Source of the DNA: Caulobacter sp. | GTDB taxonomy: Bacteria; Pseudomonadota; Alphaproteobacteria; Caulobacterales; Caulobacteraceae | Direction: 5' to 3' | DNA length: 64,000 nt | NCBI GenBank assembly: GCA_021741355.1 | Contig: JAIOXZ010000009.1 | Coordinates: 1-64,000 of the forward strand | Part shown: one piece after another, positions 1 to 64,000 of the stretch | How positions within the stretch are numbered: position 1 is the stretch's first letter | How the letters are laid out: the number at the start of each line of letters is the position of its first letter | Made by a program: the position numbers and the translations under genes | The notes under the pieces: model-generated | The model's database searches: none | The model's input: the letters and a program-made list of their open reading frames with translations, nothing else | What the model was told of the DNA's origin: nothing

Positions 1-64
1 GCGGCAGCAGCGGTTCCAGCCGGGCCCACTCCTCGTCGCTGAGCCAGTAAATCTGCTTGGCCAT
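1..64 (-). CDS. IS5-type transposase, N-terminal fragment cut by the window edge
   Basis: Only the first 21 codons are present, reading off the left edge on the minus strand. The peptide begins MAKQIYWLSDEEWARLEPLL. The pattern of a WLSDEEWxRLEPLLP-like start within the first 20 residues is characteristic of IS5-family (IS427-like) transposases with the DUF4096 N-terminal helix-turn-helix region. The catalytic DDE part lies outside the window, so it cannot be said whether the element is intact. The chosen ATG is the only one in frame and is followed by good family similarity. Confidence 0.75.
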   Translation of the reverse strand, partial: MAKQIYWLSDEEWARLEPLLP

Positions 65-138
65 ATCAACGCTCCCTTCCAGAAGCCTTGAATCAGCAAC
101 TCACAAATCCCGCTAGCCCAATTGAGTACGGACCCTAG
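65..138. mobile_element. probable right end of the IS5-type element
   Basis: This is the short leader between the transposase start and the next unique sequence. It contains GAGTACGGACCCTAG at about 124-138. Read on the minus strand this is a GGGTCCGTACTC-type terminus, similar to what is remembered for IS427-group ends, with CTAG as a possible target duplication. The other end is outside the window, so the terminus cannot be verified. The boundary is an inference. Confidence 0.35.
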
Positions 139-241
139 GGCGCCATCGCCTGCGACCTGGTGACGCAACCCCCCATTGTGCGACAACACGTCACGCGTCG
201 GCGGTGCTGTCTGGTAACAACCCTGGCGAGACAGTGTGGCC

Positions 242-718
242 ATGACCGCACTCGCCTGCCTTCGCATTCTGATCGACCGGACCCCCGATGGCGGCGCGCC
301 TTCGACCCTCATGGTCCGGCGCGTCGCCGCCGCCTTCCTGGTCAGCCGATGGTCGAGGCCACGGCGCTTCGGCGAAGTCGCGCCGGGCGTATTCCTGCTG
401 ACCGACCCCGGCGCCGCGCCGATCGATCCTGATGAGCTGATCCCGCTGGCGATGGAGTTGCGGCAGGAGCCGGTCACCTTCGCCCTGCTGCAGGGCGACG
501 AGGCCTCGGCGACCTGCTTCACCGCCCTGTGCGACTCCGATCTGCGCGCGTTGCTCGCCGGCCGCCTGGTCGTCGACGCCATGCCCGGACGGCTGAGTCA
601 GGTGACCCCGGACGGTGTGAGGGCCGTCGAGCCGTCGCCCGATTTCCAGCCCCTGCGCCTGATCATCGAGGGCGCGCCGGTGAGAGCCGCGCACGACGAC
701 CTCAGGATGGTTGGCTAG
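242..718 (+). CDS. hypothetical protein, about 158 residues
   Basis: I do not recognise this protein. It is chosen over the long antisense frame because its codons end mainly in G or C, as in neighbouring genes, and because it ends head-to-head with a recognisable gene. The product is a soluble, slightly acidic protein without a signal peptide or membrane segment; the mid region is leucine rich and acidic. The start may be the GTG at 236 or the ATG at 242; no clear ribosome binding site separates them. Its stop TAG (716-718) overlaps the stop of the convergent DUF6265-like gene within a single CTAG. Confidence 0.5.
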   Translation: MTALACLRILIDRTPDGGAPSTLMVRRVAAAFLVSRWSRPRRFGEVAPGVFLLTDPGAAPIDPDELIPLAMELRQEPVTFALLQGDEASATCFTALCDSDLRALLAGRLVVDAMPGRLSQVTPDGVRAVEPSPDFQPLRLIIEGAPVRAAHDDLRMVG

Positions 719-1170
719 CGGACCCGGCTGTAGCGCCAGTCCATGCCGCGGGCCTGACCGTTGATCGTTCCCTCGATCCGCGCGCAGAGGTCGTCGCCGC
801 AGGTCCGGTAGATCACCCGCTGCGGGAAGTCGTGGTCGGGATTCTCGAACACCGCTTCGCCCGGCGCGCCCTGCTTCAGAACGAAGGGCGTCGGCGGCTG
901 ACCGGTCACATAGGCGGTAAAGGTCACGCCGCCGGGGCCGGTCGTTATCGTGCTGAACTCGGTCGAGGCCGGCTTGCCGGGTCGGTGGGTCTGGGTGACG
1001 CCGGCCATGGCGCCCTGAACGGGCGGAAGCCAGGTTTCACGGACGACCTTGCCACCGGCCTCCTGCGTCCAGCTGCCGGCCATCCAGGCGAGGTCTTCGA
1101 CCTTCGACGTCTCTCCGGCCGCGGCGGGCGAGGCGGTCAGCAGCAGCACGGCGAATGCGACGGTCTTCAT
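715..1170 (-). CDS. secreted DUF6265-like protein
   Basis: The 151-residue product starts with a cleavable signal peptide (MKTVAFAVLLLTASPAAAGE, cleavage about residue 19). The mature part matches the DUF6265 pattern: a DLAWMAGSW motif near its start, a central ETWLPP segment, and FENPDHDFPQRVIY about 40 residues before the end. The family has a small lipocalin-like beta-barrel prediction and no established function. It is exported, probably to the periplasm. It ends in a 4-bp overlap with the convergent upstream gene and starts 49 bp after the end of tadA, reading in the same direction, so the two may be co-transcribed. Confidence 0.7.
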   Translation of the reverse strand: MKTVAFAVLLLTASPAAAGETSKVEDLAWMAGSWTQEAGGKVVRETWLPPVQGAMAGVTQTHRPGKPASTEFSTITTGPGGVTFTAYVTGQPPTPFVLKQGAPGEAVFENPDHDFPQRVIYRTCGDDLCARIEGTINGQARGMDWRYSRVR

Positions 1171-1219
1171 GGCTATGTCTCCGGCGACGTGGCCAGTGTG
1201 CCCCGATCAATCCCGGACG

Positions 1220-1678
1220 TCACTTCCCGCGTCGGGCCCTGAAAAACCCCCTCAGCAGATCCGCGCTCTCCTCCGCCAGCACGCCGCCGGCGACCTCCGG
1301 CCGCCAGTGGCAGGTCGGCTGGTCGAAGAAGCGGGGTCCATGGATCACCGCCCCGCCCTTGGGGTCGTCGGCGCCGAACACGACCCGGCCGATGCGGGCG
1401 TGGCTGATCGCGCCGGCGCACATGGCGCAGGGTTCCAGCGTCACCACCAGCGTCAGGCCGGTCAAGCGGTAGTTGCCGAGGCTCGCCGCCGCCAGCCGCA
1501 TCGCGGTGACCTCGGCGTGGGCGGTCGGGTCGTGTGCGCCGATGGGACCATTGCCGGCGCGGGCCAGCACCACGCCGGTCGACGGATCCAGAACCACGGC
1601 GCCCACCGGCGTTTCGCCGCGCGCGGCGGCGTCCCGCGCCTCGGCGAGGGCGATCTGCATCGCGTCGTGATCGCTCAT
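1220..1678 (-). CDS. tadA: tRNA-specific adenosine deaminase TadA
   Basis: This is a cytidine/deoxycytidylate-deaminase-fold zinc enzyme that converts adenosine 34 to inosine in tRNA-Arg(ACG), allowing wobble decoding. The zinc site is visible as HAE (catalytic Glu) about residue 53 and the PCAMC pair about residue 83. The segment FGADDPKGGAV follows, as in TadA. The start at 1678 (MSDHDAM) gives 152 residues, the normal TadA size; a frame upstream to 1735 exists but adds residues that are not family-like. It is divergent from the rsuA-type gene, which starts 80 bp away. Confidence 0.9.
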   Translation of the reverse strand: MSDHDAMQIALAEARDAAARGETPVGAVVLDPSTGVVLARAGNGPIGAHDPTAHAEVTAMRLAAASLGNYRLTGLTLVVTLEPCAMCAGAISHARIGRVVFGADDPKGGAVIHGPRFFDQPTCHWRPEVAGGVLAEESADLLRGFFRARRGK

Positions 1679-1758
1679 GGTCGTCAGGGAACGGATTCCA
1701 TGCTTTAAGGTGCCGGTATCGCCGGGAGGCGACACAGCCTTCTAACGGAGCCGGTCAC

Positions 1759-2943
1759 ATGACTGCACAGGATTCTTCCCAACAGAATGATCGCGTCGCC
1801 AAGGTCCTGGCCAGGGCCGGGGTCGCCTCGCGCCGTGAAGTCGAGCGGCTGATCGAGGAAGGTCGCGTAGCGATCAACGGCGAGACCCTGACGACGCCTG
1901 CGGTGAAGGTTGAACCAGGCGACATCGTCACGGTCGACGGTGAGGTGGTCGGCGGCAAGGAGCCGACCCGCGTCTTCCGCTACCACAAGCCGGTCGGCCT
2001 GCTGACCAGCCACAACGACCCGGCGGGCCGGCCGACAGTGTTCGACGCCCTGCCCGAGGGCCTGCCACGGGTCATCTCCATCGGCCGGCTGGACATCAAT
2101 TCCGAAGGCCTGCTGCTGCTGACCAACGACGGGGAGCTGTCGCGGGCGCTGGAACTGCCTTCGAGCGGCTGGGTGCGCCGCTACCGCGCGCGGGCCTTTG
2201 GCTACACGACCCAGGAAAAGCTCGACACGCTGAAGAACGGCATCACCGTCGAGGGCGTGCGCTACGGCGCGATCGACGCCAACCTCGACAAGGCCACGGG
2301 CGACCGGGACGGCGCGCGCAACGTCTGGATCACGGTCACCCTGTCCGAAGGCAAGAACCGCGAGGTCCGCCGCGTGCTCGAGGCCATCGGCCTGAAGGTC
2401 AATCGCCTGCTGCGGCTGAGCTACGGCCCCTTCTCGCTCGGCACGCTGGCGGCCGGCGAGGTCGAGGAGGTCGGGCCGCGGGTGATCCGCGAACTGCTGG
2501 CCGATTTTATTCCCGCCGCCAACATGCCGACCGGCAATGCGGTGCAGTTCAGGGCCGCTCTGTCGGCAGGCCGTCGCAGCGGCGCGGAGGACGGCGTCGG
2601 CGGCGCGGCGCCCGCGGCCAAGCCGCACCGCAACGCGCTGCGTCCCGGTCAGGAGAGCGGCGAACTCAAGGGCGAGCGCCAGGTGAAGAAGCCCGGCTGG
2701 GCCAAGGCCAAGCCGCGGAAGCCCGGCGGCCTGCGCACACCGAAGAAGGCGGCGCCGGCGGCCAAGGCCGGCGCGAAGAAGCACTGGAGCGAAACGCCGA
2801 AGACGGCACGGACGCCGGGGGCGGACAAGCCCCGGTCCTTCGCCAGGCCTTCAGGGGCTGCAAAGCCTGCGGGACCGCGCGGACCGCGTCCGACGGCGGC
2901 GCCCAGGGGCCCTCGCAGCGGCGGTCCGGCGAAGCGCAAATAG
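1759..2943 (+). CDS. RsuA/RluB/RluF-family 23S or 16S rRNA pseudouridine synthase with basic C-terminal tail
   Basis: The first 65 residues form an S4 RNA-binding domain (KVLARAGVASRREVERLIEE). A pseudouridine synthase domain follows with the family signature GRLDINSEGLLLLTNDG, containing the catalytic Asp. The core ends near residue 255. The remaining roughly 140 residues are a disordered Lys/Ala/Pro-rich tail, common in alphaproteobacterial RluB-like proteins and probably binding rRNA. The start at 1759 has the ribosome binding site AACGGAG 8 bp upstream; the much longer open frame upstream is not coding. RluB is the most likely orthologue, but the specific uridine cannot be inferred. Confidence 0.88.
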   Translation: MTAQDSSQQNDRVAKVLARAGVASRREVERLIEEGRVAINGETLTTPAVKVEPGDIVTVDGEVVGGKEPTRVFRYHKPVGLLTSHNDPAGRPTVFDALPEGLPRVISIGRLDINSEGLLLLTNDGELSRALELPSSGWVRRYRARAFGYTTQEKLDTLKNGITVEGVRYGAIDANLDKATGDRDGARNVWITVTLSEGKNREVRRVLEAIGLKVNRLLRLSYGPFSLGTLAAGEVEEVGPRVIRELLADFIPAANMPTGNAVQFRAALSAGRRSGAEDGVGGAAPAAKPHRNALRPGQESGELKGERQVKKPGWAKAKPRKPGGLRTPKKAAPAAKAGAKKHWSETPKTARTPGADKPRSFARPSGAAKPAGPRGPRPTAAPRGPRSGGPAKRK

Positions 2944-2945
2944 AG

Positions 2946-3102
2946 CCCTTCTCCCGCGAGGGGAGAAGGTGGCCTGCGAAGCAGGTCGGATGAGGGGTCG
3001 CAGACCGCATCCGCGCAAACTCAAGGGGTTGAGACCGACAGGCCGGTGAGCCCCCTCATCCGTCGGGCATTGCCCGACACCTTCTCCCGCGGGGGGAGAA
3101 GG
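2946..3102. repeat. family D intergenic inverted-repeat pair, copy 1
   Basis: Two hairpin-forming segments in opposite orientation (about 2946-2998 and 3051-3102) each carry CCTTCTCCC...GGGAGAAGG next to a conserved GGATGAGGGG or CCCCTCATCC block. The pair fills the space between two convergent genes. The same arrangement recurs at 36157-36312, with looser variants at 16387-16533, 40259-40412 and 48701-48846. It may also act as a bidirectional transcription stop. Confidence 0.8.
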
Positions 3103-3103
3103 A

Positions 3104-3793
3104 TTATCGCGTGCGGTCCTGCTCCGACTGCCGCTGTTCCAGCCTCAGAGCCAGGGTCCGGGTCCGGCGGATCAGGGTCCAGACGGTCCCCGCCGCGATC
3201 ACCGCAAGGCCGATCATCAGCACCTGCCCCTGCCCGCCCCAGATCGGCTCGAGCGCACTGAGGACGCAGGTGACCGTCAGGGCGAACATGCGGTGAGGCT
3301 TGGCCATCGGGCCGGAGAAGTCAGCGGGGAAGTCGAGGCCGCGGCCGAGCTCGCGGACATAGGCGGTCATCACCGCCAGCAGCGCCGCAAGCCAGCCTAG
3401 CCACGAGCCGGCCGTCAGTCCCATCGCCCAGGCGCCATAGCCCGCGCCGACCAGGAACAGGGCGTCGGCGACCCGGTCGGGCAGTTCATTCCAGATCGCC
3501 CCAGCGCTCGAGCCGAGGCCATGTTCGACCGCGACCATCCCGTCGAGCATGTTGGCCAGCAGCCGCAGCTGGATGCAGACCGCCGCGCCGATCAGGCAGG
3601 CGGCGCGCAGGCCGGCCTGGTCCTCCAGGCCGCTGATCATCAGCAGCGCCGCGCCGAGCACGGCGAAAACGACCGAAAACAGCGAGATGATGTCGGGACT
3701 GATCCGCGCCCGTCCGAGCCGCGCCGCAAGCGCGCCGGCCCAGGCTTTCGACCGGGTCTTCAAGGGGCGACGGTTCTCGGGGGTCTCGGTCAT
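3104..3793 (-). CDS. CDP-alcohol phosphatidyltransferase-family protein with altered active-site motif
   Basis: This 229-residue integral membrane protein resembles enzymes that transfer a phosphatidyl group from CDP-diacylglycerol to an alcohol. The expected metal-binding motif is DxxDGxxAR-x8-GxxxDxxxD. Here it reads NMLDGMVAV...GAIWNELPD near residue 85, so the first and third Asp are Asn and the Arg is Val, while the second Asp and the last Asp remain. I remember similar wording in YnbA/YnjF-like relatives, so this may be a natural subclass rather than decay. The start at 3793 overlaps the stop of the upstream membrane protein by 4 bp (ATGA). Confidence 0.8.
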   Translation of the reverse strand: MTETPENRRPLKTRSKAWAGALAARLGRARISPDIISLFSVVFAVLGAALLMISGLEDQAGLRAACLIGAAVCIQLRLLANMLDGMVAVEHGLGSSAGAIWNELPDRVADALFLVGAGYGAWAMGLTAGSWLGWLAALLAVMTAYVRELGRGLDFPADFSGPMAKPHRMFALTVTCVLSALEPIWGGQGQVLMIGLAVIAAGTVWTLIRRTRTLALRLEQRQSEQDRTR

Positions 3794-4173
3794 GCGACGC
3801 TCCGTCGGGTCCGGACCAGGCCCGCGTTGTAGACGATGGCGTAGAGGGTCGAGACGCTCCACGGAAAGGCGATGGTCGCGATCAGCTCGGGTGTGCCGAT
3901 CAGCGTATGGACGAGCACCAGCAGCACGAGAATCGAACCGGCCGTCACCGCGGGCGGAACCGTATAGGCGAGAACCCCGCCGAGCCGGCCATCGAGCGCC
4001 TCCAGCGTCTTCTTGAGCCCGCCGGTCAGGGCGCCGGACAGCATCCCCTGCGCCAGCGCGGGCAGCCAGGCGGCCCCCAGACCGTGCGCGCGGTTGGCGA
4101 ACAGGGCCCAGCCGCCCATCAGCAGAAAGCCGAACGCGACGTGGACCAGGCTCGATTTGATCAACCTCTGCAT
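3790..4173 (-). CDS. small polytopic membrane protein of the phospholipid cluster
   Basis: The 127-residue product has about four hydrophobic segments (about residues 8-25, 32-48, 68-90 and 98-117) and short loops. It has no recognisable enzymatic motif. It is the first gene of a two-gene unit, overlapping the CDP-alcohol transferase-like gene by 4 bp, and is divergent from the CdsA-like and PlsC-like genes. Context suggests a role in the same lipid pathway, as substrate handling or an accessory subunit, but that is inference only. Confidence 0.65.
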   Translation of the reverse strand: MQRLIKSSLVHVAFGFLLMGGWALFANRAHGLGAAWLPALAQGMLSGALTGGLKKTLEALDGRLGGVLAYTVPPAVTAGSILVLLVLVHTLIGTPELIATIAFPWSVSTLYAIVYNAGLVRTRRSVA

Positions 4174-4221
4174 GCGCAGAGCCTTGACCGGATCACCACG
4201 CCCGGCAAGGTCCCCCAGGTG

Positions 4222-4336
4222 CGTGGTTCGAGACGCTCGGCTGGAGCCTCGCTCCTCACCATGACGAAGGGGGTTTGCAGCCCGTCCTCCTCGTCATCCT
4301 GAGGAGCCCTCGCAGAGGGCGTCTCGAAGGACGCAG
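4222..4336. repeat. family C intergenic inverted-repeat pair, copy 1
   Basis: The left arm (4222-4268) contains TTCGAGACGCTC followed by GCTCCTCACCATGACG. The right arm (4291-4336) carries the reverse orientation, CGTCATCCTGAGGAGC then GTCTCGAAGGACG. Further copies are at 17693-17796 and 20085-20190. This copy lies in the shared upstream region of the two divergent lipid gene pairs. Confidence 0.8.
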
Positions 4337-4386
4337 GGACGCCCATGCCCGACCCCTTCGGGGCCCGGCCGGATCAGGACCTGACA

Positions 4387-5358
4387 ATGGATATCATCCG
4401 GCTGATCGTCGACTTCCATAACGCGCAGCCGCTGCCGCTGCTGTGGGGTCTGGGCGGCATCTTCGCCATGCTCGTGCTCGGCAGTCTGGTGGCGGCGATC
4501 CTCACCGTGGCCCGGCCGTCGAAGGACTACCGCGAACTGCGCCAGCGGATGACGAGCTGGTGGGTCATGGTCCTGCTGCTGGCCGCCGCCCTGCTGGCCG
4601 GATGGCAGGCGACCCTGGCGCTGTTCGCCGTGGTGTCATTCATCGCCCTGCGCGAGTTTCTGTCGCTGGCCCCGACGCGACGCGAGGACCGGCTGATCAT
4701 CCTCGGCTGCTATCTGACCATCCCGGTCAGCTACGCCTTCGTCGCCGCCGACATCTACGGCATCTACCTCGTCATCATCCCGGTCTACGCCTTCCTGATC
4801 CTGCCCTGGCTGATGGCGGTGATCGGCCAGACGAAGGGCTACCTGTCCAGCGTCGCCCTGTTCCACTGGGGGCTGATGACCTGCGTCTACAACATCGGCT
4901 ACGCGGCCTTCCTGATGCGGGCGCCGGCGGATCAGACGCCTGCGGGCGCCGCGGGCCTGGTGTTCTTCCTGCTGGTCGCCACCGAGTTCAACGACGTGGC
5001 GCAGTACGTCTGGGGCAAGCTGTTCGGGCGAAACAAGATCATCCCCAGGGTCAGCCCCAACAAGACCTGGGAGGGCTTCCTCGGCGGCTGGGCCAGCACC
5101 GCGGCGCTGATCTGGTTCGTGGGCCCGGTCTTCCTGCCGCTCGGCGGGGTGGGCCTGGCCACGCTTGCCGTCGTGCTGCCGGTCGCCGGCTTTGCGGGCG
5201 ATGTGACCATGAGCGCGATCAAGCGGGACATCGGGGTCAAGGACACCTCGCACCTGATCCCGGGGCACGGCGGCATCCTCGACCGTATTGATAGCCTGAC
5301 CTTCACCGCGCCGTTGTACTTCCACCTCCTCGCCTGGTTCTCGCTGGCGAAGTTCTGA
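4387..5358 (+). CDS. phosphatidate cytidylyltransferase (CdsA family)
   Basis: The enzyme makes CDP-diacylglycerol from phosphatidate and CTP at the inner membrane. About eight hydrophobic segments precede the highly diagnostic C-terminal signature SAIKRDIGVKDTSHLIPGHG followed by GILDRIDS. The start at 4387 (MDIIRL) is preceded by AGGA at about 4376; an in-frame ATG at 4345 would add 14 polar residues encoded beside the repeat. The next gene begins 13 bp after the stop. As it clusters with an atypical transferase rather than with rseP/bamA/uppS, it is probably a second, YnbB-like paralogue and not the housekeeping cdsA. Confidence 0.87.
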   Translation: MDIIRLIVDFHNAQPLPLLWGLGGIFAMLVLGSLVAAILTVARPSKDYRELRQRMTSWWVMVLLLAAALLAGWQATLALFAVVSFIALREFLSLAPTRREDRLIILGCYLTIPVSYAFVAADIYGIYLVIIPVYAFLILPWLMAVIGQTKGYLSSVALFHWGLMTCVYNIGYAAFLMRAPADQTPAGAAGLVFFLLVATEFNDVAQYVWGKLFGRNKIIPRVSPNKTWEGFLGGWASTAALIWFVGPVFLPLGGVGLATLAVVLPVAGFAGDVTMSAIKRDIGVKDTSHLIPGHGGILDRIDSLTFTAPLYFHLLAWFSLAKF

Positions 5359-5371
5359 GGGACGCGCGCTG

Positions 5372-6013
5372 ATGAACTGGATCCGCTGGCTGCTCCTGCT
5401 GCTGATCGTCCGGCCGATCGCGCGGTTCCTGACCGGCGCCGACGTGAGCGGGCGCGAGCACCTGCCGCTGAGGGGCCCGGCCATCGTCGCGGCCAATCAC
5501 AACAGCCACATGGACACTCTGCTGCTGCTGAGCATCTTCCCCAGCCGGGCGGTGATGCGCGTGCGGCCGGCGGCGGCGTCGGACTACTTCCTGCGCGACC
5601 CGGTGATCGGCTGGTTCTCGCGCAACCTGATCGGCATCGTTCCGATTGCCCGCGGCAAGGCCGGGACCGGCGAGGACGTGCTCGCTCCGGCGCGGGAGGC
5701 CCTGGCCGCCGGCGACATCATCGTGGTCTTCCCGGAAGGCACGCGTGGCGACGCCTCCGACGAGATGGCGGCGCTGAAGAGCGGCGTCGCCCGGCTGGCC
5801 GAGGCCTTCCCCGACGCACCCGTGACGCCGGTGTGGATCCAGGGCGCCGGACGGGTCCTGCCCAAGGGCGAGGTGATTCCCGTGCCCCTGAACTGCGCGG
5901 TTCTGATCGGCGAGCCGGTGCGATGGGAAGGCCGGCGCGCCGAGTTCATGGACGGGCTGCGCAAAGCGTTGCTCAAGCTGAAGGCCGAGGCTCCGCCGCT
6001 GCGCTGGCGCTGA
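5372..6013 (+). CDS. 1-acyl-glycerol-3-phosphate acyltransferase-like protein (PlsC family)
   Basis: The 213-residue membrane-associated acyltransferase has one N-terminal hydrophobic segment. The acyltransferase block I is NHNSHMD (HxxxxD pattern with the catalytic His and Asp, about residue 45) and block III is FPEGTRG at about residue 125. Together with the CdsA-like gene 13 bp upstream it would produce phosphatidate and then CDP-diacylglycerol. The last 41 bp overlap the end of the convergent CPBP protease gene. Confidence 0.85.
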   Translation: MNWIRWLLLLLIVRPIARFLTGADVSGREHLPLRGPAIVAANHNSHMDTLLLLSIFPSRAVMRVRPAAASDYFLRDPVIGWFSRNLIGIVPIARGKAGTGEDVLAPAREALAAGDIIVVFPEGTRGDASDEMAALKSGVARLAEAFPDAPVTPVWIQGAGRVLPKGEVIPVPLNCAVLIGEPVRWEGRRAEFMDGLRKALLKLKAEAPPLRWR

Positions 6014-6962
6014 GGCCGACAAGTCGGCGCAGGCGGGCGTCCCGGTGCACAAACACCGCCAGACCGATCAGGACGAGCGTCGGGAGCAGGTAGATGGCCC
6101 ATCCCGTGAGGGACAGTTCAGCCGAGGGCGGCGCGCCTGGATTGATCCAGTCGGCGTCGTTCAGGATTGGCCTGAACGTCCTGTCGCCGAAGAATTCGAT
6201 GGCGAGGTTCCAGCCCGTATGCAGGCCTATCCCCCATTCCAGGCCGCCGGTCCGGATCGCCGCCCAGGCCAGCGCGGCCCCCAAGATCGTAAGGTCCACA
6301 AATCTCCAAGGCTGGTATTCCCGGTGCGCCACCGCGAACAGGACGCTGCTGATCACCACGGCGACGGCCACGCCGCACCTCGCATCTCTGAGGCGATCCA
6401 GCAGCCAGCCCCGAAAGACCAGTTCCTCGGAGGCGGCGGCCAGCAGGATTAGCACCGTCACACCACCCACGCCAAAGAACAGCTGCAGCGGATCCGCCAG
6501 ACGCGACATCACGGGCGGGCTGTATCCATCGGATGAGGCAGAACCCGAGGCCGCCAGATAGATCGCCAGGGGCAGACCCCAGAGGACAAGGCCGGCCAGC
6601 AGCGGACGGATTCGAAAGGTCGGGGCGGAACTGACCCAGCTGAACATGGGTCGCCGATGAGCCAGGCTGGCGGCCAGCAATGTGCCGGTGGCGAAGACGA
6701 CGGCCGCCGACGTTTCGGGGAGATCGAAGGCGAAGGCGCCGATGCCGTCGCCGAAGATCATGATGTCTCGAAAGACGTTCCTGTAAACCAGCCAGAAATC
6801 GAGCGACAGAATGCCAAGCCCACGAAGCAGACCAGTTCCGACCAAGGCGCCGACGCCATAGGCGAGCAGCGCCGGAATGATCCCCACGAACACCCAGAGC
6901 GCCAGGAACCGGGGCAGACCCGATCGCGAACTTTCCCCTGACGCTGTCACCGAAAGAGACAT
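5973..6962 (-). CDS. CPBP-family intramembrane metalloprotease (CAAX-like/Abi)
   Basis: The 329-residue protein has about eight membrane segments. The CPBP motif 1 EELVFRG (EExxxR) is near residue 183; motif 2 is represented by the FAVAHREY segment (H), and motif 3 by HTGWNL near residue 250. These are the predicted metal-binding and catalytic residues. Members cleave or process membrane substrates, and some protect against self-toxic peptides, but no partner gene is visible here. The 3' end overlaps the PlsC-like gene convergently by 41 bp. Confidence 0.83.
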   Translation of the reverse strand: MSLSVTASGESSRSGLPRFLALWVFVGIIPALLAYGVGALVGTGLLRGLGILSLDFWLVYRNVFRDIMIFGDGIGAFAFDLPETSAAVVFATGTLLAASLAHRRPMFSWVSSAPTFRIRPLLAGLVLWGLPLAIYLAASGSASSDGYSPPVMSRLADPLQLFFGVGGVTVLILLAAASEELVFRGWLLDRLRDARCGVAVAVVISSVLFAVAHREYQPWRFVDLTILGAALAWAAIRTGGLEWGIGLHTGWNLAIEFFGDRTFRPILNDADWINPGAPPSAELSLTGWAIYLLPTLVLIGLAVFVHRDARLRRLVGLSASAAAEPRPSA

Positions 6963-7121
6963 TCGCTCCTACTCAACACCACCGCTCGCCCTAAGGTGGC
7001 ATCTTGGCGTTCAATCTTCCAGCGGGTTTCTTCCCTCCCGCGCCGGTCGTCGCCGTTCATGGACAGCCTCGCGGAAGCGTAGTTGAAGGTGGCGCATCGC
7101 GCCGCGCTGGAGTTGACGACA

Positions 7122-7691
7122 TTGCGTATCGTTTCGGGCAACCTTCGGGGTCGCAGCATCGTAACCACGCCGGGAGACGCCACCCGCCCGACCAGCGACC
7201 GGGCGCGGCAGGCGGTGTTCAACATCCTTGAGCATGCGCCCTGGGCGGGCGACCTGCATGGCGCGCGCGTCATCGACCTGTTCGCCGGGTCCGGCGCGCT
7301 GGGGTTCGAGGCGATCTCGCGCGGCGCGGCCTTCTGTCTGTTCGTTGAGACCGACGAGGCGGCGCGCGGGGCGATCCGTGAGAACATCGACGCCCTGGGC
7401 CTGTTCGGCGCCACGCGCATCCACCGCCGTGACGCGACAGACCTCGGCCAGCGGCCGGCCAGCGCGGGCGAGCCGTTCGATCTGGCCTTCCTCGACCCGC
7501 CCTATCGCAAGGGCCTGTGCGAACCGGCCTTGGCCGGGCTGGCGAGCGGCGGGTGGCTCAAGCCCGGCGCCGTGGTGATGGTCGAACGGGCCGGCGACGA
7601 GGTCGACCTGGCTCCGCCTGGCTTCGACGTGCTGGACGCGCGAGACTACGGGGCGGCCCGGGTGCAGTTCCTGCGGCTCGGAAGTCTCTGA
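7122..7691 (+). CDS. rsmD: 16S rRNA (guanine(966)-N(2))-methyltransferase RsmD
   Basis: This SAM-dependent methyltransferase acts on 16S rRNA during 30S assembly. It begins with the family-typical (M)RIVSGNLRGRSI and continues with RPTSDRARQAVFNIL. The SAM-binding glycine motif is DLFAGSGALGFEA, and the catalytic motif is FLDPPYRKG (DPPY). The start is placed at TTG 7122 because RsmD proteins begin with this peptide; a TTG at 7083 would add 13 atypical residues. The product is about 189 residues, the family size. Confidence 0.9.
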   Translation: MRIVSGNLRGRSIVTTPGDATRPTSDRARQAVFNILEHAPWAGDLHGARVIDLFAGSGALGFEAISRGAAFCLFVETDEAARGAIRENIDALGLFGATRIHRRDATDLGQRPASAGEPFDLAFLDPPYRKGLCEPALAGLASGGWLKPGAVVMVERAGDEVDLAPPGFDVLDARDYGAARVQFLRLGSL

Positions 7692-8000
7692 GGTCATCCG
7701 TCGGGCTGGCCGCAATACTCGTTCATGTGACCACAGGCGATACAGGCATCCGCCCTGCCCGCGCGGCCAGGCTGATGACTTTGGCAGCGCGCCTGAGAGG
7801 TCATCTCAGGCATGGCCGAAGGCCGGTCGGCCGGAGACAACCGCCTAAGCTTCCCGACAGCCCCGATTTATTGCTTCGCCTCCTCGCAACCTATGGAGCG
7901 ACGGTTCGTTTCGAAGGCATTCGTCTTTCAGCCACGTCCATGCGGGCCCTGCCCTCTGGCGCCAAGCCGCACCGACGTCCTGCCGTCTCGGGAGAGAACC
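7692..8000. other. 309-bp intergenic region without a gene
   Basis: The open frame of the next gene reaches back to 7812, but the peptide there has no family features and the signal peptide starts at 8001. I see no repeat-family copy, no convincing promoter pair and no terminator with a T tract after rsmD. The region probably contains the promoter of the CVNH-repeat gene. Confidence 0.5.
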
Positions 8001-9434
8001 ATGAACAAGATCCATCCGCTGGCCATTCTGGCCGCCGGCGCCGTCACATTCGCGGGCTTTGGCGCCAACGCCCAGTATCGCACCCCTCCGGCCCAGAGCC
8101 TGGGCAGCTCCTGCCAGGACGTCCAGACCCTGAACAGCGGCTATCTCACCGCCGTCTGCCGCGACAACCAGGGCCGCTATCGCTGGAGCTCCATCTACTA
8201 TCCCTACTGCCGCAGCGATGTGTCCAACCGGGATGGCATGCTCTATTGCGTCGGCGCCCAGGCCAGCGGCGGCGGGTACGTCGACCGGGGTTCGCCCGAC
8301 CAAAGCGCGTCCGTGGGCGCGATCATCGGCGCGATCGCCGGCGCCTTGCTGGGCGGCAATGACCAGTCGCTGTATGGCCCCGGAGCGCGGTACCCGGCCT
8401 GGGGCGAGGCCGGCTACGGCGACCCCCGCACCGATCCGCGCTTCGGCGAACAGGGCTGGGGTTACGGCTCGCAGGGCCAGTGGGTGTCGATTTCCCGTCG
8501 TCAGGCCTGGCTGGAACGCCGCATCAGCATGGGCGAACAGCAACGGACGCTGACGCGCGCGGAAGCCACGACCCTGCGCCGCAACCTGTCTTCGCTGATC
8601 AGTCTCGAGCGGCGGTACAGCCGCGGCGGGCTGTCGACGCAGGAACGGGCCGATCTCGACCGCCGCTTCGACGCTCTCAGCGCGCAGATCCGGTTCGAGA
8701 GCCAGGACGGCCAGACCGGCTGGACCAACATCAACCAGCGCCAGGCGAACCTCGACGCCCGTATCGATGCCGGCGTGCGCGACCGGACACTGACCGCCCA
8801 GGAGGCCTCGCGCCTGCGCGCCGACTTCCAGGCCCTGGCCCGACTCGAGGCAACCTACCGCCGCAACGGCCTGACCAATGCCGAGCGGGCCGACCTCGAT
8901 CGCCGGTTCGACGCCCTCAGCGCCCGCATCCGCAGCGAGCGCCAGGACGACGATGGCGGCTGGACCAACATCAACCGGCGCCAGGCGGACCTCGACGCCC
9001 GCATCGACGCCGGCGTGCGTAACCGGTCGCTGACCGCCCAGGAGGCCTCGCGCCTGCGCGCCGACTTCCAGGCCCTGGCCCGACTCGAAGCGACCTATCG
9101 CCGCAACGGCCTGACCAATGCCGAGCGGGCCGACCTCGATCGCCGCTTCGACGCCCTCAGCGCCCGCATCCGCAGCGAGCGCCAGGACGACGATGGCGGC
9201 TGGACCAATATCAACCAGCGCCAAGCGAACCTCGACGCCCGTATCGACGCCGGCGTGCGCGACCGTTCGCTGAGCGCCCAGGAAGCTGCACGCCTGCGCG
9301 CCGACTTCCAGGCCCTGGTCCGGCTTGAGGCGACCTACCGCCGCAACGGCCTGTCGATCGTCGAGCGGGCGGACCTGGACCGTCGCTTCGACGCCCTCAG
9401 CGCCCGCATTCGCAGCGAACGGCGGGACCGCTAG
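8001..9434 (+). CDS. secreted CVNH-domain protein with glycine zipper and four 80-residue repeats
   Basis: The start at 8001 has the ribosome binding site GGGAGAG 4 to 10 bp upstream and yields a signal peptide (cleavage ANA-Q, about residue 24). Residues about 32-88 resemble a CVNH (cyanovirin-N homology) sugar-binding domain: paired Cys positions, a GYLTAVC strand and a final GMLYCVGA. A glycine zipper (GAIIGAIAGALLGG) follows at about residue 105. Four 80-residue helical repeats (WTNINxRQAxLDARIDAG...LDRRFDALSARIRSE) occupy residues 161 to the end. The repeats are charged, Arg rich and probably form coiled helical hairpins. Expected location is the periplasm or outside. The convergent yjhX gene ends 8 bp away. 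Confidence 0.8.
   Translation: MNKIHPLAILAAGAVTFAGFGANAQYRTPPAQSLGSSCQDVQTLNSGYLTAVCRDNQGRYRWSSIYYPYCRSDVSNRDGMLYCVGAQASGGGYVDRGSPDQSASVGAIIGAIAGALLGGNDQSLYGPGARYPAWGEAGYGDPRTDPRFGEQGWGYGSQGQWVSISRRQAWLERRISMGEQQRTLTRAEATTLRRNLSSLISLERRYSRGGLSTQERADLDRRFDALSAQIRFESQDGQTGWTNINQRQANLDARIDAGVRDRTLTAQEASRLRADFQALARLEATYRRNGLTNAERADLDRRFDALSARIRSERQDDDGGWTNINRRQADLDARIDAGVRNRSLTAQEASRLRADFQALARLEATYRRNGLTNAERADLDRRFDALSARIRSERQDDDGGWTNINQRQANLDARIDAGVRDRSLSAQEAARLRADFQALVRLEATYRRNGLSIVERADLDRRFDALSARIRSERRDR
8481..9431 (+). repeat. in-gene tandem repeat of 240 bp, four units
   Basis: Units begin with a TGG codon at 8481, 8721, 8961 and 9201, giving an exact 240-bp period. Units 2, 3 and 4 are nearly identical at DNA level, and unit 1 is divergent. 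The high identity of the inner units indicates recent duplication or gene conversion, and unit number may vary between strains. Confidence 0.93.
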
Positions 9435-9442
9435 CGGCGGTC

Positions 9443-9718
9443 TCACCAGCCCTTGATCGTCACCCGGTTGTCGAGCTGGGATCGCAGACTGAGCAGCCCC
9501 TCCCGCGTGATGCGGTAGGGGCTGCCGTCCTTGCTGGCGATCAGGCGGCGCTTCTTCAGGGTCTTGAAGACCGCGATAGTGCAGTCGCTGAGCAGCCAGC
9601 CGTCGCGATTGTGGCACTGGGCGGCGAGGATGCCGCCGCGGTCGTCGCGCACGAGGGTGATCGCGCCGCCCTGGGCGAGCGCGTGCAGCGTGCGCTGCTG
9701 CGGTTTGGAGATGTTCAC
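9443..9718 (-). CDS. yjhX: YjhX-family toxin (UPF0386)
   Basis: The 91-residue product starts [18 protein letters not shown] and carries the conserved central block [14 protein letters not shown] and a closing [16 protein letters not shown], matching the UPF0386/YjhX family across its full length. In E. coli YjhX is described as a topoisomerase-inhibiting toxin paired with the acetyltransferase YjhQ. No YjhQ-like gene lies next to it here, so it is either an orphan or has another role. It is convergent with the CVNH-repeat gene and stands alone on its strand. Confidence 0.85.
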
Positions 9719-9904
9719 TGGAGTGTCCGTGTCGAGGCGTGAGACGTCGCGCCCCGGCGCGTGGCAGGGGCGGGCGGATCAGCGGGCCGCGACGGACTTA
9801 GGTCGCCGTCAGGCCCGCGCCTCGGTGGCAAGGGGTAGCATGGTCGCCTCGATTGAACGTGCGTAGCCTAGCCAACAGTTCCGGAAATCACAAACGCCCG
9901 GGAA

Positions 9905-9987
9905 GGGGACATGTGCCGCAGGTACGTGTCCCCCATCGATCGTCCTGAGCCTGGACCAGGGGACACGTACCTGCGGTACATGTCCCC
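9905..9987. repeat. family A palindrome pair, copy 1
   Basis: Two inverted 29-bp palindromes occupy 9905-9933 and 9959-9987. Each has arms of the type GGGGACATGTACC and GGTACGTGTCCCC around a short loop. The second ends 2 bp before the mutL stop codon (9990-9992, minus strand). Other copies are at 32723, 35218 and 42605. Confidence 0.88.
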
Positions 9988-9989
9988 GG

Positions 9990-11840
9990 CTACCGCCGCC
10001 CGAAAAGGCGCTCGATGTCAGCGAGCTTCAGTTCCACATACGTCGGCCGGCCGTGGTTGCACTGGCCGCTGTGAGGGGTGGCTTCCATCTCGCGCAGCAG
10101 GGCGTTCATCTCGGCGGCGGTCAGGCGGCGGCCGGCGCGGACCGAGCCGTGGCAGGCCATGGTCGAACAGACCTCCTCCAGCCGCTCCTTCAGCGCCAGC
10201 GCTTGGCCGTTCTCGGCCAGATCATCGGCGATGTCGCGGACCAGACCGGCGGCGTCGGTATCGCCCAGCAAGGCGGGCGTCTCACGCACCAGCACCGCGC
10301 CCGGCCCGAACGCCTCCAGCACCAGACCCAGCGCGGCCAGTTCATCGGCCTTCGCCATCACACGGTCCGCCTCGGCGGGATCGAGATCGACCACCTCGGG
10401 CAGCAGCAGGGTCTGACGCACCACGCCGCCGGACTCCATCTCGGCCTTCATCCGTTCGTAGACGAGCCGCTCGTGGGCCGCGTGCTGGTCGACGATGACG
10501 ATGCCGTCGCGGGTCTGGGACACGACATAGGTCTCATGCACCTGGGCCCGGGCTGCGCCGAGCGGGTAGTCGACGGGATCGATGACCGGAGCCGCCTCGC
10601 CCCAGGACTGTTCCGGCGGAGCCCAGTCGCCCATCGGCTCGACGCGGGCGGTGGCTTCCGCCATGCCGGGCAGGCTGGGCGCCGGTGCGCGGGGCGTCCA
10701 GCCGCCTTGCTGCCAGGCGGAAAACCCTGCGGGCGAAGGGCCGGGCTGGTAGCCGGCGCCCGGAAACGACTGCGCCCGGAACCCCGCCAGGGCGGCCGAG
10801 GCGACGGTTGTCGAGGCCCGGTGGCCGGCGCCGGCCAGGGCGTGGCGCAGGGCGCCGATGATCAGGCCACGCACCAGCGACGGATCGCGGAACCGCACCT
10901 CGGCCTTGGCCGGATGGACATTGACGTCGACCAGCGTCGGATCGAGCTCGATGTAGAGGGCCGCCGTCGGATGGCGATCCCGGGCGAGATAGTCCGCATA
11001 GGCGCCGCGCAGGGCGCCCTGCAGCAGCCGGTCGCGCACCGGACGGCCATTGACGAACAGGTACTGGTGAGCGGCGTTGCCCCGGCTGTAGGTCGGCAGG
11101 CCCGCGAACCCGGTCAGGCGGATGCCCTCGCGCTCCGAATCGATGGCCAGGGCGTTGTCCTGGAACTCGTGGCCCAGCACGGCGGACAGGCGCGCGAGAC
11201 GGCCGTCCGGTCCCGGATGTTCGGCGCTGAGGCGCAAGGCGCGGCGGCCGTCCATATCCAGGGTGAAGGCCACCGCCTCATGCGCCATGGCCTGACGCTT
11301 GAGCTCCTCGGCGATGGCCATCTGCTCGGCGCGGGCCGACTTCATGAACTTAAGGCGGGCAGGGGTGGCGTAGAACAGGTCGCGGACCTCGACCCGCGCG
11401 CCATGGTCGCCGGCGAAGGCGGCCGGCCCCACGTCGCCCGTGGCGCCGCCCTCGACGAGGATGGCGTGGGCGTCCGCGGCGCCGCGCGCGCGACTGGAGA
11501 TGCTCAGGCGCGCCACCGAGCCGATCGACGGCAGGGCCTCGCCCCGGAAGCCGAGCGTCGAGATGTGCAGCAAGTCCCAGGTCCCGTCGGCGTCCGGCGA
11601 GAGCTTGGACGTGGCGTGCCGCTCGACGGCCAGGGACAGTTCCCCGGGCGACAGGCCCGACCCGTCGTCGGCGACGAGAATCCGGGTCAGGCCGCCGCCG
11701 TCGGCCTCGACCTCGACGCGGCTGGCGCCCGCATCCAGCGCGTTCTCGACCAGTTCCTTGACCGCACTCGCCGGCCGTTCGACCACCTCGCCGGCGGCGA
11801 TGCGGTTGACGGTTTCCGGCGGGAGGCGGCGGATGGGCAT
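9990..11840 (-). CDS. mutL: DNA mismatch repair protein MutL with intrinsic endonuclease motif
   Basis: The 616-residue product has the GHKL ATPase domain: [21 protein letters not shown] (with the catalytic Glu and Asn), DDGSG and the TSKL and GFRGEAL motifs. The C-terminal half carries [12 protein letters not shown], which fits the DQHA-x2-E-x4-E metal motif of nicking MutL proteins, plus ACHGSVRAG and QCNHGRPT. So this MutL should nick the daughter strand itself, as expected in bacteria without MutH. The start at 11840 ([19 protein letters not shown]) is family-standard; an upstream extension to 12005 is encoded within a dispersed repeat. Confidence 0.96.
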
Positions 11841-11893
11841 GGAGGGGAGTGTAGGACGATTCAGAGCGAAGTCCTTCTCCCGTTCACCCCCAG

Positions 11894-12020
11894 CCGTCAT
11901 GGCCCGGCTTGTCCGGGCCACCCAAGCGCACACAGGAAAGCAAGAAGGGGCGCAGCCGGCGCCGCGCCCCTTCTGATAGTCGGTGTTCATGGGTGGCCCG
12001 GACAAGCCGGGCCATGACGG
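11894..12020. repeat. family B inverted-repeat pair, copy 1, with inner hairpin
   Basis: The left arm (11894-11924) contains GTCATGGCCCGGCTTGTCC and GGGCCACCCA; the right arm (11990-12020) is its reverse complement. Each arm is itself partly palindromic. Between them GAAGGGGCGC and GCGCCCCTTC form a 10-bp stem at 11944-11973. Other copies are at 25977-26102 and 43984-44111. It lies between mutL and the lipoprotein gene upstream of mutL transcription. Confidence 0.85.
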
Positions 12021-12030
12021 CTCTTTGAGA

Positions 12031-12591
12031 TCAGAGACCCGGCAGCTTCACCCAGCTGGCCTTTTCGCGGGAGATGATCACCGTCTTGCCGCCGGTGATG
12101 GCTTTCAGACGAGCTTCCTCGGCGGCGGCGTCGACCAGCACGGGCGGCGCGGCGCCGTCGGCCGAGGCGACCGTGGCGGCCACCGGAGCGTCCTTGCGCC
12201 AGAACATGACGCGGTCGGCGAACGACTTGTCCTTGTGGGCGATGTCGCCGAACTCATCGTCGACGACGTAGCGGATCAGGGGGTCGGCCTTGTCGGCGCC
12301 GGCGCGGGCGACCAGCAGGCGTTCGCCGTCGGTGCGCTGGGTGGCGGCGGCCTGACCGGCGAGCGCCGTGCGGGCGGCGCTTTCCGGCTGCAGTTCCTGC
12401 GGACGGGGCTCACCCGGCGACGGGGGACGCAACGCATAGTCGGGCGGAACTACCAGAGGAGCCTTGGTCACAACGCGGAATTCGTCCGGCGTGACCTTGG
12501 ACAGGCCGAGCGCCTTCGACGTCGAGTTGCAGCCGGCAAGGCCGGCGGCGGCGATCAGCGCAACAGCGCACGCGACGCGGGTAGAGATCAT
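12031..12591 (-). CDS. DUF3035 lipoprotein
   Basis: The 186-residue product has a signal peptide with lipobox LAGC (Cys about residue 21). DUF3035-like features follow: [25 protein letters not shown] second region contains [22 protein letters not shown]. The family is found in alphaproteobacteria, usually next to lspA, and its function is unknown. It is likely anchored in a periplasmic-facing membrane leaflet. It is the third gene of an ileS-lspA unit, 100 bp after lspA; the enzyme encoded there would process it. Confidence 0.85.
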
Positions 12592-12691
12592 AGAGCCTTG
12601 CTCCTCGGGGCCTTGAGTCGGGCGCGTTCAATCGCCCCAGCCGCTAACAGGCGCTCTCGATACGCCAAAAGTGAGGCGAACGGCAACCGCG

Positions 12692-13255
12692 TTAAGCCTT
12701 CACATCCCGGCGGGCGCTGTCCAGCAGCAGAAGGATGACGCCGATGGTGATGGCGCTGTCGGCGACGTTGAACACCCACGGGAAATAGAGCGCCTTCAGG
12801 TCGATGAAATCGGCCACCGCGCCGAACCGGATCCGGTCGACCAGATTGCCGATCGCGCCGCCCATGACCAGGCCGATGGCCGCACCCAGCAGGGGCCGCT
12901 CGACCCGCCTCGCCCAGACCGCCAGGAAGCCCGCGACGCCCAGCGAGAAGGCCGCCAGCGCCCAGCGCACCCATTCGGCCTCGCCCCGGAACAGCCCGAA
13001 GCTGACGCCCTGATTCCAGACCATGGTCAGGTGCACGGGACCCCAGACCTGCACGCTGCCGAGCACCGGCAGCTGGAAGGCGTAGAGGATCCATTGCTTC
13101 GAGAGCTGGTCGGCGAGAATCACCGCCAGGCAGATGGCGTAGGCCGTCGGTCCCTGCAGACGGTCCGGCCGGGCCGTGTCCGGCGCGCCGTCGGGCGGCG
13201 TCGCGTCGTTGGAGACGAGCTCGGCGTCGGGCGATTCGGTGGCTTCAGAACTCAC
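12692..13255 (-). CDS. lspA: lipoprotein signal peptidase (signal peptidase II)
   Basis: The aspartic protease cleaves prolipoprotein signal peptides in the inner membrane. Four membrane segments are visible. Diagnostic blocks are ADQLSKQW, VWNQGVSFGLF, GGAIGNLVDRI (first catalytic Asp) and FNVADSAITIG (second catalytic Asp). The start is placed at GTG 13255, which has GGGGAA 6 bp upstream; a TTG at 13270 is the alternative. About 38 extra polar residues precede the first membrane segment. The gene lies 31 bp after the ileS stop, the common ileS-lspA linkage. Confidence 0.94.
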   Translation of the reverse strand: MSSEATESPDAELVSNDATPPDGAPDTARPDRLQGPTAYAICLAVILADQLSKQWILYAFQLPVLGSVQVWGPVHLTMVWNQGVSFGLFRGEAEWVRWALAAFSLGVAGFLAVWARRVERPLLGAAIGLVMGGAIGNLVDRIRFGAVADFIDLKALYFPWVFNVADSAITIGVILLLLDSARRDVKA

Positions 13256-13286
13256 GCGGGCGTTCCCCAAGGTCCGGACTGGAATA

Positions 13287-16235
13287 TCAGCCCGCGTGGG
13301 TCTTGTCCCACACGGCGACGGCGTCCTCGCAGCGCAGGCAGAGCTGGGTGGCGGGCTTCACTTCCGGGAGGACCTTCCAGCAGCGGGCGCATTTGTGGCC
13401 CTCCGCCTTGTCCGGGTCGACCGCGACCGCCTTCATCTCGGCGATGCGGAAGCTGGCCGCCCCGCCGGCGCCGGCGACCAGCGTCCCGCCACTGGTGCGG
13501 AAGATCTCCGCCGGGTCGAGGCCGCCGAACGCCGCCATGAGCCCTTCGTCCGCCACATGCACGGCCGGCGCGCCTTCCAGCGACGAGCCGATGCGCTTCT
13601 CGCGGCGCTCGATTTCCAGGGCGCCCGTGACGACACCGGTGACCTGGGCGACCTTGGCCCAGCGCGCCGCTTCGGCGTCATTGCGCCAGTCAGTCGGCGT
13701 CTCCGGGAACACGCGCAGGCTGTTGGAGCCAGCGTCCGGATAGCGGGTGGTCCAGGCTTCCTCGGTGGTGAACGGGATCAGTGGCGAGAGCCAGATGGTC
13801 AGACGCTCGAACACCGCGTCCATCACCGTGCGGCAGGCGCGGCGGCGCAGGCTGTCGGGCCGGTCGCAGTAGAGCGCGTCCTTGCGGATATCGAAGAAGA
13901 AGGTCGACAGGTCGCCCTGGCAGAACTCCAGCAGCGGCCGGACCACCTCGCTGAACCGGTAGCTCTCGTAGGCCTCGCGGACCTCGGTATCGAGCTGCCA
14001 AAGGCGGTGCAGGATGAACTGCTCCAGCGGCGGCATGTCGGCCACGGCGACGCGCTCGGCGTCTTCGAACCCGTTCAGCGCGCCCAGCAGGTAGCGCATG
14101 GTGTTGCGCAGCTTGCGGTAGGAGTCGGTGACAGTGGCCAGGATCGTCTTCCCGATCCGCTGGTCTTCCATGTAGTCGACGGTCGCCGCCCAGAGACGGA
14201 GGATCTCGGCGCCCGACTCCTTGATGATCACCTGCGGCTCGATGGTGTTGCCGAGCGACTTGCTCATCTTCACGCCGTTCTCGTCGAGCGTGAAGCCGTG
14301 GGTCACCACCGCCTTGTAGGGGGCGCGGCCCCGCGTGCCGGAGGACTCCAGCAGCGAGGACTGGAACCAGCCGCGATGCTGGTCGCTGCCCTCGAGATAG
14401 AGATCGGCGGGCCAGGCGCTGTTGGCCCGGCCCTCGATGGTGAAGGCGTGGGTGGCGCCGGAGTCGAACCAGACATCGAGGATGTCGTTGATCTTCTCGT
14501 ATTGCTCCGGATCACGGTCGCCGAGGAAGTCGCTGGCCGGCCGCAGGAACCAGGCGTCCGCGCCCTCGGCCGCCACCAGATCGACGATGCGTTTGTTGAC
14601 CGCCTCATCCTTCAGCGGCTCGCCCGTTTCCTTGTCGACGAACATCGCCAGCGGCGTGCCCCAGGCGCGCTGGCGGCTGATCAGCCAGTCCGGGCGCGTC
14701 TCGACCATGCCGCCGATGCGGTTGCGTCCGGCGTCGGGATGGAAGGCGGTGTCGGCGATCGCCTGGACGGCCGTCTGGCGCAGGGTGCGCCCGTCGGCGA
14801 GGGGCTCGTCCATGCGGATGAACCACTGCGGCGTGTTGCGGAAGATCACCGGCGCCTTGGAGCGCCAGCTCATCGGATAGCTGTGTTCGAGCCGGCCGCG
14901 GGCCAGCAGGTTGCCGGCCTCGATGAGCTTGTCCATCACGGCGGGGTTGGCCGGCCCGAACTTGCCGACCTTCTTGCCCTCAGTCTCCAGCACCTTCAGG
15001 CCCGCGAACAGCGGCACGTGCTCGTAGTAGGCGCCGTCGGGGCCGACGGTCTCGGGGATGGTCGTGTCGATGCCGGCCGCATCGAGCTGCGCCTTGCTCT
15101 TCAGCCAGATCAGATAGTCGTCCGCGCCATGGCCCGGCGCGGTGTGGACAAATCCGGTGCCGGCGTCGTCGGTGACATGGTCGCCGGCCAGCATGGGCAC
15201 GGGGAAGCCGTAACCGGCGTCCAGTTTCGCCAGCGGGTGGGACAGCGTGAGGCCATCCAGATTTGCCGTCTCGACGCGCTTCCAGGCGGCGACCTTCGCC
15301 GTCTTGAACACATCCTCGGCCAGCTTGTCAGCGAGGATCAGCTTGTCTCCGGGCCTAGCCCACGGTTCGAAATCCAGACCCGTCTCCATGGCCTCGACCT
15401 CGTAGACGCCGTAGTCGATGCGCGGATTATAGCTGACAGCTCGGTTGGCCGGGATCGTCCAAGGAGTAGTCGTCCAAATGACTACGCTCTCGTCGAATGC
15501 GGCGTAGACAGTGTTGCTAGCCGATGAGCTATCTCGGTGCTTCCGACTTCTGACCGGGAACTTCACCCAGACCGTCGGGCTGTTGTGGTCGTGGTACTCG
15601 ACCTCGGCGTCGGCCAGGGCGGTGCCCTCCACCGGGCTCCACATCACCGGCTTGGAGCCGCGATAGAGCTGGCCGCTCATCATGAACTTGTGGAACTCCG
15701 ACACGATCACCGCCTCGGACGTGAAGTCCATGGTGGCGTAGCGGTGTTCGTAGTCGGCCAGGGTCCCCAGCCGCTTGTGTTCGGCCATCTGCACGCCGAT
15801 CCAGCCGGCGGCGTACTCGCGGCAGCGGGTGCGGAATTCCTCGGTCGGGATCTCGTCCTTGCGGCGCCCCTTGCCGCGGTATTCTTCCTCGATCTTCCAC
15901 TCGATCGGCAGGCCGTGGCAGTCCCAGCCGGGCAAGTAGTCGACGTCGAAGCCCATGGCGAAGCGGCTGCGGACGACGAAATCCTTCAGCGACTTGTTCA
16001 ACGAATGGCCGATGTGGATCGCGCCGTTGGCGTAGGGCGGGCCGTCGTGGAACACGAACAGCGGCGCGCCGGCGTCCTGGCGGGTCTTGCGCACGAGGTT
16101 GTAGAGGTCCTGGCCGGTCCAGGCCTCGAGGATCTTCGGCTCCAGCGTCGGCAGGCCGGCCCGCATCGGGAAGGCGGTCTCCGGCAGGAAGACGGTTTCG
16201 CGGTAGTCGCGCCCGGAGGCGGCGTCGTCGGTCAT
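13287..16235 (-). CDS. ileS: isoleucine-tRNA ligase
   Basis: The 982-residue class I synthetase charges tRNA-Ile and edits valine. The ATP-binding motif is HIGH (within NGAIHIGHSLNKSLKD, about residue 75) and the second is KMSKS at about residue 658. The editing (CP1) domain lies between them, with the WTTTPWTIPANRAVS signature. The C-terminal zinc-binding region has CARCWKVLP and CLRCEDAVAVW. About 130 bp near 15425-15555 have low GC and codons unlike the rest, including a segment of about 22 extra residues before the WTTTPWTIP block. The reading frame is kept open. It is the first gene of the ileS-lspA-lipoprotein unit. Confidence 0.97.
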   Translation of the reverse strand: MTDDAASGRDYRETVFLPETAFPMRAGLPTLEPKILEAWTGQDLYNLVRKTRQDAGAPLFVFHDGPPYANGAIHIGHSLNKSLKDFVVRSRFAMGFDVDYLPGWDCHGLPIEWKIEEEYRGKGRRKDEIPTEEFRTRCREYAAGWIGVQMAEHKRLGTLADYEHRYATMDFTSEAVIVSEFHKFMMSGQLYRGSKPVMWSPVEGTALADAEVEYHDHNSPTVWVKFPVRSRKHRDSSSASNTVYAAFDESVVIWTTTPWTIPANRAVSYNPRIDYGVYEVEAMETGLDFEPWARPGDKLILADKLAEDVFKTAKVAAWKRVETANLDGLTLSHPLAKLDAGYGFPVPMLAGDHVTDDAGTGFVHTAPGHGADDYLIWLKSKAQLDAAGIDTTIPETVGPDGAYYEHVPLFAGLKVLETEGKKVGKFGPANPAVMDKLIEAGNLLARGRLEHSYPMSWRSKAPVIFRNTPQWFIRMDEPLADGRTLRQTAVQAIADTAFHPDAGRNRIGGMVETRPDWLISRQRAWGTPLAMFVDKETGEPLKDEAVNKRIVDLVAAEGADAWFLRPASDFLGDRDPEQYEKINDILDVWFDSGATHAFTIEGRANSAWPADLYLEGSDQHRGWFQSSLLESSGTRGRAPYKAVVTHGFTLDENGVKMSKSLGNTIEPQVIIKESGAEILRLWAATVDYMEDQRIGKTILATVTDSYRKLRNTMRYLLGALNGFEDAERVAVADMPPLEQFILHRLWQLDTEVREAYESYRFSEVVRPLLEFCQGDLSTFFFDIRKDALYCDRPDSLRRRACRTVMDAVFERLTIWLSPLIPFTTEEAWTTRYPDAGSNSLRVFPETPTDWRNDAEAARWAKVAQVTGVVTGALEIERREKRIGSSLEGAPAVHVADEGLMAAFGGLDPAEIFRTSGGTLVAGAGGAASFRIAEMKAVAVDPDKAEGHKCARCWKVLPEVKPATQLCLRCEDAVAVWDKTHAG

Positions 16236-16386
16236 GGGAATTACTCGGAGATTGCGGAAGGAACGGGTTTCGCTACCCGGCGCACGTTGCCTCGTCCGGC
16301 GACGCTACGCCGGGCGGATAATTCGCGAAGTCTTCCGAACCGAAGTCATGGGCGCGCTGTAGCAGAGGAATATGGGTTTTGCGAGC

Positions 16387-16533
16387 CTCCCTCCCCTTCA
16401 TGGGGAGGGTGGACGCTGCGAAGCAGCGGGCGGGTGGGGAAGTCTTTCGCCACCCCGATCCATCCGGCACGGCCCACGGTTTCCCCACCCTGACCGCTTC
16501 GCGGTCTGTCCCTCCCCATAAAGGGGAGGGAGG
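16387..16533. repeat. family D-like inverted-repeat pair, copy 3
   Basis: Segments CCCTCCCCTTCATGGGGAGGG (left, from 16389) and CCCTCCCCATAAAGGGGAGGG (right, from 16510) form hairpins in inverted arrangement around a spacer containing CCACCC/GGGTGG blocks. The pair fills most of the roughly 300-bp space between ileS and the protease gene. No other gene is visible in that space. Confidence 0.75.
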
Positions 16534-16536
16534 ACT

Positions 16537-17613
16537 CTAGCTCCGCTTCCGCGCCTTGGGCGTGACCGTGACCTTCATCCGCACGCCGGCCCGGACGATG
16601 TCCATCACCAGGGGCTTGTCGATGCTCTGGGGGCCGAGCGCCCGCAGCAGGTCGTCCAGGCCGGTGATAGGCTTGCCGCCGGCGGCGACGATCAGGTCGC
16701 CCGCCGCGATACCGGCCTTTTCCGCTGGGCCGCCGGCGTCCACCGAGGCGACCCAGACGGCGTAGGGCTGGTCGACGCCGGCCGATTTGGCGATGGCCGG
16801 CGGGATCGGGGTCTGCTGGGCGACGACGCCGATGGTGCCGCGCCGCACATGGCCGTGTTTGGCGATCTCGGCCATCACGAACGAGGCGGTGTTCGAGGCG
16901 ACCGCGAAACAGAGGCCCTGGGCGCCCATGATCACGGCGGTGTTGATGCCGATCACCTCGCCGTTGGAGCTGACCAGCGGCCCGCCGGAGTTGCCGGGAT
17001 TGAGCGCCGCGTCGGTCTGGATCAGGTCCTCGATCAGCCGGCCTTTTTCCGCGCGCAGCGAGCGGCCGAGCGCGGAGACCACGCCGGTGGTGACCGTCGC
17101 TTCGAAGCCCAGCGGCGCGCCGATGGCGATGACCAGCTGGCCTCGCCGCAGCTTCTTGGAGTCGCCCAGCCGGGCGAACGGCGCCTTGACCGGCTGCTCG
17201 ACCTTGAGCACGGCGATGTCGGTGTCCGGGTCGTCGCCGATCGGACGGGCGGTCAGCACGCGGCCCTCGGCGGTGATCACCGCCAGGCGCGAAAAACCGC
17301 CAACCACGTGGCTGTTGGTGACGATCAGGCCGTCGGCGGAAACGAAGAAGCCCGAGCCCTCTCCCGCAAAACTGCCGTCCGTGGTGATCGGCGAGACCCG
17401 CACAACGGCCGGGCCGACCATCTCGACCGCGCGCACCACGGCATCGGAGTAAGCGTCCAGCAGATCGGATTCGCTGCGGACGATCCGCGGCTCGACGCGG
17501 GTGTCGAGGACGAAGGAAGCATCCGGCGGAAAGGCGAACGATTCCGGCGCCTGACGCTTCGGCGCCGGCCGGCGCGCGGCCGCGAACAACTGATACTTCC
17601 GTGCCTTGAGCAT
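16537..17613 (-). CDS. HtrA/DegP-like trypsin-fold serine protease with PDZ domain
   Basis: The 358-residue product has the protease domain at about residues 65-240. Its triad is seen as the His in TNSHVVGG, the Asp in DPDTDIAVLK, and the Ser in NPGNSGGPLVSS. A single PDZ domain follows (about 255-345; AGGPAEKAGIAAGDLIVAAGG). No clear signal peptide is visible: the N-terminus is basic (MLKARKYQLFAAARRPAPKR), so cellular location is uncertain. Family members degrade or chaperone damaged proteins. One PDZ domain and the short size resemble DegS or the C-terminal HtrA types more than DegP. Confidence 0.85.
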   Translation of the reverse strand: MLKARKYQLFAAARRPAPKRQAPESFAFPPDASFVLDTRVEPRIVRSESDLLDAYSDAVVRAVEMVGPAVVRVSPITTDGSFAGEGSGFFVSADGLIVTNSHVVGGFSRLAVITAEGRVLTARPIGDDPDTDIAVLKVEQPVKAPFARLGDSKKLRRGQLVIAIGAPLGFEATVTTGVVSALGRSLRAEKGRLIEDLIQTDAALNPGNSGGPLVSSNGEVIGINTAVIMGAQGLCFAVASNTASFVMAEIAKHGHVRRGTIGVVAQQTPIPPAIAKSAGVDQPYAVWVASVDAGGPAEKAGIAAGDLIVAAGGKPITGLDDLLRALGPQSIDKPLVMDIVRAGVRMKVTVTPKARKRS

Positions 17614-17692
17614 TCGGCCCCCGCCTGAAGGTTAACAGGGAACACGCTGGCGAGCGCGGCGCCAAGGGGGTGTCGCCCGCTGAGCGAGTTTG

Positions 17693-17796
17693 CGTGGTTC
17701 GAGACGCTCGGCTGATGCCTCGCTCCTCACCATGACGGGCATTGGTGTTCGTCATCCTGAGGAGCGATCCCTCGGGATCGCGTCTCGAAGGACGAA
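17693..17796. repeat. family C inverted-repeat pair, copy 2
   Basis: The pair has GTTCGAGACGCTCGGCTGATG and CTCGCTCCTCACCATGACGG on the left and CGTCATCCTGAGGAGC then CGTCTCGAAGGACG on the right. It lies just after ribF ends (17803), between ribF and the protease gene. Same family as 4222-4336 and 20085-20190. Confidence 0.8.
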
Positions 17797-17802
17797 AGCC
17801 GC

Positions 17803-18735
17803 CTACGCCCCCAGAATCCCTCGCGCCGCCGCCTCGTCCCGGCGGATCTGGACGACCATCTCGTCGATGGAGCTGAACTTCTCTTCCGGACGCAGGAACG
17901 CGATCAGCTGGGTCTCGATGACCTGGCCGTAGAGGTCCTCGTCGAAGTCAAACAGCCAGACCTCCAGCCGGGTCTCGACCTCGCCGGTGGTGGGGTTGTT
18001 GCCGATGTTGGCGACGCCCGGAACCACACGGCCGTCCGGCAGGCGCGTGCGGGTGGCGTAGACCCCCAGGCGCGGTACGACATAGTCGACCATGAACACA
18101 TTGGCGGTCGGAAAGCCGAGCGGGCGCCCCAGCTGCTGGCCGCGCCGGACGACGCCCTCGATGGCGAACGGCCGCCCCAGAATCGCGGTCGCCTCTTCAG
18201 GACGCCCTTCCCGCAAGGCCGCCCGGACGGCGGTGGAGCTGAACTTTTCCGCCCCCTCCCCGGCCGCTGCGGCGACCGAGACGGTGAAGCCGAGCTCGGC
18301 GCCGTAGGCCGCCATGGCCTCCGGGCTGCCGGTGCGACCCTTGCCGAAGGAGATGTCGAACCCGACCGCCACATGGCGCACCCCGAGCCCCTCGTGCAGC
18401 ACATGCTCGACGAAGCCGCGGTCGCTGAAGTTGGCCATCTCGAAGTCGAAGTTCAGCACATAGAGCCGGTCCACGCCCATCTCTGCGAGGGCCCGGGCCT
18501 GCTGTTCGACCGTCATCAGCCGGAAGGCCGGCTCATCGGGCTGAAACAGGCGCCGGGGGTGCGGATCGAAGGTGATCACCGCCAGTGGCGCGCCGGTCGC
18601 CTTCGCGGCGGCGGCCGCACCGGCGATCACCTGCTGGTGGCCCCGGTGCACGCCGTCGAAGTTGCCGAGCGCCACCGACGCGCCGCGGTCGGCGGGCGCC
18701 AGGGCCTTCCAGCCGTGGATGATCCGCAGGCTCAT
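17803..18735 (-). CDS. ribF: bifunctional riboflavin kinase / FAD synthetase
   Basis: The 310-residue enzyme converts riboflavin to FMN and FMN to FAD. The N-terminal adenylyltransferase domain has ALGNFDGVHRGHQQVI and TFDPHPRRLF; a SSTAVR motif closes the domain at about residue 168. The C-terminal kinase domain has GRPLGFPTANV and IGNNPTT with a closing FLRPEEKFSSIDEMV. The start codon overlaps the stop of the MaoC gene by one base (TGATG), so translation is probably coupled. Confidence 0.95.
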   Translation of the reverse strand: MSLRIIHGWKALAPADRGASVALGNFDGVHRGHQQVIAGAAAAAKATGAPLAVITFDPHPRRLFQPDEPAFRLMTVEQQARALAEMGVDRLYVLNFDFEMANFSDRGFVEHVLHEGLGVRHVAVGFDISFGKGRTGSPEAMAAYGAELGFTVSVAAAAGEGAEKFSSTAVRAALREGRPEEATAILGRPFAIEGVVRRGQQLGRPLGFPTANVFMVDYVVPRLGVYATRTRLPDGRVVPGVANIGNNPTTGEVETRLEVWLFDFDEDLYGQVIETQLIAFLRPEEKFSSIDEMVVQIRRDEAAARGILGA

Positions 18736-19157
18736 CAGGCGGGCCGGCGCGGAACCATGATGGTCGCTTCACCGTCGAGCACGGTCTTGCCGCCGACGGT
18801 GCAGACCGTGGCCAGCACCGCGCGGGCCTTCTCGGCGTCGAGCGCGGTGATGGTGGCGGTGACCGTCACCTCGTCGCCGATCTTCACCGGGCGGCGGAAG
18901 CTGAGCGTCTGGCCCAGATAGATGGCCCCCGGTCCCGGCAGCTTGCCGGCGATCAGGGCCGAGATGTAGGCCGCCGACAGCATGCCGTGGGCGATGCGGC
19001 CCTTGAACTGCGTGGTCGCGGCGAACGCCTCGTCCAGGTGCACGGGATTGTGGTCGCCACTGACGTCGGCGAAGGCCTGGATCGCCTTCTCGTCCACGGT
19101 GCGGGTCAGATCAGCCGACTGGCCGACGGACAGGTCCTCGAAATACAGGGCCGACAT
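18735..19157 (-). CDS. MaoC-like (R)-specific enoyl-CoA hydratase
   Basis: The 140-residue single hot-dog-fold protein has the hydratase 2 motif DHNPVHLDEAF and GRIAHGM, with catalytic Asp and His. Small single-domain members such as PhaJ hydrate trans-2-enoyl-CoA to (R)-3-hydroxyacyl-CoA and can feed polyhydroxyalkanoate synthesis; that use here is inferred. It lies between the HAD gene (27 bp upstream end) and ribF, and the three are probably an operon. Confidence 0.87.
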   Translation of the reverse strand: MSALYFEDLSVGQSADLTRTVDEKAIQAFADVSGDHNPVHLDEAFAATTQFKGRIAHGMLSAAYISALIAGKLPGPGAIYLGQTLSFRRPVKIGDEVTVTATITALDAEKARAVLATVCTVGGKTVLDGEATIMVPRRPA

Positions 19158-19183
19158 CTCGCGCTTCCTCTCGTTCTTGTTGT

Positions 19184-20044
19184 CTACCAGACCAGGTCGG
19201 CCATGGCGTAGCGGGCCTTGACCCCTTCGGCGGCCAGCAGCGCGTCAACGGCGGGAGCGGACAACCGTCCGTCCGGGCCCATGGCGGCTTCACCGTGAAT
19301 GCCCCTGGCGACAAACAGGCAGTCGAGCCCGCGCTCTTCCGCGCCCTGGACGTCGGTGTGCACGCCGTCGCCGATGCACAGCACCCGCGCTGGATCGGCG
19401 TCGCGGCCGAGCAGGCGAGCGGCCTCGACCAGGCTGAGATCATAGATCGGGGCGTAGGGCTTGCCGGCCATCAGCACCTCGCCGCCCATGTCCTTGTAGA
19501 GGTCCGCCAGGGCGCCGCCGCAGTAGATCAGCCTGTCGCCGCGCTGCACGACCCGATCGGGGTTGGCGCAGATCATCGTCAGGCCGCGCGCCGCCGGGGC
19601 GACGAACCGCTCGCGATAGTCTTCCGGCGTCTCGACCTCGTCATCGAACGGGCCGGTGACGGAGATGAAGGCCGCGGCCTCGGGCTCCGCGGTCGTCAGG
19701 CCCAGGCCCTCATAGAGAGTCCCGTCGCGCGCGGGGCCGATGATCCAGGCGGGCCCCGGCGCCCGTTCACCCAGCAGCATGCGGGTGGCGTCTCCGGAGG
19801 TCACCAGGGTGCTCCAGGCCTCGCGCGGCACGCCAAGCGCATCGAGCTGCGGAACCACGTCATGCGCGGGTCGGGGCGAGTTGGAGATCAGCACCACCGG
19901 CCCCCGCTCGGCGCGGAACCGGGCCAGGGCGGCGCAGGCGTCGGCGAAGCTCTCGCGGCCATTGTGAATCACGCCCCAGACGTCGCTGAGCAGGACGTCG
20001 TAGTCGGGGGCGAGGTTGGAAAGGCCAGCGGGCAAAGCGGTCAT
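19184..20044 (-). CDS. TIGR01459-type HAD-IIA hydrolase
   Basis: The 286-residue product has HAD motif I as LLSDVWGVIHNG, where the second Asp of DxD is replaced by Trp-Gly in the TIGR01459 manner, motif II as LISNSPRP, and motif IV as CIGDGVHTDVQGA. A GKPYAPIYDLSL segment gives the Lys of motif III. Substrate is unknown; related HAD-IIA enzymes act on small phosphorylated metabolites. Members of this family commonly lie near ribF, as here, but a role in flavin metabolism is only a possibility. Confidence 0.85.
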   Translation of the reverse strand: MTALPAGLSNLAPDYDVLLSDVWGVIHNGRESFADACAALARFRAERGPVVLISNSPRPAHDVVPQLDALGVPREAWSTLVTSGDATRMLLGERAPGPAWIIGPARDGTLYEGLGLTTAEPEAAAFISVTGPFDDEVETPEDYRERFVAPAARGLTMICANPDRVVQRGDRLIYCGGALADLYKDMGGEVLMAGKPYAPIYDLSLVEAARLLGRDADPARVLCIGDGVHTDVQGAEERGLDCLFVARGIHGEAAMGPDGRLSAPAVDALLAAEGVKARYAMADLVW

Positions 20045-20084
20045 GGCGTTCGGCTAACGGTCCGGCGGCGGCGGGTCAATGTCG

Positions 20085-20190
20085 CGTCCTTCGAGACGCT
20101 CGCTTGAGGCTCGCTCCTCAGGATGACGCAAGCGGGTGGGCTTCATCACCATTCGTCATGGTGAGGAGCGCGGAGCGCGTCTCGAACCAC
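20085..20190. repeat. family C inverted-repeat pair, copy 3
   Basis: Arms CCTTCGAGACGCTCGC plus GCTCCTCAGGATGACG (left) and CGTCATGGTGAGGAGC plus GCGTCTCGAACC (right) face each other across about 25 bp. It fills the gap between the S9 peptidase 3' end and the HAD gene start. Confidence 0.8.
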
Positions 20191-20203
20191 ACACCATCTC
20201 ACA

Positions 20204-22249
20204 TCAGGGCGCGGTCGGCGTCTCCCCCGTCCACCGCTTCATCCAGGCCTCGACGGTCGCGTACCACTGCACCGAGTTCTGCGGCTTGAGCACCCAGTGA
20301 TTTTCGTCGGGGAAGTAGAGGAACTCGGTCGGCGCGCCGAGGCGCTGGTTGGCGGTGTAGCTGGCGATGCCCTGGTCGAGCGGGACGCGGTAGTCGCGGG
20401 CGCCGTGGATCACCAGCATCGGGGTCTTCCAGTCCTTCACATGGACCGCCGGATTGAACCGGTCGACCGCCTCCGGATCCGTCCAGGGCACGCCGTACTG
20501 CTGTTCGGAGAAGTTGGGGATGTCGGTCGCGTAGGCCATGCTGCGGGTGTCGAACAGGCCCGCATGGTTGACCAGGCACTTCCACGGCGACTGCCACTGG
20601 CTGGCGATCCAGGCGACCATGTAGCCGCCGTAGGAGCCGCCGAGCGCGCAGGCGCGGCTGCTGTCCAGCCAGCTGTATTTGCCGAGCGCGGCGGTCCAGC
20701 CCTTCTGCAGGTCTTCCAGCGGACGGTCGCCCCAGTGGCCGACAATCGACTGGGCGAAGGCCGTGCCGTAGCCGGTCGAGCCGTGGAAATCGACCATCAC
20801 CACCGCATAGCCCATGCCGGCCCAGACCTGCGGATTCCAGCGATAGGACCAGGCGTTGCCGAAGCTGCCGTGCGGCCCGCCGTGGATCAGGAAGGCGACC
20901 GGATAGGTCTTGCCCGCCTGCCAGCCGGTCGGCTTGACGAGGTAGCCGTGGACCGTCTCGCCGTTCCAGCCGGCGAAGCTGAACTGCTCGGCCGGCGACA
21001 TCGGCGTCTCGGCCATGGGCGTGGCGGCGATGCTGGTCAGCTGCCGCGGCGCGGCGGCCCCGGCGATGTCATAGATCTGGCCGGGCGAGGTGAGGGATTC
21101 GCGCTGATAGACGATCACGCCCGGCGCCTGGTCGAAGGCCGCGACCGTGCCGTCCCCGACGATCGTGGTCGCCTTGCCGTCCGCGACGGCGACCGAGATC
21201 AGTTTGACCTGGCCCATGGACTGGCTTGTCAGCAGCAAGGCCTTGCCGTCCAGCGACCAGGCGAGGGTGTTGGCGCTGACGTCGAGATCAGGGGCGACCT
21301 CGCGTGTCGCGCCGGTCTTGAGGTCGCGAATCATCAGCGCCGAGCGCTGGGCGATCATCACCGGGCCGCTTTCCGCCACATAGGCCAGCGACTTGCCGTC
21401 CGGGGACAGGACGGGACGGCTGTCGGTGGTGACGGCCGACGGGTTCAGCTGCGTCGGTTTCGCCGAACCATCGGCCGAGACGACGTAGAGGCTGGAGATC
21501 GGACCCGTGCCGGGCGAGACGCCGGCCGGAAGGGCGGCGAACCAGATGCTCTTGCCGTCACGGCTGAGGGTCAGCTGGTCACCGTCGATATCGGCCTTGA
21601 GGCCGCCGGTCAGGGGCGTGGCCTCCATCGGCGCGCCGATCCCGTCCAGCCGGACGCTGAACAGGCCGGTGAAGAGATCGTCCTCATACTTGTCGAAATT
21701 GCGCGGCAGCGCGCCGCCGACGAAGGACTTGCCGCTGGTCTTGAGCTTATCGCCCGCCTCGGCGCGGGCCTTGCTGCAGGCGAGGTCGGCGCAGTCCGGA
21801 TAGACGTCCAGCCCGACCACCAGCACCCGGCCGTCGGCCGAGACGCGGAAGAAGCCGACATCGAGCGGCAGGCTGGTGATCTGGACGCGGGAGGAGCCGT
21901 CGGCGGCCATGCGCCAGACCTGGCGGGAGCCCGACTTCGACGACAGCACATAGAGCCATTTGCCGTCCGCCGACCAGGCGGGCGCGGGCGGGGCCTTCTC
22001 GTCCTTCAGCAGGGCGACGGGCGCCGCGCCGGCCGTCTTGCGATCGAGCAGCCAGAGCGCCTGAACGCCCTTGTTGCCATCCCAGTCGGTGCTGCGGACG
22101 GCATATGTGAGCCAGCGGCCATCGGGCGAGATGTTGGGGTCGCTGACGCGATCCTGGGTCGCGAGATCCTTCGCCGTGAACGGCCGCGCCTCGGCCGCCG
22201 TCGTGATCAGGAGCGCGAGCGCTAGGCCCGCCGCCGCAAACAATCGCAT
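20204..22249 (-). CDS. S9-family prolyl oligopeptidase-type serine peptidase, exported
   Basis: The 681-residue product has a signal peptide (cleavage AEA-R, about residue 21). An N-terminal beta-propeller follows, with repeated SPDGRWL, SADGKWL and SPDGKSLAY blades. The alpha/beta hydrolase domain carries GGSYGGYMVAW (catalytic Ser), ARDYRVPLDQG (Asp) and DENHWVLKP (His). This layout matches dipeptidyl or acylaminoacyl peptidases of the S9C group. Likely periplasmic, degrading short peptides. It is transcribed towards the HAD gene. Confidence 0.9.
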   Translation of the reverse strand: MRLFAAAGLALALLITTAAEARPFTAKDLATQDRVSDPNISPDGRWLTYAVRSTDWDGNKGVQALWLLDRKTAGAAPVALLKDEKAPPAPAWSADGKWLYVLSSKSGSRQVWRMAADGSSRVQITSLPLDVGFFRVSADGRVLVVGLDVYPDCADLACSKARAEAGDKLKTSGKSFVGGALPRNFDKYEDDLFTGLFSVRLDGIGAPMEATPLTGGLKADIDGDQLTLSRDGKSIWFAALPAGVSPGTGPISSLYVVSADGSAKPTQLNPSAVTTDSRPVLSPDGKSLAYVAESGPVMIAQRSALMIRDLKTGATREVAPDLDVSANTLAWSLDGKALLLTSQSMGQVKLISVAVADGKATTIVGDGTVAAFDQAPGVIVYQRESLTSPGQIYDIAGAAAPRQLTSIAATPMAETPMSPAEQFSFAGWNGETVHGYLVKPTGWQAGKTYPVAFLIHGGPHGSFGNAWSYRWNPQVWAGMGYAVVMVDFHGSTGYGTAFAQSIVGHWGDRPLEDLQKGWTAALGKYSWLDSSRACALGGSYGGYMVAWIASQWQSPWKCLVNHAGLFDTRSMAYATDIPNFSEQQYGVPWTDPEAVDRFNPAVHVKDWKTPMLVIHGARDYRVPLDQGIASYTANQRLGAPTEFLYFPDENHWVLKPQNSVQWYATVEAWMKRWTGETPTAP

Positions 22250-22322
22250 CCAGAAATCCCCCTCAACCGTCCGGCCACGCTATGGGCGACGACGGCGGGG
22301 AGCAAGGCCCGCGGCGCGGCGG

Positions 22323-23582
22323 CTACCAGCCCGACGCGCGACGCAGGGTGGTGCGCATGAAGTCGGCGGGGGGATCGGCCTCGGCCAGCACAGCATCGCG
22401 GATCGCGCGGGGCTCGCCGAACAGGTGGCCCTGGCCGAAAGCCATGTCCAGCTCGAGGATGTCGACGACCTGCCGCTCGCTCTCGACCTTCTCGATGATC
22501 ACCTCGATGCCGTAGCGGCGGGTCAGGCGGGCGAAGTCCGAGGCGTGAAGATCCGGCAGCGAGCGGATGACCAGGCGGCCTTCCGACTCCTCGAGCTGGT
22601 CCAGCAGCAGCTGGGCGCCGACCTTGATGAACTTGACGTCCGACCGCGCGAGATCCTGGAAATCGAGATCCAGGTCCATGACCTTGTCGAGGCTGAAGCG
22701 GAATCCCAGGTCGGCCAGCCGGGCCATGTGCCGGGCCTCGACCGCGCCGCGCCGCTCGAACGCCGCCTGGCCCAGTTCGAAGATCAGGGCGCCCGCCATG
22801 TCCTTGTTGGCCGACAGGAAGTCGAGGAACTGCGGGAAGAAGGTCTCGTCCGACAGGCTGGCCAGCGAGATGTTGCAGAAGATGCCGATCTTGCGGTCCT
22901 GCTTGGCCAGCCGGCGCACAATCTGCACGCAGCGGAACAGCAGCAGGTTGTCGATCGCCGCGACCAGGCCCTCCGGCTCGGCCACCGACAGATACTCGGC
23001 CGGCATCATCACCCGGCCCGTATCGTCGCGCAGACGCGAGAAGCTCTCGTAGAAGACAGTGCGGCGCTGGGGCAGCGACACGACCGGCTGCAGGTAGAGG
23101 TCGACGCGGTTGCCGGCCAGGGCGTCCTTGACGGTGTCGAGCAGGGCGACCGACTGCGGGCCGCGGCCCAGCGCGCCCGGAGGCGCGGCGGCGACCCGGC
23201 TGGAAAGCTGCGCCTCCATCTGCTCGGCCATCCGCTGGACGGCGTCTTCCAGCGAGTGGACCTCGCTGGTCAGCGCCTCGGAGCGGCGCAGGGCGTCGGT
23301 GGTGACGGTGTCGACCACCTCGTTGAGCCGGGTGTCGATCTTCTCGATCTGGCGGGCGAGGATCAGATGGGCCTCGCGGATATTGCCGAGATCGTCTTTC
23401 ATCCGCGCCGTCTGGATCGCCGCGTCGATCAGCGAGTGGAAGGCGAACGCCAGCGCCAGGCCCCCGACCAGGGCCGCGACGCCCGCACCCCAGCCTCCAC
23501 CGTTGCGCCAGATGCCCAGCGCAACGATCAGGGAGAGACAGAGGTAGGCGCCGCAGAGCAGCGCAAGGGTAAGCCTTCGCAT
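22323..23582 (-). CDS. tipF: TipF-like degenerate EAL c-di-GMP receptor for flagellar assembly
   Basis: The 419-residue protein has two membrane segments (about 5-22 and 30-52), a coiled coil at about 60-135, and an EAL domain at about 150-405. The signature EAL is replaced by ESF in FYESFSRL, and the usual DDFG loop reads DKVMDLD, so hydrolysis of c-di-GMP is unlikely. In Caulobacter, TipF binds c-di-GMP through a degenerate EAL domain and helps set up the flagellar pole. Architecture and motifs fit that protein well. Its upstream region is shared with the feoA promoter. Confidence 0.85.
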   Translation of the reverse strand: MRRLTLALLCGAYLCLSLIVALGIWRNGGGWGAGVAALVGGLALAFAFHSLIDAAIQTARMKDDLGNIREAHLILARQIEKIDTRLNEVVDTVTTDALRRSEALTSEVHSLEDAVQRMAEQMEAQLSSRVAAAPPGALGRGPQSVALLDTVKDALAGNRVDLYLQPVVSLPQRRTVFYESFSRLRDDTGRVMMPAEYLSVAEPEGLVAAIDNLLLFRCVQIVRRLAKQDRKIGIFCNISLASLSDETFFPQFLDFLSANKDMAGALIFELGQAAFERRGAVEARHMARLADLGFRFSLDKVMDLDLDFQDLARSDVKFIKVGAQLLLDQLEESEGRLVIRSLPDLHASDFARLTRRYGIEVIIEKVESERQVVDILELDMAFGQGHLFGEPRAIRDAVLAEADPPADFMRTTLRRASGW

Positions 23583-23698
23583 GGTCCCGCCTGCACGAAT
23601 CGTTCGGAGTATCCCGCGCTGCGCATCATGGTGTCCAAGGTATTAACGCCGCACTGCCGTCCCTGGCCGATTCTGTGGCATCGACAGGGTCGGTCCGC

Positions 23699-23720
23699 AC
23701 TGATAATCATTCGCAATCAC
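23699..23720. promoter_or_regulatory. Fur-like box upstream of feoA
   Basis: The sequence TGATAATCATTCGCAATCA begins at 23701, 33 bp before the feoA start. Its reverse complement has TTGCGAATGATTATCA, close to the alphaproteobacterial Fur-binding pattern of TTGCGA/AATGATT half sites. Position and the iron-transport gene downstream fit Fur repression. No binding evidence is available. Confidence 0.6.
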
Positions 23721-23733
23721 CGCCGGAACCGCC

Positions 23734-24069
23734 ATGTCAGAAGCCCTTGTTCTTGACGCCATCGCCGCCCCCGAAGCGCTCGAAGCCCCGGTCGGGGTTG
23801 CGGGCGCCGGGCTGCTGAGCATCGCCCGTGTCGGCGCGTGTGGCGTGATCGAGCGGGTCTCGGCGTTTGACGGCGCCCTGCCCGCCCCTGAACTGGAGCG
23901 ACGCCTGCTGGAACTCGGTTTCGTCGAGGGCGCGCGGATCGAGGTGCTGGAGGAAGGCCTGTTCGGCCGTGACCCGATCGCCGTGCGGCTGGACGACACG
24001 CGGGTGGCCATTCGCCGCCGCGAGGCCGCCGCCATTGAAATCCGTTTCGATTCACAGGCCGACGCTTGA
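23734..24069 (+). CDS. feoA: ferrous iron transport protein A
   Basis: The 111-residue product has an SH3-like FeoA domain in its second half (ERRLLELGFVEGARIEVLE...IAVRLDDTRVAIRRREAAAI). An N-terminal extension of about 40 residues is unusual compared with the roughly 75-85-residue norm. FeoA is a small cytosolic partner of FeoB. Its TGA overlaps the TTG start of feoB, so translation is probably coupled. A Fur-like site lies upstream. Confidence 0.9.
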   Translation: MSEALVLDAIAAPEALEAPVGVAGAGLLSIARVGACGVIERVSAFDGALPAPELERRLLELGFVEGARIEVLEEGLFGRDPIAVRLDDTRVAIRRREAAAIEIRFDSQADA

Positions 24070-25940
24070 CCGACACGACGCTCGCCCCGACGCGCCTGGC
24101 GCTGGTGGGCAATCCCAACACCGGCAAGACCGCCCTGTTCAACGCCCTGACCGGCAGCCGCCAGAAGGTCGCCAACTACGCCGGCGTCACCGTCGAGCGG
24201 AAGGAGGGCGTGCTGACCAGCCCCTCCGGCCGCGTGATCCATGTGCTCGACCTGCCGGGCACCTACTCCCTGCGCGCCCGCAGCCCCGATGAGGCGGTGA
24301 CCCGCGACGCGGTGCTCGGCCGGCTGGCGGGCGAGACGCCGCCGGACGTCATCGTCTGCGTCGCCGACGCGACCAACCTGCGGCTGGTGCTGCGGCTGGC
24401 GCTGGAGCTCAAGCAGGTGGGACGCCCGTTCGTGCTGGCGCTCAACATGTTCGACATCGCCCAGCGTCAGGGCCTGCGGATCGATCTTGAGGGCCTGTCC
24501 CGCGAGATCGGCGCGCCGATCGTCACCACGGTCGCCACCCGCAAGCGCGGCATCGAGGACCTGGTCCTCCAGGCCGAAGCCCTCGCCGACTCCATGCCCG
24601 CCGGCGAGAATGTCTGGCATGAGCCGTCGGCCGCCGAGATACGCGCTGCGCATGGCGAGGCGCAGCGCATCATGAAGGCCCATGTCCGCCCCGCCGAGCG
24701 CCCGGACACCTGGACCAGCCGGATCGACCGCGTGCTGCTGCATCCGGTCGGCGGCCTGCTGATTCTGTCGACCGTGATGTTCGTGATGTTCCAGGCCGTG
24801 TTCGCCTGGGCCACGCCCGTGGCCGATCTGATCGAGGCGGGCTTCGTCGGCCTTGGCGGCCTCGTCGCCACGGTCACGCCGGACGGGTTGCTGCGCAGCC
24901 TGCTGGTGGACGGCCTGATCGCCGGCGTCGGCAGCGTGCTGGTGTTCCTGCCGCAGATCCTGACCGTGTTCTTCTTCATCCTGCTGCTGGAAGACAGCGG
25001 CTACATGGCCCGGGCAGCCTTCCTGATGGACCGGATCATGGGCTCGGCCGGCCTGCATGGGCGCGCCTTCATCCCGCTGCTGTCGAGCCATGCCTGCGCG
25101 ATCCCGGGCGTTATGGCGGCGCGGGTGATCGACCAGAAGCACGACCGCCTGACGACCATCCTCATCGCGCCGCTGATGACCTGTTCGGCGCGGATTCCGG
25201 TCTACACCCTGATCATCGGCGCCCTGATCCCCCGGACCACCGTCTGGGGCTTCCTGAACCTCCAGGGGCTGGTGATGTTCGGCCTCTATGCCGCCGGCAT
25301 CCTGTCGGGTCTGCTGGTCGCCTTCGTGATCCGGACCCTGTTCTGGAGAACCGCGTCGGAGCCCTTCATGATGGAGCTGCCGACCTATCGCTGGCCGGAC
25401 CCGGAGAACGTGCTGCGCAATCTGTGGCAGCGGGGAATGATCTTCATCAACCGCGCCGGACGCATCATCCTGCCGCTGATGGTGCTGGTCTGGGTGCTGT
25501 CGACCTTCCCCTACCCGCCCGAGGGCGCCACCGGGCCGGCCATCGACTACAGCTTCGCCGGCATGATCGGCCACTTCATCCAGCCGCTGCTCGCCCCGAT
25601 CGGCTTCAACTGGCAGATGTCGATCGCCCTGGTCCCGGGCATGGCCGCCCGCGAGGTCGCCGTGGCCGCGCTCGGCACCGTCTACGCGGTCGGGGATGTC
25701 GAGGGCGCGGGCCAGGTCGCGCTGGCGTCGATCCTCCAGACCCAGTGGTCGCTGGCGACCGGCCTGTCGTTCCTCGCCTGGTACGTCTTCGCGCCGCAGT
25801 GCGTGGCGACCCTCGGCGTGGTCAAGCGCGAGACCAACGGCTGGCTCTGGCCGACGGTGATGTTCAGCTACATGTTCGCCTTGGCCTACCTGGCCTCGCT
25901 GGCGACCTACAGGGGCACGGTGGCGCTCGGCTGGGGCTGA
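24066..25940 (+). CDS. feoB: ferrous iron transporter FeoB
   Basis: The 624-residue membrane GTPase imports Fe(II). The G domain has G1 NPNTGKTALFNALTG, G2 NYAGVTVERKEG, G3 DLPGTYSL and G4 NMFD. Membrane segments begin about residue 225, with the gate motifs SSHACAIPGVMAARVI and APLMTCSARIPVYTLI. It starts with TTG at 24066, overlapping the feoA stop as TTGA. There is no other start before the G1 motif, which lies only 15 residues in. No FeoC is found downstream. Confidence 0.95.
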   Translation: MTDTTLAPTRLALVGNPNTGKTALFNALTGSRQKVANYAGVTVERKEGVLTSPSGRVIHVLDLPGTYSLRARSPDEAVTRDAVLGRLAGETPPDVIVCVADATNLRLVLRLALELKQVGRPFVLALNMFDIAQRQGLRIDLEGLSREIGAPIVTTVATRKRGIEDLVLQAEALADSMPAGENVWHEPSAAEIRAAHGEAQRIMKAHVRPAERPDTWTSRIDRVLLHPVGGLLILSTVMFVMFQAVFAWATPVADLIEAGFVGLGGLVATVTPDGLLRSLLVDGLIAGVGSVLVFLPQILTVFFFILLLEDSGYMARAAFLMDRIMGSAGLHGRAFIPLLSSHACAIPGVMAARVIDQKHDRLTTILIAPLMTCSARIPVYTLIIGALIPRTTVWGFLNLQGLVMFGLYAAGILSGLLVAFVIRTLFWRTASEPFMMELPTYRWPDPENVLRNLWQRGMIFINRAGRIILPLMVLVWVLSTFPYPPEGATGPAIDYSFAGMIGHFIQPLLAPIGFNWQMSIALVPGMAAREVAVAALGTVYAVGDVEGAGQVALASILQTQWSLATGLSFLAWYVFAPQCVATLGVVKRETNGWLWPTVMFSYMFALAYLASLATYRGTVALGWG

Positions 25941-25976
25941 GCCCTAGCGGGTTCAGGCGGCGTTCAATCAATCTGG

Positions 25977-26102
25977 CGTCATGGCCCGACTTGTTCGGGC
26001 CACCCAAGCGCGCGATGCCCGAAATTATCCCGCTGAATGTCAGCGGTTCACCAACTGAGCGACCGTATTCTTGGATGGCCCGAACAAGTCGGGCCATGAC
26101 GG
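25977..26102. repeat. family B inverted-repeat pair, copy 2
   Basis: The left arm 25977-26006 has GTCATGGCCCGACTTGTTCG and GGCCACCCA. The right arm 26072-26102 is the reverse complement with TGGCCCGAACAAGTCGGGCC then ATGACGG. It lies between convergent feoB and the 3-hydroxybutyryl-CoA dehydrogenase gene. No gene-like frame is evident in the interval. Confidence 0.85.
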
Positions 26103-26162
26103 AAGCAATTGAGAAGCGTTGAGCGCTACATCAGCCATAGCAGGGCTAGACGTTGTTTGGCC

Positions 26163-27038
26163 CTAGCGGGTCGGAACCGGCACGTCCCCGCGGTAGTCGT
26201 AGAAGCCGCGGCCGACCTTCTTGCCCAGCCAGCCGGCCTCGACGTACTTCACCAGCAGCGGGCACGGGCGGTACTTGCTGTCCGCCAGACCCTCGTGCAG
26301 CACGTTCATGATCGACAGCACGGTGTCCAAGCCGATGAAGTCACCCAGCTCCAGCGGGCCCATCGGATGGTTGGCGCCCAGCTTCATCGCCGTATCGATC
26401 GACTCGACCGTGCCGACGCCTTCGTACAGCGTGTAGATCGCCTCGTTGATCATCGGCACCAGCACGCGGTTGACGATGAAGGCCGGGAAATCCTCGGCGT
26501 TGGTCGTGGTCTTGCCCAGCGACTGGGCGAAGGTCACCGCCGTCTCGTAGGTGGCGATGTCGGTGGCGATGCCGCGGATCACCTCGACCAGCTTCATCAG
26601 CGGCACGGGGTTCATGAAGTGCAGGCCGATGAACCGCTCGGGTCGGTCCGTCGTCGAGGCCAGCCGCGTGATCGAGATCGACGAGGTGTTGGACGCCAGA
26701 AGGGTGTTTGGGCCCAGGTGCGGCAGCAGCGAGCGGAAGATCGCCTTCTTGGTGTCTTCGTTCTCGGTCGCCGCCTCGATGGCGATGTCCGAGCCGGCGA
26801 CCACTTCCAGCGACGCCGGCTTGATGCGGGCCAGGGCGGCCTTCATCGCTGCGTCGTCGATCAGCCCGCGGCTGACCTGACGGGCCATGTTGTATTCGAT
26901 CTGCTTGAGGCCGGTGGTGATCCGGTCGCTGTCGACGTCGTTCAGGAATACGTCGTAGCCGGCGAGCGCGCAGACGTGCGCGATGCCCGATCCCATCTGA
27001 CCGGCGCCGATGACGCCGACCGACTTGATATCCGCCAT
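26163..27038 (-). CDS. 3-hydroxybutyryl-CoA dehydrogenase
   Basis: The 291-residue NAD(P)-dependent enzyme oxidises (S)-3-hydroxybutyryl-CoA to acetoacetyl-CoA or runs in reverse. The Rossmann motif is VGVIGAGQMGSGIAHVCA; SNTSSISIT and the HFMNPVPLMKLVEV block with catalytic His are near residues 118 and 140. The C-terminal dimer domain has FIVNRVLVPMINEA and NHPMGPLELGDFIGLD. Its context is ETF subunits about 0.8 kb upstream on the same strand, with a parDE module between, so it was probably once the last gene of an etfBA unit. Confidence 0.93.
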   Translation of the reverse strand: MADIKSVGVIGAGQMGSGIAHVCALAGYDVFLNDVDSDRITTGLKQIEYNMARQVSRGLIDDAAMKAALARIKPASLEVVAGSDIAIEAATENEDTKKAIFRSLLPHLGPNTLLASNTSSISITRLASTTDRPERFIGLHFMNPVPLMKLVEVIRGIATDIATYETAVTFAQSLGKTTTNAEDFPAFIVNRVLVPMINEAIYTLYEGVGTVESIDTAMKLGANHPMGPLELGDFIGLDTVLSIMNVLHEGLADSKYRPCPLLVKYVEAGWLGKKVGRGFYDYRGDVPVPTR

Positions 27039-27195
27039 GAAGTCTCGCCCTTGACGACGACGCGGTGTTTTCCGGGAGGCCCGCGCCGAACTCTTGTGAC
27101 GCTTTCTAGCACGAGAGTCCTAACAGCCGCCAAGGTCTTTGCTGCGATGCAGCGGAGAGGAGCGACTGGACAGGTTCCGGCCTTGTTTGGCGCTG

Positions 27196-27229
27196 ATTGG
27201 CGCCCGTGGTAGGAAGAAGTGCTACCAAT
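27196..27229 (+). promoter_or_regulatory. possible operator upstream of parDE
   Basis: The segment contains GATTGG, GGTAG, CTACC and CCAATC in nested opposite orientation, spanning about 34 bp just before parD (start 27246). ParD-type antitoxins bind such palindromes in their own promoter. This is inferred from position and symmetry only. Confidence 0.35.
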
Positions 27230-27245
27230 CCTATCCGAGGCGACG

Positions 27246-27521
27246 ATGGCAAAGGTCGACAAGATCAGCGTGGCTCTGCCGACGGAGATGGTCGATGGCA
27301 TCCGTGAAGCGGTTGAATCCGGCGAGTACGCCACTGTCAGCGAAGTCATCCGCGACGCCTTGCGGGACTGGAAGATCAAGCGACGGCTGTCGGGGATGGA
27401 GGTCGAGGAGCTTCGCCGCCTCGTCCGTGAAGGCATGGAAAGTGGCCCCGGCCGGCCGGCCGAGGAGGTGTTCGCGCGCCTCACAGCCAAATACGCCGCC
27501 ATGGCCGATCAGACCAAATGA
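27246..27521 (+). CDS. parD: ParD-family antitoxin
   Basis: The 91-residue protein has a ribbon-helix-helix DNA-binding N-terminus (KISVALPTEMVDGIREAVESG EYATVSEVIRDALRDW in two runs), and an extended charged C-terminus expected to wrap the toxin. It starts at ATG 27246 with GAGG 5 bp upstream. Its last codon overlaps the toxin gene by 4 bp. It should neutralise the toxin and autorepress the promoter. Confidence 0.92.
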   Translation: MAKVDKISVALPTEMVDGIREAVESGEYATVSEVIRDALRDWKIKRRLSGMEVEELRRLVREGMESGPGRPAEEVFARLTAKYAAMADQTK

Positions 27522-27811
27522 AGGTCATCCTTTCTCCACGCTCCGAAGAGGACCTGGAGGAAATCGCCGACTTCATCGCCCGCGATAGCCCTCGACGCGC
27601 TATTCGCTTCATCGCCGAGATCCGCGCGACCTGTGAAAAGCTTGCGGACGCGCCGTTGGGCTACGAGGTGCAGCCCCAACTCGATCCCGACATTCGCCGG
27701 GCGGTGCACGGCCGCTACCTGATCTTCTATTCGGTCAAGCTGGGCCTGATCCGCGTCGAGCGCGTCCTGCATGGCGCCCGGGATTTGACGGACGATCTGT
27801 TCGACATGTAG
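27518..27811 (+). CDS. parE: ParE/RelE-family toxin
   Basis: The 97-residue protein shows the ParE fold pattern: LSPRSEEDLEEIADFIARDSP, then GYEVQPQLDPDIRRAVHGRYLIFYSV and a terminal IRVERVLHGARDL, where the VxHGxRDL stretch is characteristic. ParE toxins typically inhibit DNA gyrase. The start overlaps parD by ATGA. A strong hairpin follows the stop. Confidence 0.92.
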   Translation: MKVILSPRSEEDLEEIADFIARDSPRRAIRFIAEIRATCEKLADAPLGYEVQPQLDPDIRRAVHGRYLIFYSVKLGLIRVERVLHGARDLTDDLFDM

Positions 27812-27820
27812 CAGCCAACG

Positions 27821-27856
27821 AAAAGGCCCGGAGCGCGAACTCCGGGCCTTCGTCGT
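27821..27856. terminator. bidirectional hairpin terminator between parE and etfA
   Basis: GGCCCGGAG and CTCCGGGCC form a 9-bp stem at 27825-27848 around CGCGAA. An A-rich stretch lies on the left (AACGAAAA) and a T-containing stretch on the right (TTCGTCGTTT). The hairpin separates the two convergent genes parE and etfA and could end both transcripts. Confidence 0.75.
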
Positions 27857-27871
27857 TTCAGACTGTGGCAA

Positions 27872-28801
27872 TCAGCCCAGCGCGGCCATCAGGTCCGGCA
27901 CGGCGGTCTTGTAGTCGGCGACCAGGCCGTAGTCGGCGACCTGGAAGATCGGCGCGTCGGCGTCCTTGTTGATCGCGACGATCACCTTGGAGTCCTTCAT
28001 GCCGGCCAGGTGCTGGATGGCGCCCGAGATGCCGATGGCGATGTACAGCGCCGGGGCGACGACCTTGCCGGTCTGGCCGACCTGGTAGTCGTTCGGAGCG
28101 TAGCCGGCGTCGACGGCGGCGCGCGAGGCGCCCACGGCGGCGCCGAGCTTGTCGGCCAGCGGCTCGATGACCCGCTGGAACTCCTCGGCCGAACCCATGG
28201 CGCGACCGCCGGAGACGACGATCTTGGCGGCCGTCAGTTCCGGGCGGTCAGACTTGACCATCTCTTCCGAGACGAACTTCGTGCCGGTCGCCGAGGCGGC
28301 GGCGGTCTTTTCGACGGAGGCCGAGCCGCCTTCTTCGGCGGCCTTGAAGGCCGTCGGGCGAACCGTCAGGATCTTCTTGGCGTCGCCCGTCTGAACGGTT
28401 TCCAGCGCGTTGCCGGCGTAGATCGGGCGGACGAAGGTGTCGGCCGAAACCACTTCGATCACGTCGGAGATCGGCGAGGCGTCGAGGCTGGCGGCCACGC
28501 GCGGGGCGAAGTTCTTGCCCGCCGAGGTGGCCGGCACGAGCAGGGCGTCATAGCCGCCCATCAGGCCGACGATGGTGGCGCTGATGGCCTCGGCCACGCC
28601 GTGACCCACGTCCGCGCCCTCGGCCAGGATGACCTTGCGCACGCCGGCGATCTTGCCGGCGGCGGCGGCCACGGCGTCAGCGCCCTGGCCCAGGACCAGA
28701 ACGTCGACGTCGCCCGACATCTGCAGGGCGGCGGTGACGGTCTTGTGGGTGGTGTCGCGCAGGTGCGCGTTGTCGCTGTCGGCGACGACGAGAACGGCCA
28801 T
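27872..28801 (-). CDS. etfA: electron transfer flavoprotein alpha subunit
   Basis: The 309-residue subunit has the FAD-binding C-terminal domain: [39 protein letters not shown], read in pieces, followed by [32 protein letters not shown] and [23 protein letters not shown] takes electrons from acyl-CoA dehydrogenases and passes them to ETF-quinone oxidoreductase. The start codon overlaps the etfB stop (TGATG). Confidence 0.96.
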
Positions 28802-29550
28802 CAGAGGACCCCCGCTTCAGTCTTGAGTTTGCTCACCAGATCGGCGGCGGTCTCGACCTTGATGCCGGCCGAGCGCTTGGCGGGCTCGGTCACCTTCAGC
28901 ACCTTCAGCCGCGGGGCGACGTCGACGCCGTAGTCGCCGGTCGCCTTGACCGCGATTTCCTTCTTCTTCGCCTTCATGATGTTCGGCAGCGAAGCATAGC
29001 GCGGCTCGTTGAGGCGCAGGTCGGCGGTGATCACCGCCGGCAGCGCGACCTCGAGCACCTGCAGGCCGCCGTCGACTTCACGGGTCACGGTGGCCTTGCC
29101 GCCGGCGATCTCGACCTTGGAGGCGAAGCTGGCCTGGGGCCAGCCGAGCAGCTGCGAGAGCATCTGGCCGACGGCGTTGTTGTCGCCGTCGATGGCCTGC
29201 TTGCCCATCAGCACCACATCGGCGCCCTCTTCCTTCGCCACGGCGGCGAGGAGCTTGGCGACCGCCAGCGGTTCAACATCCACGTCCGACTGGATCAGGA
29301 TGCCCCGGTCGGCGCCCATGGCCAGCGCGGTGCGGATTGTTTCCTGAGCCTGGGTCGGGCCGACGGAAACGGCGATGACCTCGGTGGCCACACCCTTTTC
29401 CTTGAGACGGACGGCCTCTTCGACCGCGATCTCGCAGAAGGGATTCATGGACATTTTGACGTTCGCCAGGTCCACGCCCGACTGGTCGGGCTTCACCCGA
29501 GCCTTCACGTTGTAATCGATAACCCGTTTGACCGGGACCAGCACCTTCAT
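28801..29550 (-). CDS. etfB: electron transfer flavoprotein beta subunit
   Basis: The 249-residue partner of EtfA begins [16 protein letters not shown] and has [19 protein letters not shown], the [20 protein letters not shown] block and a [13 protein letters not shown] strand. The C-terminal KAKKKEI-rich loop is the partner-recognition region in other ETFs. The start at 29550 gives the family N-terminus; the open frame continues to 29625 but without family similarity. Confidence 0.96.
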
Positions 29551-29698
29551 GGGTTTGTCCGCCCGTGTTTGTTGCGTTGCGAAAAATTTTGCGCGGGGAA
29601 GGCTGATAACGACTCCGCCACGCAATGCAAGTTTACGTAGGGGTCAATCCGACGCCGTCAAATTGCCGACCCGGGGCGATTCCTGTAGACCGCGCGCC

Positions 29699-30076
29699 AT
29701 GAACCTGACGATCACCCGCCTGAAGCTGTTCTTCCTCGTCCTCTTCGCCGTCGGCACAGTGGGGATCTGGGCCTACCAGATCTTCTATGTCTGGCCGGCG
29801 CAGAAGTGCGACGATCGCGGCGCCTGGTGGGATCGCAAGGGTCGTGTCTGCGCCACGCCGCTTTATATTCCCAGCCTGACGGGCCGACCGGTGGGCATGA
29901 GCCGCAAGGAGTGGTCGGAGAAGCAGGCCGCCCGCCAGGTCCAGCGCGACCGGGAAGGTTATCCGACCGGCGAGACTGCGCCCGAGTCGGCGGCGAAGGT
30001 CGCCGCGCCCGTGGCGAAAGCCGCGTCCGTCGCCGGCGCCGCCGCGTCGGCCACCGCCACACCTGAAAAGAAATAA
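29699..30076 (+). CDS. small single-pass membrane protein, unknown function
   Basis: The 125-residue product has one membrane helix at about residues 9-30 (LKLFFLVLFAVGTVGIWAYQIF). A short conserved-looking extracytoplasmic part follows with two Cys (CDDRGAWWDRKGRVC), about 70 residues of charged and then Ala-rich tail. I do not recognise a family. It is divergent from etfB and convergent with the adenosyltransferase gene, 16 bp away. The two Cys could form a disulphide outside the cell membrane. Confidence 0.6.
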   Translation: MNLTITRLKLFFLVLFAVGTVGIWAYQIFYVWPAQKCDDRGAWWDRKGRVCATPLYIPSLTGRPVGMSRKEWSEKQAARQVQRDREGYPTGETAPESAAKVAAPVAKAASVAGAAASATATPEKK

Positions 30077-30092
30077 GCGACGGGTCCTGGCG

Positions 30093-30671
30093 CTACCGAT
30101 TCGCGCCCGGGACCCAGAGGACGTCGCCGGCGCCCTTGTCATTGGCCCAACGGCCCGCGACGAACAGCAGGTCGGACAGGCGGTTTAGATATTTGACGGC
30201 CGCCGCGCTGACCGGTTCATCCGGGGCGGCGGCGAGCGCCACGCAGGCGCGCTCGGCGCGGCGGCAGACCGTCCGCGCCTGATGCAGGGCCGCCGCCGCG
30301 GGCGTCCCGCCCGGCAGCACGAACGACGTCAGGTCCGACAGTTCGGCGTTCAGTCGATCAATCTCGGTTTCCAGACGGTCGACCTGGGACTGCAGGATCC
30401 GCAACGGCTCCCATTCGACGGGTTTGCCCCGGTCCGGCGTCGCCAGGTCGGCGCCTAGGTCGAACAGGTCATTCTGGATGCGCCCGAGGATCGGATCGAG
30501 AATCGCATCGGCCGCCGTGTGCAGCCGGACCAGACCGAGACAGGCGTTCGTCTCGTCCACGCCGCCATAGGCCTCGACCCGAAGGCTGTCCTTCGGGACC
30601 GGCTCTCCGGTGGCCAGACGGGTCGTGCCGTCGTCGCCGGTGCGGGTGTAGATGCGGTTGAGCGTGACCAC
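30093..30671 (-). CDS. cob(I)yrinic acid a,c-diamide adenosyltransferase (PduO type)
   Basis: The enzyme transfers an adenosyl group from ATP to cob(I)alamin. Diagnostic blocks are NRIYTRTGDDGTTRLATG near the start and AYGGVDETNACLG, then QNDLFDLGADLATP, and near the C-terminus RRAERACVALAAAP and KYLNRLSDLLFVAGRW. GTG 30671 is preferred as start because it leaves 5 bp after the upstream stop and gives the typical MVTLNRIY peptide; 30704 is the longer alternative. Adenosylcobalamin would serve ethylmalonyl- and methylmalonyl-CoA mutases. Confidence 0.93.
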   Translation of the reverse strand: MVTLNRIYTRTGDDGTTRLATGEPVPKDSLRVEAYGGVDETNACLGLVRLHTAADAILDPILGRIQNDLFDLGADLATPDRGKPVEWEPLRILQSQVDRLETEIDRLNAELSDLTSFVLPGGTPAAAALHQARTVCRRAERACVALAAAPDEPVSAAAVKYLNRLSDLLFVAGRWANDKGAGDVLWVPGANR

Positions 30672-30676
30672 CGCCG

Positions 30677-30883
30677 TCAGCCCGCGTGGCTCGTCCGCCA
30701 CCACAGCGCCGCGACCAGCACCAGAATGGCGATGAACTGCAGCAGCACGCGCAGGCGCATCAGCTTGTTGGAATAGGACCGGCCGAAGTCGCCGCCGCGA
30801 TAGAGGGCGTAGAGGCCGGCCAGCAGCGCCAGAAGCACCGCGGCCAGTGAAACGGGGATCAGGACGTCGAACATCGTGCTCAT
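30677..30883 (-). CDS. twin-transmembrane (HIG1-like) small protein
   Basis: The 68-residue protein has two membrane helices (about 7-25 and 44-62) around a charged loop with YRGGDFGRSYSNKLMRLRV. This arrangement matches the small twin-transmembrane/HIG1-domain proteins of alphaproteobacteria. Their role is unclear; HIG1 proteins elsewhere associate with respiratory complexes. Start 30883 (MSTMFDV); residues further upstream are not family-like. The adenosyltransferase gene follows by 5 bp. Confidence 0.8.
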   Translation of the reverse strand: MSTMFDVLIPVSLAAVLLALLAGLYALYRGGDFGRSYSNKLMRLRVLLQFIAILVLVAALWWRTSHAG

Positions 30884-31192
30884 GGCGCGCAATCTAGCGC
30901 GGCGGACCTGACCCGGCCACCGCCCCGGTGACAATCGGTCGCATCCAAAGTTCGCCGAGCACGTTCATTCGGCGGATTTGTCGCATCACAGCGATCAAGG
31001 AACAGGGTTACCCATCTATTGAAGCGGAATCGGACAGATTCCGGCCTTGAAAATAGTGTTTGACCTGTATCGACGTTCGCTGTAGGTCGCGCATCCTCTT
31101 GCTCGATGAGCATGTTCAACGAACGCGATCAACTCCTCACCGTGGTTCGCGCTGATGGCTTCAACCAACGGGGAGGACGAGACGGAGATGCC
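30884..31192. other. 309-bp divergent intergenic region
   Basis: The region separates the leftward twin-membrane gene from the rightward coiled-coil gene, and GC is lower than nearby. A TTGAAA hexamer lies at about 31047, and several T-rich short tracts could be promoter parts. An open frame from 31106 could extend the next protein by 29 residues but has no ribosome binding site. No repeat-family copy is visible. Confidence 0.4.
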
Positions 31193-31414
31193 ATGGGCCT
31201 GCCCCAAGCCGCCGCCGCCGTCCAGGCCGCGGAACGAGATGAAACCATTGCCGAGGTTCGGCAGTTGATCGTGGACCTGCGCGACGCCGCGCAAGACGGT
31301 CGCAATCTGGCGCGCCGGCACGCCGACGTCCTGCAAAAGGTCGTCGACGAGTACTGCGACGAATTTGAGAAGCGTGCTGAAGCCGCGCTGGCCCGTTTGG
31401 AGGCGGTCCGATGA
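31193..31414 (+). CDS. small coiled-coil hypothetical protein coupled to a TetR gene
   Basis: The 73-residue product is highly charged and helical (EIAEVRQLIVDLRDA-like heptads, then EYCDEFEKRAEAALARLEAVR). No known family is recognised. The start at 31193 is chosen because a GGAG ribosome binding site lies 5 bp upstream in GACGGAGATGCC, whereas ATG 31106 lacks one. Its stop overlaps the TetR start by 4 bp (ATGA), which supports it being a real gene expressed with that regulator. Confidence 0.55.
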   Translation: MGLPQAAAAVQAAERDETIAEVRQLIVDLRDAAQDGRNLARRHADVLQKVVDEYCDEFEKRAEAALARLEAVR

Positions 31415-32058
31415 ACCATATTCCGATGCGCATGCATGCGCCCTCGTTGCGACCGCAGAAACTGACCCGGCGCGCGCTCGCCAAACAGCAGACCCGTGAA
31501 AAGGTCCTGCAGGCAGCCCGCGAGATGTTCATCGAACGCGGCTATGAAGGCGCCACGATCCGCGACATCGCCCGCGCCGCCGGCATGTCCACCGGCGCGG
31601 TGTTCGCCAGCTTTACCGACAAGCCCGAGTTGTTCGACGCCATCCTCAGCGATGATTTCGCGGCGCTGCTCGATCCGATGCAGGACGCGGCCTCGACCGC
31701 GCCGTCGGCCCGTGAAGCCCTGGTGGCGATGTTCGGCGCGGCCTACCGGATGCACTTCGCCCAGCTGCCGCTGATCCAGGCGGCCCTGGCGGCCTCCTGG
31801 ACGCGTACGCCGGAGGCTGAACGCCTGCGCCGTGAAACCATGCGTCCGATCCGCGGTCTGGTCACCGAAGTGCTTGAGCGCGGCGTGGATCGCGGCGAGC
31901 TGACGCAACGTTTCGATCTGCGTCTGGTAGCCGACGTTCTTTGGGATCTGTTTCTGGCAGGCTACAGGCCCGCGGCCTTCGACGGCCTGTCGGTGGATGT
32001 CCAGACCGACCGCCTGGCGGAACGTATTGATTTGGTTCTGGCAGGCCTGAAGGCCTAG
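31411..32058 (+). CDS. TetR/AcrR-family transcriptional regulator
   Basis: The 215-residue product has the TetR DNA-binding domain at about residues 28-75: KVLQAAREMFIERGYEGATIRDIARAAGMSTGAVFASFTDKPELF, read in pieces. The C-terminal ligand-binding part is alpha-helical and does not reveal the ligand. It is translationally coupled to a small coiled-coil gene upstream. A second TetR gene follows 56 bp later. The nearby acyl-CoA dehydrogenase suggests fatty-acyl-CoA control, but this is only context. Confidence 0.9.
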   Translation: MNHIPMRMHAPSLRPQKLTRRALAKQQTREKVLQAAREMFIERGYEGATIRDIARAAGMSTGAVFASFTDKPELFDAILSDDFAALLDPMQDAASTAPSAREALVAMFGAAYRMHFAQLPLIQAALAASWTRTPEAERLRRETMRPIRGLVTEVLERGVDRGELTQRFDLRLVADVLWDLFLAGYRPAAFDGLSVDVQTDRLAERIDLVLAGLKA

Positions 32059-32114
32059 TCAGGGATTCTTCGCGGCATTCCGATTCAGGAACGCTGCTTC
32101 CCGGGGGGGAACGG

Positions 32115-32717
32115 TTGGCAAGCGTTCGCGCAACGCAGAAGCAGAGTACGCGCCGCAAGGTTCTGGAGGCGGCGCGCGATCTGTTCCACGAGATCGGCTA
32201 CGACGAAACCACGATCCGCGCCATCGCGGAGCGGGCCGGGGTTTCAGTCGGCAGCGTCTTCACGACCTTCGCGTCCAAGTCCGATGTCCTCAGCCAGGTC
32301 ATGGATGACCGGGTCGAGTCGCTTTTTGCAGAACTGGACCGGGTGGCCCGCCACCTGAGGGGATCGGTCATCGATCGCGTCAGCTCGGTCTTCGCCATCC
32401 ACTACGATTTCGAATGCCGGCGGGTGAAGCTGTTCCTCGCCCATGTCGCCGCGTCGTTCAGCCCGACGCTCGAAGCGTCGACCATCCCCTACGGCCGGAA
32501 CTCCCGCTTCAAGGGCATGCTGCTCGACATGATCGCCGAAGCCGTCGAGCGCGGCGAAGTGCGCGCGGACGCCGATCTGGACCTGGTGCTCGACACCCTG
32601 ATGGCCGCCTACGCCTGGAACTACCGGCTGGCGGCCCAGCGTCGCGCCGACGCGGCGGCCATGACCGCCATCATGGAGCGGCAGGTCGCCCTGATCTTCG
32701 ACGGCCTGCGGCCCTGA
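32115..32717 (+). CDS. TetR-family transcriptional regulator
   Basis: The 200-residue regulator carries the TetR helix-turn-helix (RRKVLEAARDLFHEIGYDE and TTIRAIAERAGVSVGSVFTTF). It starts with TTG at 32115, a few bases after a GGGGGGA tract. No ATG is close to the domain start. It lies convergent to the methylsuccinyl-CoA dehydrogenase gene and ends 5 bp before a family A palindrome that has TTTT after it and may terminate its message. Confidence 0.88.
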   Translation: MASVRATQKQSTRRKVLEAARDLFHEIGYDETTIRAIAERAGVSVGSVFTTFASKSDVLSQVMDDRVESLFAELDRVARHLRGSVIDRVSSVFAIHYDFECRRVKLFLAHVAASFSPTLEASTIPYGRNSRFKGMLLDMIAEAVERGEVRADADLDLVLDTLMAAYAWNYRLAAQRRADAAAMTAIMERQVALIFDGLRP

Positions 32718-32722
32718 CGCAT

Positions 32723-32754
32723 GGGACATGTACCGAAGGTACGTGTCCCCTTTT
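32723..32754 (+). terminator. family A palindrome acting as a terminator
   Basis: A single palindrome of the type GGGACATGTACC-GAA-GGTACGTGTCCCC at 32723-32750 followed by TTTTA. It sits between two convergent genes, and the T tract follows it in the plus direction. This is the only unpaired family A copy in the window. It probably serves as a Rho-independent terminator for the TetR gene. Confidence 0.65.
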
Positions 32755-34444
32755 AGTTGGCGTCTTCCAGCAGACGCCGGGCGATGACCTGGGCCTGGAT
32801 CTCGCCGGCGCCCTCGAAGATGTTCAGGATGCGGGCGTCGGCCAGCACCCGGCTGATCTCGTATTCCATCGCAAAGCCGTTGCCGCCGTGGATCTGCAGC
32901 GCGTTGTCGGCGGCCGCCCAGGCGACGCGCGCGGCGATCAGCTTGGCCATGCCGGCCTCGAGGTCGCAGCGCTTGCCCTCGTCCTTCTGGCGCGCCGCGA
33001 AATAGGTCAGCTGGCGCACGGCCATGATCTCGGCCGCCATCATCGCCAGCTTGTTGGACACCCGCGGGAAGCCGAAGATCGGCCCACCGAACTGCTTGCG
33101 GTCCAGCGCGTAGTTGAGCCCCAGCTCCAGCGCGCGTTGCGCCACGCCGACCGCGCGGGCGGCGGTCTGGATGCGGGCGCTCTCGAAGGTGGCCATCAGT
33201 TGCTTGAAGCCCTGGCCCTCGACGCCGCCCAGCAGGTTGGCCGCCGGAACGGTGAAGCCGTCGAAGCCGATCTCGTATTCCTTCATGCCGCGATAGCCGA
33301 TGACGCCGATCTCGCCGCCGCTCATGCCCTCGGTCGGGAACGGAGTCGCCTCCTCCCCGCGCAGCTTGGGCGCCAGCAGCATCGACAGGCCGCGGTAGTC
33401 GGTGGTGTTCGGGTCGGTGCGGACCAGCAGGGTCATCACATCGGCCCGCGCCGCGTGGGTGATCCAGGTCTTGTTGCCGGTGACGACGTACTGGTCGCCG
33501 TCGCGGACCGCCCGGGTGCGCAGGCTCCCCAGGTCCGAGCCGGTGTTGGGCTCGGTGAACACGGCGGTCGGCAGGATCTCGGCGGTGGCGATCTTCGGCA
33601 GCCACTCGGCCTTCTGGTCGGGCGTGCCGCCGGTCAGGATCAGTTCGGCGGCGATCTCCGACCGGGTGGCCAGCGAGCCGACGCCGATCCAGGCGCGGCT
33701 GAGCTCCTCGGACACCACGCACATGGCAGTCTTGCCGAGGCCCGCGCCGTCGTACTCTTCCGGGATGGTCAGGCCGAACACGCCCAGGTCGCCCAGTTCC
33801 TTGACCAGGCTCATCGGGATCAGCTCGTCACGCAGATGCCAGCCGTGCGCGAAGGGAACGACCTTCTCCTCGGCGAAGCTGTGGAACTGGTCGCGGATCA
33901 TCTCGAAGGTCTCGTCCAGGCCGGTCTTCTCGACCGTGGCCTTGCCGCGCGCGGCCGCCACCAGATCGGCCAGCCGGGTCTTGACGGCCTGGCCGCCGCC
34001 CTGGGTCATCAGCTGGACCAGCGCCGGGTCGAACAGGCGGTTCATGACCTCGCGGCTGGCGGTCAGGTCGGCGGGCCGAACCGTCTCGCCCTGGTTCATC
34101 GGGATGCCGCCGACCAGCTGGGTGCAGTATTCGGCGAACAGCAGCTGGGCCAGCAGGGCCTCGGTCTCGCCGAACGCGCCTTCCGCTTCCAGCCGCGCGG
34201 CCCAGCCGGCGACCTGGTTCAGCAGCTCGGCGTAGCTGGCGTACCAGCCGAAGCCGTGGACGGCGTGTTGCTCGACGTCCGCCAGGACGCGATCGATCTT
34301 TCCGCCGGTGGAGACCTTCGCCTTCACGCCCACCTTCGCGTCCGCCACGAAGGCGCCGGCGGCGTCAGCGGCCTGCTGCAGCAGGGCGGTCAGCCCCGGA
34401 AGGACCAGGGCCTCGGGCGAGGTCTCGACAGCAGCGGCGCTCAT
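32753..34444 (-). CDS. mcd: (2S)-methylsuccinyl-CoA dehydrogenase-like acyl-CoA dehydrogenase
   Basis: The 563-residue flavoprotein is about 160 residues longer than normal acyl-CoA dehydrogenases. The N-terminal extension contains AHGFGWYASYAELL-like and GGIPMNQGETVRPADL segments, as in Mcd of the ethylmalonyl-CoA pathway (Rhodobacter). The ACAD core follows from about residue 170: FTEPNTGSDLGSLRTRA, ITHAARADVMT, and the catalytic base region NIFEGAGEIQAQVIA. It oxidises methylsuccinyl-CoA to mesaconyl-CoA and would pass electrons to ETF, encoded 3 kb away. Start 34444 has no rival. Confidence 0.88.
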   Translation of the reverse strand: MSAAAVETSPEALVLPGLTALLQQAADAAGAFVADAKVGVKAKVSTGGKIDRVLADVEQHAVHGFGWYASYAELLNQVAGWAARLEAEGAFGETEALLAQLLFAEYCTQLVGGIPMNQGETVRPADLTASREVMNRLFDPALVQLMTQGGGQAVKTRLADLVAAARGKATVEKTGLDETFEMIRDQFHSFAEEKVVPFAHGWHLRDELIPMSLVKELGDLGVFGLTIPEEYDGAGLGKTAMCVVSEELSRAWIGVGSLATRSEIAAELILTGGTPDQKAEWLPKIATAEILPTAVFTEPNTGSDLGSLRTRAVRDGDQYVVTGNKTWITHAARADVMTLLVRTDPNTTDYRGLSMLLAPKLRGEEATPFPTEGMSGGEIGVIGYRGMKEYEIGFDGFTVPAANLLGGVEGQGFKQLMATFESARIQTAARAVGVAQRALELGLNYALDRKQFGGPIFGFPRVSNKLAMMAAEIMAVRQLTYFAARQKDEGKRCDLEAGMAKLIAARVAWAAADNALQIHGGNGFAMEYEISRVLADARILNIFEGAGEIQAQVIARRLLEDAN

Positions 34445-34585
34445 GGGTTCGTTCTCCCCGAAATTTGTTGCGGCGCACTATATGCATTTCGCACCCGCAC
34501 ACAATCAGCCCGGCCAAAGGTAGAATTTGCCAGCCGGAAGGCGAGGCCTATGTTGCGCCCCGAACCATTTTTCCGGGGAAACGCC

Positions 34586-35212
34586 GTGCTCACTGTCCAC
34601 CATCTCAATGAATCGCGCTCGCAGCGCATCCTCTGGCTGCTGGAGGAACTGGGCGCCCCCTACGAGATCAAGGTCTACGCCCGCGACGCGACCACCCGGC
34701 TGGCGCCGCCGGAGCTCAAGGCGATTCATCCGCTCGGCAAGTCGCCGGTCATCACCGACGGCGATCTGACGGTCATCGAGTCGGGCGCGATAATCGACTA
34801 CATCATCCGCAGGCACGGCGGCGGCCGGATGGCCCCGGCGGCGGGCACGGCCGACCACGAGGCCTACCTGCAGTGGCTGCACTACGGCGAGGGCAGCGCG
34901 ATGCTGCCGCTGATGCTGAGCATGTACGTCATGCGCCTGGGCGAGGCCGGTGCGCCGCTGCACCCGCGCATCGAGAGCGAGATCGCCAACCACATGTCCT
35001 ACCTCGAGGCCGCCCTCGAAGGCCGCGACTGGCTTATCGGCGACGGCCCGACCGGCGCCGACGCCCAGATGAGCTTCGTGCCTGAAGTGCTGAAGGCGTT
35101 CGGCAAGCTGGGCGCCTATCCGAACATGTCCGCCTGGATCGAGCGCATCCACGCCCGCCCGGCATGGCAGGCCGGGCTCGAAAAGGGCGGCCCGTATCTG
35201 ATGGGTCGGTAG
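34586..35212 (+). CDS. glutathione S-transferase family protein
   Basis: The 208-residue GST begins with VHHLNESRSQRILWLLEELG (thioredoxin-fold start, with the Ser of NESRSQ as the likely activating residue) and has HPLGKSPVITDGDLTVIESGAI, including the cis-Pro and glutathione-binding Glu-Ser. A helical C-terminal domain ends with the FGKLGAYPNMSAWIERIHARPAW segment. GTG 34586 with GGGGAA 6 bp upstream fits best; ATG 34550 would add 12 residues. Substrate unknown. Divergent from mcd. Confidence 0.88.
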   Translation: MLTVHHLNESRSQRILWLLEELGAPYEIKVYARDATTRLAPPELKAIHPLGKSPVITDGDLTVIESGAIIDYIIRRHGGGRMAPAAGTADHEAYLQWLHYGEGSAMLPLMLSMYVMRLGEAGAPLHPRIESEIANHMSYLEAALEGRDWLIGDGPTGADAQMSFVPEVLKAFGKLGAYPNMSAWIERIHARPAWQAGLEKGGPYLMGR

Positions 35213-35217
35213 TCGCC

Positions 35218-35297
35218 GGGGACATGTACCGAAGGTACGTGTCCCCTAAACCTGCAGAAACTCGATTGGGGGACACGTACCTTCGGTACATGTCCCC
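35218..35297. repeat. family A palindrome pair, copy 3
   Basis: Two inverted 29-bp palindromes at 35218-35246 and 35269-35297, each with GGGGACATGTACC/GGTACGTGTCCCC-type arms. It starts 5 bp after the GST stop and ends 2 bp before the stop codon of the convergent hydrolase, so it fills the whole intergenic gap. Confidence 0.88.
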
Positions 35298-35298
35298 G

Positions 35299-36072
35299 CT
35301 ACCCCAACCCCTCGTCGAGATATCCGTCGAGGAAGTCGAACACCGTGGCCTTGAGCAGGCCGTGGGGAATGGCGTTGAAGTGGTCGCAGCCCATCAGGCT
35401 GACCGCCTTGGCGCCGGGGATCAACTCGGCCAGGCCGTGGGGATCGCCGGCGAGCTCGTCCCGCGCGCCGGCCACCACCAGCGTCGGGGCGCCGATGGTC
35501 GCCACCTCGTCGCGCGTCACCGGCGCGCCGCGGCCGCGGGTGAAGGCGGCCAGCGCCAGCCGGTCTTCGCCCTGTTCATCAGCGAACTGACGGAAGCTTC
35601 TGAGCATCGGCTCGGTGATGCTGTCCGGGCTGTCGGCCTCCATGGCCAGCGCCATCGGGTCGCCCGGCGGCGGGGGATCAAAGAAAGCGCCGCCGACGCC
35701 GCCGAGGATCAGGTAGCCGACCCGCTCGCGCTCGCTGATCGCCAGCGACAGCGCCAGCCGGGCGCCCATCGAGTAGCCGAACACATTGGCCCATTCGACG
35801 CCGAGATGATCGAGCAGACCGGTGATGTCGCCCAGCAGGACGTCGCGCCCGTAGGCCGCCGGATCATGCGGCTTGCCGCTCTCGCCATGACCGCGCAGGT
35901 CGAGCGCGACCAGCCGCTGGCCGCGCTGGGCGATCGAGGCGTACCAGCCGGTGCGTTTCCACGCCTCCTGCCGGTTGGAGGAGAAGCCGTGAATCAGCAA
36001 CATCGGCGCGCCGTCGCCACCAGTGTCGTCGTAGGCGATCGAGACGCCGTCTGCGGCGGTGAAACTGGGCAT
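35299..36072 (-). CDS. alpha/beta-fold hydrolase
   Basis: The 257-residue protein shows the oxyanion-hole HGFSSN, the nucleophile elbow GYSMGARLAL (Ser about 101), the acid Asp near GARDELAG and the His near GCDHFNAI. DLRGHGESGKP is the usual beta-strand motif. No specific substrate can be inferred. Transcribed away from thrS's downstream end, with family D repeats upstream. Confidence 0.88.
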   Translation of the reverse strand: MPSFTAADGVSIAYDDTGGDGAPMLLIHGFSSNRQEAWKRTGWYASIAQRGQRLVALDLRGHGESGKPHDPAAYGRDVLLGDITGLLDHLGVEWANVFGYSMGARLALSLAISERERVGYLILGGVGGAFFDPPPPGDPMALAMEADSPDSITEPMLRSFRQFADEQGEDRLALAAFTRGRGAPVTRDEVATIGAPTLVVAGARDELAGDPHGLAELIPGAKAVSLMGCDHFNAIPHGLLKATVFDFLDGYLDEGLG

Positions 36073-36156
36073 CCGGGGTAGTCCCCTCCCCGCGCGACTC
36101 TCTTGGGACCCGCAAGTAACAGGGTGGCGCGTGACGGGCGGGGGTCAAGCGAATTT

Positions 36157-36312
36157 CCCTTCTCCCCTTGCGGGGGAAGGTGGCCTGCGGAGCAGGTCGG
36201 ATGAGGGGGCGCGCCGACGATCACCAATTGAAGAGAGGCCGAAACGGCGTCAGCCGCTCGACCCCTCATCCGTCAGGCTTCGCCTGACACCTTCTCCCGC
36301 AAGGGGAGAAGG
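36157..36312. repeat. family D inverted-repeat pair, copy 2
   Basis: The left arm 36157-36209 (CCCTTCTCCCCTTGCGGGGG and a GGATGAGGGG block) and right arm 36262-36312 (CCCCTCATCC then CACCTTCTCCCGCAAGGGG) are inverted copies. The closest relative is at 2946-3102. It lies between the hydrolase start and the thrS stop. Confidence 0.82.
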
Positions 36313-36318
36313 AACAGA

Positions 36319-38238
36319 CTATCGCAGGTCCGGCGGCGTCGCTTCCTCAGTCAGGATGCGGATCGCCTCCTCGACCGAGACCACCGTCTGGTCCTGCGAG
36401 CCGAGCCGGCGGATGGCGACCGTGCCCTCCTCGGCCTCCTTGCGGCCGACGACGGCGATCGCCGGCACCTTGGCGACGCTGTGCTCGCGGATCTTGTAGC
36501 CGACCTTCTCGTTGCGCAGGTCGGTCTCGACCCGCAGGCCGGCCGCACGGAACTTCGCGGCCACCTGCTCGGCATAGTCGTCGGCTTCCGAGACGATGGT
36601 CGTGACCACCGCCTGGACCGGCGAAAGCCACATCGGGAAGCGACCCGCGTAGTTCTCGATCATGATGCCGATGAACCGCTCGAACGATCCGAGGATCGCC
36701 CGGTGCAGCATGACGGGCCGCTGCTTGGAGCCGTCCTCGGCGATGTATTCGGCGCCGAGCCGCTCGGGCAGCACATAGTCGAGCTGCAGCGTGCCGCAGG
36801 TCCACTCCCGGCCGATGGCGTCCTGGACGATGAAGTCGAGCTTGGGCGCATAGAAGGCGCCGTCCCCCTCGGCGATCACCGGCGTGACGCCGGCGAGCCG
36901 CGCAGCCTCGGCCAGCATGCCCTCGGCCCGGTCCCAGAATTCGTCCGAGCCGGCGCGGTTTTCCGGCCGCGTGGCCAGGGCGATGTACTTCGTCTCCATG
37001 CCGAGGTCGGCATGGATCATCTTCGTCAGCCGGATAAACCGTTCCGTCTCGTCGACGATCTGGTCCTCGCGGCAGAAGATGTGGGCGTCATCCTGGGTAA
37101 AGGCGCGCACCCGCATCAGGCCGTGCAGGGCGCCGGACGGCTCGTAGCGGTGACAGGCGCCGAACTCGGCCATGCGCATCGGCAGCTCCTTGTAGGAGCG
37201 CTGGCCGACATTCCAGATCTGCACGTGGCCGGGACAGTTCATCGGCTTGAGCGAGAGCGTCTCGCCCTCGACCGTCTCGCAGACGAACATGTTGGGCCGG
37301 TACTTTTCCCAGTGGCCGGAGTCTTCCCAGAAGGTCCGCTCCAGCACCTGGGGCGTCTTCACCTCGATGTAGCCGGCCGTGTCGAGCCGGCGGCGCATGT
37401 AGGCCTCCAGCGTGCGCCACAGCTGCCAGCCCTTCGGGTGCCAGAACACCATCCCCCGGCCCTCTTCCTGCATGTGGAAGAGGTCCATCGACCGGCCCAG
37501 CTTGCGATGGTCGCGCTTCTCGGCCTCCTCGACACGCAGCAGGTAGGCGGCGAGGTCCTCGGGCGTGGCCCAGGCCGTGCCGTAGATGCGCTGCAGCTGG
37601 GCGTTGGCCTGGTCACCGCGCCAGTAGGCGCCGGCCAGCTTCGTCAGCTTGAACGCCTTTCCGACATGCTTCGTCGACGGCAGGTGCGGGCCGCGACAGA
37701 GGTCGGCCCACTTGCCCTGGCGATAGAGCGTCACGTCCTGGTCGGCCGGGATGCCCTCGATGATCTCGGCCTTGTAGGCCTCACCAATCGCCTTGAAGTG
37801 GGCGATGGCCTCGTCGCGCTCCCAGACCTCGCGGACGATCTTCTCGTCGCGGTCGACGATCTCGGCCATGCGCTTTTCGATGGCGGCGAAGTCATCGGTG
37901 CTGAACGGCTCGTCGCGGGCGAAGTCGTAGTAGAAGCCGTCCTCGACGTTCGGGCCGATGGTCACCTGCGTGCCGGGGAACAGCTCCTGCACGGCTTCGG
38001 CCAGCACGTGGGCCGTGTCGTGGCGGATGGTGTCGAGGGCGTCGGGGTCATTGCGGTCGACGAACTCGACCTTGCCGCCGCCGGGCAGCGGGCGGTCGAA
38101 GTCGAGCAGCTGGCCGTCGAGACGGACCAGCAGCGTGCGCTTGGCGAGCGAGGGCGAGATGGCCGTGGCCACGTCGCGGCCGCTGGAGCCTTGCGGATAC
38201 TGACGGACAGAGCCGTCGGGGAAAATCAGGTCGATCAT
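36319..38238 (-). CDS. thrS: threonine-tRNA ligase
   Basis: The 639-residue class II synthetase has a TGS domain (1-60), the editing domain with [16 protein letters not shown] (HxxxH) and the CRGPHLPST segment, and the catalytic core with motif 2 [17 protein letters not shown] and a zinc site ([15 protein letters not shown]). The C-terminal anticodon domain begins about residue 535. The yidD stop and thrS start overlap by 4 bp (ATGA arrangement in minus direction). Confidence 0.97.
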
Positions 38239-38474
38239 AGCGGTTCACACTTTCGCGGCGGCACCGGATCAAATCCGGAGCGGCCCCAGGGATGGCAGCT
38301 GCACAGACGTTTCGTGGCGAGCCAGCCGCCGCGAACCGGTCCGTGCGTGATCAGGGCCTCGCGCGCATAGTCCGAACAGGTCGGAAGAAAGCGGCACTGG
38401 CGTCCGATCCACGGGGACAGCGTGAGCTTGTAGGCGCGGTGCGCCAGCGTAACGCTGCGTTCGTAGAGGGTCAT
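38235..38474 (-). CDS. yidD: membrane protein insertion efficiency factor YidD
   Basis: The 79-residue product shows the family core [23 protein letters not shown] and [24 protein letters not shown], with the conserved Cys positions. YidD is a small membrane-associated protein helping YidC-dependent insertion. Here it lies between the IscU-like gene and thrS rather than beside rnpA and yidC. Its end overlaps the thrS start by 4 bp. Confidence 0.94.
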
Positions 38475-38532
38475 GCCGACACGAGGGTGGGTGAACGAGT
38501 CCCGGCGCTTATCGACGCGCCAGCGCGCGCGA

Positions 38533-38985
38533 TCAAGCCGCGTCGGCGCCGCTAGTTCGTGTTCCGGCCTGTTGGACAGCCGCGACGGCGGCCTCGAACG
38601 CCAGGAGCGTCGAAGCGTGTCTCGCGGGATAGTCCTTCACGGGCGCCAGCACGGCCAGATCCTCAAACCGTCCGGTCGGCGCGGGGCCGCCGGACTTCAA
38701 CATCGTGGAAAGCTGATCGCGCGCGGTTGAGATTTCGTCAAGTCCGGCGCCGATGACGTTGGCGCCCAGCACCGCCGCGGACGCCTGTCCCAGCGCGCAG
38801 GCCTGGACGTCCTGCGCGAAGGCGGAGACCTTGCCGGACGGGTCCAGATCGACGTCGACGACGATCTTGCTGCCGCACAGCTTGGCCACCTTCTCCGCCG
38901 ACCCCTGCGGCGCGGCCAGCCGCCCCGCGAGCGGCATGTTGGCCGCCAGGGTGAGGATGCGGGCGCTGTAGAGGTCGTCGATCAT
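38533..38985 (-). CDS. IscU/NifU-type iron-sulfur cluster scaffold protein
   Basis: The 150-residue product starts [17 protein letters not shown] and has Cys in [13 protein letters not shown] and in [15 protein letters not shown], matching the Cys positions of IscU-like scaffolds. The Asp near GAGLDEI is family typical. It probably assembles clusters for the Suf system. The start at 38985 is chosen as the first family residue; an upstream frame to 39123 has no similarity. No purine-rich ribosome site precedes it, so it may be leaderless. It is 58 bp upstream of yidD. Confidence 0.8.
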
Positions 38986-39143
38986 GGGAGGGGATATAGC
39001 AACTGCAGCGGGGACATGCACCGCACTGCATCCTCTGCCGCCTGGGAGGGGAGCGAAGGGGTTCCAGAAACTGTGGCGGCGGGGTGCGCTAAGGGTGGGA
39101 AGCGGACGTTGCCTTCGAACCACGGAGCGGAGACGATGCCAGC

Positions 39144-39344
39144 ATGGCTCTATCGATCAAATTAGTTGAAGGCCGTTTATATATCGCCAAGGCAACGCCG
39201 CCTCACGTGTCCGAGCTTTGGGAGGCGTCGCAACCCTCAACGGTCGATCACATAGTCTCCGAACTCCGAGAGCGAGGCTGCCACCAAACGGACATCGGCG
39301 ATGCATTCTATGAAGCTGATCCCGATTGGCCAACGAAGCGATAG
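39144..39344 (+). CDS. hypothetical 66-residue protein in a low-GC patch
   Basis: I do not recognise the family. The product begins MALSIKLVEGRLYIAKATPP and has an acidic, Trp-containing C-terminus (FYEADPDWPTKR). Codon use and GC (near 55%) differ from neighbours, which suggests recent acquisition. A weak GGAG lies 11 bp before the start, so expression is uncertain. The IscU-like gene runs the other way. Confidence 0.4.
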   Translation: MALSIKLVEGRLYIAKATPPHVSELWEASQPSTVDHIVSELRERGCHQTDIGDAFYEADPDWPTKR

Positions 39345-39771
39345 CCTTGTGGTCACTTCCTAGGAATTCATCGATTGGTTCAAATGGAACGCGCAGTACC
39401 TTTCGATTTGCGTCGAGAGGCAAGCCGTCGAGGCCACCACCACTTCCGACATTCGCCGGGTAAATGCAGTCCCCCTTTCTCCCCGCTCATCCTCGCGGAA
39501 GCGAGGACCCAGGTTTGCGGCCGGTGCACTCACCTCAAGGGATGTCTGGCGCCGGGCCTGGAGGATAGAACTGATCGAGAGGACCCATCACGGCTGGCGG
39601 GATCTGTATCCGGGCATTTGCTGAGCGCACCCCGCTCACCTCGCCGAGGCAAGAACCCGGTTCATTCGATGAAGCGGCTCATCGCGATGTTGGCGAACGG
39701 CGACCGCCGTGCGTGCACCGGCGGTAAACCTGGGTCCTCGCTTCCGCGAGGATGAGCGGAATGGAGGGGAG
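39345..39771. repeat. 427-bp non-coding region holding a 47-bp inverted repeat
   Basis: Inverted arms at 39483-39529 and 39713-39759 share CCGCTCATCCTCGCGGAAGC and GAGGACCCAGGTTT with two or three mismatches over 47 bp. An internal partial copy is near 39629-39662 (CCCCGCTCACCTCGCCGAGG). The unit is about 277 bp end to end and has no gene, giving it the look of a miniature element. No target duplication was identified. Confidence 0.7.
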
Positions 39772-40221
39772 CTACTTCCGCGCCGCCCACAGCGCTTCTG
39801 ACCGCTGCTTGAGCACCGCATTCATCGCTTCAAACCCGTCGATGATCGGGCGACGCAGGCGCTTGGCCACAGACCCGCCCAGCAGGCCGTCGAAGATTTC
39901 GCCGTTGTTGAAGATGACGTTTTCCTCGCCCATCTTCTCGATCTCGAGGAAGCGCACGGTCCGCACCCAGCCGCGCAGGGCGTCCAGCCGCCAGTGGATG
40001 TGGTCATAGGGCGCCCAGTCGAGGATCACCGGATTGATCGTCCGCGGCTTTTCACCGGGTAGCGCCAGCTCGACCGTCCAGCGGTTGCCGATCCGGATCT
40101 CGCCCTGCGCCCGCGGATAGATCGGGTTCCAGTCCGCCCAGCCGGGAATGTCCGACAGGATCTCCCAGACGATCTCGTCGGGAGCCTGGATGCCGATGCG
40201 ACGTTCGAGTTTTACTGCCAT
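39772..40221 (-). CDS. SRPBCC-fold (START/polyketide cyclase-like) protein
   Basis: The 149-residue protein begins MAVKLERRIGIQAPDEIVWEI and continues LSDIPGWADWNPIYPRAQGE, the standard opening of this lipid-binding cavity family. The later WRLDALRGWVRTVRFLEI block supports it. It is probably cytosolic and binds a hydrophobic ligand. Ribosome site GGAACGGAA precedes the ATG at 40221. The longer open frame to 40440 is non-coding repeat. Confidence 0.83.
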   Translation of the reverse strand: MAVKLERRIGIQAPDEIVWEILSDIPGWADWNPIYPRAQGEIRIGNRWTVELALPGEKPRTINPVILDWAPYDHIHWRLDALRGWVRTVRFLEIEKMGEENVIFNNGEIFDGLLGGSVAKRLRRPIIDGFEAMNAVLKQRSEALWAARK

Positions 40222-40258
40222 TTCCGTTCCGGGGCCGTGCTTGGAAAACCGTATTCTG

Positions 40259-40412
40259 CCCCCTTCCCCCTCGATGGGGGAAGGGTCGGGGATGGGGGTG
40301 AGTGCAGGGTTTTGCGGAATGGGCTCGGGAGGCTCGGCGCCCATCCGGATCTTACAGCCAACTTTCGCGGCTGCACCCCCAACCCTGCCCTTCCCCCATT
40401 GAGGGGGAAGGG
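40259..40412. repeat. family D-like inverted-repeat pair, copy 4
   Basis: Arms CCCTTCCCCCTCGATGGGGG...GGTG (left, 40259-40301) and CACCCCCAACCCTGCCC...CCCATTGAGGGGG (right, 40373-40412) are inverted, and each contains its own hairpin. It sits between the SRPBCC gene and the end of cysS. Confidence 0.72.
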
Positions 40413-40415
40413 TTC

Positions 40416-41798
<1,383 letters not shown>

Positions 41799-41964
41799 GT
41801 CCGTCTGACGTTGGGTAAGAGCTTGCCGGGTCGGCTAATGGCCCCATATAGCTTTCAGGCGCGGGCGAGGCCACGGTCCGTCGCGCTGTGAATGGGGTGG
41901 CACGCGTCATTCCGGAGCGACAGGCGCTCCGGCGCAACTCAGCCCCGGGAAGACCCTCTCGAAC

Positions 41965-42597
41965 ATGGACGCCATGAGCCGCGAGCGAACCCTGATCGGC
42001 GGCGCCGGTCTTGATCTTGAACCCGCCAAGCGCCCGACGCGCGAAGAGGCGATGGAAGCTGTCCGGACCCTGATCGCCTGGTCCGGCGACGATCCCCGCC
42101 GCGAGGGTGTGATCGACACGCCCAAGCGCGTGGTCGACGCCTACGGCGAATGGTTCGAAGGCTACGCCGCCGACCCGGCCAAGGAGCTGAGCCGCACCTT
42201 CGAGGACGTGCAGGGCTACGACGACATCGTCATGCTGCGCGAGATCGAGGTGGAGAGCCACTGCGAGCACCACATGGCGCCGTTCCTCGGCAAGGCCTAC
42301 GTCGCCTACATGCCGACCAACCGCGTCGTCGGCATCAGCAAGATCGCGCGCGTGGTCGAGATCTTCGCCCGCCGCCTGCAGACCCAGGAAACCATGACCC
42401 AGCAGATCACCGACGCGATCTGCGACAGCCTCAAGCCCGCCGGCGTGGCGGTGCTGATCGACGCGGCCCACCAGTGCATGACCACGCGCGGCGTGCACCA
42501 CCGGCACGTGACCACGATCACCACCCAGTTCCGCGGCGTGTTCAAGACCGACGCGACCCTGCGCCAGCGGTTCCTCGACTTCGTGAACCGGGGCTAA
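41965..42597 (+). CDS. folE: GTP cyclohydrolase I
   Basis: The 210-residue enzyme makes dihydroneopterin triphosphate, the first step of folate synthesis. It shows VESHCEHHMAPFLGKAYVAY (zinc Cys and His), YMPTNRVVGISKIARVVE, RRLQTQETMTQQI and HQCMTTRGVHH (second zinc Cys). An ATG at 41974 is an alternative start. Family A palindromes start 8 bp after the stop. Confidence 0.97.
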   Translation: MDAMSRERTLIGGAGLDLEPAKRPTREEAMEAVRTLIAWSGDDPRREGVIDTPKRVVDAYGEWFEGYAADPAKELSRTFEDVQGYDDIVMLREIEVESHCEHHMAPFLGKAYVAYMPTNRVVGISKIARVVEIFARRLQTQETMTQQITDAICDSLKPAGVAVLIDAAHQCMTTRGVHHRHVTTITTQFRGVFKTDATLRQRFLDFVNRG

Positions 42598-42604
42598 GCC
42601 GCCC

Positions 42605-42681
42605 GGGGACATGTACCGAAGGTACGTGTCCCCTAATCACGCTGCTGGTTTGGGGGACACGTACCTGCGGTACATGTCCCC
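42605..42681. repeat. family A palindrome pair, copy 4, overlapping the DUF817 gene end
   Basis: Palindromes at 42605-42633 and 42653-42681 face each other between folE and the convergent DUF817 gene. The DUF817 frame reads through the whole second palindrome and stops at 42633-42635, beside the first. So the last 16 or so residues are encoded by repeat DNA. Confidence 0.88.
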
Positions 42682-43517
42682 TTCGGCCTGTGCACCAGTG
42701 ACACCAGCACGAAGCTCAGCAGCATCAGCAGGTACCAGCTGCCGAGCTTGGCGACGCTGACCGGCTTCCAGCCGTCCGCCTGCGCCGGATAGACCCAGGC
42801 GTTGGCCAGGGTGGCGAGGTTCTCGGCGATCCAGATGAACGCGGCCACCAGCAGGAACCCGAGCAGCATCGGCATCCGCCGCGCCACGCGGTCGGGCGTG
42901 AAGCTGAACCCCGACCGGCCGAAGATCGCCGCTGACACCACGAACAGCGGCCAGCGCAGGTCCTGCATGTAATGGTGGCTGAAGAAGTTCAGGTAGGCCG
43001 CCACCGCCAGCGCCCAGGTCGTCCAGACCGGCGGATAGTCCTCGAACCGCACATCGAACAGTCGCCAGGCCCGCGCGATGTAGCTGCCGACGCAGGCGTA
43101 CATGAACCCCGAGAACAGCGGCACGCCGCCGATCCGCATCAGGCTCTGCTCCGGGTAAGTCCAGGATCCGTGCGCGGTCTTGAACAGCTCCATGATCGTG
43201 CCGACGACATGGAAGATCAGGATCACCAGCGCCTCCTCCGGCCGCTCCAGCCGCAGGGCCAGCAGACTGAACTGGATGGTCAGGGCCGCGACCACCAGGA
43301 AATCGTAGCGGTGCAGCGCCGCGTCGGCCGGCCACCACAGGCGGGTGCCGATCAGCAATGCCAGCATCAGCCCGCCGAACAGGCAGGCCCAGGCCTGCTT
43401 CAGCCCGAACAGCAGGAACTCGAACGCCCACCCGCGCCAGCGCGACCGTGCCGCCCAGGGCCGCACGCGCCCGTCCATCGCCGCCACCAGCGCCTTGATG
43501 CGGTCGTTGAGGTTCAT
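42633..43517 (-). CDS. DUF817 integral membrane protein with repeat-encoded C-terminus
   Basis: The 294-residue protein has about eight membrane segments and DUF817 hallmarks such as [19 protein letters not shown], then [19 protein letters not shown], and [13 protein letters not shown]. Function unknown. The start is 43517 ([17 protein letters not shown]). The terminal [10 protein letters not shown]-like peptide is translated from a family A palindrome, so the original end is probably near VSLVHRPKG. It is divergent from hisI with 42 bp between starts. Confidence 0.85.
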
Positions 43518-43559
43518 ATCCCTCTGGCCCGATCCGTCTGGAGAGGGCCATATGCGCCC

Positions 43560-43961
43560 ATGACCAAGCCCCTTTTCCCCACCGCCCCGGACACCGCCGC
43601 CCTCGAGCGCGGCGCGGTGCTGGCCCCGCGCTTCGACGCCGCCGGCCTGGTCGCCGCCGTGGCCCAGCATGCGGACACCGGCGAGGTGCTGATGCTGGCC
43701 TGGATGAATGCGGAAGCGCTCAAACTGACCCTCGAGACCGGACAGGCGCACTACTTCAGCCGCTCACGGAACGCCCTGTGGAAGAAGGGCGAGACCAGCG
43801 GCCAGCTGCAGGACGTCGTCGAACTGCGCGTCGACTGCGACCAGGACGCGGTGCTCATAAGGGTCCGTCCGCGCGGAGACGGCGGCGCCTGCCACGTGGG
43901 CTTCCGGTCGTGTTTCTATCGTGTGGCGGTGCAGGGCGGGGCGCTGGCGGAGCGGGTATAG
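43560..43961 (+). CDS. hisI: phosphoribosyl-AMP cyclohydrolase
   Basis: The 133-residue zinc and magnesium enzyme catalyses the third step of histidine biosynthesis. It has [17 protein letters not shown], then [18 protein letters not shown], then [12 protein letters not shown] and [11 protein letters not shown], including the metal-binding Asp and Cys residues. No HisE domain is fused, and no other his gene is nearby. The start codon at 43560 gives MTKPLFP. Confidence 0.95.
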
Positions 43962-43983
43962 GGCGCCCTCACCCATCTTCACC

Positions 43984-44111
43984 CCGTCATCGTCGGGCTT
44001 GTCCCGACGACCCATGAACACCGTCTTCGCGGAAGGACGCGCGGCGAGGCCCGCGCCAGGATCTGGTCTGTCCGTGCGCATGGGTCCTCGGGACAAGCCC
44101 GAGGATGACGG
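43984..44111. repeat. family B-like inverted-repeat pair, copy 3
   Basis: The left arm (43984-44016) reads CGTCATCGTCGGGCTTGTCC then CGACGACCCATG. The right arm (44079-44111) has CATGGGTCCTCGGGACAAGC and CCGAGGATGACGG. The layout and spacing equal those of copies at 11894 and 25977 though the core base pairs differ (compensated changes). Lies between convergent hisI and phoD. Confidence 0.78.
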
Positions 44112-44139
44112 CTTTGGATGTGCCGGGATGAGCGGAGAG

Positions 44140-45822
44140 TTAGCCCGCCACCAACCCGCTCACCCCGCCGCCGGCCATCGGCGTCACGGTGTAGGTCCGC
44201 AGCGCGGTCGCCGTGTAGTCCTCCGACAGGATCGTCGACACGGCGATGAACTCGGCCTTCGCCGCCTCGCGCGTCAGGGTCAGCAGGACGTAGCCCTTGG
44301 CGCTGTGGTCGTTGAACACCACCTCAGGGTTCTTGTCCTCGAAGCCCTGGTTCAGCGGCACGCCCTGGATCACGTCACCGGCGCCCGGGCTGGTCACGCC
44401 GGTCGTGCCGAACTCGGCGGCGACGAGCGCGCCGCCCGCGTCATGAAGCTCGTTGGCCCAGAAGGCGTGGCTGTCGCCGGCCAGCACCAGCGGATGGGCG
44501 CCGGTCGCTTTGAACGCCCCAAGGACCCGCTCACGGTCGATCGGATAGCCGTCCCAGGCGTCGAGATTGTAGGGCAGGCCGAAGGATCCCAGAGCCGAGA
44601 GCTGCGTGACGGGAACCCGGTATTCCTCGGGCAGGCCGGCTACGATCTCGCCCCACTTGGCCTCGCCCAGCGAAGTCCTGAAATCCGGCGCCGAGACGCG
44701 GGCCATGACAATCTGGTTGCCTATGATCTGCCAGGTCCGCCCGGCCGCCACCGAGCCCGCCAGTTCCGTCGCCAGCCAGGAGAGCTGGTCGGGGCCCAGC
44801 AGACGCCGCGACGGATCGAGCCATTTGGCCTTGAAAGCCGCCGCGTCCGGCTTGCCGTCGACGATCGGCAGATCCTTGCCGTAGTTCAGCGGCTCGGTCC
44901 GCGCCGTCAGCCGGGTTTCGACCATGAACAGCGACGCCAGGTCGCCGAACTGGAAGGCGCGGTTGGCCATGTCAGCCGTGCGGCCCGGCGCCGGCTCGCG
45001 GATCGGCATCCACTCGTAGTAGGCCTTCAGCGCCACGGACTTGCGCGCGGCCCAGTCGCCGTCGCCCTTGTCGGGATTGTGGTTCTCGGCGCCGTCCTTC
45101 CAGCTGTCGTTGGCCGTCTCGTGGTCGTCCCAGACCACGATCCACGGCGCCCGGGCATGGGCGGCCTGCAGCTGCGGGTCGGTCTTGTACTGGGCGTGCC
45201 GCCGACGGTAGTCGGCCAGCGACAGGATCTCGTGCGGCGGATCGTGGGGCCGGTTCGGCGAAACGGTCGTGTCGTCCCCGTAGGAACCCGGGCCGCCGTA
45301 TTCGTAGATGTAGTCGCCCAGGTGGATGACCGCGTCGAGCCGCTCGCGCCTGGCGATATCGCCATAGGCGTTGAAAAAGCCGCGCGGATAGAGCGAGCAG
45401 GAGGCCACCGCCAGGACCAGGTCCCTGGTGGGGCCGGCCGGCAGGGTGCGGGTACGACCGACCGGGGAAAGCGTTGTATCGATCTGGAACCGGTAGAAGT
45501 ACTCCGTGCCGGGCTTGAGGCCGGTCACATCGACCTTGAGTGTCCAGTCGCGGTCGGCCCTCGCTTCAACAGGGATGGTCTTTACGACCGAGGTGAAGGC
45601 GGCATCCGAGGCGACCTTCACCTCGCCGGCGAGAACCGACAGTCCCGGCTCCATAGGCGTCAACCGCGTCCACAGGACCACCCGGTCCTGCAGGGGATCG
45701 CCGCTGGCGACCCCGTGCTGGTAGGTGACGTCAACAAAGCTGGCCGCCGCCGGGCTTGCCACTGCGCCGGCGCCCGCACCGGCGCCCAAAAGCGCCAGCA
45801 GGTCGCGTCTGTTCATCGCCAT
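44140..45822 (-). CDS. phoD: PhoD-family alkaline phosphatase, Tat-exported
   Basis: The 560-residue product starts MAMNRRDLLALLGAGAGAGA, a Tat-type signal (RRDLL). The PhoD-type N-terminal beta domain (FVDVTYQHGVASGDPLQDRV) is followed by metal motifs AVASCSLYPRGFFN, HLGDYIYEYG, VVWDDHETANDS and LAGDSHAFW. It hydrolyses phosphate mono- and diesters in the periplasm. It starts at 45822 with a GGGGGAA ribosome site. Phosphate-limitation control is usual for the family, but I see no convincing PhoB site upstream. Confidence 0.93.
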   Translation of the reverse strand: MAMNRRDLLALLGAGAGAGAVASPAAASFVDVTYQHGVASGDPLQDRVVLWTRLTPMEPGLSVLAGEVKVASDAAFTSVVKTIPVEARADRDWTLKVDVTGLKPGTEYFYRFQIDTTLSPVGRTRTLPAGPTRDLVLAVASCSLYPRGFFNAYGDIARRERLDAVIHLGDYIYEYGGPGSYGDDTTVSPNRPHDPPHEILSLADYRRRHAQYKTDPQLQAAHARAPWIVVWDDHETANDSWKDGAENHNPDKGDGDWAARKSVALKAYYEWMPIREPAPGRTADMANRAFQFGDLASLFMVETRLTARTEPLNYGKDLPIVDGKPDAAAFKAKWLDPSRRLLGPDQLSWLATELAGSVAAGRTWQIIGNQIVMARVSAPDFRTSLGEAKWGEIVAGLPEEYRVPVTQLSALGSFGLPYNLDAWDGYPIDRERVLGAFKATGAHPLVLAGDSHAFWANELHDAGGALVAAEFGTTGVTSPGAGDVIQGVPLNQGFEDKNPEVVFNDHSAKGYVLLTLTREAAKAEFIAVSTILSEDYTATALRTYTVTPMAGGGVSGLVAG

Positions 45823-45904
45823 CGCCGATTCCCCCGTCTTTTTTCGTTGTGCCGCGACTTCACAACGAGCGGATGACGCCTGTCCAGCGGGCGGGAAAAA
45901 GAAA

Positions 45905-45933
45905 CCCCGGCCGGTGAGGGCCACCGGCCGGGG
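45905..45933 (-). terminator. strong hairpin terminator, minus direction
   Basis: CCCCGGCCGGTG and CACCGGCCGGGG form a 12-bp stem. In the minus direction it is followed by TTTCTTTTT, a good Rho-independent stop. It would end the transcript of the 42-residue gene at 46036-46164 before phoD. Confidence 0.8.
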
Positions 45934-45941
45934 CGGAGGGA

Positions 45942-45973
45942 GGCGGGTCGCCCTCGGGGGAAGGCGACCCGCC
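45942..45973. terminator. second hairpin upstream of the terminator
   Basis: GGCGGGTCGCC and GGCGACCCGCC form an 11-bp perfect stem with a 10-base loop, 8 bp from the 45905 hairpin. There is no T tract. The two hairpins together lie between the tiny gene and phoD. Confidence 0.6.
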
Positions 45974-46035
45974 ATCGTCACGTCGAACCTCTGTCGGGGG
46001 GCGTCGGCGTGACAAATCTGGCGGAAGGATCCCGG

Positions 46036-46164
46036 CTACGGCGCGGACGGGCCCTGCACGGCGGCGACCTGAACTGAAGCGATGGTCCGGGTCGGGGCGG
46101 TCGCAAGCAGCACAACGGCGCCGGCGGCGGCGATCAGCGCAATGGCGAGTGGGGCGAGTTTCAT
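46036..46164 (-). CDS. 42-residue hydrophobic small protein
   Basis: This short gene encodes MKLAPLAIALIAAAGAVVLL and a short tail ending VQGPSAP. It is one membrane helix or an export signal with a 20-residue remainder. GGGAAAC lies about 6 bp before the ATG at 46164. Two strong hairpins follow about 60 to 130 bp after the stop, the second with a T tract, supporting a separate minus-strand transcript. Function unknown. Confidence 0.5.
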   Translation of the reverse strand: MKLAPLAIALIAAAGAVVLLATAPTRTIASVQVAAVQGPSAP

Positions 46165-46293
46165 CTGGCGTTTCCCGAGGCTCGGGCTCCTCTGTCGGGA
46201 GCCTCATGTCCTGTGCTTCGGGTATAGGCGCCGCTCGCCGATGCAGTCAGGCGTAACAACGGTCTTCGAATTGCGCCGGCTTGCGCGACGGTA

Positions 46294-46340
46294 TGCACTG
46301 CATTGCACCGTTCATGCATCGGGAGTTGCATTTTGATGCA
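46294..46340. promoter_or_regulatory. TGCA-rich candidate operator of the HTH gene
   Basis: Six TGCA tetramers occur in 47 bp (starts 46294, 46299, 46304, 46315, 46327, 46337). TGCATC at 46315-46320 and GATGCA at 46335-46340 form an inverted repeat. The cluster ends 20 bp before the start of the helix-turn-helix protein gene and is also close to the divergent small gene. It fits an autoregulatory site. Confidence 0.45.
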
Positions 46341-46360
46341 GGCATGGAATTCTACGGGCG

Positions 46361-47257
46361 ATGGGGCGACTGACAAATTTTCCGGCCAAGCTGGACCTGG
46401 TGATGAAGGCGCTGTCTCTCAGCCGGGGGCGGCTGGCGGCCGATCTGGGCGTGGACAAGTCGGTGGTGGCCCGCTGGGCGACCGGAGCGGTCAGCCCGTC
46501 CGAGTATAATCTGGCCGCCCTCACCGCCCTGGTGACCGGCCGAAAGCCGGGCTTTTCGATGCTCGACTGGGACCGCCCGATCGAGGCCCTGATGGCGCTG
46601 TTCGGCGGCGAGTCGCTCGGCGGGCGGGTGGTGGAGTCGCGCGGCCTGGACCTTCTCGACCCCCTGCTGGAACAGGCCCGCCTGACCACGGTCCGGCGCG
46701 GGGCGGCCTATGAGGGCTTCTGGCAGTCGACCCGGCCGTCGGTGATGATGGAGGGCCGGTTCTTCCACGATCACGGCATGATCCGCCGCGAAGCCGACGG
46801 CCTGCTGCGGTTCCAGATGGGCGGCTCGGGCCTGCTGTTCCAGGGCTGGATGCTGCCGGCCGAGGGCCAGCTGTTCGTCATCCTCTACGACACGGTGGGG
46901 CTGACCCCGATCTTCCTGACCTTCAACGGCGTGCCCCTGCAGAAGGCCTCGCTGCTGGACGGCATCGTCATGGCCGCCGCCCTCAACGCCGCGCGCACGC
47001 CGTCGGCCTATCCGATCATCCTGGAGCGGATCGGCGACCTGACCGGCGACCGCGAGGCGGACGACCGGCGCTGCGAGGAGCTGCTGGCCATGGACCCGTT
47101 GGCGCCCGAGGGCTCGGTGTCGCCGGAAATCCACAACCACCTGATCCGCGATGTGGGACCGGCCGCGGTCAAGGCCGGCGGCGATCTGTTCCTGCTGGCG
47201 CCGGTGACGACCACACTATCGCGCGGCGCCAGCGCCGGGGGACACCTGACGGGTTGA
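46361..47257 (+). CDS. HTH-domain protein, probable regulator
   Basis: The 298-residue protein has an N-terminal XRE-like helix-turn-helix: LDLVMKALSLSRGRLAADLG and VDKSVVARWATG, then SPSEYNLAALTALV. The central and C-terminal parts (FQMGGSGLLFQGWMLPAEGQ, LTFNGVPLQKASLLDGIVMA) form a domain I do not recognise, possibly a ligand-sensing domain. The TGCA cluster lies just upstream. Divergent from the small gene and phoD. Confidence 0.7.
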   Translation: MGRLTNFPAKLDLVMKALSLSRGRLAADLGVDKSVVARWATGAVSPSEYNLAALTALVTGRKPGFSMLDWDRPIEALMALFGGESLGGRVVESRGLDLLDPLLEQARLTTVRRGAAYEGFWQSTRPSVMMEGRFFHDHGMIRREADGLLRFQMGGSGLLFQGWMLPAEGQLFVILYDTVGLTPIFLTFNGVPLQKASLLDGIVMAAALNAARTPSAYPIILERIGDLTGDREADDRRCEELLAMDPLAPEGSVSPEIHNHLIRDVGPAAVKAGGDLFLLAPVTTTLSRGASAGGHLTG

Positions 47258-47381
47258 AGCTTGTCCCGTTCCTCGTCCTGGCCCGGACTAGCCGCGCCAT
47301 GACGAGGAATATGAGCAGGGATGATGCGCGGCGGCCCGGTCCGCGTTAGGAGTCTGCAACCCCGATCCAATGGAGCTCCGC

Positions 47382-47693
47382 ATGTCGAGTGAAGGCCTTC
47401 ACGTTCCCCGCGAGAAGCTGAGCAAGAAGACCCTGCTGCAGCACTACGCCATCACCTCGCTGATCGAGGAGCTGGAGGCCGTGGACTGGTATCGCCAGCG
47501 CGCGGATGACTGCGAGGACGAGGAGCTGAAGGCGATCCTGCTGCACAACGCCGCCGAGGAGCTGGAACACGCGGCCATGGCGCTGGAGTGGCTGCGCCGG
47601 AGCGACGCCGAGGTCGACAAGAACCTGCGCGAATATCTCTTCAAGGAAGGCTCGATCACGGGCCACGAAGAGAAGGCGACCGGCAAGGCGTGA
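47382..47693 (+). CDS. encapsulated-ferritin-like (EncFtn) protein without an adjacent encapsulin
   Basis: The 103-residue protein resembles EncFtn: ITSLIEELEAVDWYRQRADD, then AAEELEHAAMALEWLRRSDAE and LREYLFKEGSIT. EncFtn iron ligands (Glu in EELEAVDWY, Glu and His in EELEH) are all present. EncFtn rings oxidise Fe(II) and normally carry a C-terminal targeting peptide for encapsulin. Here the C-terminus EEKATGKA lacks that peptide and no encapsulin gene is in the window. The start at 47382 has GGAG 6 bp upstream; ATG 47370 is possible. rluD follows with a GTGA overlap. Confidence 0.83.
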   Translation: MSSEGLHVPREKLSKKTLLQHYAITSLIEELEAVDWYRQRADDCEDEELKAILLHNAAEELEHAAMALEWLRRSDAEVDKNLREYLFKEGSITGHEEKATGKA

Positions 47694-48712
47694 CCCCGGT
47701 CGACGGCCTGCCTGACGACGAGGAAGCCCTCGAGCCCGACCAGCCGGGCGAACGGGTGATCGAGATCACGCCCGAGGACGCCGGCGCCCGGCTGGACAAG
47801 AGCCTCGCGGACCGACTGCCGGAGCTGTCGCGCGGCCGCGTCCAGACCCTGATGGCGGCGGGGATGATCAGCCGCGACGGCACGGTTGTGACCGACGCCT
47901 CGGCCAGGGCGGCGGCGGGCCTCTACCGGCTGCTGATCCCGCCTCCGGAATCGACCGAGGTGGTCGGCGAGGCGATCCCGCTGAGCGTGCTGTTCGAGGA
48001 CGAACATCTGATCGTCGTCGACAAGCCGGCCGGCATGGCCGCCCATCCGGGTCCGGGGACGCCGGGCGGCACCCTGGTCAACGCGCTGATCCATCACTGC
48101 GGCGCAAGTCTGTCGGGCATCGGCGGCGTCGCGCGGCCCGGCATCGTCCACCGGCTCGACAAGGACACCAGCGGGGTGATGGTCGCGGCCAAGACCGACG
48201 CGGCCCACCAGGGGCTATCGGCGCTGTTCGCCGCGCACGACATCGACCGGCTCTACATCGCCCTCACGCGCGGCACGCCGAGCCCCTCGAAGGGCACGAT
48301 CACGACGCAGATCGGCCGCAGCCAGCACGACCGCAAGAAGATGGCGATCCTCAAGACCGGCGGCCGCGAGGCGACGACCCACTACCGCGTCGAGCAGGCC
48401 TATGGTCCGCAGGCGAAACCGGTGGCCGCGCGCGTGTCCTGCCGCCTCGAGACGGGGCGCACGCACCAGATCCGCGTGCACATGGCCAGCAAGGGCGCGC
48501 CCTGCCTGGGCGATCCGACCTATGGCTCCGGCCCGCCCGCCCCCGTCGTCCGCGACGCCATGGCCGCGGCAGGCCTGCAGCGCCAGGCGCTGCACGCGGC
48601 GGTGTTGGGGTTCGTGCATCCGGTAACCGGCGAGTCCCTGCGGTTCGAGACGCCCCTGCCCGCCGACATGCTGGCGCTGGAAGCGGCGTTGGCGCAGATT
48701 CCTTCTCCCTGA
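47690..48712 (+). CDS. rluD: RluA-family pseudouridine synthase (RluD-like)
   Basis: The 340-residue enzyme has an S4 domain (DKSLADRLPELSRGRVQTLM) and the synthase core with RPGIVHRLDKDTSGVMV (catalytic Asp), plus RLETGRTHQIRVHMA. RluD modifies helix 69 of 23S rRNA. It starts at GTG 47690, overlapping the ferritin-like gene stop, so translation may be coupled. Its last codons and stop lie in a family D-like hairpin (48701 onward). Confidence 0.9.
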   Translation: MTPVDGLPDDEEALEPDQPGERVIEITPEDAGARLDKSLADRLPELSRGRVQTLMAAGMISRDGTVVTDASARAAAGLYRLLIPPPESTEVVGEAIPLSVLFEDEHLIVVDKPAGMAAHPGPGTPGGTLVNALIHHCGASLSGIGGVARPGIVHRLDKDTSGVMVAAKTDAAHQGLSALFAAHDIDRLYIALTRGTPSPSKGTITTQIGRSQHDRKKMAILKTGGREATTHYRVEQAYGPQAKPVAARVSCRLETGRTHQIRVHMASKGAPCLGDPTYGSGPPAPVVRDAMAAAGLQRQALHAAVLGFVHPVTGESLRFETPLPADMLALEAALAQIPSP

Positions 48713-48846
48713 GGGAGAAGGAGGGGCCCGTCCTGCGAGGCGGGATGGGAGGTTGAGGGTTTACGGACCCGACCGTTTCACACCGTAACCCCTCACCCTC
48801 CCGCCGCTACGCGTCGGGCCCCTCCCTCTCCCTGCGGGAGAGGGAA
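48701..48846. repeat. family D-like inverted-repeat pair, copy 5, containing the rluD stop
   Basis: CCTTCTCCCTGAGGGAGAAGG (from 48702) begins before the rluD stop (48710-48712), and the opposite arm CCCTCTCCCTGCGGGAGAGGG lies at about 48824-48844. The intervening GAGGTTGAGGG/CCCTCACCCTC blocks also match in inverted orientation. The family repeat therefore provides the rluD stop codon. Confidence 0.75.
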
Positions 48847-48914
48847 ATTGAATCTGCACCAAACCCGCGAGACTCCCGGGACATATCTTGTCGGGACAAG
48901 TCGAGACATTGGGC

Positions 48915-49610
48915 ATGCTCCAGTGGACATTTCTCGCCATCGCCCTCGCGCTCGCCACGGTAGCCGTCCGTCCGAAAGAGGCCGCTCCCTCCCCCGCCCG
49001 ATCGGCCGTCGTCGCGCCGGGCCTCTTCCCCCTGCCCTGCGCCGATGCCGGACCGTTGCGACCGCATACGCGGGGCTATTGCCTGATCCGGCGCCACTAC
49101 GTCCGGGAGGCGCCGCGCGCCGCGCTGCTCAGGGCGGCGGCCACCCTGCAGGCGCGCCACCCGGGAACGATCGTCCGCTACATGGAGGCCTCCTGGCCGA
49201 TCGGGACGCGGCCGATGCCGCCTCATCTCTCCCACGGCGACGGACGACAGATCGATCTGGCGCTGTTCTATGTCGATCTGAAGGGCCTTCCGCTCGTCGC
49301 GGCGCCGACCCGATCAGGCTACGGCGCCTACGAACCGCCGCTGAAATCCGGGGACCGGCGTTGCACCGGCGCCACGGCCAGGGCCCCCGGAATCGCCGCT
49401 CCGGACCCGGCGGCGGGTCGGAGGTGGCGTCTGGACGAGGTCCGGACAGCCGCACTGGTCCGCCTCCTGGCCGCTGATCCACAGGTGCGCCGCGTGTTCA
49501 TCGAACCCCACCTGAAGGCCCGTTTGGGCTTGTCGGACTTGGGAAAAGTCCGCTTCGCGGGCTGCCGGGCGGCGCGGCATGACGACCACATCCATGTGGA
49601 TTTTTTCTGA
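48915..49610 (+). CDS. LAS-type metallopeptidase-like protein (MepA-like)
   Basis: The 231-residue product has a single N-terminal hydrophobic segment (MLQWTFLAIALALATVAV) acting as a signal or anchor. SHGDGRQIDLALFY supplies a His and an Asp, and RHDDHIHVDF near the end gives the HxH pair, the zinc-ligand pattern of LAS peptidases that cut murein cross-links. The Cys positions (LPCADAG, GYCLIRR) suggest export. The start at ATG 48915 is preferred to TTG 48888. Substrate is inferred. Confidence 0.7.
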   Translation: MLQWTFLAIALALATVAVRPKEAAPSPARSAVVAPGLFPLPCADAGPLRPHTRGYCLIRRHYVREAPRAALLRAAATLQARHPGTIVRYMEASWPIGTRPMPPHLSHGDGRQIDLALFYVDLKGLPLVAAPTRSGYGAYEPPLKSGDRRCTGATARAPGIAAPDPAAGRRWRLDEVRTAALVRLLAADPQVRRVFIEPHLKARLGLSDLGKVRFAGCRAARHDDHIHVDFF

Positions 49611-49772
49611 CAACCCACTGACACAATCTCGATATCCCAGCGCCACAGTCAGGGATTACAAATTGCTCACTGGCCTTCCAACGGCCGGATCGGCTTCCTA
49701 TCTCGGAAGTTAAGGGGGGCGCGGGACCACGCATTGTCGGCCACGCACCCGAGTTTTGAAGGGGATGTACCT

Positions 49773-50660
49773 ATGGCCGCAACGTCTCTCGCCGTGATGA
49801 CGCCCGATGGCGGTCTGTCGCGCTATCTGACCGAAATCCGCAAGTTCCCCATGCTGGCCAAGGACGAGGAGTTCATGCTGGGCAAGGCCTGGAAGGAACA
49901 CCAGGACCCTGAGGCCGCTCACCGCCTCGTCACCAGCCACCTGCGCCTCGTGGCCAAGATCGCCATGGGCTATCGCGGCTACGGCCTGCCGATCGGGGAA
50001 GTGATCTCCGAGGGCAACGTCGGCCTGATGCAGGCGGTCAAGAAATTCGAGCCCGAGAAGGGCTTCCGCCTGGCCACCTACGCCATGTGGTGGATCCGCG
50101 CCTCGATCCAGGAATATATCCTGCGCAGCTGGTCGCTCGTGAAGATGGGCACCACCGCGGCGCAGAAGAAGCTGTTCTTCAACCTGCGCAAGGCCAAGGC
50201 CGAGATCAGCGCCTTCGAGGAAGGTGATCTGCATCCCGAGCATGTGAAGACAATCGCGACAAAGCTGGGCGTGCTGGACGAGGAGGTCATCTCGATGAAC
50301 CGCCGTCTGTCCGGCGGCGACGCCTCGCTGAACGCGCCGATGCGCGCCGACGGCGAAAGCGAGTGGCAGGACTGGCTGGCCGATGACAACGCCGTCAGCC
50401 AGGAGACCCAGGTCGCCGAGGCCGAGGAAACCAGCCTGCGCATGGACCTGTTGCAGGAGGCCATGGCCGAGCTGTCGGACCGCGAGCGTCACATCCTGAC
50501 CGAGCGCCGGCTGAAGGACGACCCGACCACCCTCGAGGAACTGGCCTCCGAATACGGCGTCAGCCGCGAGCGGGTGCGTCAGATCGAGGTCCGGGCGTTC
50601 GAAAAGCTGCAGAAGACCATGCGCGCCGCCGCCCTTGAGCGGCAGATGGTCGAGGCCTGA
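49773..50660 (+). CDS. rpoH: RNA polymerase sigma factor RpoH (sigma-32)
   Basis: The 295-residue sigma factor has region 1/2 (LSRYLTEIRKFPMLAKDEEF), region 2.3-2.4 (GFRLATYAMWWIRASIQEYI), the RpoH box QKKLFFNLRKAK, and region 4 with LEELASEYGVSRERVRQIEVRA. It directs heat-shock transcription. Start 49773 (MAATSLAVMTPDGG) with GGGG 8 bp upstream; the TTG at 49734 would add 13 residues. Its stop abuts the stop of the convergent response-regulator gene with no gap. Confidence 0.96.
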   Translation: MAATSLAVMTPDGGLSRYLTEIRKFPMLAKDEEFMLGKAWKEHQDPEAAHRLVTSHLRLVAKIAMGYRGYGLPIGEVISEGNVGLMQAVKKFEPEKGFRLATYAMWWIRASIQEYILRSWSLVKMGTTAAQKKLFFNLRKAKAEISAFEEGDLHPEHVKTIATKLGVLDEEVISMNRRLSGGDASLNAPMRADGESEWQDWLADDNAVSQETQVAEAEETSLRMDLLQEAMAELSDRERHILTERRLKDDPTTLEELASEYGVSRERVRQIEVRAFEKLQKTMRAAALERQMVEA

Positions 50661-51500
50661 TCAGGCCGCGCGGGCGGCGTCCGCCGCTTCGGGCGGCATG
50701 AACACCAGAAGGCTGCCGATGGCGCCATCCAGCGCCCGACGGTCCGTCGCGGTTTCATCGGTCAGCTGCCGGCTCAGCGCTGCGGCGGCTTCCATCATGG
50801 TGGAGTCGCTCAGCGACACGGCGACCTTCTGGATGTCCGCCGCCTGGGCGAGCAGCGCGCGGCGCGCCTGCGGCCAGTCGCTGTCCAGCGCGGCTGCGGC
50901 GGCGCGCACGATCTTCAGGGCCTGGATCAGGCGCATTTCATCAGACGTCTTGCGGCTGTCGGACTTGCGCTTGCGCGGCCCGGCGTAGTCGCCCGAGTTG
51001 AACCGGCGGCGGTCGGGCCCGACATATTGCACCGCCTCGACCCAGTCGCGCGGCTTCAAGGCCACGGCTTCCAGCCGACGCAGAAGATCCTTGATGGTGA
51101 AAGGCTTGCGCAGGAATTCATGCACGCCCGCGTCGCGGGCGCCGAGGATCGCCTGGGCCGTCGCCTCGCCGGTGACCATGATGATCGGCGCCTTGCGGCA
51201 ACTGAAATCGCTGCGGCGGATCGCGCGCGCCAGTCGGGCGCCGTCCAACGCGGGGCCGGAGTGCTCCATGAAGATGAGCTGCGGATCGACCACCGCCGCC
51301 ATCTGCAGCGCCTTCTGGTCGGTCGCCGCACTGACGATCTGGGTCGCGGCGACGGACCTGAGCAGATCCGCCAGCAACTTCACCGCGGCAGGCTGAGGCT
51401 CAACGATGAGCACTCGCTGGAGATGCGGAGCCAGCCGTTGCTGCAACCTGTCTTCGGCGGTGAACAAGACTTGCTCCGGAGTCCCTGAAGGAGCCGACAT
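50661..51500 (-). CDS. response-regulator-like protein with altered phosphoacceptor
   Basis: The 279-residue product has a receiver domain at about 28-150. The usual acidic pair is EP in VLIVEPQPAA, and the phosphoacceptor Asp reads Glu in LIFMEHSGPALDG; the Thr (MVTGEA) and Lys (FLRKPF) are kept. A linker with VGPDRRRFNSGDYAGPRKRK leads to a helical C-terminal half without DNA-binding signature. Glu at this site would prevent normal phosphorylation or mimic it. It is 37 bp after an unknown gene and shares a strand with purA. Confidence 0.82.
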   Translation of the reverse strand: MSAPSGTPEQVLFTAEDRLQQRLAPHLQRVLIVEPQPAAVKLLADLLRSVAATQIVSAATDQKALQMAAVVDPQLIFMEHSGPALDGARLARAIRRSDFSCRKAPIIMVTGEATAQAILGARDAGVHEFLRKPFTIKDLLRRLEAVALKPRDWVEAVQYVGPDRRRFNSGDYAGPRKRKSDSRKTSDEMRLIQALKIVRAAAAALDSDWPQARRALLAQAADIQKVAVSLSDSTMMEAAAALSRQLTDETATDRRALDGAIGSLLVFMPPEAADAARAA

Positions 51501-51536
51501 TAGGGCGGGAACCGGTAAAGATCGGCTTGACGAAAC

Positions 51537-52670
51537 TCAGATCGCCAATTGCTCTCCGAGGCCGGCCTCGAAATCCTGGAAGATGTCGATCGCCTCATCG
51601 ACCATCACAATGGCGAGGCGACTTCGCGGGAACCGGTACCGCCAGAAACTGGCGATGTGCGACACCTGCCCGACCTTCTCGCCGAGTGACAGGAACTGTT
51701 GCGGCGCGTCGAGCAGGAAGCGCCGGAAGGCGGCGGGATCGCCTCGCTGGGTCAGGCCTTCGAAGGCGCGGTCATATGCCCTCAGCGACCGGTCTATCTC
51801 GCTGCGTTGAGCCAGAATCGCACGCTTGATCCGCTCTCGCGCTGCATCCAGATACTGCCCGGTCTCCAGGTCCCTGGGCCCGGAAATGGTCAATGTGCCG
51901 ATCTCTCTGGCGACCGCCGCGAGTTGCGGCTGGAGCACGGTCAGCATCCATTTGTAGTAGAGGAAGCCCTTCCAGCTGAACACGCCTTCGCTGAATTCCT
52001 GCCCCTCAAGCATGAAGGTCGCGCGGAGCGGTTCGAGGCGTTCGTCGATGTCGGTCGACAGCAAGGCTTCCACCAGCCGCGCCGTAAAGCCCCCCTTGCC
52101 CGTCCGGGCGTAGGCGAGGTTGACCAGCTCCTCGACCTGCATGGCGACGTAGCCGTGCATGGCTTCGAGGTCGGCCGGCGAGATGGCGAAATAGCAGGGC
52201 GCGACCTGAAGGTTGTGTCGTCGCAGATGCTCCCGCAGCAGAAACGGGTCGAGCGAGGGCAGGCTGTCCAGCAACCGCAGAACGGTGACGTCGTGGTCCA
52301 GTGCGCGGTGGTCGGCGCACGCCTCGCGCAGAAGATCCATCCAGCCGCGCTGGCCGACCAGGAACGACTGCCCGCCAAGCGCCAGATCGCTGCGCTCAAA
52401 CGGTATTATGATCTTGGTCGCCGAGGTCCGGTAGTCGTCGAAGACATAGGTCTCGTCCGGGCGCAGCCGGTGTTTCAGGATCATCGAGGCGTTGAGCACG
52501 CGGTTGCGGAACAGCGGGCGTTCGCTCCAGTCGGGGCGACCGACATTCTGGGAAGCGATCGCAAGCAGGTTCAGCACGCGACTGGTCGACGCCGTCCGCT
52601 CAAGGGACCGCAGGCTGCGCGCCGTGCGGTCCGTCGTCGCCGCCAGTTTTGCCCTGCGTCTCGCCCGCAC
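51537..52670 (-). CDS. hypothetical protein of 377 residues
   Basis: I do not recognise a family. The product is soluble and mostly helical, basic at the start (MRARRRAKLAATTDRTARSL). Mid region features are FERSDLALGGQSFLVGQRGW and SWKGFLYYKWMLTVLQPQL. The acidic C-terminus is VDEAIDIFQDFEAGLG. The start is GTG 52670 with AAGGGGA about 6 bp upstream. It lies 70 bp after purA and 36 bp before the altered response-regulator gene, so the two may form a pair. Confidence 0.7.
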   Translation of the reverse strand: MRARRRAKLAATTDRTARSLRSLERTASTSRVLNLLAIASQNVGRPDWSERPLFRNRVLNASMILKHRLRPDETYVFDDYRTSATKIIIPFERSDLALGGQSFLVGQRGWMDLLREACADHRALDHDVTVLRLLDSLPSLDPFLLREHLRRHNLQVAPCYFAISPADLEAMHGYVAMQVEELVNLAYARTGKGGFTARLVEALLSTDIDERLEPLRATFMLEGQEFSEGVFSWKGFLYYKWMLTVLQPQLAAVAREIGTLTISGPRDLETGQYLDAARERIKRAILAQRSEIDRSLRAYDRAFEGLTQRGDPAAFRRFLLDAPQQFLSLGEKVGQVSHIASFWRYRFPRSRLAIVMVDEAIDIFQDFEAGLGEQLAI

Positions 52671-52740
52671 CCGATTCCCCTTCGCCTGGCCAGGCTAGAG
52701 ATCAGGGCTGAGCATTCGATTACTGGACAGGGTTAACGGT

Positions 52741-54027
52741 CTATCCCTCGAACGGATCGCGCATCAGGATCGTGTCGTCCCGCTCCGGACTGGTCGACAG
52801 CAGGGCGACAGGCGCGCCGATCAGTTCCTCGATCCGCCGCACGTATTTGATCGCGCTGGCGTTCAGGTCCTTGAACGAGCGGGCGCCAGCGGTGCTTTCG
52901 CTCCAGCCGTCCATCTCCTCGTAGATCGGCACGGCGGCGGCCTGGTCGCGCATCCCGGCGGGCAGGTAGTCGAAGGTCTTGCCGTTGATGGTGTAGCCGA
53001 CACAGATTTTGAGGGTCTTCAGCCCGTCCAGCACATCCAGTTTGGTCAGGGCAATGCCGGCGATGCCGTTGATCGCCACCGACTGCCGCACCAGCACCGC
53101 GTCGAACCAGCCGCAGCGGCGGCTACGGCCGGTGTTGGTGCCGACTTCCCGGCCGACCGTCGCAAGGTGCTTGCCGACCTCGTCGTCCAGTTCCGCGGCG
53201 AAGGGGCCCTCGCCCACGCGCGTGGTGTAGGCCTTGACGATACCCAGCACGTAGCCGGGCCCGCGCGGGCCCATGCCCGACCCGGCCGCGGCCTGGCCCG
53301 CGACCGTGTTGGACGAGGTGACGAACGGATAGGTGCCGTGGTCGACGTCCAGCAAGGCGCCCTGGGCGCCCTCGAACAGGATCCGCCGGCCGGCCTTGTA
53401 GGCCTGGTCCAGCAAACGCCAGGCCGGCTGCGCGTAGGGCAGGATCTTCGGCGCCAGCGCCAGCAGTTCCGCCAGCATGGCCTTGCCGTCGGCTTCAGGC
53501 AGGCCGAGGCCGCGACGCAGCGCGCCGTGGTGCGACAGCAGCCGGTCAATCTTGGCCTCCAGCGCCTCCGGGTCGGCCAGGTCGGCGACCCGGATCGCCC
53601 GGCGTCCGACCTTGTCCTCATAGGCCGGGCCGATACCCCGGCCCGTGGTGCCGATCTTCTGGGTCGAGGCGGCCTCGCGCGCCTGGTCGAGGTCCTTGTG
53701 CAGCGGCAGGATCAGGCAGGCGTTGTCGGCCAGGACCAGCAGGTCGGGGCCGATGATGACGCCCTGCTGCGCGATCTTCTCGATCTCGCCCAGCAGGTGC
53801 CAGGGATCGACGACCACGCCGTTGCCGATCACCGACAGCTTGCCCTGGACCACGCCGGATGGCAGCAGGGCCAGCTTGTAGACCTTGCCGTTGACGACGA
53901 GGGTATGGCCGGCGTTGTGGCCGCCCTGGAACCGCACGACCACGTCGGCGCGGTTGCTCAGCCAGTCGACGATCTTGCCCTTGCCCTCATCGCCCCACTG
54001 GGCGCCGACAACGGTCACATTGGCCAT
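52741..54027 (-). CDS. purA: adenylosuccinate synthase
   Basis: The 428-residue enzyme makes adenylosuccinate from IMP, GTP and aspartate in AMP synthesis. Diagnostic blocks are [19 protein letters not shown] (GTP-binding and catalytic Asp), [13 protein letters not shown] (catalytic His), [12 protein letters not shown] and [14 protein letters not shown]. Start 54027 gives MANVTVV. Transcription runs towards the unknown gene. Confidence 0.97.
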
Positions 54028-54180
54028 GGATACGATCCTCCCGCCTGCCGGGACGATCCAGCGCGCCCTTCGACAGGCTCCTCGGCGCGTGGACTTGGGA
54101 TCAATTGTGGGCCGCGCGAAGCGACCGCGGCGGCGTATAGCGAGCGGGGCCGATTGCGTCCAGTCCGCAACGCAGTTGGA

Positions 54181-55005
54181 CTATGACCCGCCGCGCGTCA
54201 CCGCGCTCCAGGACCGGCCCTCGCCCGTAGGGACCCTGGCGGTCGCGGCCTTGAGCCAGGCGATGTTGTTGGCCGCCTGATCGGGCGGAAGATCCTGACG
54301 GACCAGCTGTTCGGCTTCGGCCAGGCGGCCCTGCAGGCCGACCACGAGCGCGAGGTTCTGGCGCACGCGGGCGTCAGCGCGCGGCAGGGCCGCAGCCTGG
54401 CGCAGCAGCTGCTCGGCCTGGACCAGATCACCGTGGCCGGCATGGTACATGGCCAGATTGGTCAGCACCGCGGGCTCGTGCGGGGCGAGGGTCAGGGCCA
54501 GGCGATGGGCGGCCAGCGCCTCGTCATCGCGGTCCGCCTGTTCATAGGCGACCGCCAGCAGGGCGACAGGTCGCCAGTCGCGCGGTGCGAGGATCAGGGC
54601 CCGGCGCGCCGGTTCAATGGCGTAGAAGCCCTGGCCGCGGCCGATCTGGGCGCGGGCGGATTCAAGCAGGGCGTCGAAATTGTCGGGCTGGATCACCAGC
54701 ACCTGGCCGGCGGCGTCATAGGCCTCCGGGAAGCGGCCGAGCTGGCGCAGCGACACGGCGAGGCCGAGCCCAGCCTCGACATCGCGGGGGTCGATCTCGA
54801 GCTCGCGGGCCCAGAAGGCCGCCCGGGCCAGCGGGTCGATGCGCCCGGCCTCGGCGCGCTGCGTGGCGCCGGCCTTGGCCCGCAGCATCGGGCCGGTTGA
54901 CGCCGCGACGGACGGAGGCGTCGGCGCCGGCGCCGGCGCAGCGGCCAGCACGGGCGTCGCGACGAGGGTCAGAATGGTTGCGGCGAGGGCCGGCATGCGA
55001 CACAT
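54181..55005 (-). CDS. secreted TPR-repeat protein
   Basis: The 274-residue product has a signal peptide (cleavage near VLA-A, about residue 21) and a Pro/Ala-rich linker. Four or five tetratricopeptide repeats run from about residue 55 to 240 (for example AYEQADRDDEALAAHRLALT and NLAMYHAGHGDLVQAEQLLRQA). TadD-like and other pilus or secretion TPR proteins look similar, but no specific role can be assigned. Start is 55005 or 54996. Divergent from the aminopeptidase gene with 81 bp between. Confidence 0.8.
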   Translation of the reverse strand: MCRMPALAATILTLVATPVLAAAPAPAPTPPSVAASTGPMLRAKAGATQRAEAGRIDPLARAAFWARELEIDPRDVEAGLGLAVSLRQLGRFPEAYDAAGQVLVIQPDNFDALLESARAQIGRGQGFYAIEPARRALILAPRDWRPVALLAVAYEQADRDDEALAAHRLALTLAPHEPAVLTNLAMYHAGHGDLVQAEQLLRQAAALPRADARVRQNLALVVGLQGRLAEAEQLVRQDLPPDQAANNIAWLKAATARVPTGEGRSWSAVTRGGS

Positions 55006-55086
55006 GAGAGGCGAGCCTTTGACGAGGTCTGACCCGCAGCCTCGCCCGTCGGGCTCAAGGAATCGTTAAGCATAAAGCCGGCGCCC

Positions 55087-56472
<1,386 letters not shown>

Positions 56473-56617
56473 CGCGGCGATCCCGGGTCCGGTCATCCAG
56501 GGGTCCGCGACCTCGCCGGGTCAAAGAGCCGCCCCGCCCGGTCGGCGTCGCACTGAAGAAAAACCGTCACCAATCTGTGTCGAAATCGCAATCGGGCGCC
56601 ACTAGGCTCAGCGCACG

Positions 56618-57184
56618 ATGAAGCGCCTGGACACCGTCAACGGCCCGACACCCTGCAGAATTGGGTTGGTGCGCGAACACCCAAGTCTGCCCGATCTCGA
56701 ACGCCAGAGCGAAATTCTCACGACCGTCGGTGAATGCCCCACGGTCGTCGAAGTCGGAGTTGGCGCGGGTGGCGGGAAGCGTCTGGAGAAGATGCTCTCG
56801 ACTCTGCCGAAGGGACCCACGGTCTGCCTGGTCAGCCTCGATGTCTTCGGAAAGGCGCTCCCCGATCTGGTCCGGCTCCTGCGCGATCTCGGCGAACTGT
56901 CGATTTCCGTCGCCATCATCACCCGAAAGGACGGCGAAACCCTCCTTCGCCCGCACGAGGAAACCGTTGAGCTGTTGCGGCGCCTGAGCGCCTACAATGG
57001 ACGCAGCCAGCCCCAGCCGGGCGATGGCCCCCAATGGTACGGCCGCACCTCCCGCGCCGCCTCCGAGTTCAATCGCCATCAGGTCCTGCATGCGAAGAAG
57101 CTCTACGGCGAAGGGATGTCTCTGAGGGCCATCGGCCTGATTTTCCAGACCTCTCCCGAGGAGGTCTGGAAGGTCGTGTCGTGA
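56618..57184 (+). CDS. serine-recombinase-like protein lacking the catalytic serine
   Basis: The 188-residue product aligns by pattern with resolvase N-domains: RIGLVREHPSLPDLERQ occupies the place of the YARVSTxxQ start, LVSLDVFGKALPDLVRLL that of DRLGRS...DLVxLL, and VAIITRKDGETL that of the next strand. The catalytic Ser is absent from the first block and the DRxGR Arg is changed. The C-terminal part HQVLHAKKLYGEGMSLRAIG looks like the resolvase DNA-binding helix-turn-helix. It may be a domesticated DNA-binding protein. TGTCAC repeats follow just after its stop. Confidence 0.6.
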   Translation: MKRLDTVNGPTPCRIGLVREHPSLPDLERQSEILTTVGECPTVVEVGVGAGGGKRLEKMLSTLPKGPTVCLVSLDVFGKALPDLVRLLRDLGELSISVAIITRKDGETLLRPHEETVELLRRLSAYNGRSQPQPGDGPQWYGRTSRAASEFNRHQVLHAKKLYGEGMSLRAIGLIFQTSPEEVWKVVS

Positions 57185-57201
57185 AAGTCACAGCCCCTCG
57201 T

Positions 57202-57251
57202 TGTCACGAGGGGTTCGCTGATCTGTCACAGCGACGTCGGACGGTTGTCAC
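57202..57251 (+). promoter_or_regulatory. Pho-box-like TGTCAC direct repeats upstream of the lipoprotein gene
   Basis: TGTCAC occurs at 57202, 57224 and 57246, exactly 22 bp apart, which is twice the 11-bp PhoB half-site period. The intermediate half-sites at 57213 and 57235 are weak. The lipoprotein gene starts at 57367. PhoB activation is inferred from spacing and from memory that ElpS of Caulobacter responds to phosphate starvation. Confidence 0.45.
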
Positions 57252-57366
57252 GACCGCCACCTAGGACTCCGGCCGGGCAGGTGGGGAAGTCCCTTCAGAA
57301 GCGAGACCAGACGGTCGTTCGCTGATCTCCGCCCGCGTCTGAACGATTGCGATTGTGGAGACTGGT

Positions 57367-58824
57367 ATGACCGGCCTGAAGAAATTTGGCGCGCTCGCGT
57401 TTGCGATCAGCGCTTCGCTCGCGCTGACCGCCTGTGGCGGCGCGGATGGTGTCGCTTCGCCTGGTGAAGGCGGCTTTGCCGGTGGCGGTGGAGGCGGTGG
57501 CGGTGGCGGCGGCGGCGGCGGTGGCGGCGGCGGCGCCGCTACGGACTGCCCGACCGGCTTCTCCAATGTCGGCACCATCAACGCGGCCGTCGGCGGCGAG
57601 CTTCGCGTCTGCCAGTTGCCGGCCCAGATCCTCGGCAACCTGGTTGTCACCCTGCGCACCGGCACGATCTACTCCATCAGCGGTCGGGTCGATGTCGGTC
57701 AGGACCGTGGCGGCAACGCCGCCGCGCCGATCGCAGGAGCCCAGCAGGGCATCCTGACCATCGAGCCGGGCGTGCGCATCTTCGGCTCCGCCGGCGCCGA
57801 CTACATCGTCGTGAACCGCGGCTCCCAGATCTTCGCCCAGGGCACCTCGACCCAGCCGGTCGTCCTGACGTCCCGCCAGAGCGTTGAGGGCACGACCGGG
57901 GTCGACTCGATCGGTCAGTGGGGCGGTCTGGTCGTTCTCGGCCGGGCCAACATCTCCAACTGCCCGGGCGGTACGCCCTATGGCAGCGCCAACTGCGAAG
58001 CACAGGTCGAGGGCACCAACGCCCTCTACGGCGGCAACTCGAACGCCGACAGCAGCGGCATCATGCGGTATCTGCGAATCCAGCACTCCGGCTTCACGAT
58101 CTCGCTCAACAACGAGCTGAACGGGATCACCCTGGCCGGCGTCGGCAGCGGCACCACCTTCGAATACATCCAGGTCCACAACAGCTCGGATGACGGCATC
58201 GAGTACTTCGGCGGCAAGGTGAACTCCCGCTACCTGGTCCTCACCGGCAACGACGACGACAGCCTCGACACCGACCAGGGCTTCGACGGCGCCATCCAGT
58301 ACGGCATCGTGGTCCAGCGGGCCAATGGCGGCGACAAGATGATCGAGGCCAGCATGGCCTCGCTCGCCACCGGCAATCCGCGCAGCCGCCCGCAGTTCTC
58401 GAACATGACGTTCGTCGGGCGCGGCGCCAACGCGGGCGTTGTCTTCAACACCGGCACCGACGTGAACCTGTACAACAGCATCATCCGCACCACGGGCGGC
58501 GCAGCGGCCTGTATCGACATGGACAACCTTCCGTCGACCACGGGTACGTTCCGCTCGGTCTTCCTCGCCTGCGCCGCGTCCTTCGACGCCGATGCGGATG
58601 ACGAATCGGCGGTCTTCACCAATGCCAGCAACGTGCCTGCCGGGACGTCCACGATGACCAGCACCTTCATCAACGGCGCCAATGAGAACGCCGTGGTGGT
58701 CACCTCGCCGGCGGCCCTCAGCGCCTTCTTCGGCGTGCCGACCAACATCGGCGCGGTCAAGGACGGGACCGACACCTGGTGGCAGGGCTGGACCTGCGGC
58801 CTGACCGCCGGCTCGACCTGCTGA
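57367..58824 (+). CDS. polyglycine lipoprotein, ElpS-like
   Basis: The 485-residue product has a lipobox LTAC (Cys about residue 21), then a run of 18 Gly codons (57481-57534). The rest is a right-handed beta-helix-like region with DSIGQWGGLVVLGRANISNC, NGITLAGVGSGTTFEYIQVH and several acidic NDDDSLDTDQGF loops that could bind calcium. It has an extracellular look. Location beside a TonB receptor and gspC/D matches what I remember for ElpS, an extracellular lipoprotein secreted by type II secretion in Caulobacter. Start 57367 has GGAG 6 bp upstream. Confidence 0.78.
   Translation: MTGLKKFGALAFAISASLALTACGGADGVASPGEGGFAGGGGGGGGGGGGGGGGGGAATDCPTGFSNVGTINAAVGGELRVCQLPAQILGNLVVTLRTGTIYSISGRVDVGQDRGGNAAAPIAGAQQGILTIEPGVRIFGSAGADYIVVNRGSQIFAQGTSTQPVVLTSRQSVEGTTGVDSIGQWGGLVVLGRANISNCPGGTPYGSANCEAQVEGTNALYGGNSNADSSGIMRYLRIQHSGFTISLNNELNGITLAGVGSGTTFEYIQVHNSSDDGIEYFGGKVNSRYLVLTGNDDDSLDTDQGFDGAIQYGIVVQRANGGDKMIEASMASLATGNPRSRPQFSNMTFVGRGANAGVVFNTGTDVNLYNSIIRTTGGAAACIDMDNLPSTTGTFRSVFLACAASFDADADDESAVFTNASNVPAGTSTMTSTFINGANENAVVVTSPAALSAFFGVPTNIGAVKDGTDTWWQGWTCGLTAGSTC
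57481..57534 (+). repeat. GGC/GGT codon tract (18 glycines)
   Basis: Eighteen consecutive GGN codons, mostly GGC, lie just after the lipidation site of the lipoprotein. Tracts of this type are prone to replication slippage in steps of 3, so the linker length may vary without frameshift. Confidence 0.9.
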
Positions 58825-58830
58825 TGAACT

Positions 58831-58859
58831 GTCCGGGCGGCGCAAGGCGCCGCCCGGAC
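58831..58859. terminator. perfect hairpin between lipoprotein and receptor genes
   Basis: GTCCGGGCGGCGC and GCGCCGCCCGGAC form a 13-bp perfect stem around AAG. There is no T tract, so it may be an attenuator or a message-stability element allowing different levels of the two products. It begins 6 bp after the lipoprotein stop. Confidence 0.65.
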
Positions 58860-58891
58860 ACCTCCTGCACTATAGTGACAAGGTTCCGCAC

Positions 58892-61507
58892 ATGAAGACG
58901 TTCATCCCCGGTCTGAGTGGCCTGCTGCTCGCGACGACGGCGCTCACGGCCCCGCAGGTCGCCTTCGCCCAGGCGACGCCCCCGGCTGAGGTCGCCACCC
59001 CCACCGAGGTCGATGAAATCGTCGTTCTCGGCGCCAACATCCCCGAGCCGATGCGCGAGACATCGGAGGTCGCCACCTTCCTGTCGGTCGAAGACCTGAA
59101 GCGGCAAGGCGACGATACGGCGGCCGAAGCCCTGACCCGACTGACCGGCGTCAGCCTGGTCGGCGGCCGGTTTGTCTATGTCCGTGGTCTCGGCGAACGC
59201 TATTCCTCGGCGCAGCTCAACGGCTCGCCCCTGCCCAGCCCCGAGCCGCTCCAGCGGGTCGTCCCGCTGGATCTGTTCCCGAGCAACATTCTCGCCGGTG
59301 CGACCGTCCAGAAGACCTACTCCCCGAACTATTCGGGTGAGTTCGGCGGCGGGGTCATCGACCTTCGCACGCTGACGGTGCCCAACGAGCCGTTCTTCAC
59401 CATGTCCATGAGCGTCGGCGGCAACACCGAAACGACGTTCAAGGAAGGCATCACCTACTACGGCGCCGAAACCGATCCGTTCGGCTACGACGACGGCACG
59501 CGCGATGTCCCGGGGCCGCTCAAGGACGCCATCGCCACCGGTCTTCGGGTGACGAACGGCAACTTCACCGACGATGAACTGACCTATATCGGCAGCAGCT
59601 TCGTCAACGCGCCGCTGAACCTGATCCAGCACAACAACGCGATCCCCGGCAACTTCAGCGCCGACATCAGCGGCGGCCAGTCGTTCGATCTCGGCTGGGG
59701 CACGCTGGGACTCATCGGCGTCGCCGGGTTTGACAACGGCTGGCGCAGCCGGTTCGGCACGCAGCAGGACGGCTTCGTGGCCGCCGGCGTCATTTCGCCG
59801 GTGACAAACTACACCTTCCGCTCGACCCAGAACGACGTCGTGATCAACTCCCTGGTCGGCGTCGGCCTGGACCTCGGCGAGCATATTTTCAGCTGGACGA
59901 CGCTCTACATTCACGCGACCTCCAAGGAAGCGCGCATCCGCGAGGGCGTCGACGACCTGGCCGGCGCCGAAGTGCGCGACGACTACACCGAGTGGTTCGA
60001 ACGCGAGCTGATCTCGACCCAGCTCACTGGCGAGCACGATTTCGACCAGCTGGAGCTCGACTGGCGCGGCGCCTACGCGGAAACCAGCCGCAATGCGCCG
60101 TACGAGAAGAGCATCCGCTACCGCCTCGTGGCGGGCGAGTATCTCCACAACGCCTCCCAGGAGCAGAACTACACGCGCTTCGGCGAGGTGGAGGAAACGG
60201 TCGGCAGCTTCGGCGGCGACGCCCGGTACACCTTCTCGCTGTCGGACGCCCGTGACGTGGTGGTGAGCGGCGGCTTCGCCTATTCGGACACCAACCGTTC
60301 GGCCACCCAGCGCGAGTTCAGGCTTCTGGCGCTGAACGTGTCTCTCCCGATCGAGGTTCAGCGGCAACGGGTCGACTATCTGCTGGCGGACTACAACATC
60401 GGCCCCAACGGGCTGGTGCTGCGGGAAACCACCGGCGCCGACGGCGCGGCGGCCTACGACGCCAACCTCGAGGTCAAGGCCGTCTACGGCCAGGTTGACG
60501 CCGAGATCATCCCGCTGCTTCGGGTGGCCGTTGGCGCGCGTTATGAAGACGCGACCCAGAGCGTGACCCCGTTCTCGCTCTTCGCCGGCGACCCCACGCC
60601 CTTCGCCCCTGCGCCGCGCGAGAACCAGTACTGGCTGCCGGCCGCGACGCTGACGTGGAACTTCTACGAGGACATGCAACTGCGACTGGGCATCTCCCAG
60701 ACGATCGCCCGTCCGCAGTTCCGCGAGCTCGCGCCCCTGTCCTATGTCGATCCGGATACGGATCGCCTGTTCATCGGCAACCCGAACCTGGTCGATAGCA
60801 AGCTGCTGAACCTCGACGCCCGCTACGAGTGGTACTTCGACCGCGACCAGTACGTAACGGTCGGCCTGTTCTACAAGGACATCGAGAACCCGACCGAAGC
60901 CATCGTCAACGACATCGGCGGTTCGGTTCAGACGACCTACCTGAACGCGCCGCGCGCGGTGCTCTTCGGCGCCGAGTTCGACGTGAAGACCTACTTCGAG
61001 CTGTTCCCGGAGACACCGTGGTTCTCGTCCAAGCGCTGGCTGTTCTCGGCCAACTACACCTACAGCAAGTCGGAACTCCGGGTGGAAACGGGTGATGTCG
61101 TCTACCCGCTGACGATCGACGGCTCGTCGCGTCCCGCGCTCGATTTCGTCAGCGACGGCCAGGCGATGCAGGGCCAGTCCGAGCATCTCGCCAATGTCCA
61201 GTTCGGCTATGCGGACGAGGAGGCCGGCGCCCAGGCGACGCTGCTGTTCACCTACGCCAGCGACCGGATCTCGACCCGTGGCCGTTCGGGCTTCCCCGAC
61301 CTGGTCCAGAGCCCCGGCATGATCGTGGACTTCACCTATCGCCGTGACTTCATGGCGATGGATCGGGAGTTCACCTTCGGCTTCGAGGCCCGCAACCTCC
61401 TCGAAGAGGACTCCGAGGAGTTCCAGGAACTCGGCGGCGGCCGGATCGAGAACAACAGCTACGAGCTGGGGCGCAGCTTCTCGATCAGCCTCTCCGCCCG
61501 CTTCTAG
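58892..61507 (+). CDS. TonB-dependent receptor
   Basis: The 871-residue outer membrane receptor has a signal peptide (cleavage near AFA-Q), a TonB box of EVDEIVVLG type at about residue 42, and a plug domain (GVSLVGGRFVYVRGLGERYS, LFPSNILAGATVQKTYSPN). The barrel follows, and the C-terminus ends in an aromatic pattern with the last residues SISLSARF. The ligand is not evident. It lies between an ElpS-like lipoprotein and gspC, probably in one functional block. Confidence 0.93.
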   Translation: MKTFIPGLSGLLLATTALTAPQVAFAQATPPAEVATPTEVDEIVVLGANIPEPMRETSEVATFLSVEDLKRQGDDTAAEALTRLTGVSLVGGRFVYVRGLGERYSSAQLNGSPLPSPEPLQRVVPLDLFPSNILAGATVQKTYSPNYSGEFGGGVIDLRTLTVPNEPFFTMSMSVGGNTETTFKEGITYYGAETDPFGYDDGTRDVPGPLKDAIATGLRVTNGNFTDDELTYIGSSFVNAPLNLIQHNNAIPGNFSADISGGQSFDLGWGTLGLIGVAGFDNGWRSRFGTQQDGFVAAGVISPVTNYTFRSTQNDVVINSLVGVGLDLGEHIFSWTTLYIHATSKEARIREGVDDLAGAEVRDDYTEWFERELISTQLTGEHDFDQLELDWRGAYAETSRNAPYEKSIRYRLVAGEYLHNASQEQNYTRFGEVEETVGSFGGDARYTFSLSDARDVVVSGGFAYSDTNRSATQREFRLLALNVSLPIEVQRQRVDYLLADYNIGPNGLVLRETTGADGAAAYDANLEVKAVYGQVDAEIIPLLRVAVGARYEDATQSVTPFSLFAGDPTPFAPAPRENQYWLPAATLTWNFYEDMQLRLGISQTIARPQFRELAPLSYVDPDTDRLFIGNPNLVDSKLLNLDARYEWYFDRDQYVTVGLFYKDIENPTEAIVNDIGGSVQTTYLNAPRAVLFGAEFDVKTYFELFPETPWFSSKRWLFSANYTYSKSELRVETGDVVYPLTIDGSSRPALDFVSDGQAMQGQSEHLANVQFGYADEEAGAQATLLFTYASDRISTRGRSGFPDLVQSPGMIVDFTYRRDFMAMDREFTFGFEARNLLEEDSEEFQELGGGRIENNSYELGRSFSISLSARF

Positions 61508-61512
61508 GCGAA

Positions 61513-61545
61513 CCGGAGCCGTGCGGAAGGTCCGCGCGGCTCCGG
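61513..61545. terminator. hairpin after the receptor gene
   Basis: CCGGAGCCG and CGGCTCCGG form a 9-bp stem, extended by an inner GCGGA/TCCGC pairing. TCTCG follows, a weak T content. It lies between the receptor stop and the Pho-box-like site before gspC and probably reduces read-through. Confidence 0.6.
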
Positions 61546-61564
61546 TCTCGTCCGTGCGCGAAGA

Positions 61565-61583
61565 CTGTCACCACAGTGTCGCA
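61565..61583 (+). promoter_or_regulatory. Pho-box-like site upstream of gspC
   Basis: CTGTCACCACAGTGTCGCA has two TGTCRC half-sites (61566 and 61577) exactly 11 bp apart, as in the PhoB box consensus (CTGTCAT-4-CTGTCA type). It lies about 75 bp before the gspC start, a proper distance for activation. Binding is inferred. Confidence 0.55.
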
Positions 61584-61656
61584 AAACCTGCACGAACCTG
61601 CCTCCCAGGCGCGGTAGTCCACTGGCAGTTGCTGCTGGTCGGGACCTGGACACCGC

Positions 61657-62136
61657 GTGAACTTGCCGGATTTTCATTGGATCGTCGGGAACCGTCGCCA
61701 GGCGATGATCGCGGCCGCCGAGGGGTTGCTCGCCATCGGTCTGGCCTGGCAACTGGCCGGGCTGATCTGGATTTTCATCGCGCCTCAAGGGCCGTTCCTG
61801 GCGGCGACAGGCGCGACTGGTCCGACCGCGGACCTCGGGGTCCTGACCCGGTTTGACCCTTTCTTTCGCAATGCCTCGCCCGCGTTGATCTCGGCCGCCG
61901 CCCAGTCCTTCCGCCTCTACGGCGTCCGCGCCGGCGGCGGCGGGGCCGGATCAGCCATCATCGGCACGCCGGACGGTCGGCAGGCCTCCTTCGCGGTAGG
62001 CGATGAAATCGCGCCCGGGGTCCGGCTCCAGTCCGTCGAGGCCGATCATGTCGTTCTCGCCCGCGGCGGTTCGCGGACCCCCCTGTCGTTTCCGGCAGAA
62101 GCGGTCGATGTCCTTCAGGAAGTGGTTGAACCGTGA
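61657..62136 (+). CDS. gspC: type II secretion system protein C
   Basis: The 159-residue inner membrane protein has a single membrane segment (about 20-43) and a periplasmic homology region: SFRLYGVRAGGGGAGSAIIG, TPDGRQASFAVGDEI, then PGVRLQSVEADHVVL. This is the GspC HR domain, which binds the GspD N0 domain. The PDZ or coiled-coil C-terminal part of longer GspC proteins is absent. It starts with GTG 61657, and its stop overlaps the gspD start (GTGA). Confidence 0.88.
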   Translation: MNLPDFHWIVGNRRQAMIAAAEGLLAIGLAWQLAGLIWIFIAPQGPFLAATGATGPTADLGVLTRFDPFFRNASPALISAAAQSFRLYGVRAGGGGAGSAIIGTPDGRQASFAVGDEIAPGVRLQSVEADHVVLARGGSRTPLSFPAEAVDVLQEVVEP

Positions 62137-64000
62137 GACTCGCTCCGCTCTTTCTCCTTCTCGCCGCCCTGGTCGCGGCGCCGGTCGCGCCGGCCTACGC
62201 CCAGGCGCAGGTGCTCAATGTCCAGGACGCCGACATCCGGGCCTTCATCCAGGATGTTTCCCGCACCACCGGCTACACCTTCGTCATCGACCCGCGGGTC
62301 AAGGGCACGGTTTCGGTCTCCAGCAGCGGCGCCCTGAACCGCGCGGAGCTCTTCGAGGTCTTCCTCTCCACGCTGCGCGCCAACGGCTTCGTCGCCACGC
62401 CGACGGGATCGGGCGCCTATCGCATCGAACCCGCCGAGGGCGTGGCGCGCCAGGCGCCGGCCGCCGGCGGCCAGTTCGCGACTGAAGTCTTCCGGCTACG
62501 GAATATAGACGCCCAGTCAGCGGCGGAGGTTCTCAAGCCCCTCGTCGGCGCCCAGGGTCAGGTCCTCGCCAACCCCCGCGGCAATACGCTCGTGGTCGCC
62601 GACTATGCCGACAACCTTCGGCGGATCCGCTCCATCATCGCCCAGATTGACGTGGACCGGGCCACCACACGCGCCGTCACCCTGCGCAACACCTCCGCGC
62701 GCGAGGTGAGCAGTGTTCTGACCACGCTGATGTCGACGCCGGGAGCGGACGGCAAGCCGGGGCGCGGGCCTGTCCAGATCATCCCCGTCGAGAGCAGCAA
62801 CTCCCTGCTCCTTCGGGGCGACGCCGACGCTATCGTGAAGCTCCTGCCGATCATCGAGGATCTTGACCAGCGCGCCAGGGCGACTGGTTCCGTCAAGGTG
62901 ATCTTCCTCAAGAACGCGAACGCGGAGCAGCTCCTGCCGGTGCTGCAGCAGCTTCTCGGGCTACCCGTATCGGCGCCCGAGACGAGCGGCGGGTCTGGCG
63001 CCGCGGCTCAGCCGGTGGCGGCCGCGCCGGCCCAGGGCGGCGAGGGCATTCGGGCCAGCATCGCCCGCTTCCCCGGCGCCAACGCGCTGGTGATCAACGC
63101 CTCGCCCGACACCCAGACGATGCTCGCCGAGGTCATCGCCCAGCTCGACGTCCGCCGCGAACAGGTGCTCGTCGAGGCGATCGTGGTGGAGGTCTCGGAC
63201 ACGGCCGCCCGTGAGCTCGGCGTGCAGTTCGTGCTGGGCGGGGGCAGCGGGGACGGCGCGATGCCGTTCTCGGTGACAAACTACTCCAACTCGGCGCCCA
63301 ACATCCTGGCGCTCACCGGAGCGATCGTCGGCGAAAACAGCCTTCCGGAGAGCTCCGGCAGTCTGGCGGCCTTGCGGGAGGCGGCCCTGTCCTCGTTGCT
63401 TGGCGCGACAGGTCTGACCACGGGTGTCGGCGGACAACTCGACAGCGGCGCGCTGTTCGGCGTGATCGTCAATGCGGTGCGCCGTGACTCAGCCTCGCGA
63501 CTGCTGTCGACGCCGTCGATCCTCACGCTCAACAACCAGGAGGCTTCCATCCTCGTCGGTCAGGAAGTTCCGATCACGACCGGCGAGGTCCTGGGCAGCG
63601 CCAACAGCAATCCCTTCCGCACGATCCAGCGTCAGAACGTCGGCATTCAGCTGACCGTCAAGCCGCAGATCAACGCCGGCGGCGGCATCACCCTGTCCAT
63701 CAAGCAGGAAGTGTCCAGCGTCGCCGGCGCAGTGACCGCCGCCTCACCGGAACTGATTTTCAACAAACGCCAGCTGGAGACCACCGTGCTGGTCGACGAC
63801 GGCGCGATCGTGGTGCTCGGCGGCCTGCTCGACGAGAACGAGCGGATCTCCCTCGAACGCGTTCCGTTCCTGAGCGATATCCCGGCTCTCGGCGAGCTGT
63901 TCAAGAGCCGGGCGCGCTCCGGGGGTCGGACCAACCTGATGATCTTCATTCGCACCCGGATCATCCGCGGCGCCGATGACGCCCAGGCCGTGACCGCCCC
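62133..64000 (+). CDS. gspD: type II secretion system secretin GspD, 3' end beyond the window
   Basis: At least 622 codons are present, starting with GTG at 62133. A signal peptide ends about residue 24 (AYAQAQ). The N0 domain follows (VLNVQDADIRAFIQDVSRTT), then N1-N3 repeats with ANPRGNTLVVADYADNLRR and NTSAREVSSVL, and the secretin core VLVEAIVVEVSD, ending near VPFLSDIPALGELFKSRARS and NLMIFIRTRI. The protein forms the outer membrane channel. The S-domain and stop lie outside the window. Confidence 0.93.
   Translation, partial: MRLAPLFLLLAALVAAPVAPAYAQAQVLNVQDADIRAFIQDVSRTTGYTFVIDPRVKGTVSVSSSGALNRAELFEVFLSTLRANGFVATPTGSGAYRIEPAEGVARQAPAAGGQFATEVFRLRNIDAQSAAEVLKPLVGAQGQVLANPRGNTLVVADYADNLRRIRSIIAQIDVDRATTRAVTLRNTSAREVSSVLTTLMSTPGADGKPGRGPVQIIPVESSNSLLLRGDADAIVKLLPIIEDLDQRARATGSVKVIFLKNANAEQLLPVLQQLLGLPVSAPETSGGSGAAAQPVAAAPAQGGEGIRASIARFPGANALVINASPDTQTMLAEVIAQLDVRREQVLVEAIVVEVSDTAARELGVQFVLGGGSGDGAMPFSVTNYSNSAPNILALTGAIVGENSLPESSGSLAALREAALSSLLGATGLTTGVGGQLDSGALFGVIVNAVRRDSASRLLSTPSILTLNNQEASILVGQEVPITTGEVLGSANSNPFRTIQRQNVGIQLTVKPQINAGGGITLSIKQEVSSVAGAVTAASPELIFNKRQLETTVLVDDGAIVVLGGLLDENERISLERVPFLSDIPALGELFKSRARSGGRTNLMIFIRTRIIRGADDAQAVTA

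Follow-up and report, generated by a model that had tools for sequence, protein, structure and literature searches.

A widespread YnbAB-related gene set in Caulobacter sp. whose N-D-N-D CDP-alcohol phosphotransferase probably makes a minor phospholipid

Introduction

CDP-alcohol phosphotransferases (CDP-APs) make many phospholipids in all domains of life. Their eight-residue signature, D1xxD2G1xxAR...G2xxxD3xxxD4, is called absolutely conserved in the accessible text of one structural study, which also assigns the role of base to the D4 position (PMC4634129). According to the available part of a report on the phosphatidylserine (PS) synthase of C. albicans, the D1A variant is almost inactive and D3A retains a fifth of the activity, and alanine at the signature Arg is tolerated by one fungal PS synthase but not by other enzymes cited there (PMC8727905).

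The four genes described here belong to a widespread, unstudied group of genes for lipid synthesis in bacteria, akin to E. coli ynbAB, in which the CDP-AP carries N-D-N-D at the four signature aspartates (NDND). We know of no NDND member with a known product, and the open-access literature on ynbA-ynbD and the gene set yielded neither such a product nor a study of YnbA activity. In the part available of a c-di-GMP insertion screen, ynbA appears once, in a table; in the accessible portion of a Brucella paper the PssA, CdsA and acyltransferase genes bear widely separated locus tags.

Layout of the locus

The window is a stretch of 64,000 nucleotides (positions 1 to 64,000 of contig JAIOXZ010000009.1, Caulobacter sp., assembly GCA_021741355.1). 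The first-pass annotation had described two divergent pairs made up of four gene types, and gene calls together with Pfam and family evidence bear this out: the minus-strand pair is a CDP-AP with a small membrane protein, the plus-strand pair a second CdsA with a PlsC-like acyltransferase.

3104..3793, minus strand: NDND-type CDP-AP (P0001, 229 aa), predicted six-helix CDP-AP fold (PF01066 23.8 bits, AF2 model)
3790..4173, minus strand: small four-helix membrane protein (P0002, 127 aa), conserved family A2
4174..4344: intergenic region between the divergent pairs
4345..5358, plus strand: YnbB-lineage CDP-diacylglycerol synthase, CdsA (P0003, 337 aa; CTP_transf_1 211 bits, tree)
5372..6013, plus strand: PlsC-like 1-acylglycerol-3-phosphate acyltransferase (P0004, 213 aa; Acyltransferase 88 bits, motifs)

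P0001 scores above the gathering cut-off of 22 bits for CDP-OH_P_transf (PF01066). On the minus strand a 4-base overlap (ATGA) joins the membrane-protein gene and the CDP-AP start. The CDP-AP has an alternative GTG start upstream, at 3862, and ATG 3793 is preferred because R8, R9 and P10 are invariant at the N-terminus among 61 aligned sequences, a conserved N-terminus that the shorter reading frame would fit. A palindrome is present in the intergenic DNA, and a scan of the divergent region 4174-4344 found no sigma-70-like site.

A fixed N-D-N-D active site

The motif of the window CDP-AP, NMLDGMVAV...GAIWNELPD, departs from the signature (N81, D84, G85, A88, V89, G98, N102, D106). The residues considered below are encoded as follows.

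3563..3565, minus strand: Arg77, D1-4 (four positions ahead of D1), shared by all NDND sequences in the census
3551..3553, minus strand: Asn81, D1 position (motif, alignment, census)
3542..3544, minus strand: Asp84, D2 position, retained (alignment)
3527..3529, minus strand: Val89, signature Arg position (alignment)
3488..3490, minus strand: Asn102, D3 position (motif, alignment, census)
3485..3487, minus strand: Glu103, D3+1, an acidic residue confined to the NDND class (census)
3476..3478, minus strand: Asp106, D4, the putative catalytic-base position, retained (alignment; role from the accessible text of PMC4634129)
3473..3475, minus strand: Arg107, aligned with R94 of mycobacterial PIP synthase, in 103/103 of the window subtype
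3290..3292, minus strand: Arg168, aligned with R155 of mycobacterial PIP synthase (alignment)
3164..3166, minus strand: Arg210, aligned with R195 of mycobacterial PIP synthase (alignment)

N-D-N-D is kept in all 109 rows of an alignment composed of P0001 and 108 distinct rows (L001 being the window's own gene), a 91%-identical relative included. This confirms the earlier reading of N, D, N, D for D, D, D, D and of Val for Arg, and it disposes of sequence error, which the first-pass annotation had named as a possible refutation. The odd motif by itself would favour an error or a decaying gene; against this stand both the 109 rows and the dN/dS of the CDP-AP, 0.10 to 0.43 in four comparisons, and the explanation is rejected with near certainty. 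Relative to L031, dN/dS is 0.10 for the CDP-AP, 0.18 for the membrane protein, 0.105 for CdsA and 0.05 for PlsC, and relative to the more distant L033, L034 and L037 it ranges over 0.12-0.43, with the maximum for the CDP-AP and L037. The module genes are under purifying selection.

The substitutions do not occur singly. Arg at D1-4 is found in 150/150 NDND sequences and in 0/79 canonical CDP-APs, a canonical set biased to strong Pfam matches (L116, the 30 best loci, 40 chosen from the cut-off list and nine weak matches). The residue at D3+1 is acidic throughout the NDND sequences (E in 146/150, D in 4/150) and in 0/79 canonical ones, and mixtures of D and N at the motif were absent from this census of 150 and 79 sequences. 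L203, with Gly at D4, is the sole one of 80 canonical loci without a motif match; it shows Arg in the Arg77 column, the only such row among 12 canonical ones in a profile alignment. Some of the conservation was partly preselected among seed-found sequences, namely that of K165/R168 and D1/D2: the locus search used six peptide seeds and gave 80 loci, of which 46 contain ANMLDGMV (holding D1 and D2) and 34 lack it, and 45 contain MAKPHRMF (holding K165 and R168). R77, N102, E103, D106, R107 and R210 occur in none of the six seeds, and the key residues are invariant without seeds too (E103 as E or D), in 22/22 and 19/19 distinct rows of two sets. Every one of the 103 window-type sequences has D2, D4, R107, K165, R168 and R210; 101 of them have the cytidine-side Ser, and the other two have gaps there.

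Since the substitutions travel with Arg at D1-4 and Glu/Asp at D3+1 and since D2 and the base Asp are invariant, the sequences suggest an active site that is rebuilt, not dead, with alignment placing Arg77 and Glu103 near the metal site. The first-pass annotation had taken such changes as usually removing catalysis, a view that the fixed residue set speaks against. Its Val for Arg needs qualifying: YnbA-type enzymes have R at this position, relatives of the window type mostly V, I or L, and Ala there was tolerated by the one fungal PS synthase mentioned above.

NDND-class records point to nine phyla, and E. coli K-12 ynbA is among the members. In a CDP-AP tree computed after masking the four trait columns (71 of 237 rows, 24 window-type rows drawn at random, the window's own CDP-AP excluded), the window type and the YnbA type form separate clades with support of 99 and 100. 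The two lie on one side of a branch with an SH-aLRT of only 24, which bears on a single origin of NDND. For this tree and the CdsA tree below, near-identical rows were thinned at 62% and 60% identity, and a quick method with SH-aLRT and no bootstrap was used.

Fold and acceptor pocket

The AF2 model of P0001 (pLDDT 93.4) has the predicted six-helix CDP-AP fold. Its nearest PDB folds are PIP synthases and AF2299, tied at a Z of about 20-21 (5d92: VIA Z 21.0, rmsd 3.0, 202 aligned), with PgsA (Z 12.6) and PSS (Z 11.9) lower in the same comparison. R107, R168 and R210 are the aligned counterparts of R94, R155 and R195 of mycobacterial PIP synthase, residues that matter for inositol-phosphate use by mutation, according to the available parts of two studies (PMC6506517; PMC4634129).

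A pocket that seems to want a phosphate could also hold glycerol-3-phosphate, which is generally present in cells, and the enzyme would then be an ordinary second phosphatidylglycerol-phosphate synthase that tolerates Asn ligands on a redundant route; a basic residue after D4 is indeed common in the canonical set (K 40/79, R 3/79). This is rather improbable, given that the model of P0001 matches PgsA structures less well than PIP synthases (Z 12.6 vs 21.0), that the pgsA model TIGR00560 gives P0001 15.5 bits vs a cut-off of 109.1, and that the genome already encodes a PgsA (L116), with D-D-D-D and 123 bits (cut-off 109).

De novo inositol phosphate was also weighed as the acceptor for a PIP-synthase-like pocket, and it is unlikely because the carriers lack inositol-phosphate synthase: the enzyme was found in 0/27 window-type carriers among 101 relatives, and PF01658 has no match in the host genome, the same search being positive in 6/14 control genomes. 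PF07994 alone was a weak control that missed Corynebacterium, and PF01658 was added; it exceeds its cut-off in 5/101 relatives, among them G088, a carrier of a YnbA-type gene.

The linked CdsA and its kinship with YnbB

Of 106 non-redundant NDND loci, several with cut-off flanks, 89 have a linked CdsA and 77 a linked PlsC. A search over 299 Pseudomonadota genomes, which scored up to nine first-look candidates per genome, found CdsA adjoining the NDND gene in 20/20 window-type genomes, the 20th (G037) being counted via a longer locus (L043). In a tree of 51 rows E. coli YnbB (L111) and the window CdsA share a clade of 16 rows (SH-aLRT 99), apart from the housekeeping CdsA that the host genome also has. 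The resemblance to ynbAB noted in the first-pass annotation was therefore well founded, as YnbA has the same N-D-N-D and the two CdsA proteins share a clade. According to a review, the N-terminal halves of YnbB and CdsA are non-homologous.

The tight linkage would also suit a catalytically dead CDP-AP whose role towards the YnbB-type CdsA and PlsC is regulation or channelling. Two metal ligands are lost, Ala at D1 or D3 greatly reduces the activity of PS synthase in the available part of PMC8727905, and a partner is conceivable because YnbB alone cannot sustain bulk phospholipid synthesis. A scaffold, however, need not keep D2, D4, the acceptor-side arginines and the Ser of the 103 window-type sequences, and the dead partner is judged unlikely. 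Between the two roles that had been suggested, an unusual lipid and a regulatory function, the former is the better one.

A further proposal draws on YnbB itself: the CDP-AP would make a sugar-pyrophosphoryl-diacylglycerol primer of the MPIase type, with a phosphate oxygen of the acceptor, not a hydroxyl, attacking CDP-diacylglycerol. MPIase rises on YnbB overproduction, YnbB restores MPIase but not phospholipids (review), and formation of GlcNAc-PP-DAG needed GlcNAc-1-phosphate and CTP; ynbA lies directly before ynbB, YnbA being named neither in the YnbB-MPIase paper nor in the review, and a phosphate nucleophile would presumably need less help from metal or base, which would suit NDND. Yet the compound was made by partially purified CdsA8, cdsA/ynbB knockouts, in which ynbA is presumably still present, did not regain MPIase when Tam41 supplied CDP-diacylglycerol, and D4, which serves a hydroxyl acceptor as base, does not vary. 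The primer is accordingly regarded as very doubtful, and the same low credence is given to its extension to all NDND CDP-APs including YnbA, as a separate catalytic class in which Arg would replace one Mg and attack by the acceptor phosphate would yield such primers.

The acyltransferase and the membrane protein

P0004 contains the HX4D and FPEGTR motifs and aligns with the PlsC structure 5kym. Among its relatives scoring at least 120 bits, a loose HX4D is present in 101/101 and [FY][PVA]EG[TGS]R in 98/101.

The membrane-protein family A2 has 37 invariant columns among 19 chosen sequences, and in both Nitratireductor and Paracoccus aminophilus a member sits at the same position in the operon. 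P0002 matches no Pfam family, and its fold comparisons were unconvincing: the top Z, 7.9, was with a designed protein, and Foldseek gave no match with E < 1. A dedicated role in the module is weakened because a relative in R. leguminosarum TA1 sits elsewhere, beside Ku and ligase genes.

Proposed function and significance

With moderate confidence, the module is read as a YnbAB-type side branch with a PIP-synthase-like NDND transferase, a phosphorylated non-inositol acceptor and catalysis with fewer Mg ions; the CDP-AP is probably not a broken enzyme but one that forms a minor phospholipid through altered chemistry. PlsC would acylate lysophosphatidate to phosphatidate, the YnbB-lineage CdsA would convert this to CDP-diacylglycerol, and the NDND CDP-AP would transfer the phosphatidyl group to a phosphate-bearing acceptor in its PIP-synthase-like pocket, presumably a phosphorylated polyol or sugar and not de novo inositol phosphate. 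With Asn in place of two metal-binding carboxylates out of four, and with Arg beside D1 and an acid beside D3 accompanying them, catalysis probably relies on fewer Mg ions, on help from Arg and on D4, which is retained as the base. In alphaproteobacteria the small membrane protein may be an accessory partner.

Several observations run against the proposed branch. The losses in the D1A and D3A variants of C. albicans PS synthase, as given in the available part of PMC8727905, predict damage from changes at D1 and D3. YnbD, the phosphatase that would finish a phosphatidyl-polyol-phosphate, had no match in the host genome in a search without a positive control. YnbB is unable to replace CdsA for bulk phospholipid, and an MPIase role has been proposed for it.

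An enzyme class in which two of four Asp are always Asn, with two further charged residues alongside, tests the catalysis of the superfamily. The YnbB-type CdsA gains a natural partner other than its proposed MPIase role, and the module points to a minor lipid beyond those assigned. If attack by the acceptor phosphate were true, MPIase-like glycolipid synthesis would have in the YnbA class the transferase that it lacks alongside YnbB, and a lipid-pyrophosphate primer pathway would be bacteria-wide.

Comparison with known systems

PIP synthase (M. tuberculosis PgsA1, R. salmoninarum PIPS) shares with P0001 the fold and the aligned R94, R155, R195 and Y133, to which R of P0001 in place of K135 may be added, whereas P0001 has N at D1 and D3 and V at the Arg position, and reaches 46.5 bits with the NCBIfam model PIPSynth, under its cut-off of 170. 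The best NCBIfam profile is that of archaetidylinositol phosphate synthase (NF040950; P0001 57.6 bits, YnbA 75.1), whose cut-off of 180 is far above both scores and from which P0001 differs in its altered motif. PgsA has in common the superfamily fold. The housekeeping CdsA shares the CTP_transf_1 domain with the window CdsA (40-44% identity over 44-50% of the length) but lies on a different tree branch.

A further close counterpart is E. coli YnbA-YnbB of the ynbABCD operon, with which the module shares an N-D-N-D CDP-AP, Arg at D1-4, Glu at D3+1 and a CdsA of the same clade. Partners YnbC and YnbD are absent from the window locus, the YnbC match in the host genome covering only the hydrolase half at 26% identity. 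The window subtype differs from the YnbA type in having V for the signature Arg and in R107 and R147, replaced in the latter by V/I/M and G, so that the acceptor pocket is not common to the whole NDND class. To the E. coli pair the window module adds PlsC and the small membrane protein.

Module layout and conservation

The four genes of the module lie in two head-to-head pairs, as the first-pass annotation stated and the checked gene positions bear out. The minus-strand genes overlap by 4 bases, and the plus-strand pair diverges from them across 4174-4344.

3104-3793, minus strand: CDP-alcohol phosphotransferase (CDP-AP), signature N81-D84-G85-A88-V89...G98-N102-D106
3790-4173, minus strand: membrane protein
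4345-5358, plus strand: CdsA
5372-6013, plus strand: PlsC

A Pfam search supports three of these genes and returned no match for the membrane protein. By homology and fold the CDP-AP is a superfamily member, but its departure from the canonical motif is constant and conserved: the metal-motif positions D1-D4 read N, D, N, D (NDND) in 109/109 aligned rows (the CDP-AP and 108 distinct rows, one of them again the window's own gene). As judged from sequence, the genes form a dedicated lipid module of the ynbAB type with a putative product and chemistry.

The family comprises two subtypes, a window type and a YnbA type (E. coli YnbA). Record titles of carrier loci found with peptide seeds indicate nine phyla: Pseudomonadota, Omnitrophota, Bacteroidetes, Acidobacteria (as Angelobacter), Bdellovibrionota (as Oligoflexia), Verrucomicrobia, Planctomycetota, Chloroflexi and Hydrogenedentota. 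The majority of these records are metagenome bins; isolates among the carriers include Singulisphaera acidiphila, Caulobacter ginsengisoli and Phenylobacterium haematophilum. In a set of 101 relatives, a window-type gene is present in 27 and a YnbA-type gene in 3. The family profile matched in 54 of 299 Pseudomonadota genomes, with a window-type gene in 20, matches in the YnbA score band in 27 (one gene A-D-N-D, one disrupted) and only weak matches to ordinary CDP-APs in 7. The CDP-AP occurs in 26 genomes of the window's genus, its own included, and is absent from the other searched genomes listed; the module is thus patchy within the genus.

Genomic neighbourhood

Of 106 loci, many of them with short flanks, 89 have a linked CdsA and 77 a PlsC; the membrane protein is found in 31, YnbC in 9 and YnbD in 10. 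CdsA adjoins the CDP-AP in all 20 window-type genomes from the 299 Pseudomonadota. Gene order and strand differ between loci: single operons read PlsC-CdsA-membrane protein-CDP-AP in Nitratireductor and Paracoccus aminophilus and PlsC-CdsA-CDP-AP, with the membrane protein missing, in Paracoccus albus, and the order is CDP-AP-PlsC-CdsA in Rhizobium etli. This variation argues for a functional linkage of the module genes rather than a merely inherited layout.

As in the window, the module lies between rluB and rsmD in the seven Caulobacteraceae loci showing both genes (L031, L033, L034, L035, L037, L040, L043); neither is visible in four 10-kb Phenylobacterium loci (L038, L039, L042, L044). Between module and rsmD, the window carries a CPBP-type (Rce1-like) membrane protease gene (5973-6962, convergent to plsC), for which the searched loci, L031 included, gave no match at E 1e-20. 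In six Verrucomicrobia loci (L068, L069, L075, L077, L085, L089) a window-type CDP-AP is followed by YnbC and YnbD homologues, and no CdsA was detected. A homologue of the small membrane protein adjoins Ku and DNA ligase genes on Rhizobium plasmid pRltTA1D (L262), with no lipid genes annotated in its 10 kb.

The divergent intergenic region (4220-4335) holds an inverted repeat with 17-nt arms, 88% complementary, and a 15-mer, TCATCCTGAGGAGCC, that recurs with one mismatch at 17752 and at 20112 (chance expectation 0.26 matches); this may be a REP-like element. The stretch between rluB and the CDP-AP (2947-3102) contains an inverted repeat, also imperfect, with 56-nt arms; its two outer ends are copies of the same 23-nt palindrome-like unit.

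A coupled change in the active site

A motif census found 150 distinct NDND sequences outside the comparison set, 150/150 with Arg four residues ahead of D1 and all with an acid following D3 (Glu 146, Asp 4). In the comparison set, the motif was present in 79/80 loci and was D-D-D-D in all 79, with that Arg in 0/79 and Glu or Asp after D3 in 0/79; four more D-D-D-D genes from the census's first set also have neither. Loss of two carboxylates therefore accompanies one Arg and one acid, and D/N mixtures are absent. The only intermediate in the census is L194 (A-D-N-D, with Arg and Glu), a YnbA-like paralogue in genome G329 whose D1 is Ala and whose Arg position holds Val; it is the sole break of N-D-N-D, and no module family was found within its 8 kb. 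An exception in the profile alignment, L203, misses the D4 Asp and has Arg in the aligned column four before D1.

According to excerpts of two studies of the mycobacterial phosphatidylinositol-phosphate (PIP) synthase, D1, D2 and D3 coordinate Mg-1, D3 is in addition a ligand of Mg-2, and D4 presumably acts as the base (PMC6506517, PMC4634129). The residue after D3 aligns with A90 of that enzyme, where, in the excerpted account, a larger side chain reduces activity, presumably because it gets in the way of the inositol ring (PMC6506517). An NDND site would use fewer metals plus an Arg.

Retained residues and the acceptor

Invariant in 103 window-type sequences are D2, D4, both signature Gly, the Ala, R107, K165, R168 and R210, the charged ones also in subsets found without peptide seeds. 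In a profile alignment, R107, R168 and R210 match R94, R155 and R195 of M. tuberculosis PIP synthase, changes of which, as excerpted, cripple activity or inositol-phosphate use (PMC4634129, PMC6506517). The AF2 model of the CDP-AP (pLDDT 93.4) is closest to PIP synthases and AF2299, tied at Z 20-21, followed by IPCT-DIPPS (Z 18.5) and choline phosphotransferase (Z 15.3), with PgsA (Z 12.6) and PS synthase (Z 11.9) fitting more poorly. The window's genome has a PgsA of its own.

Inositol-phosphate synthase (PF01658) scored above cut-off in 5/101 relatives and in 0/27 window-type carriers among them, which at this base rate is no negative association and shows only that carriers manage without the enzyme; a control search matched in 6/14 genomes.

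Kinship with ynbAB

Where the alignment covers them, the YnbA type retains R168 and R210; unlike the window type, it has neither R107 nor R147, so its acceptor may differ. In the CdsA tree, the window CdsA and E. coli YnbB share a 16-row clade (SH-aLRT 99), and 28/28 module CdsAs fall on one side of a branch (support 72), opposite 23 others that include the window genome's own CdsA and E. coli CdsA. Because the 16-row clade intermixes CdsAs that accompany window-type transferases with ones that accompany YnbA-type transferases, the tree suggests related jobs for the two transferase types. Excerpts of a study and a review describe YnbB as making CDP-DAG in vitro, yet not replacing CdsA for bulk lipid, and as a proposed backup for the glycolipid MPIase; neither text names YnbA (PMC6362211, PMC7018664). 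The module linkage offers the YnbB lineage another partner.
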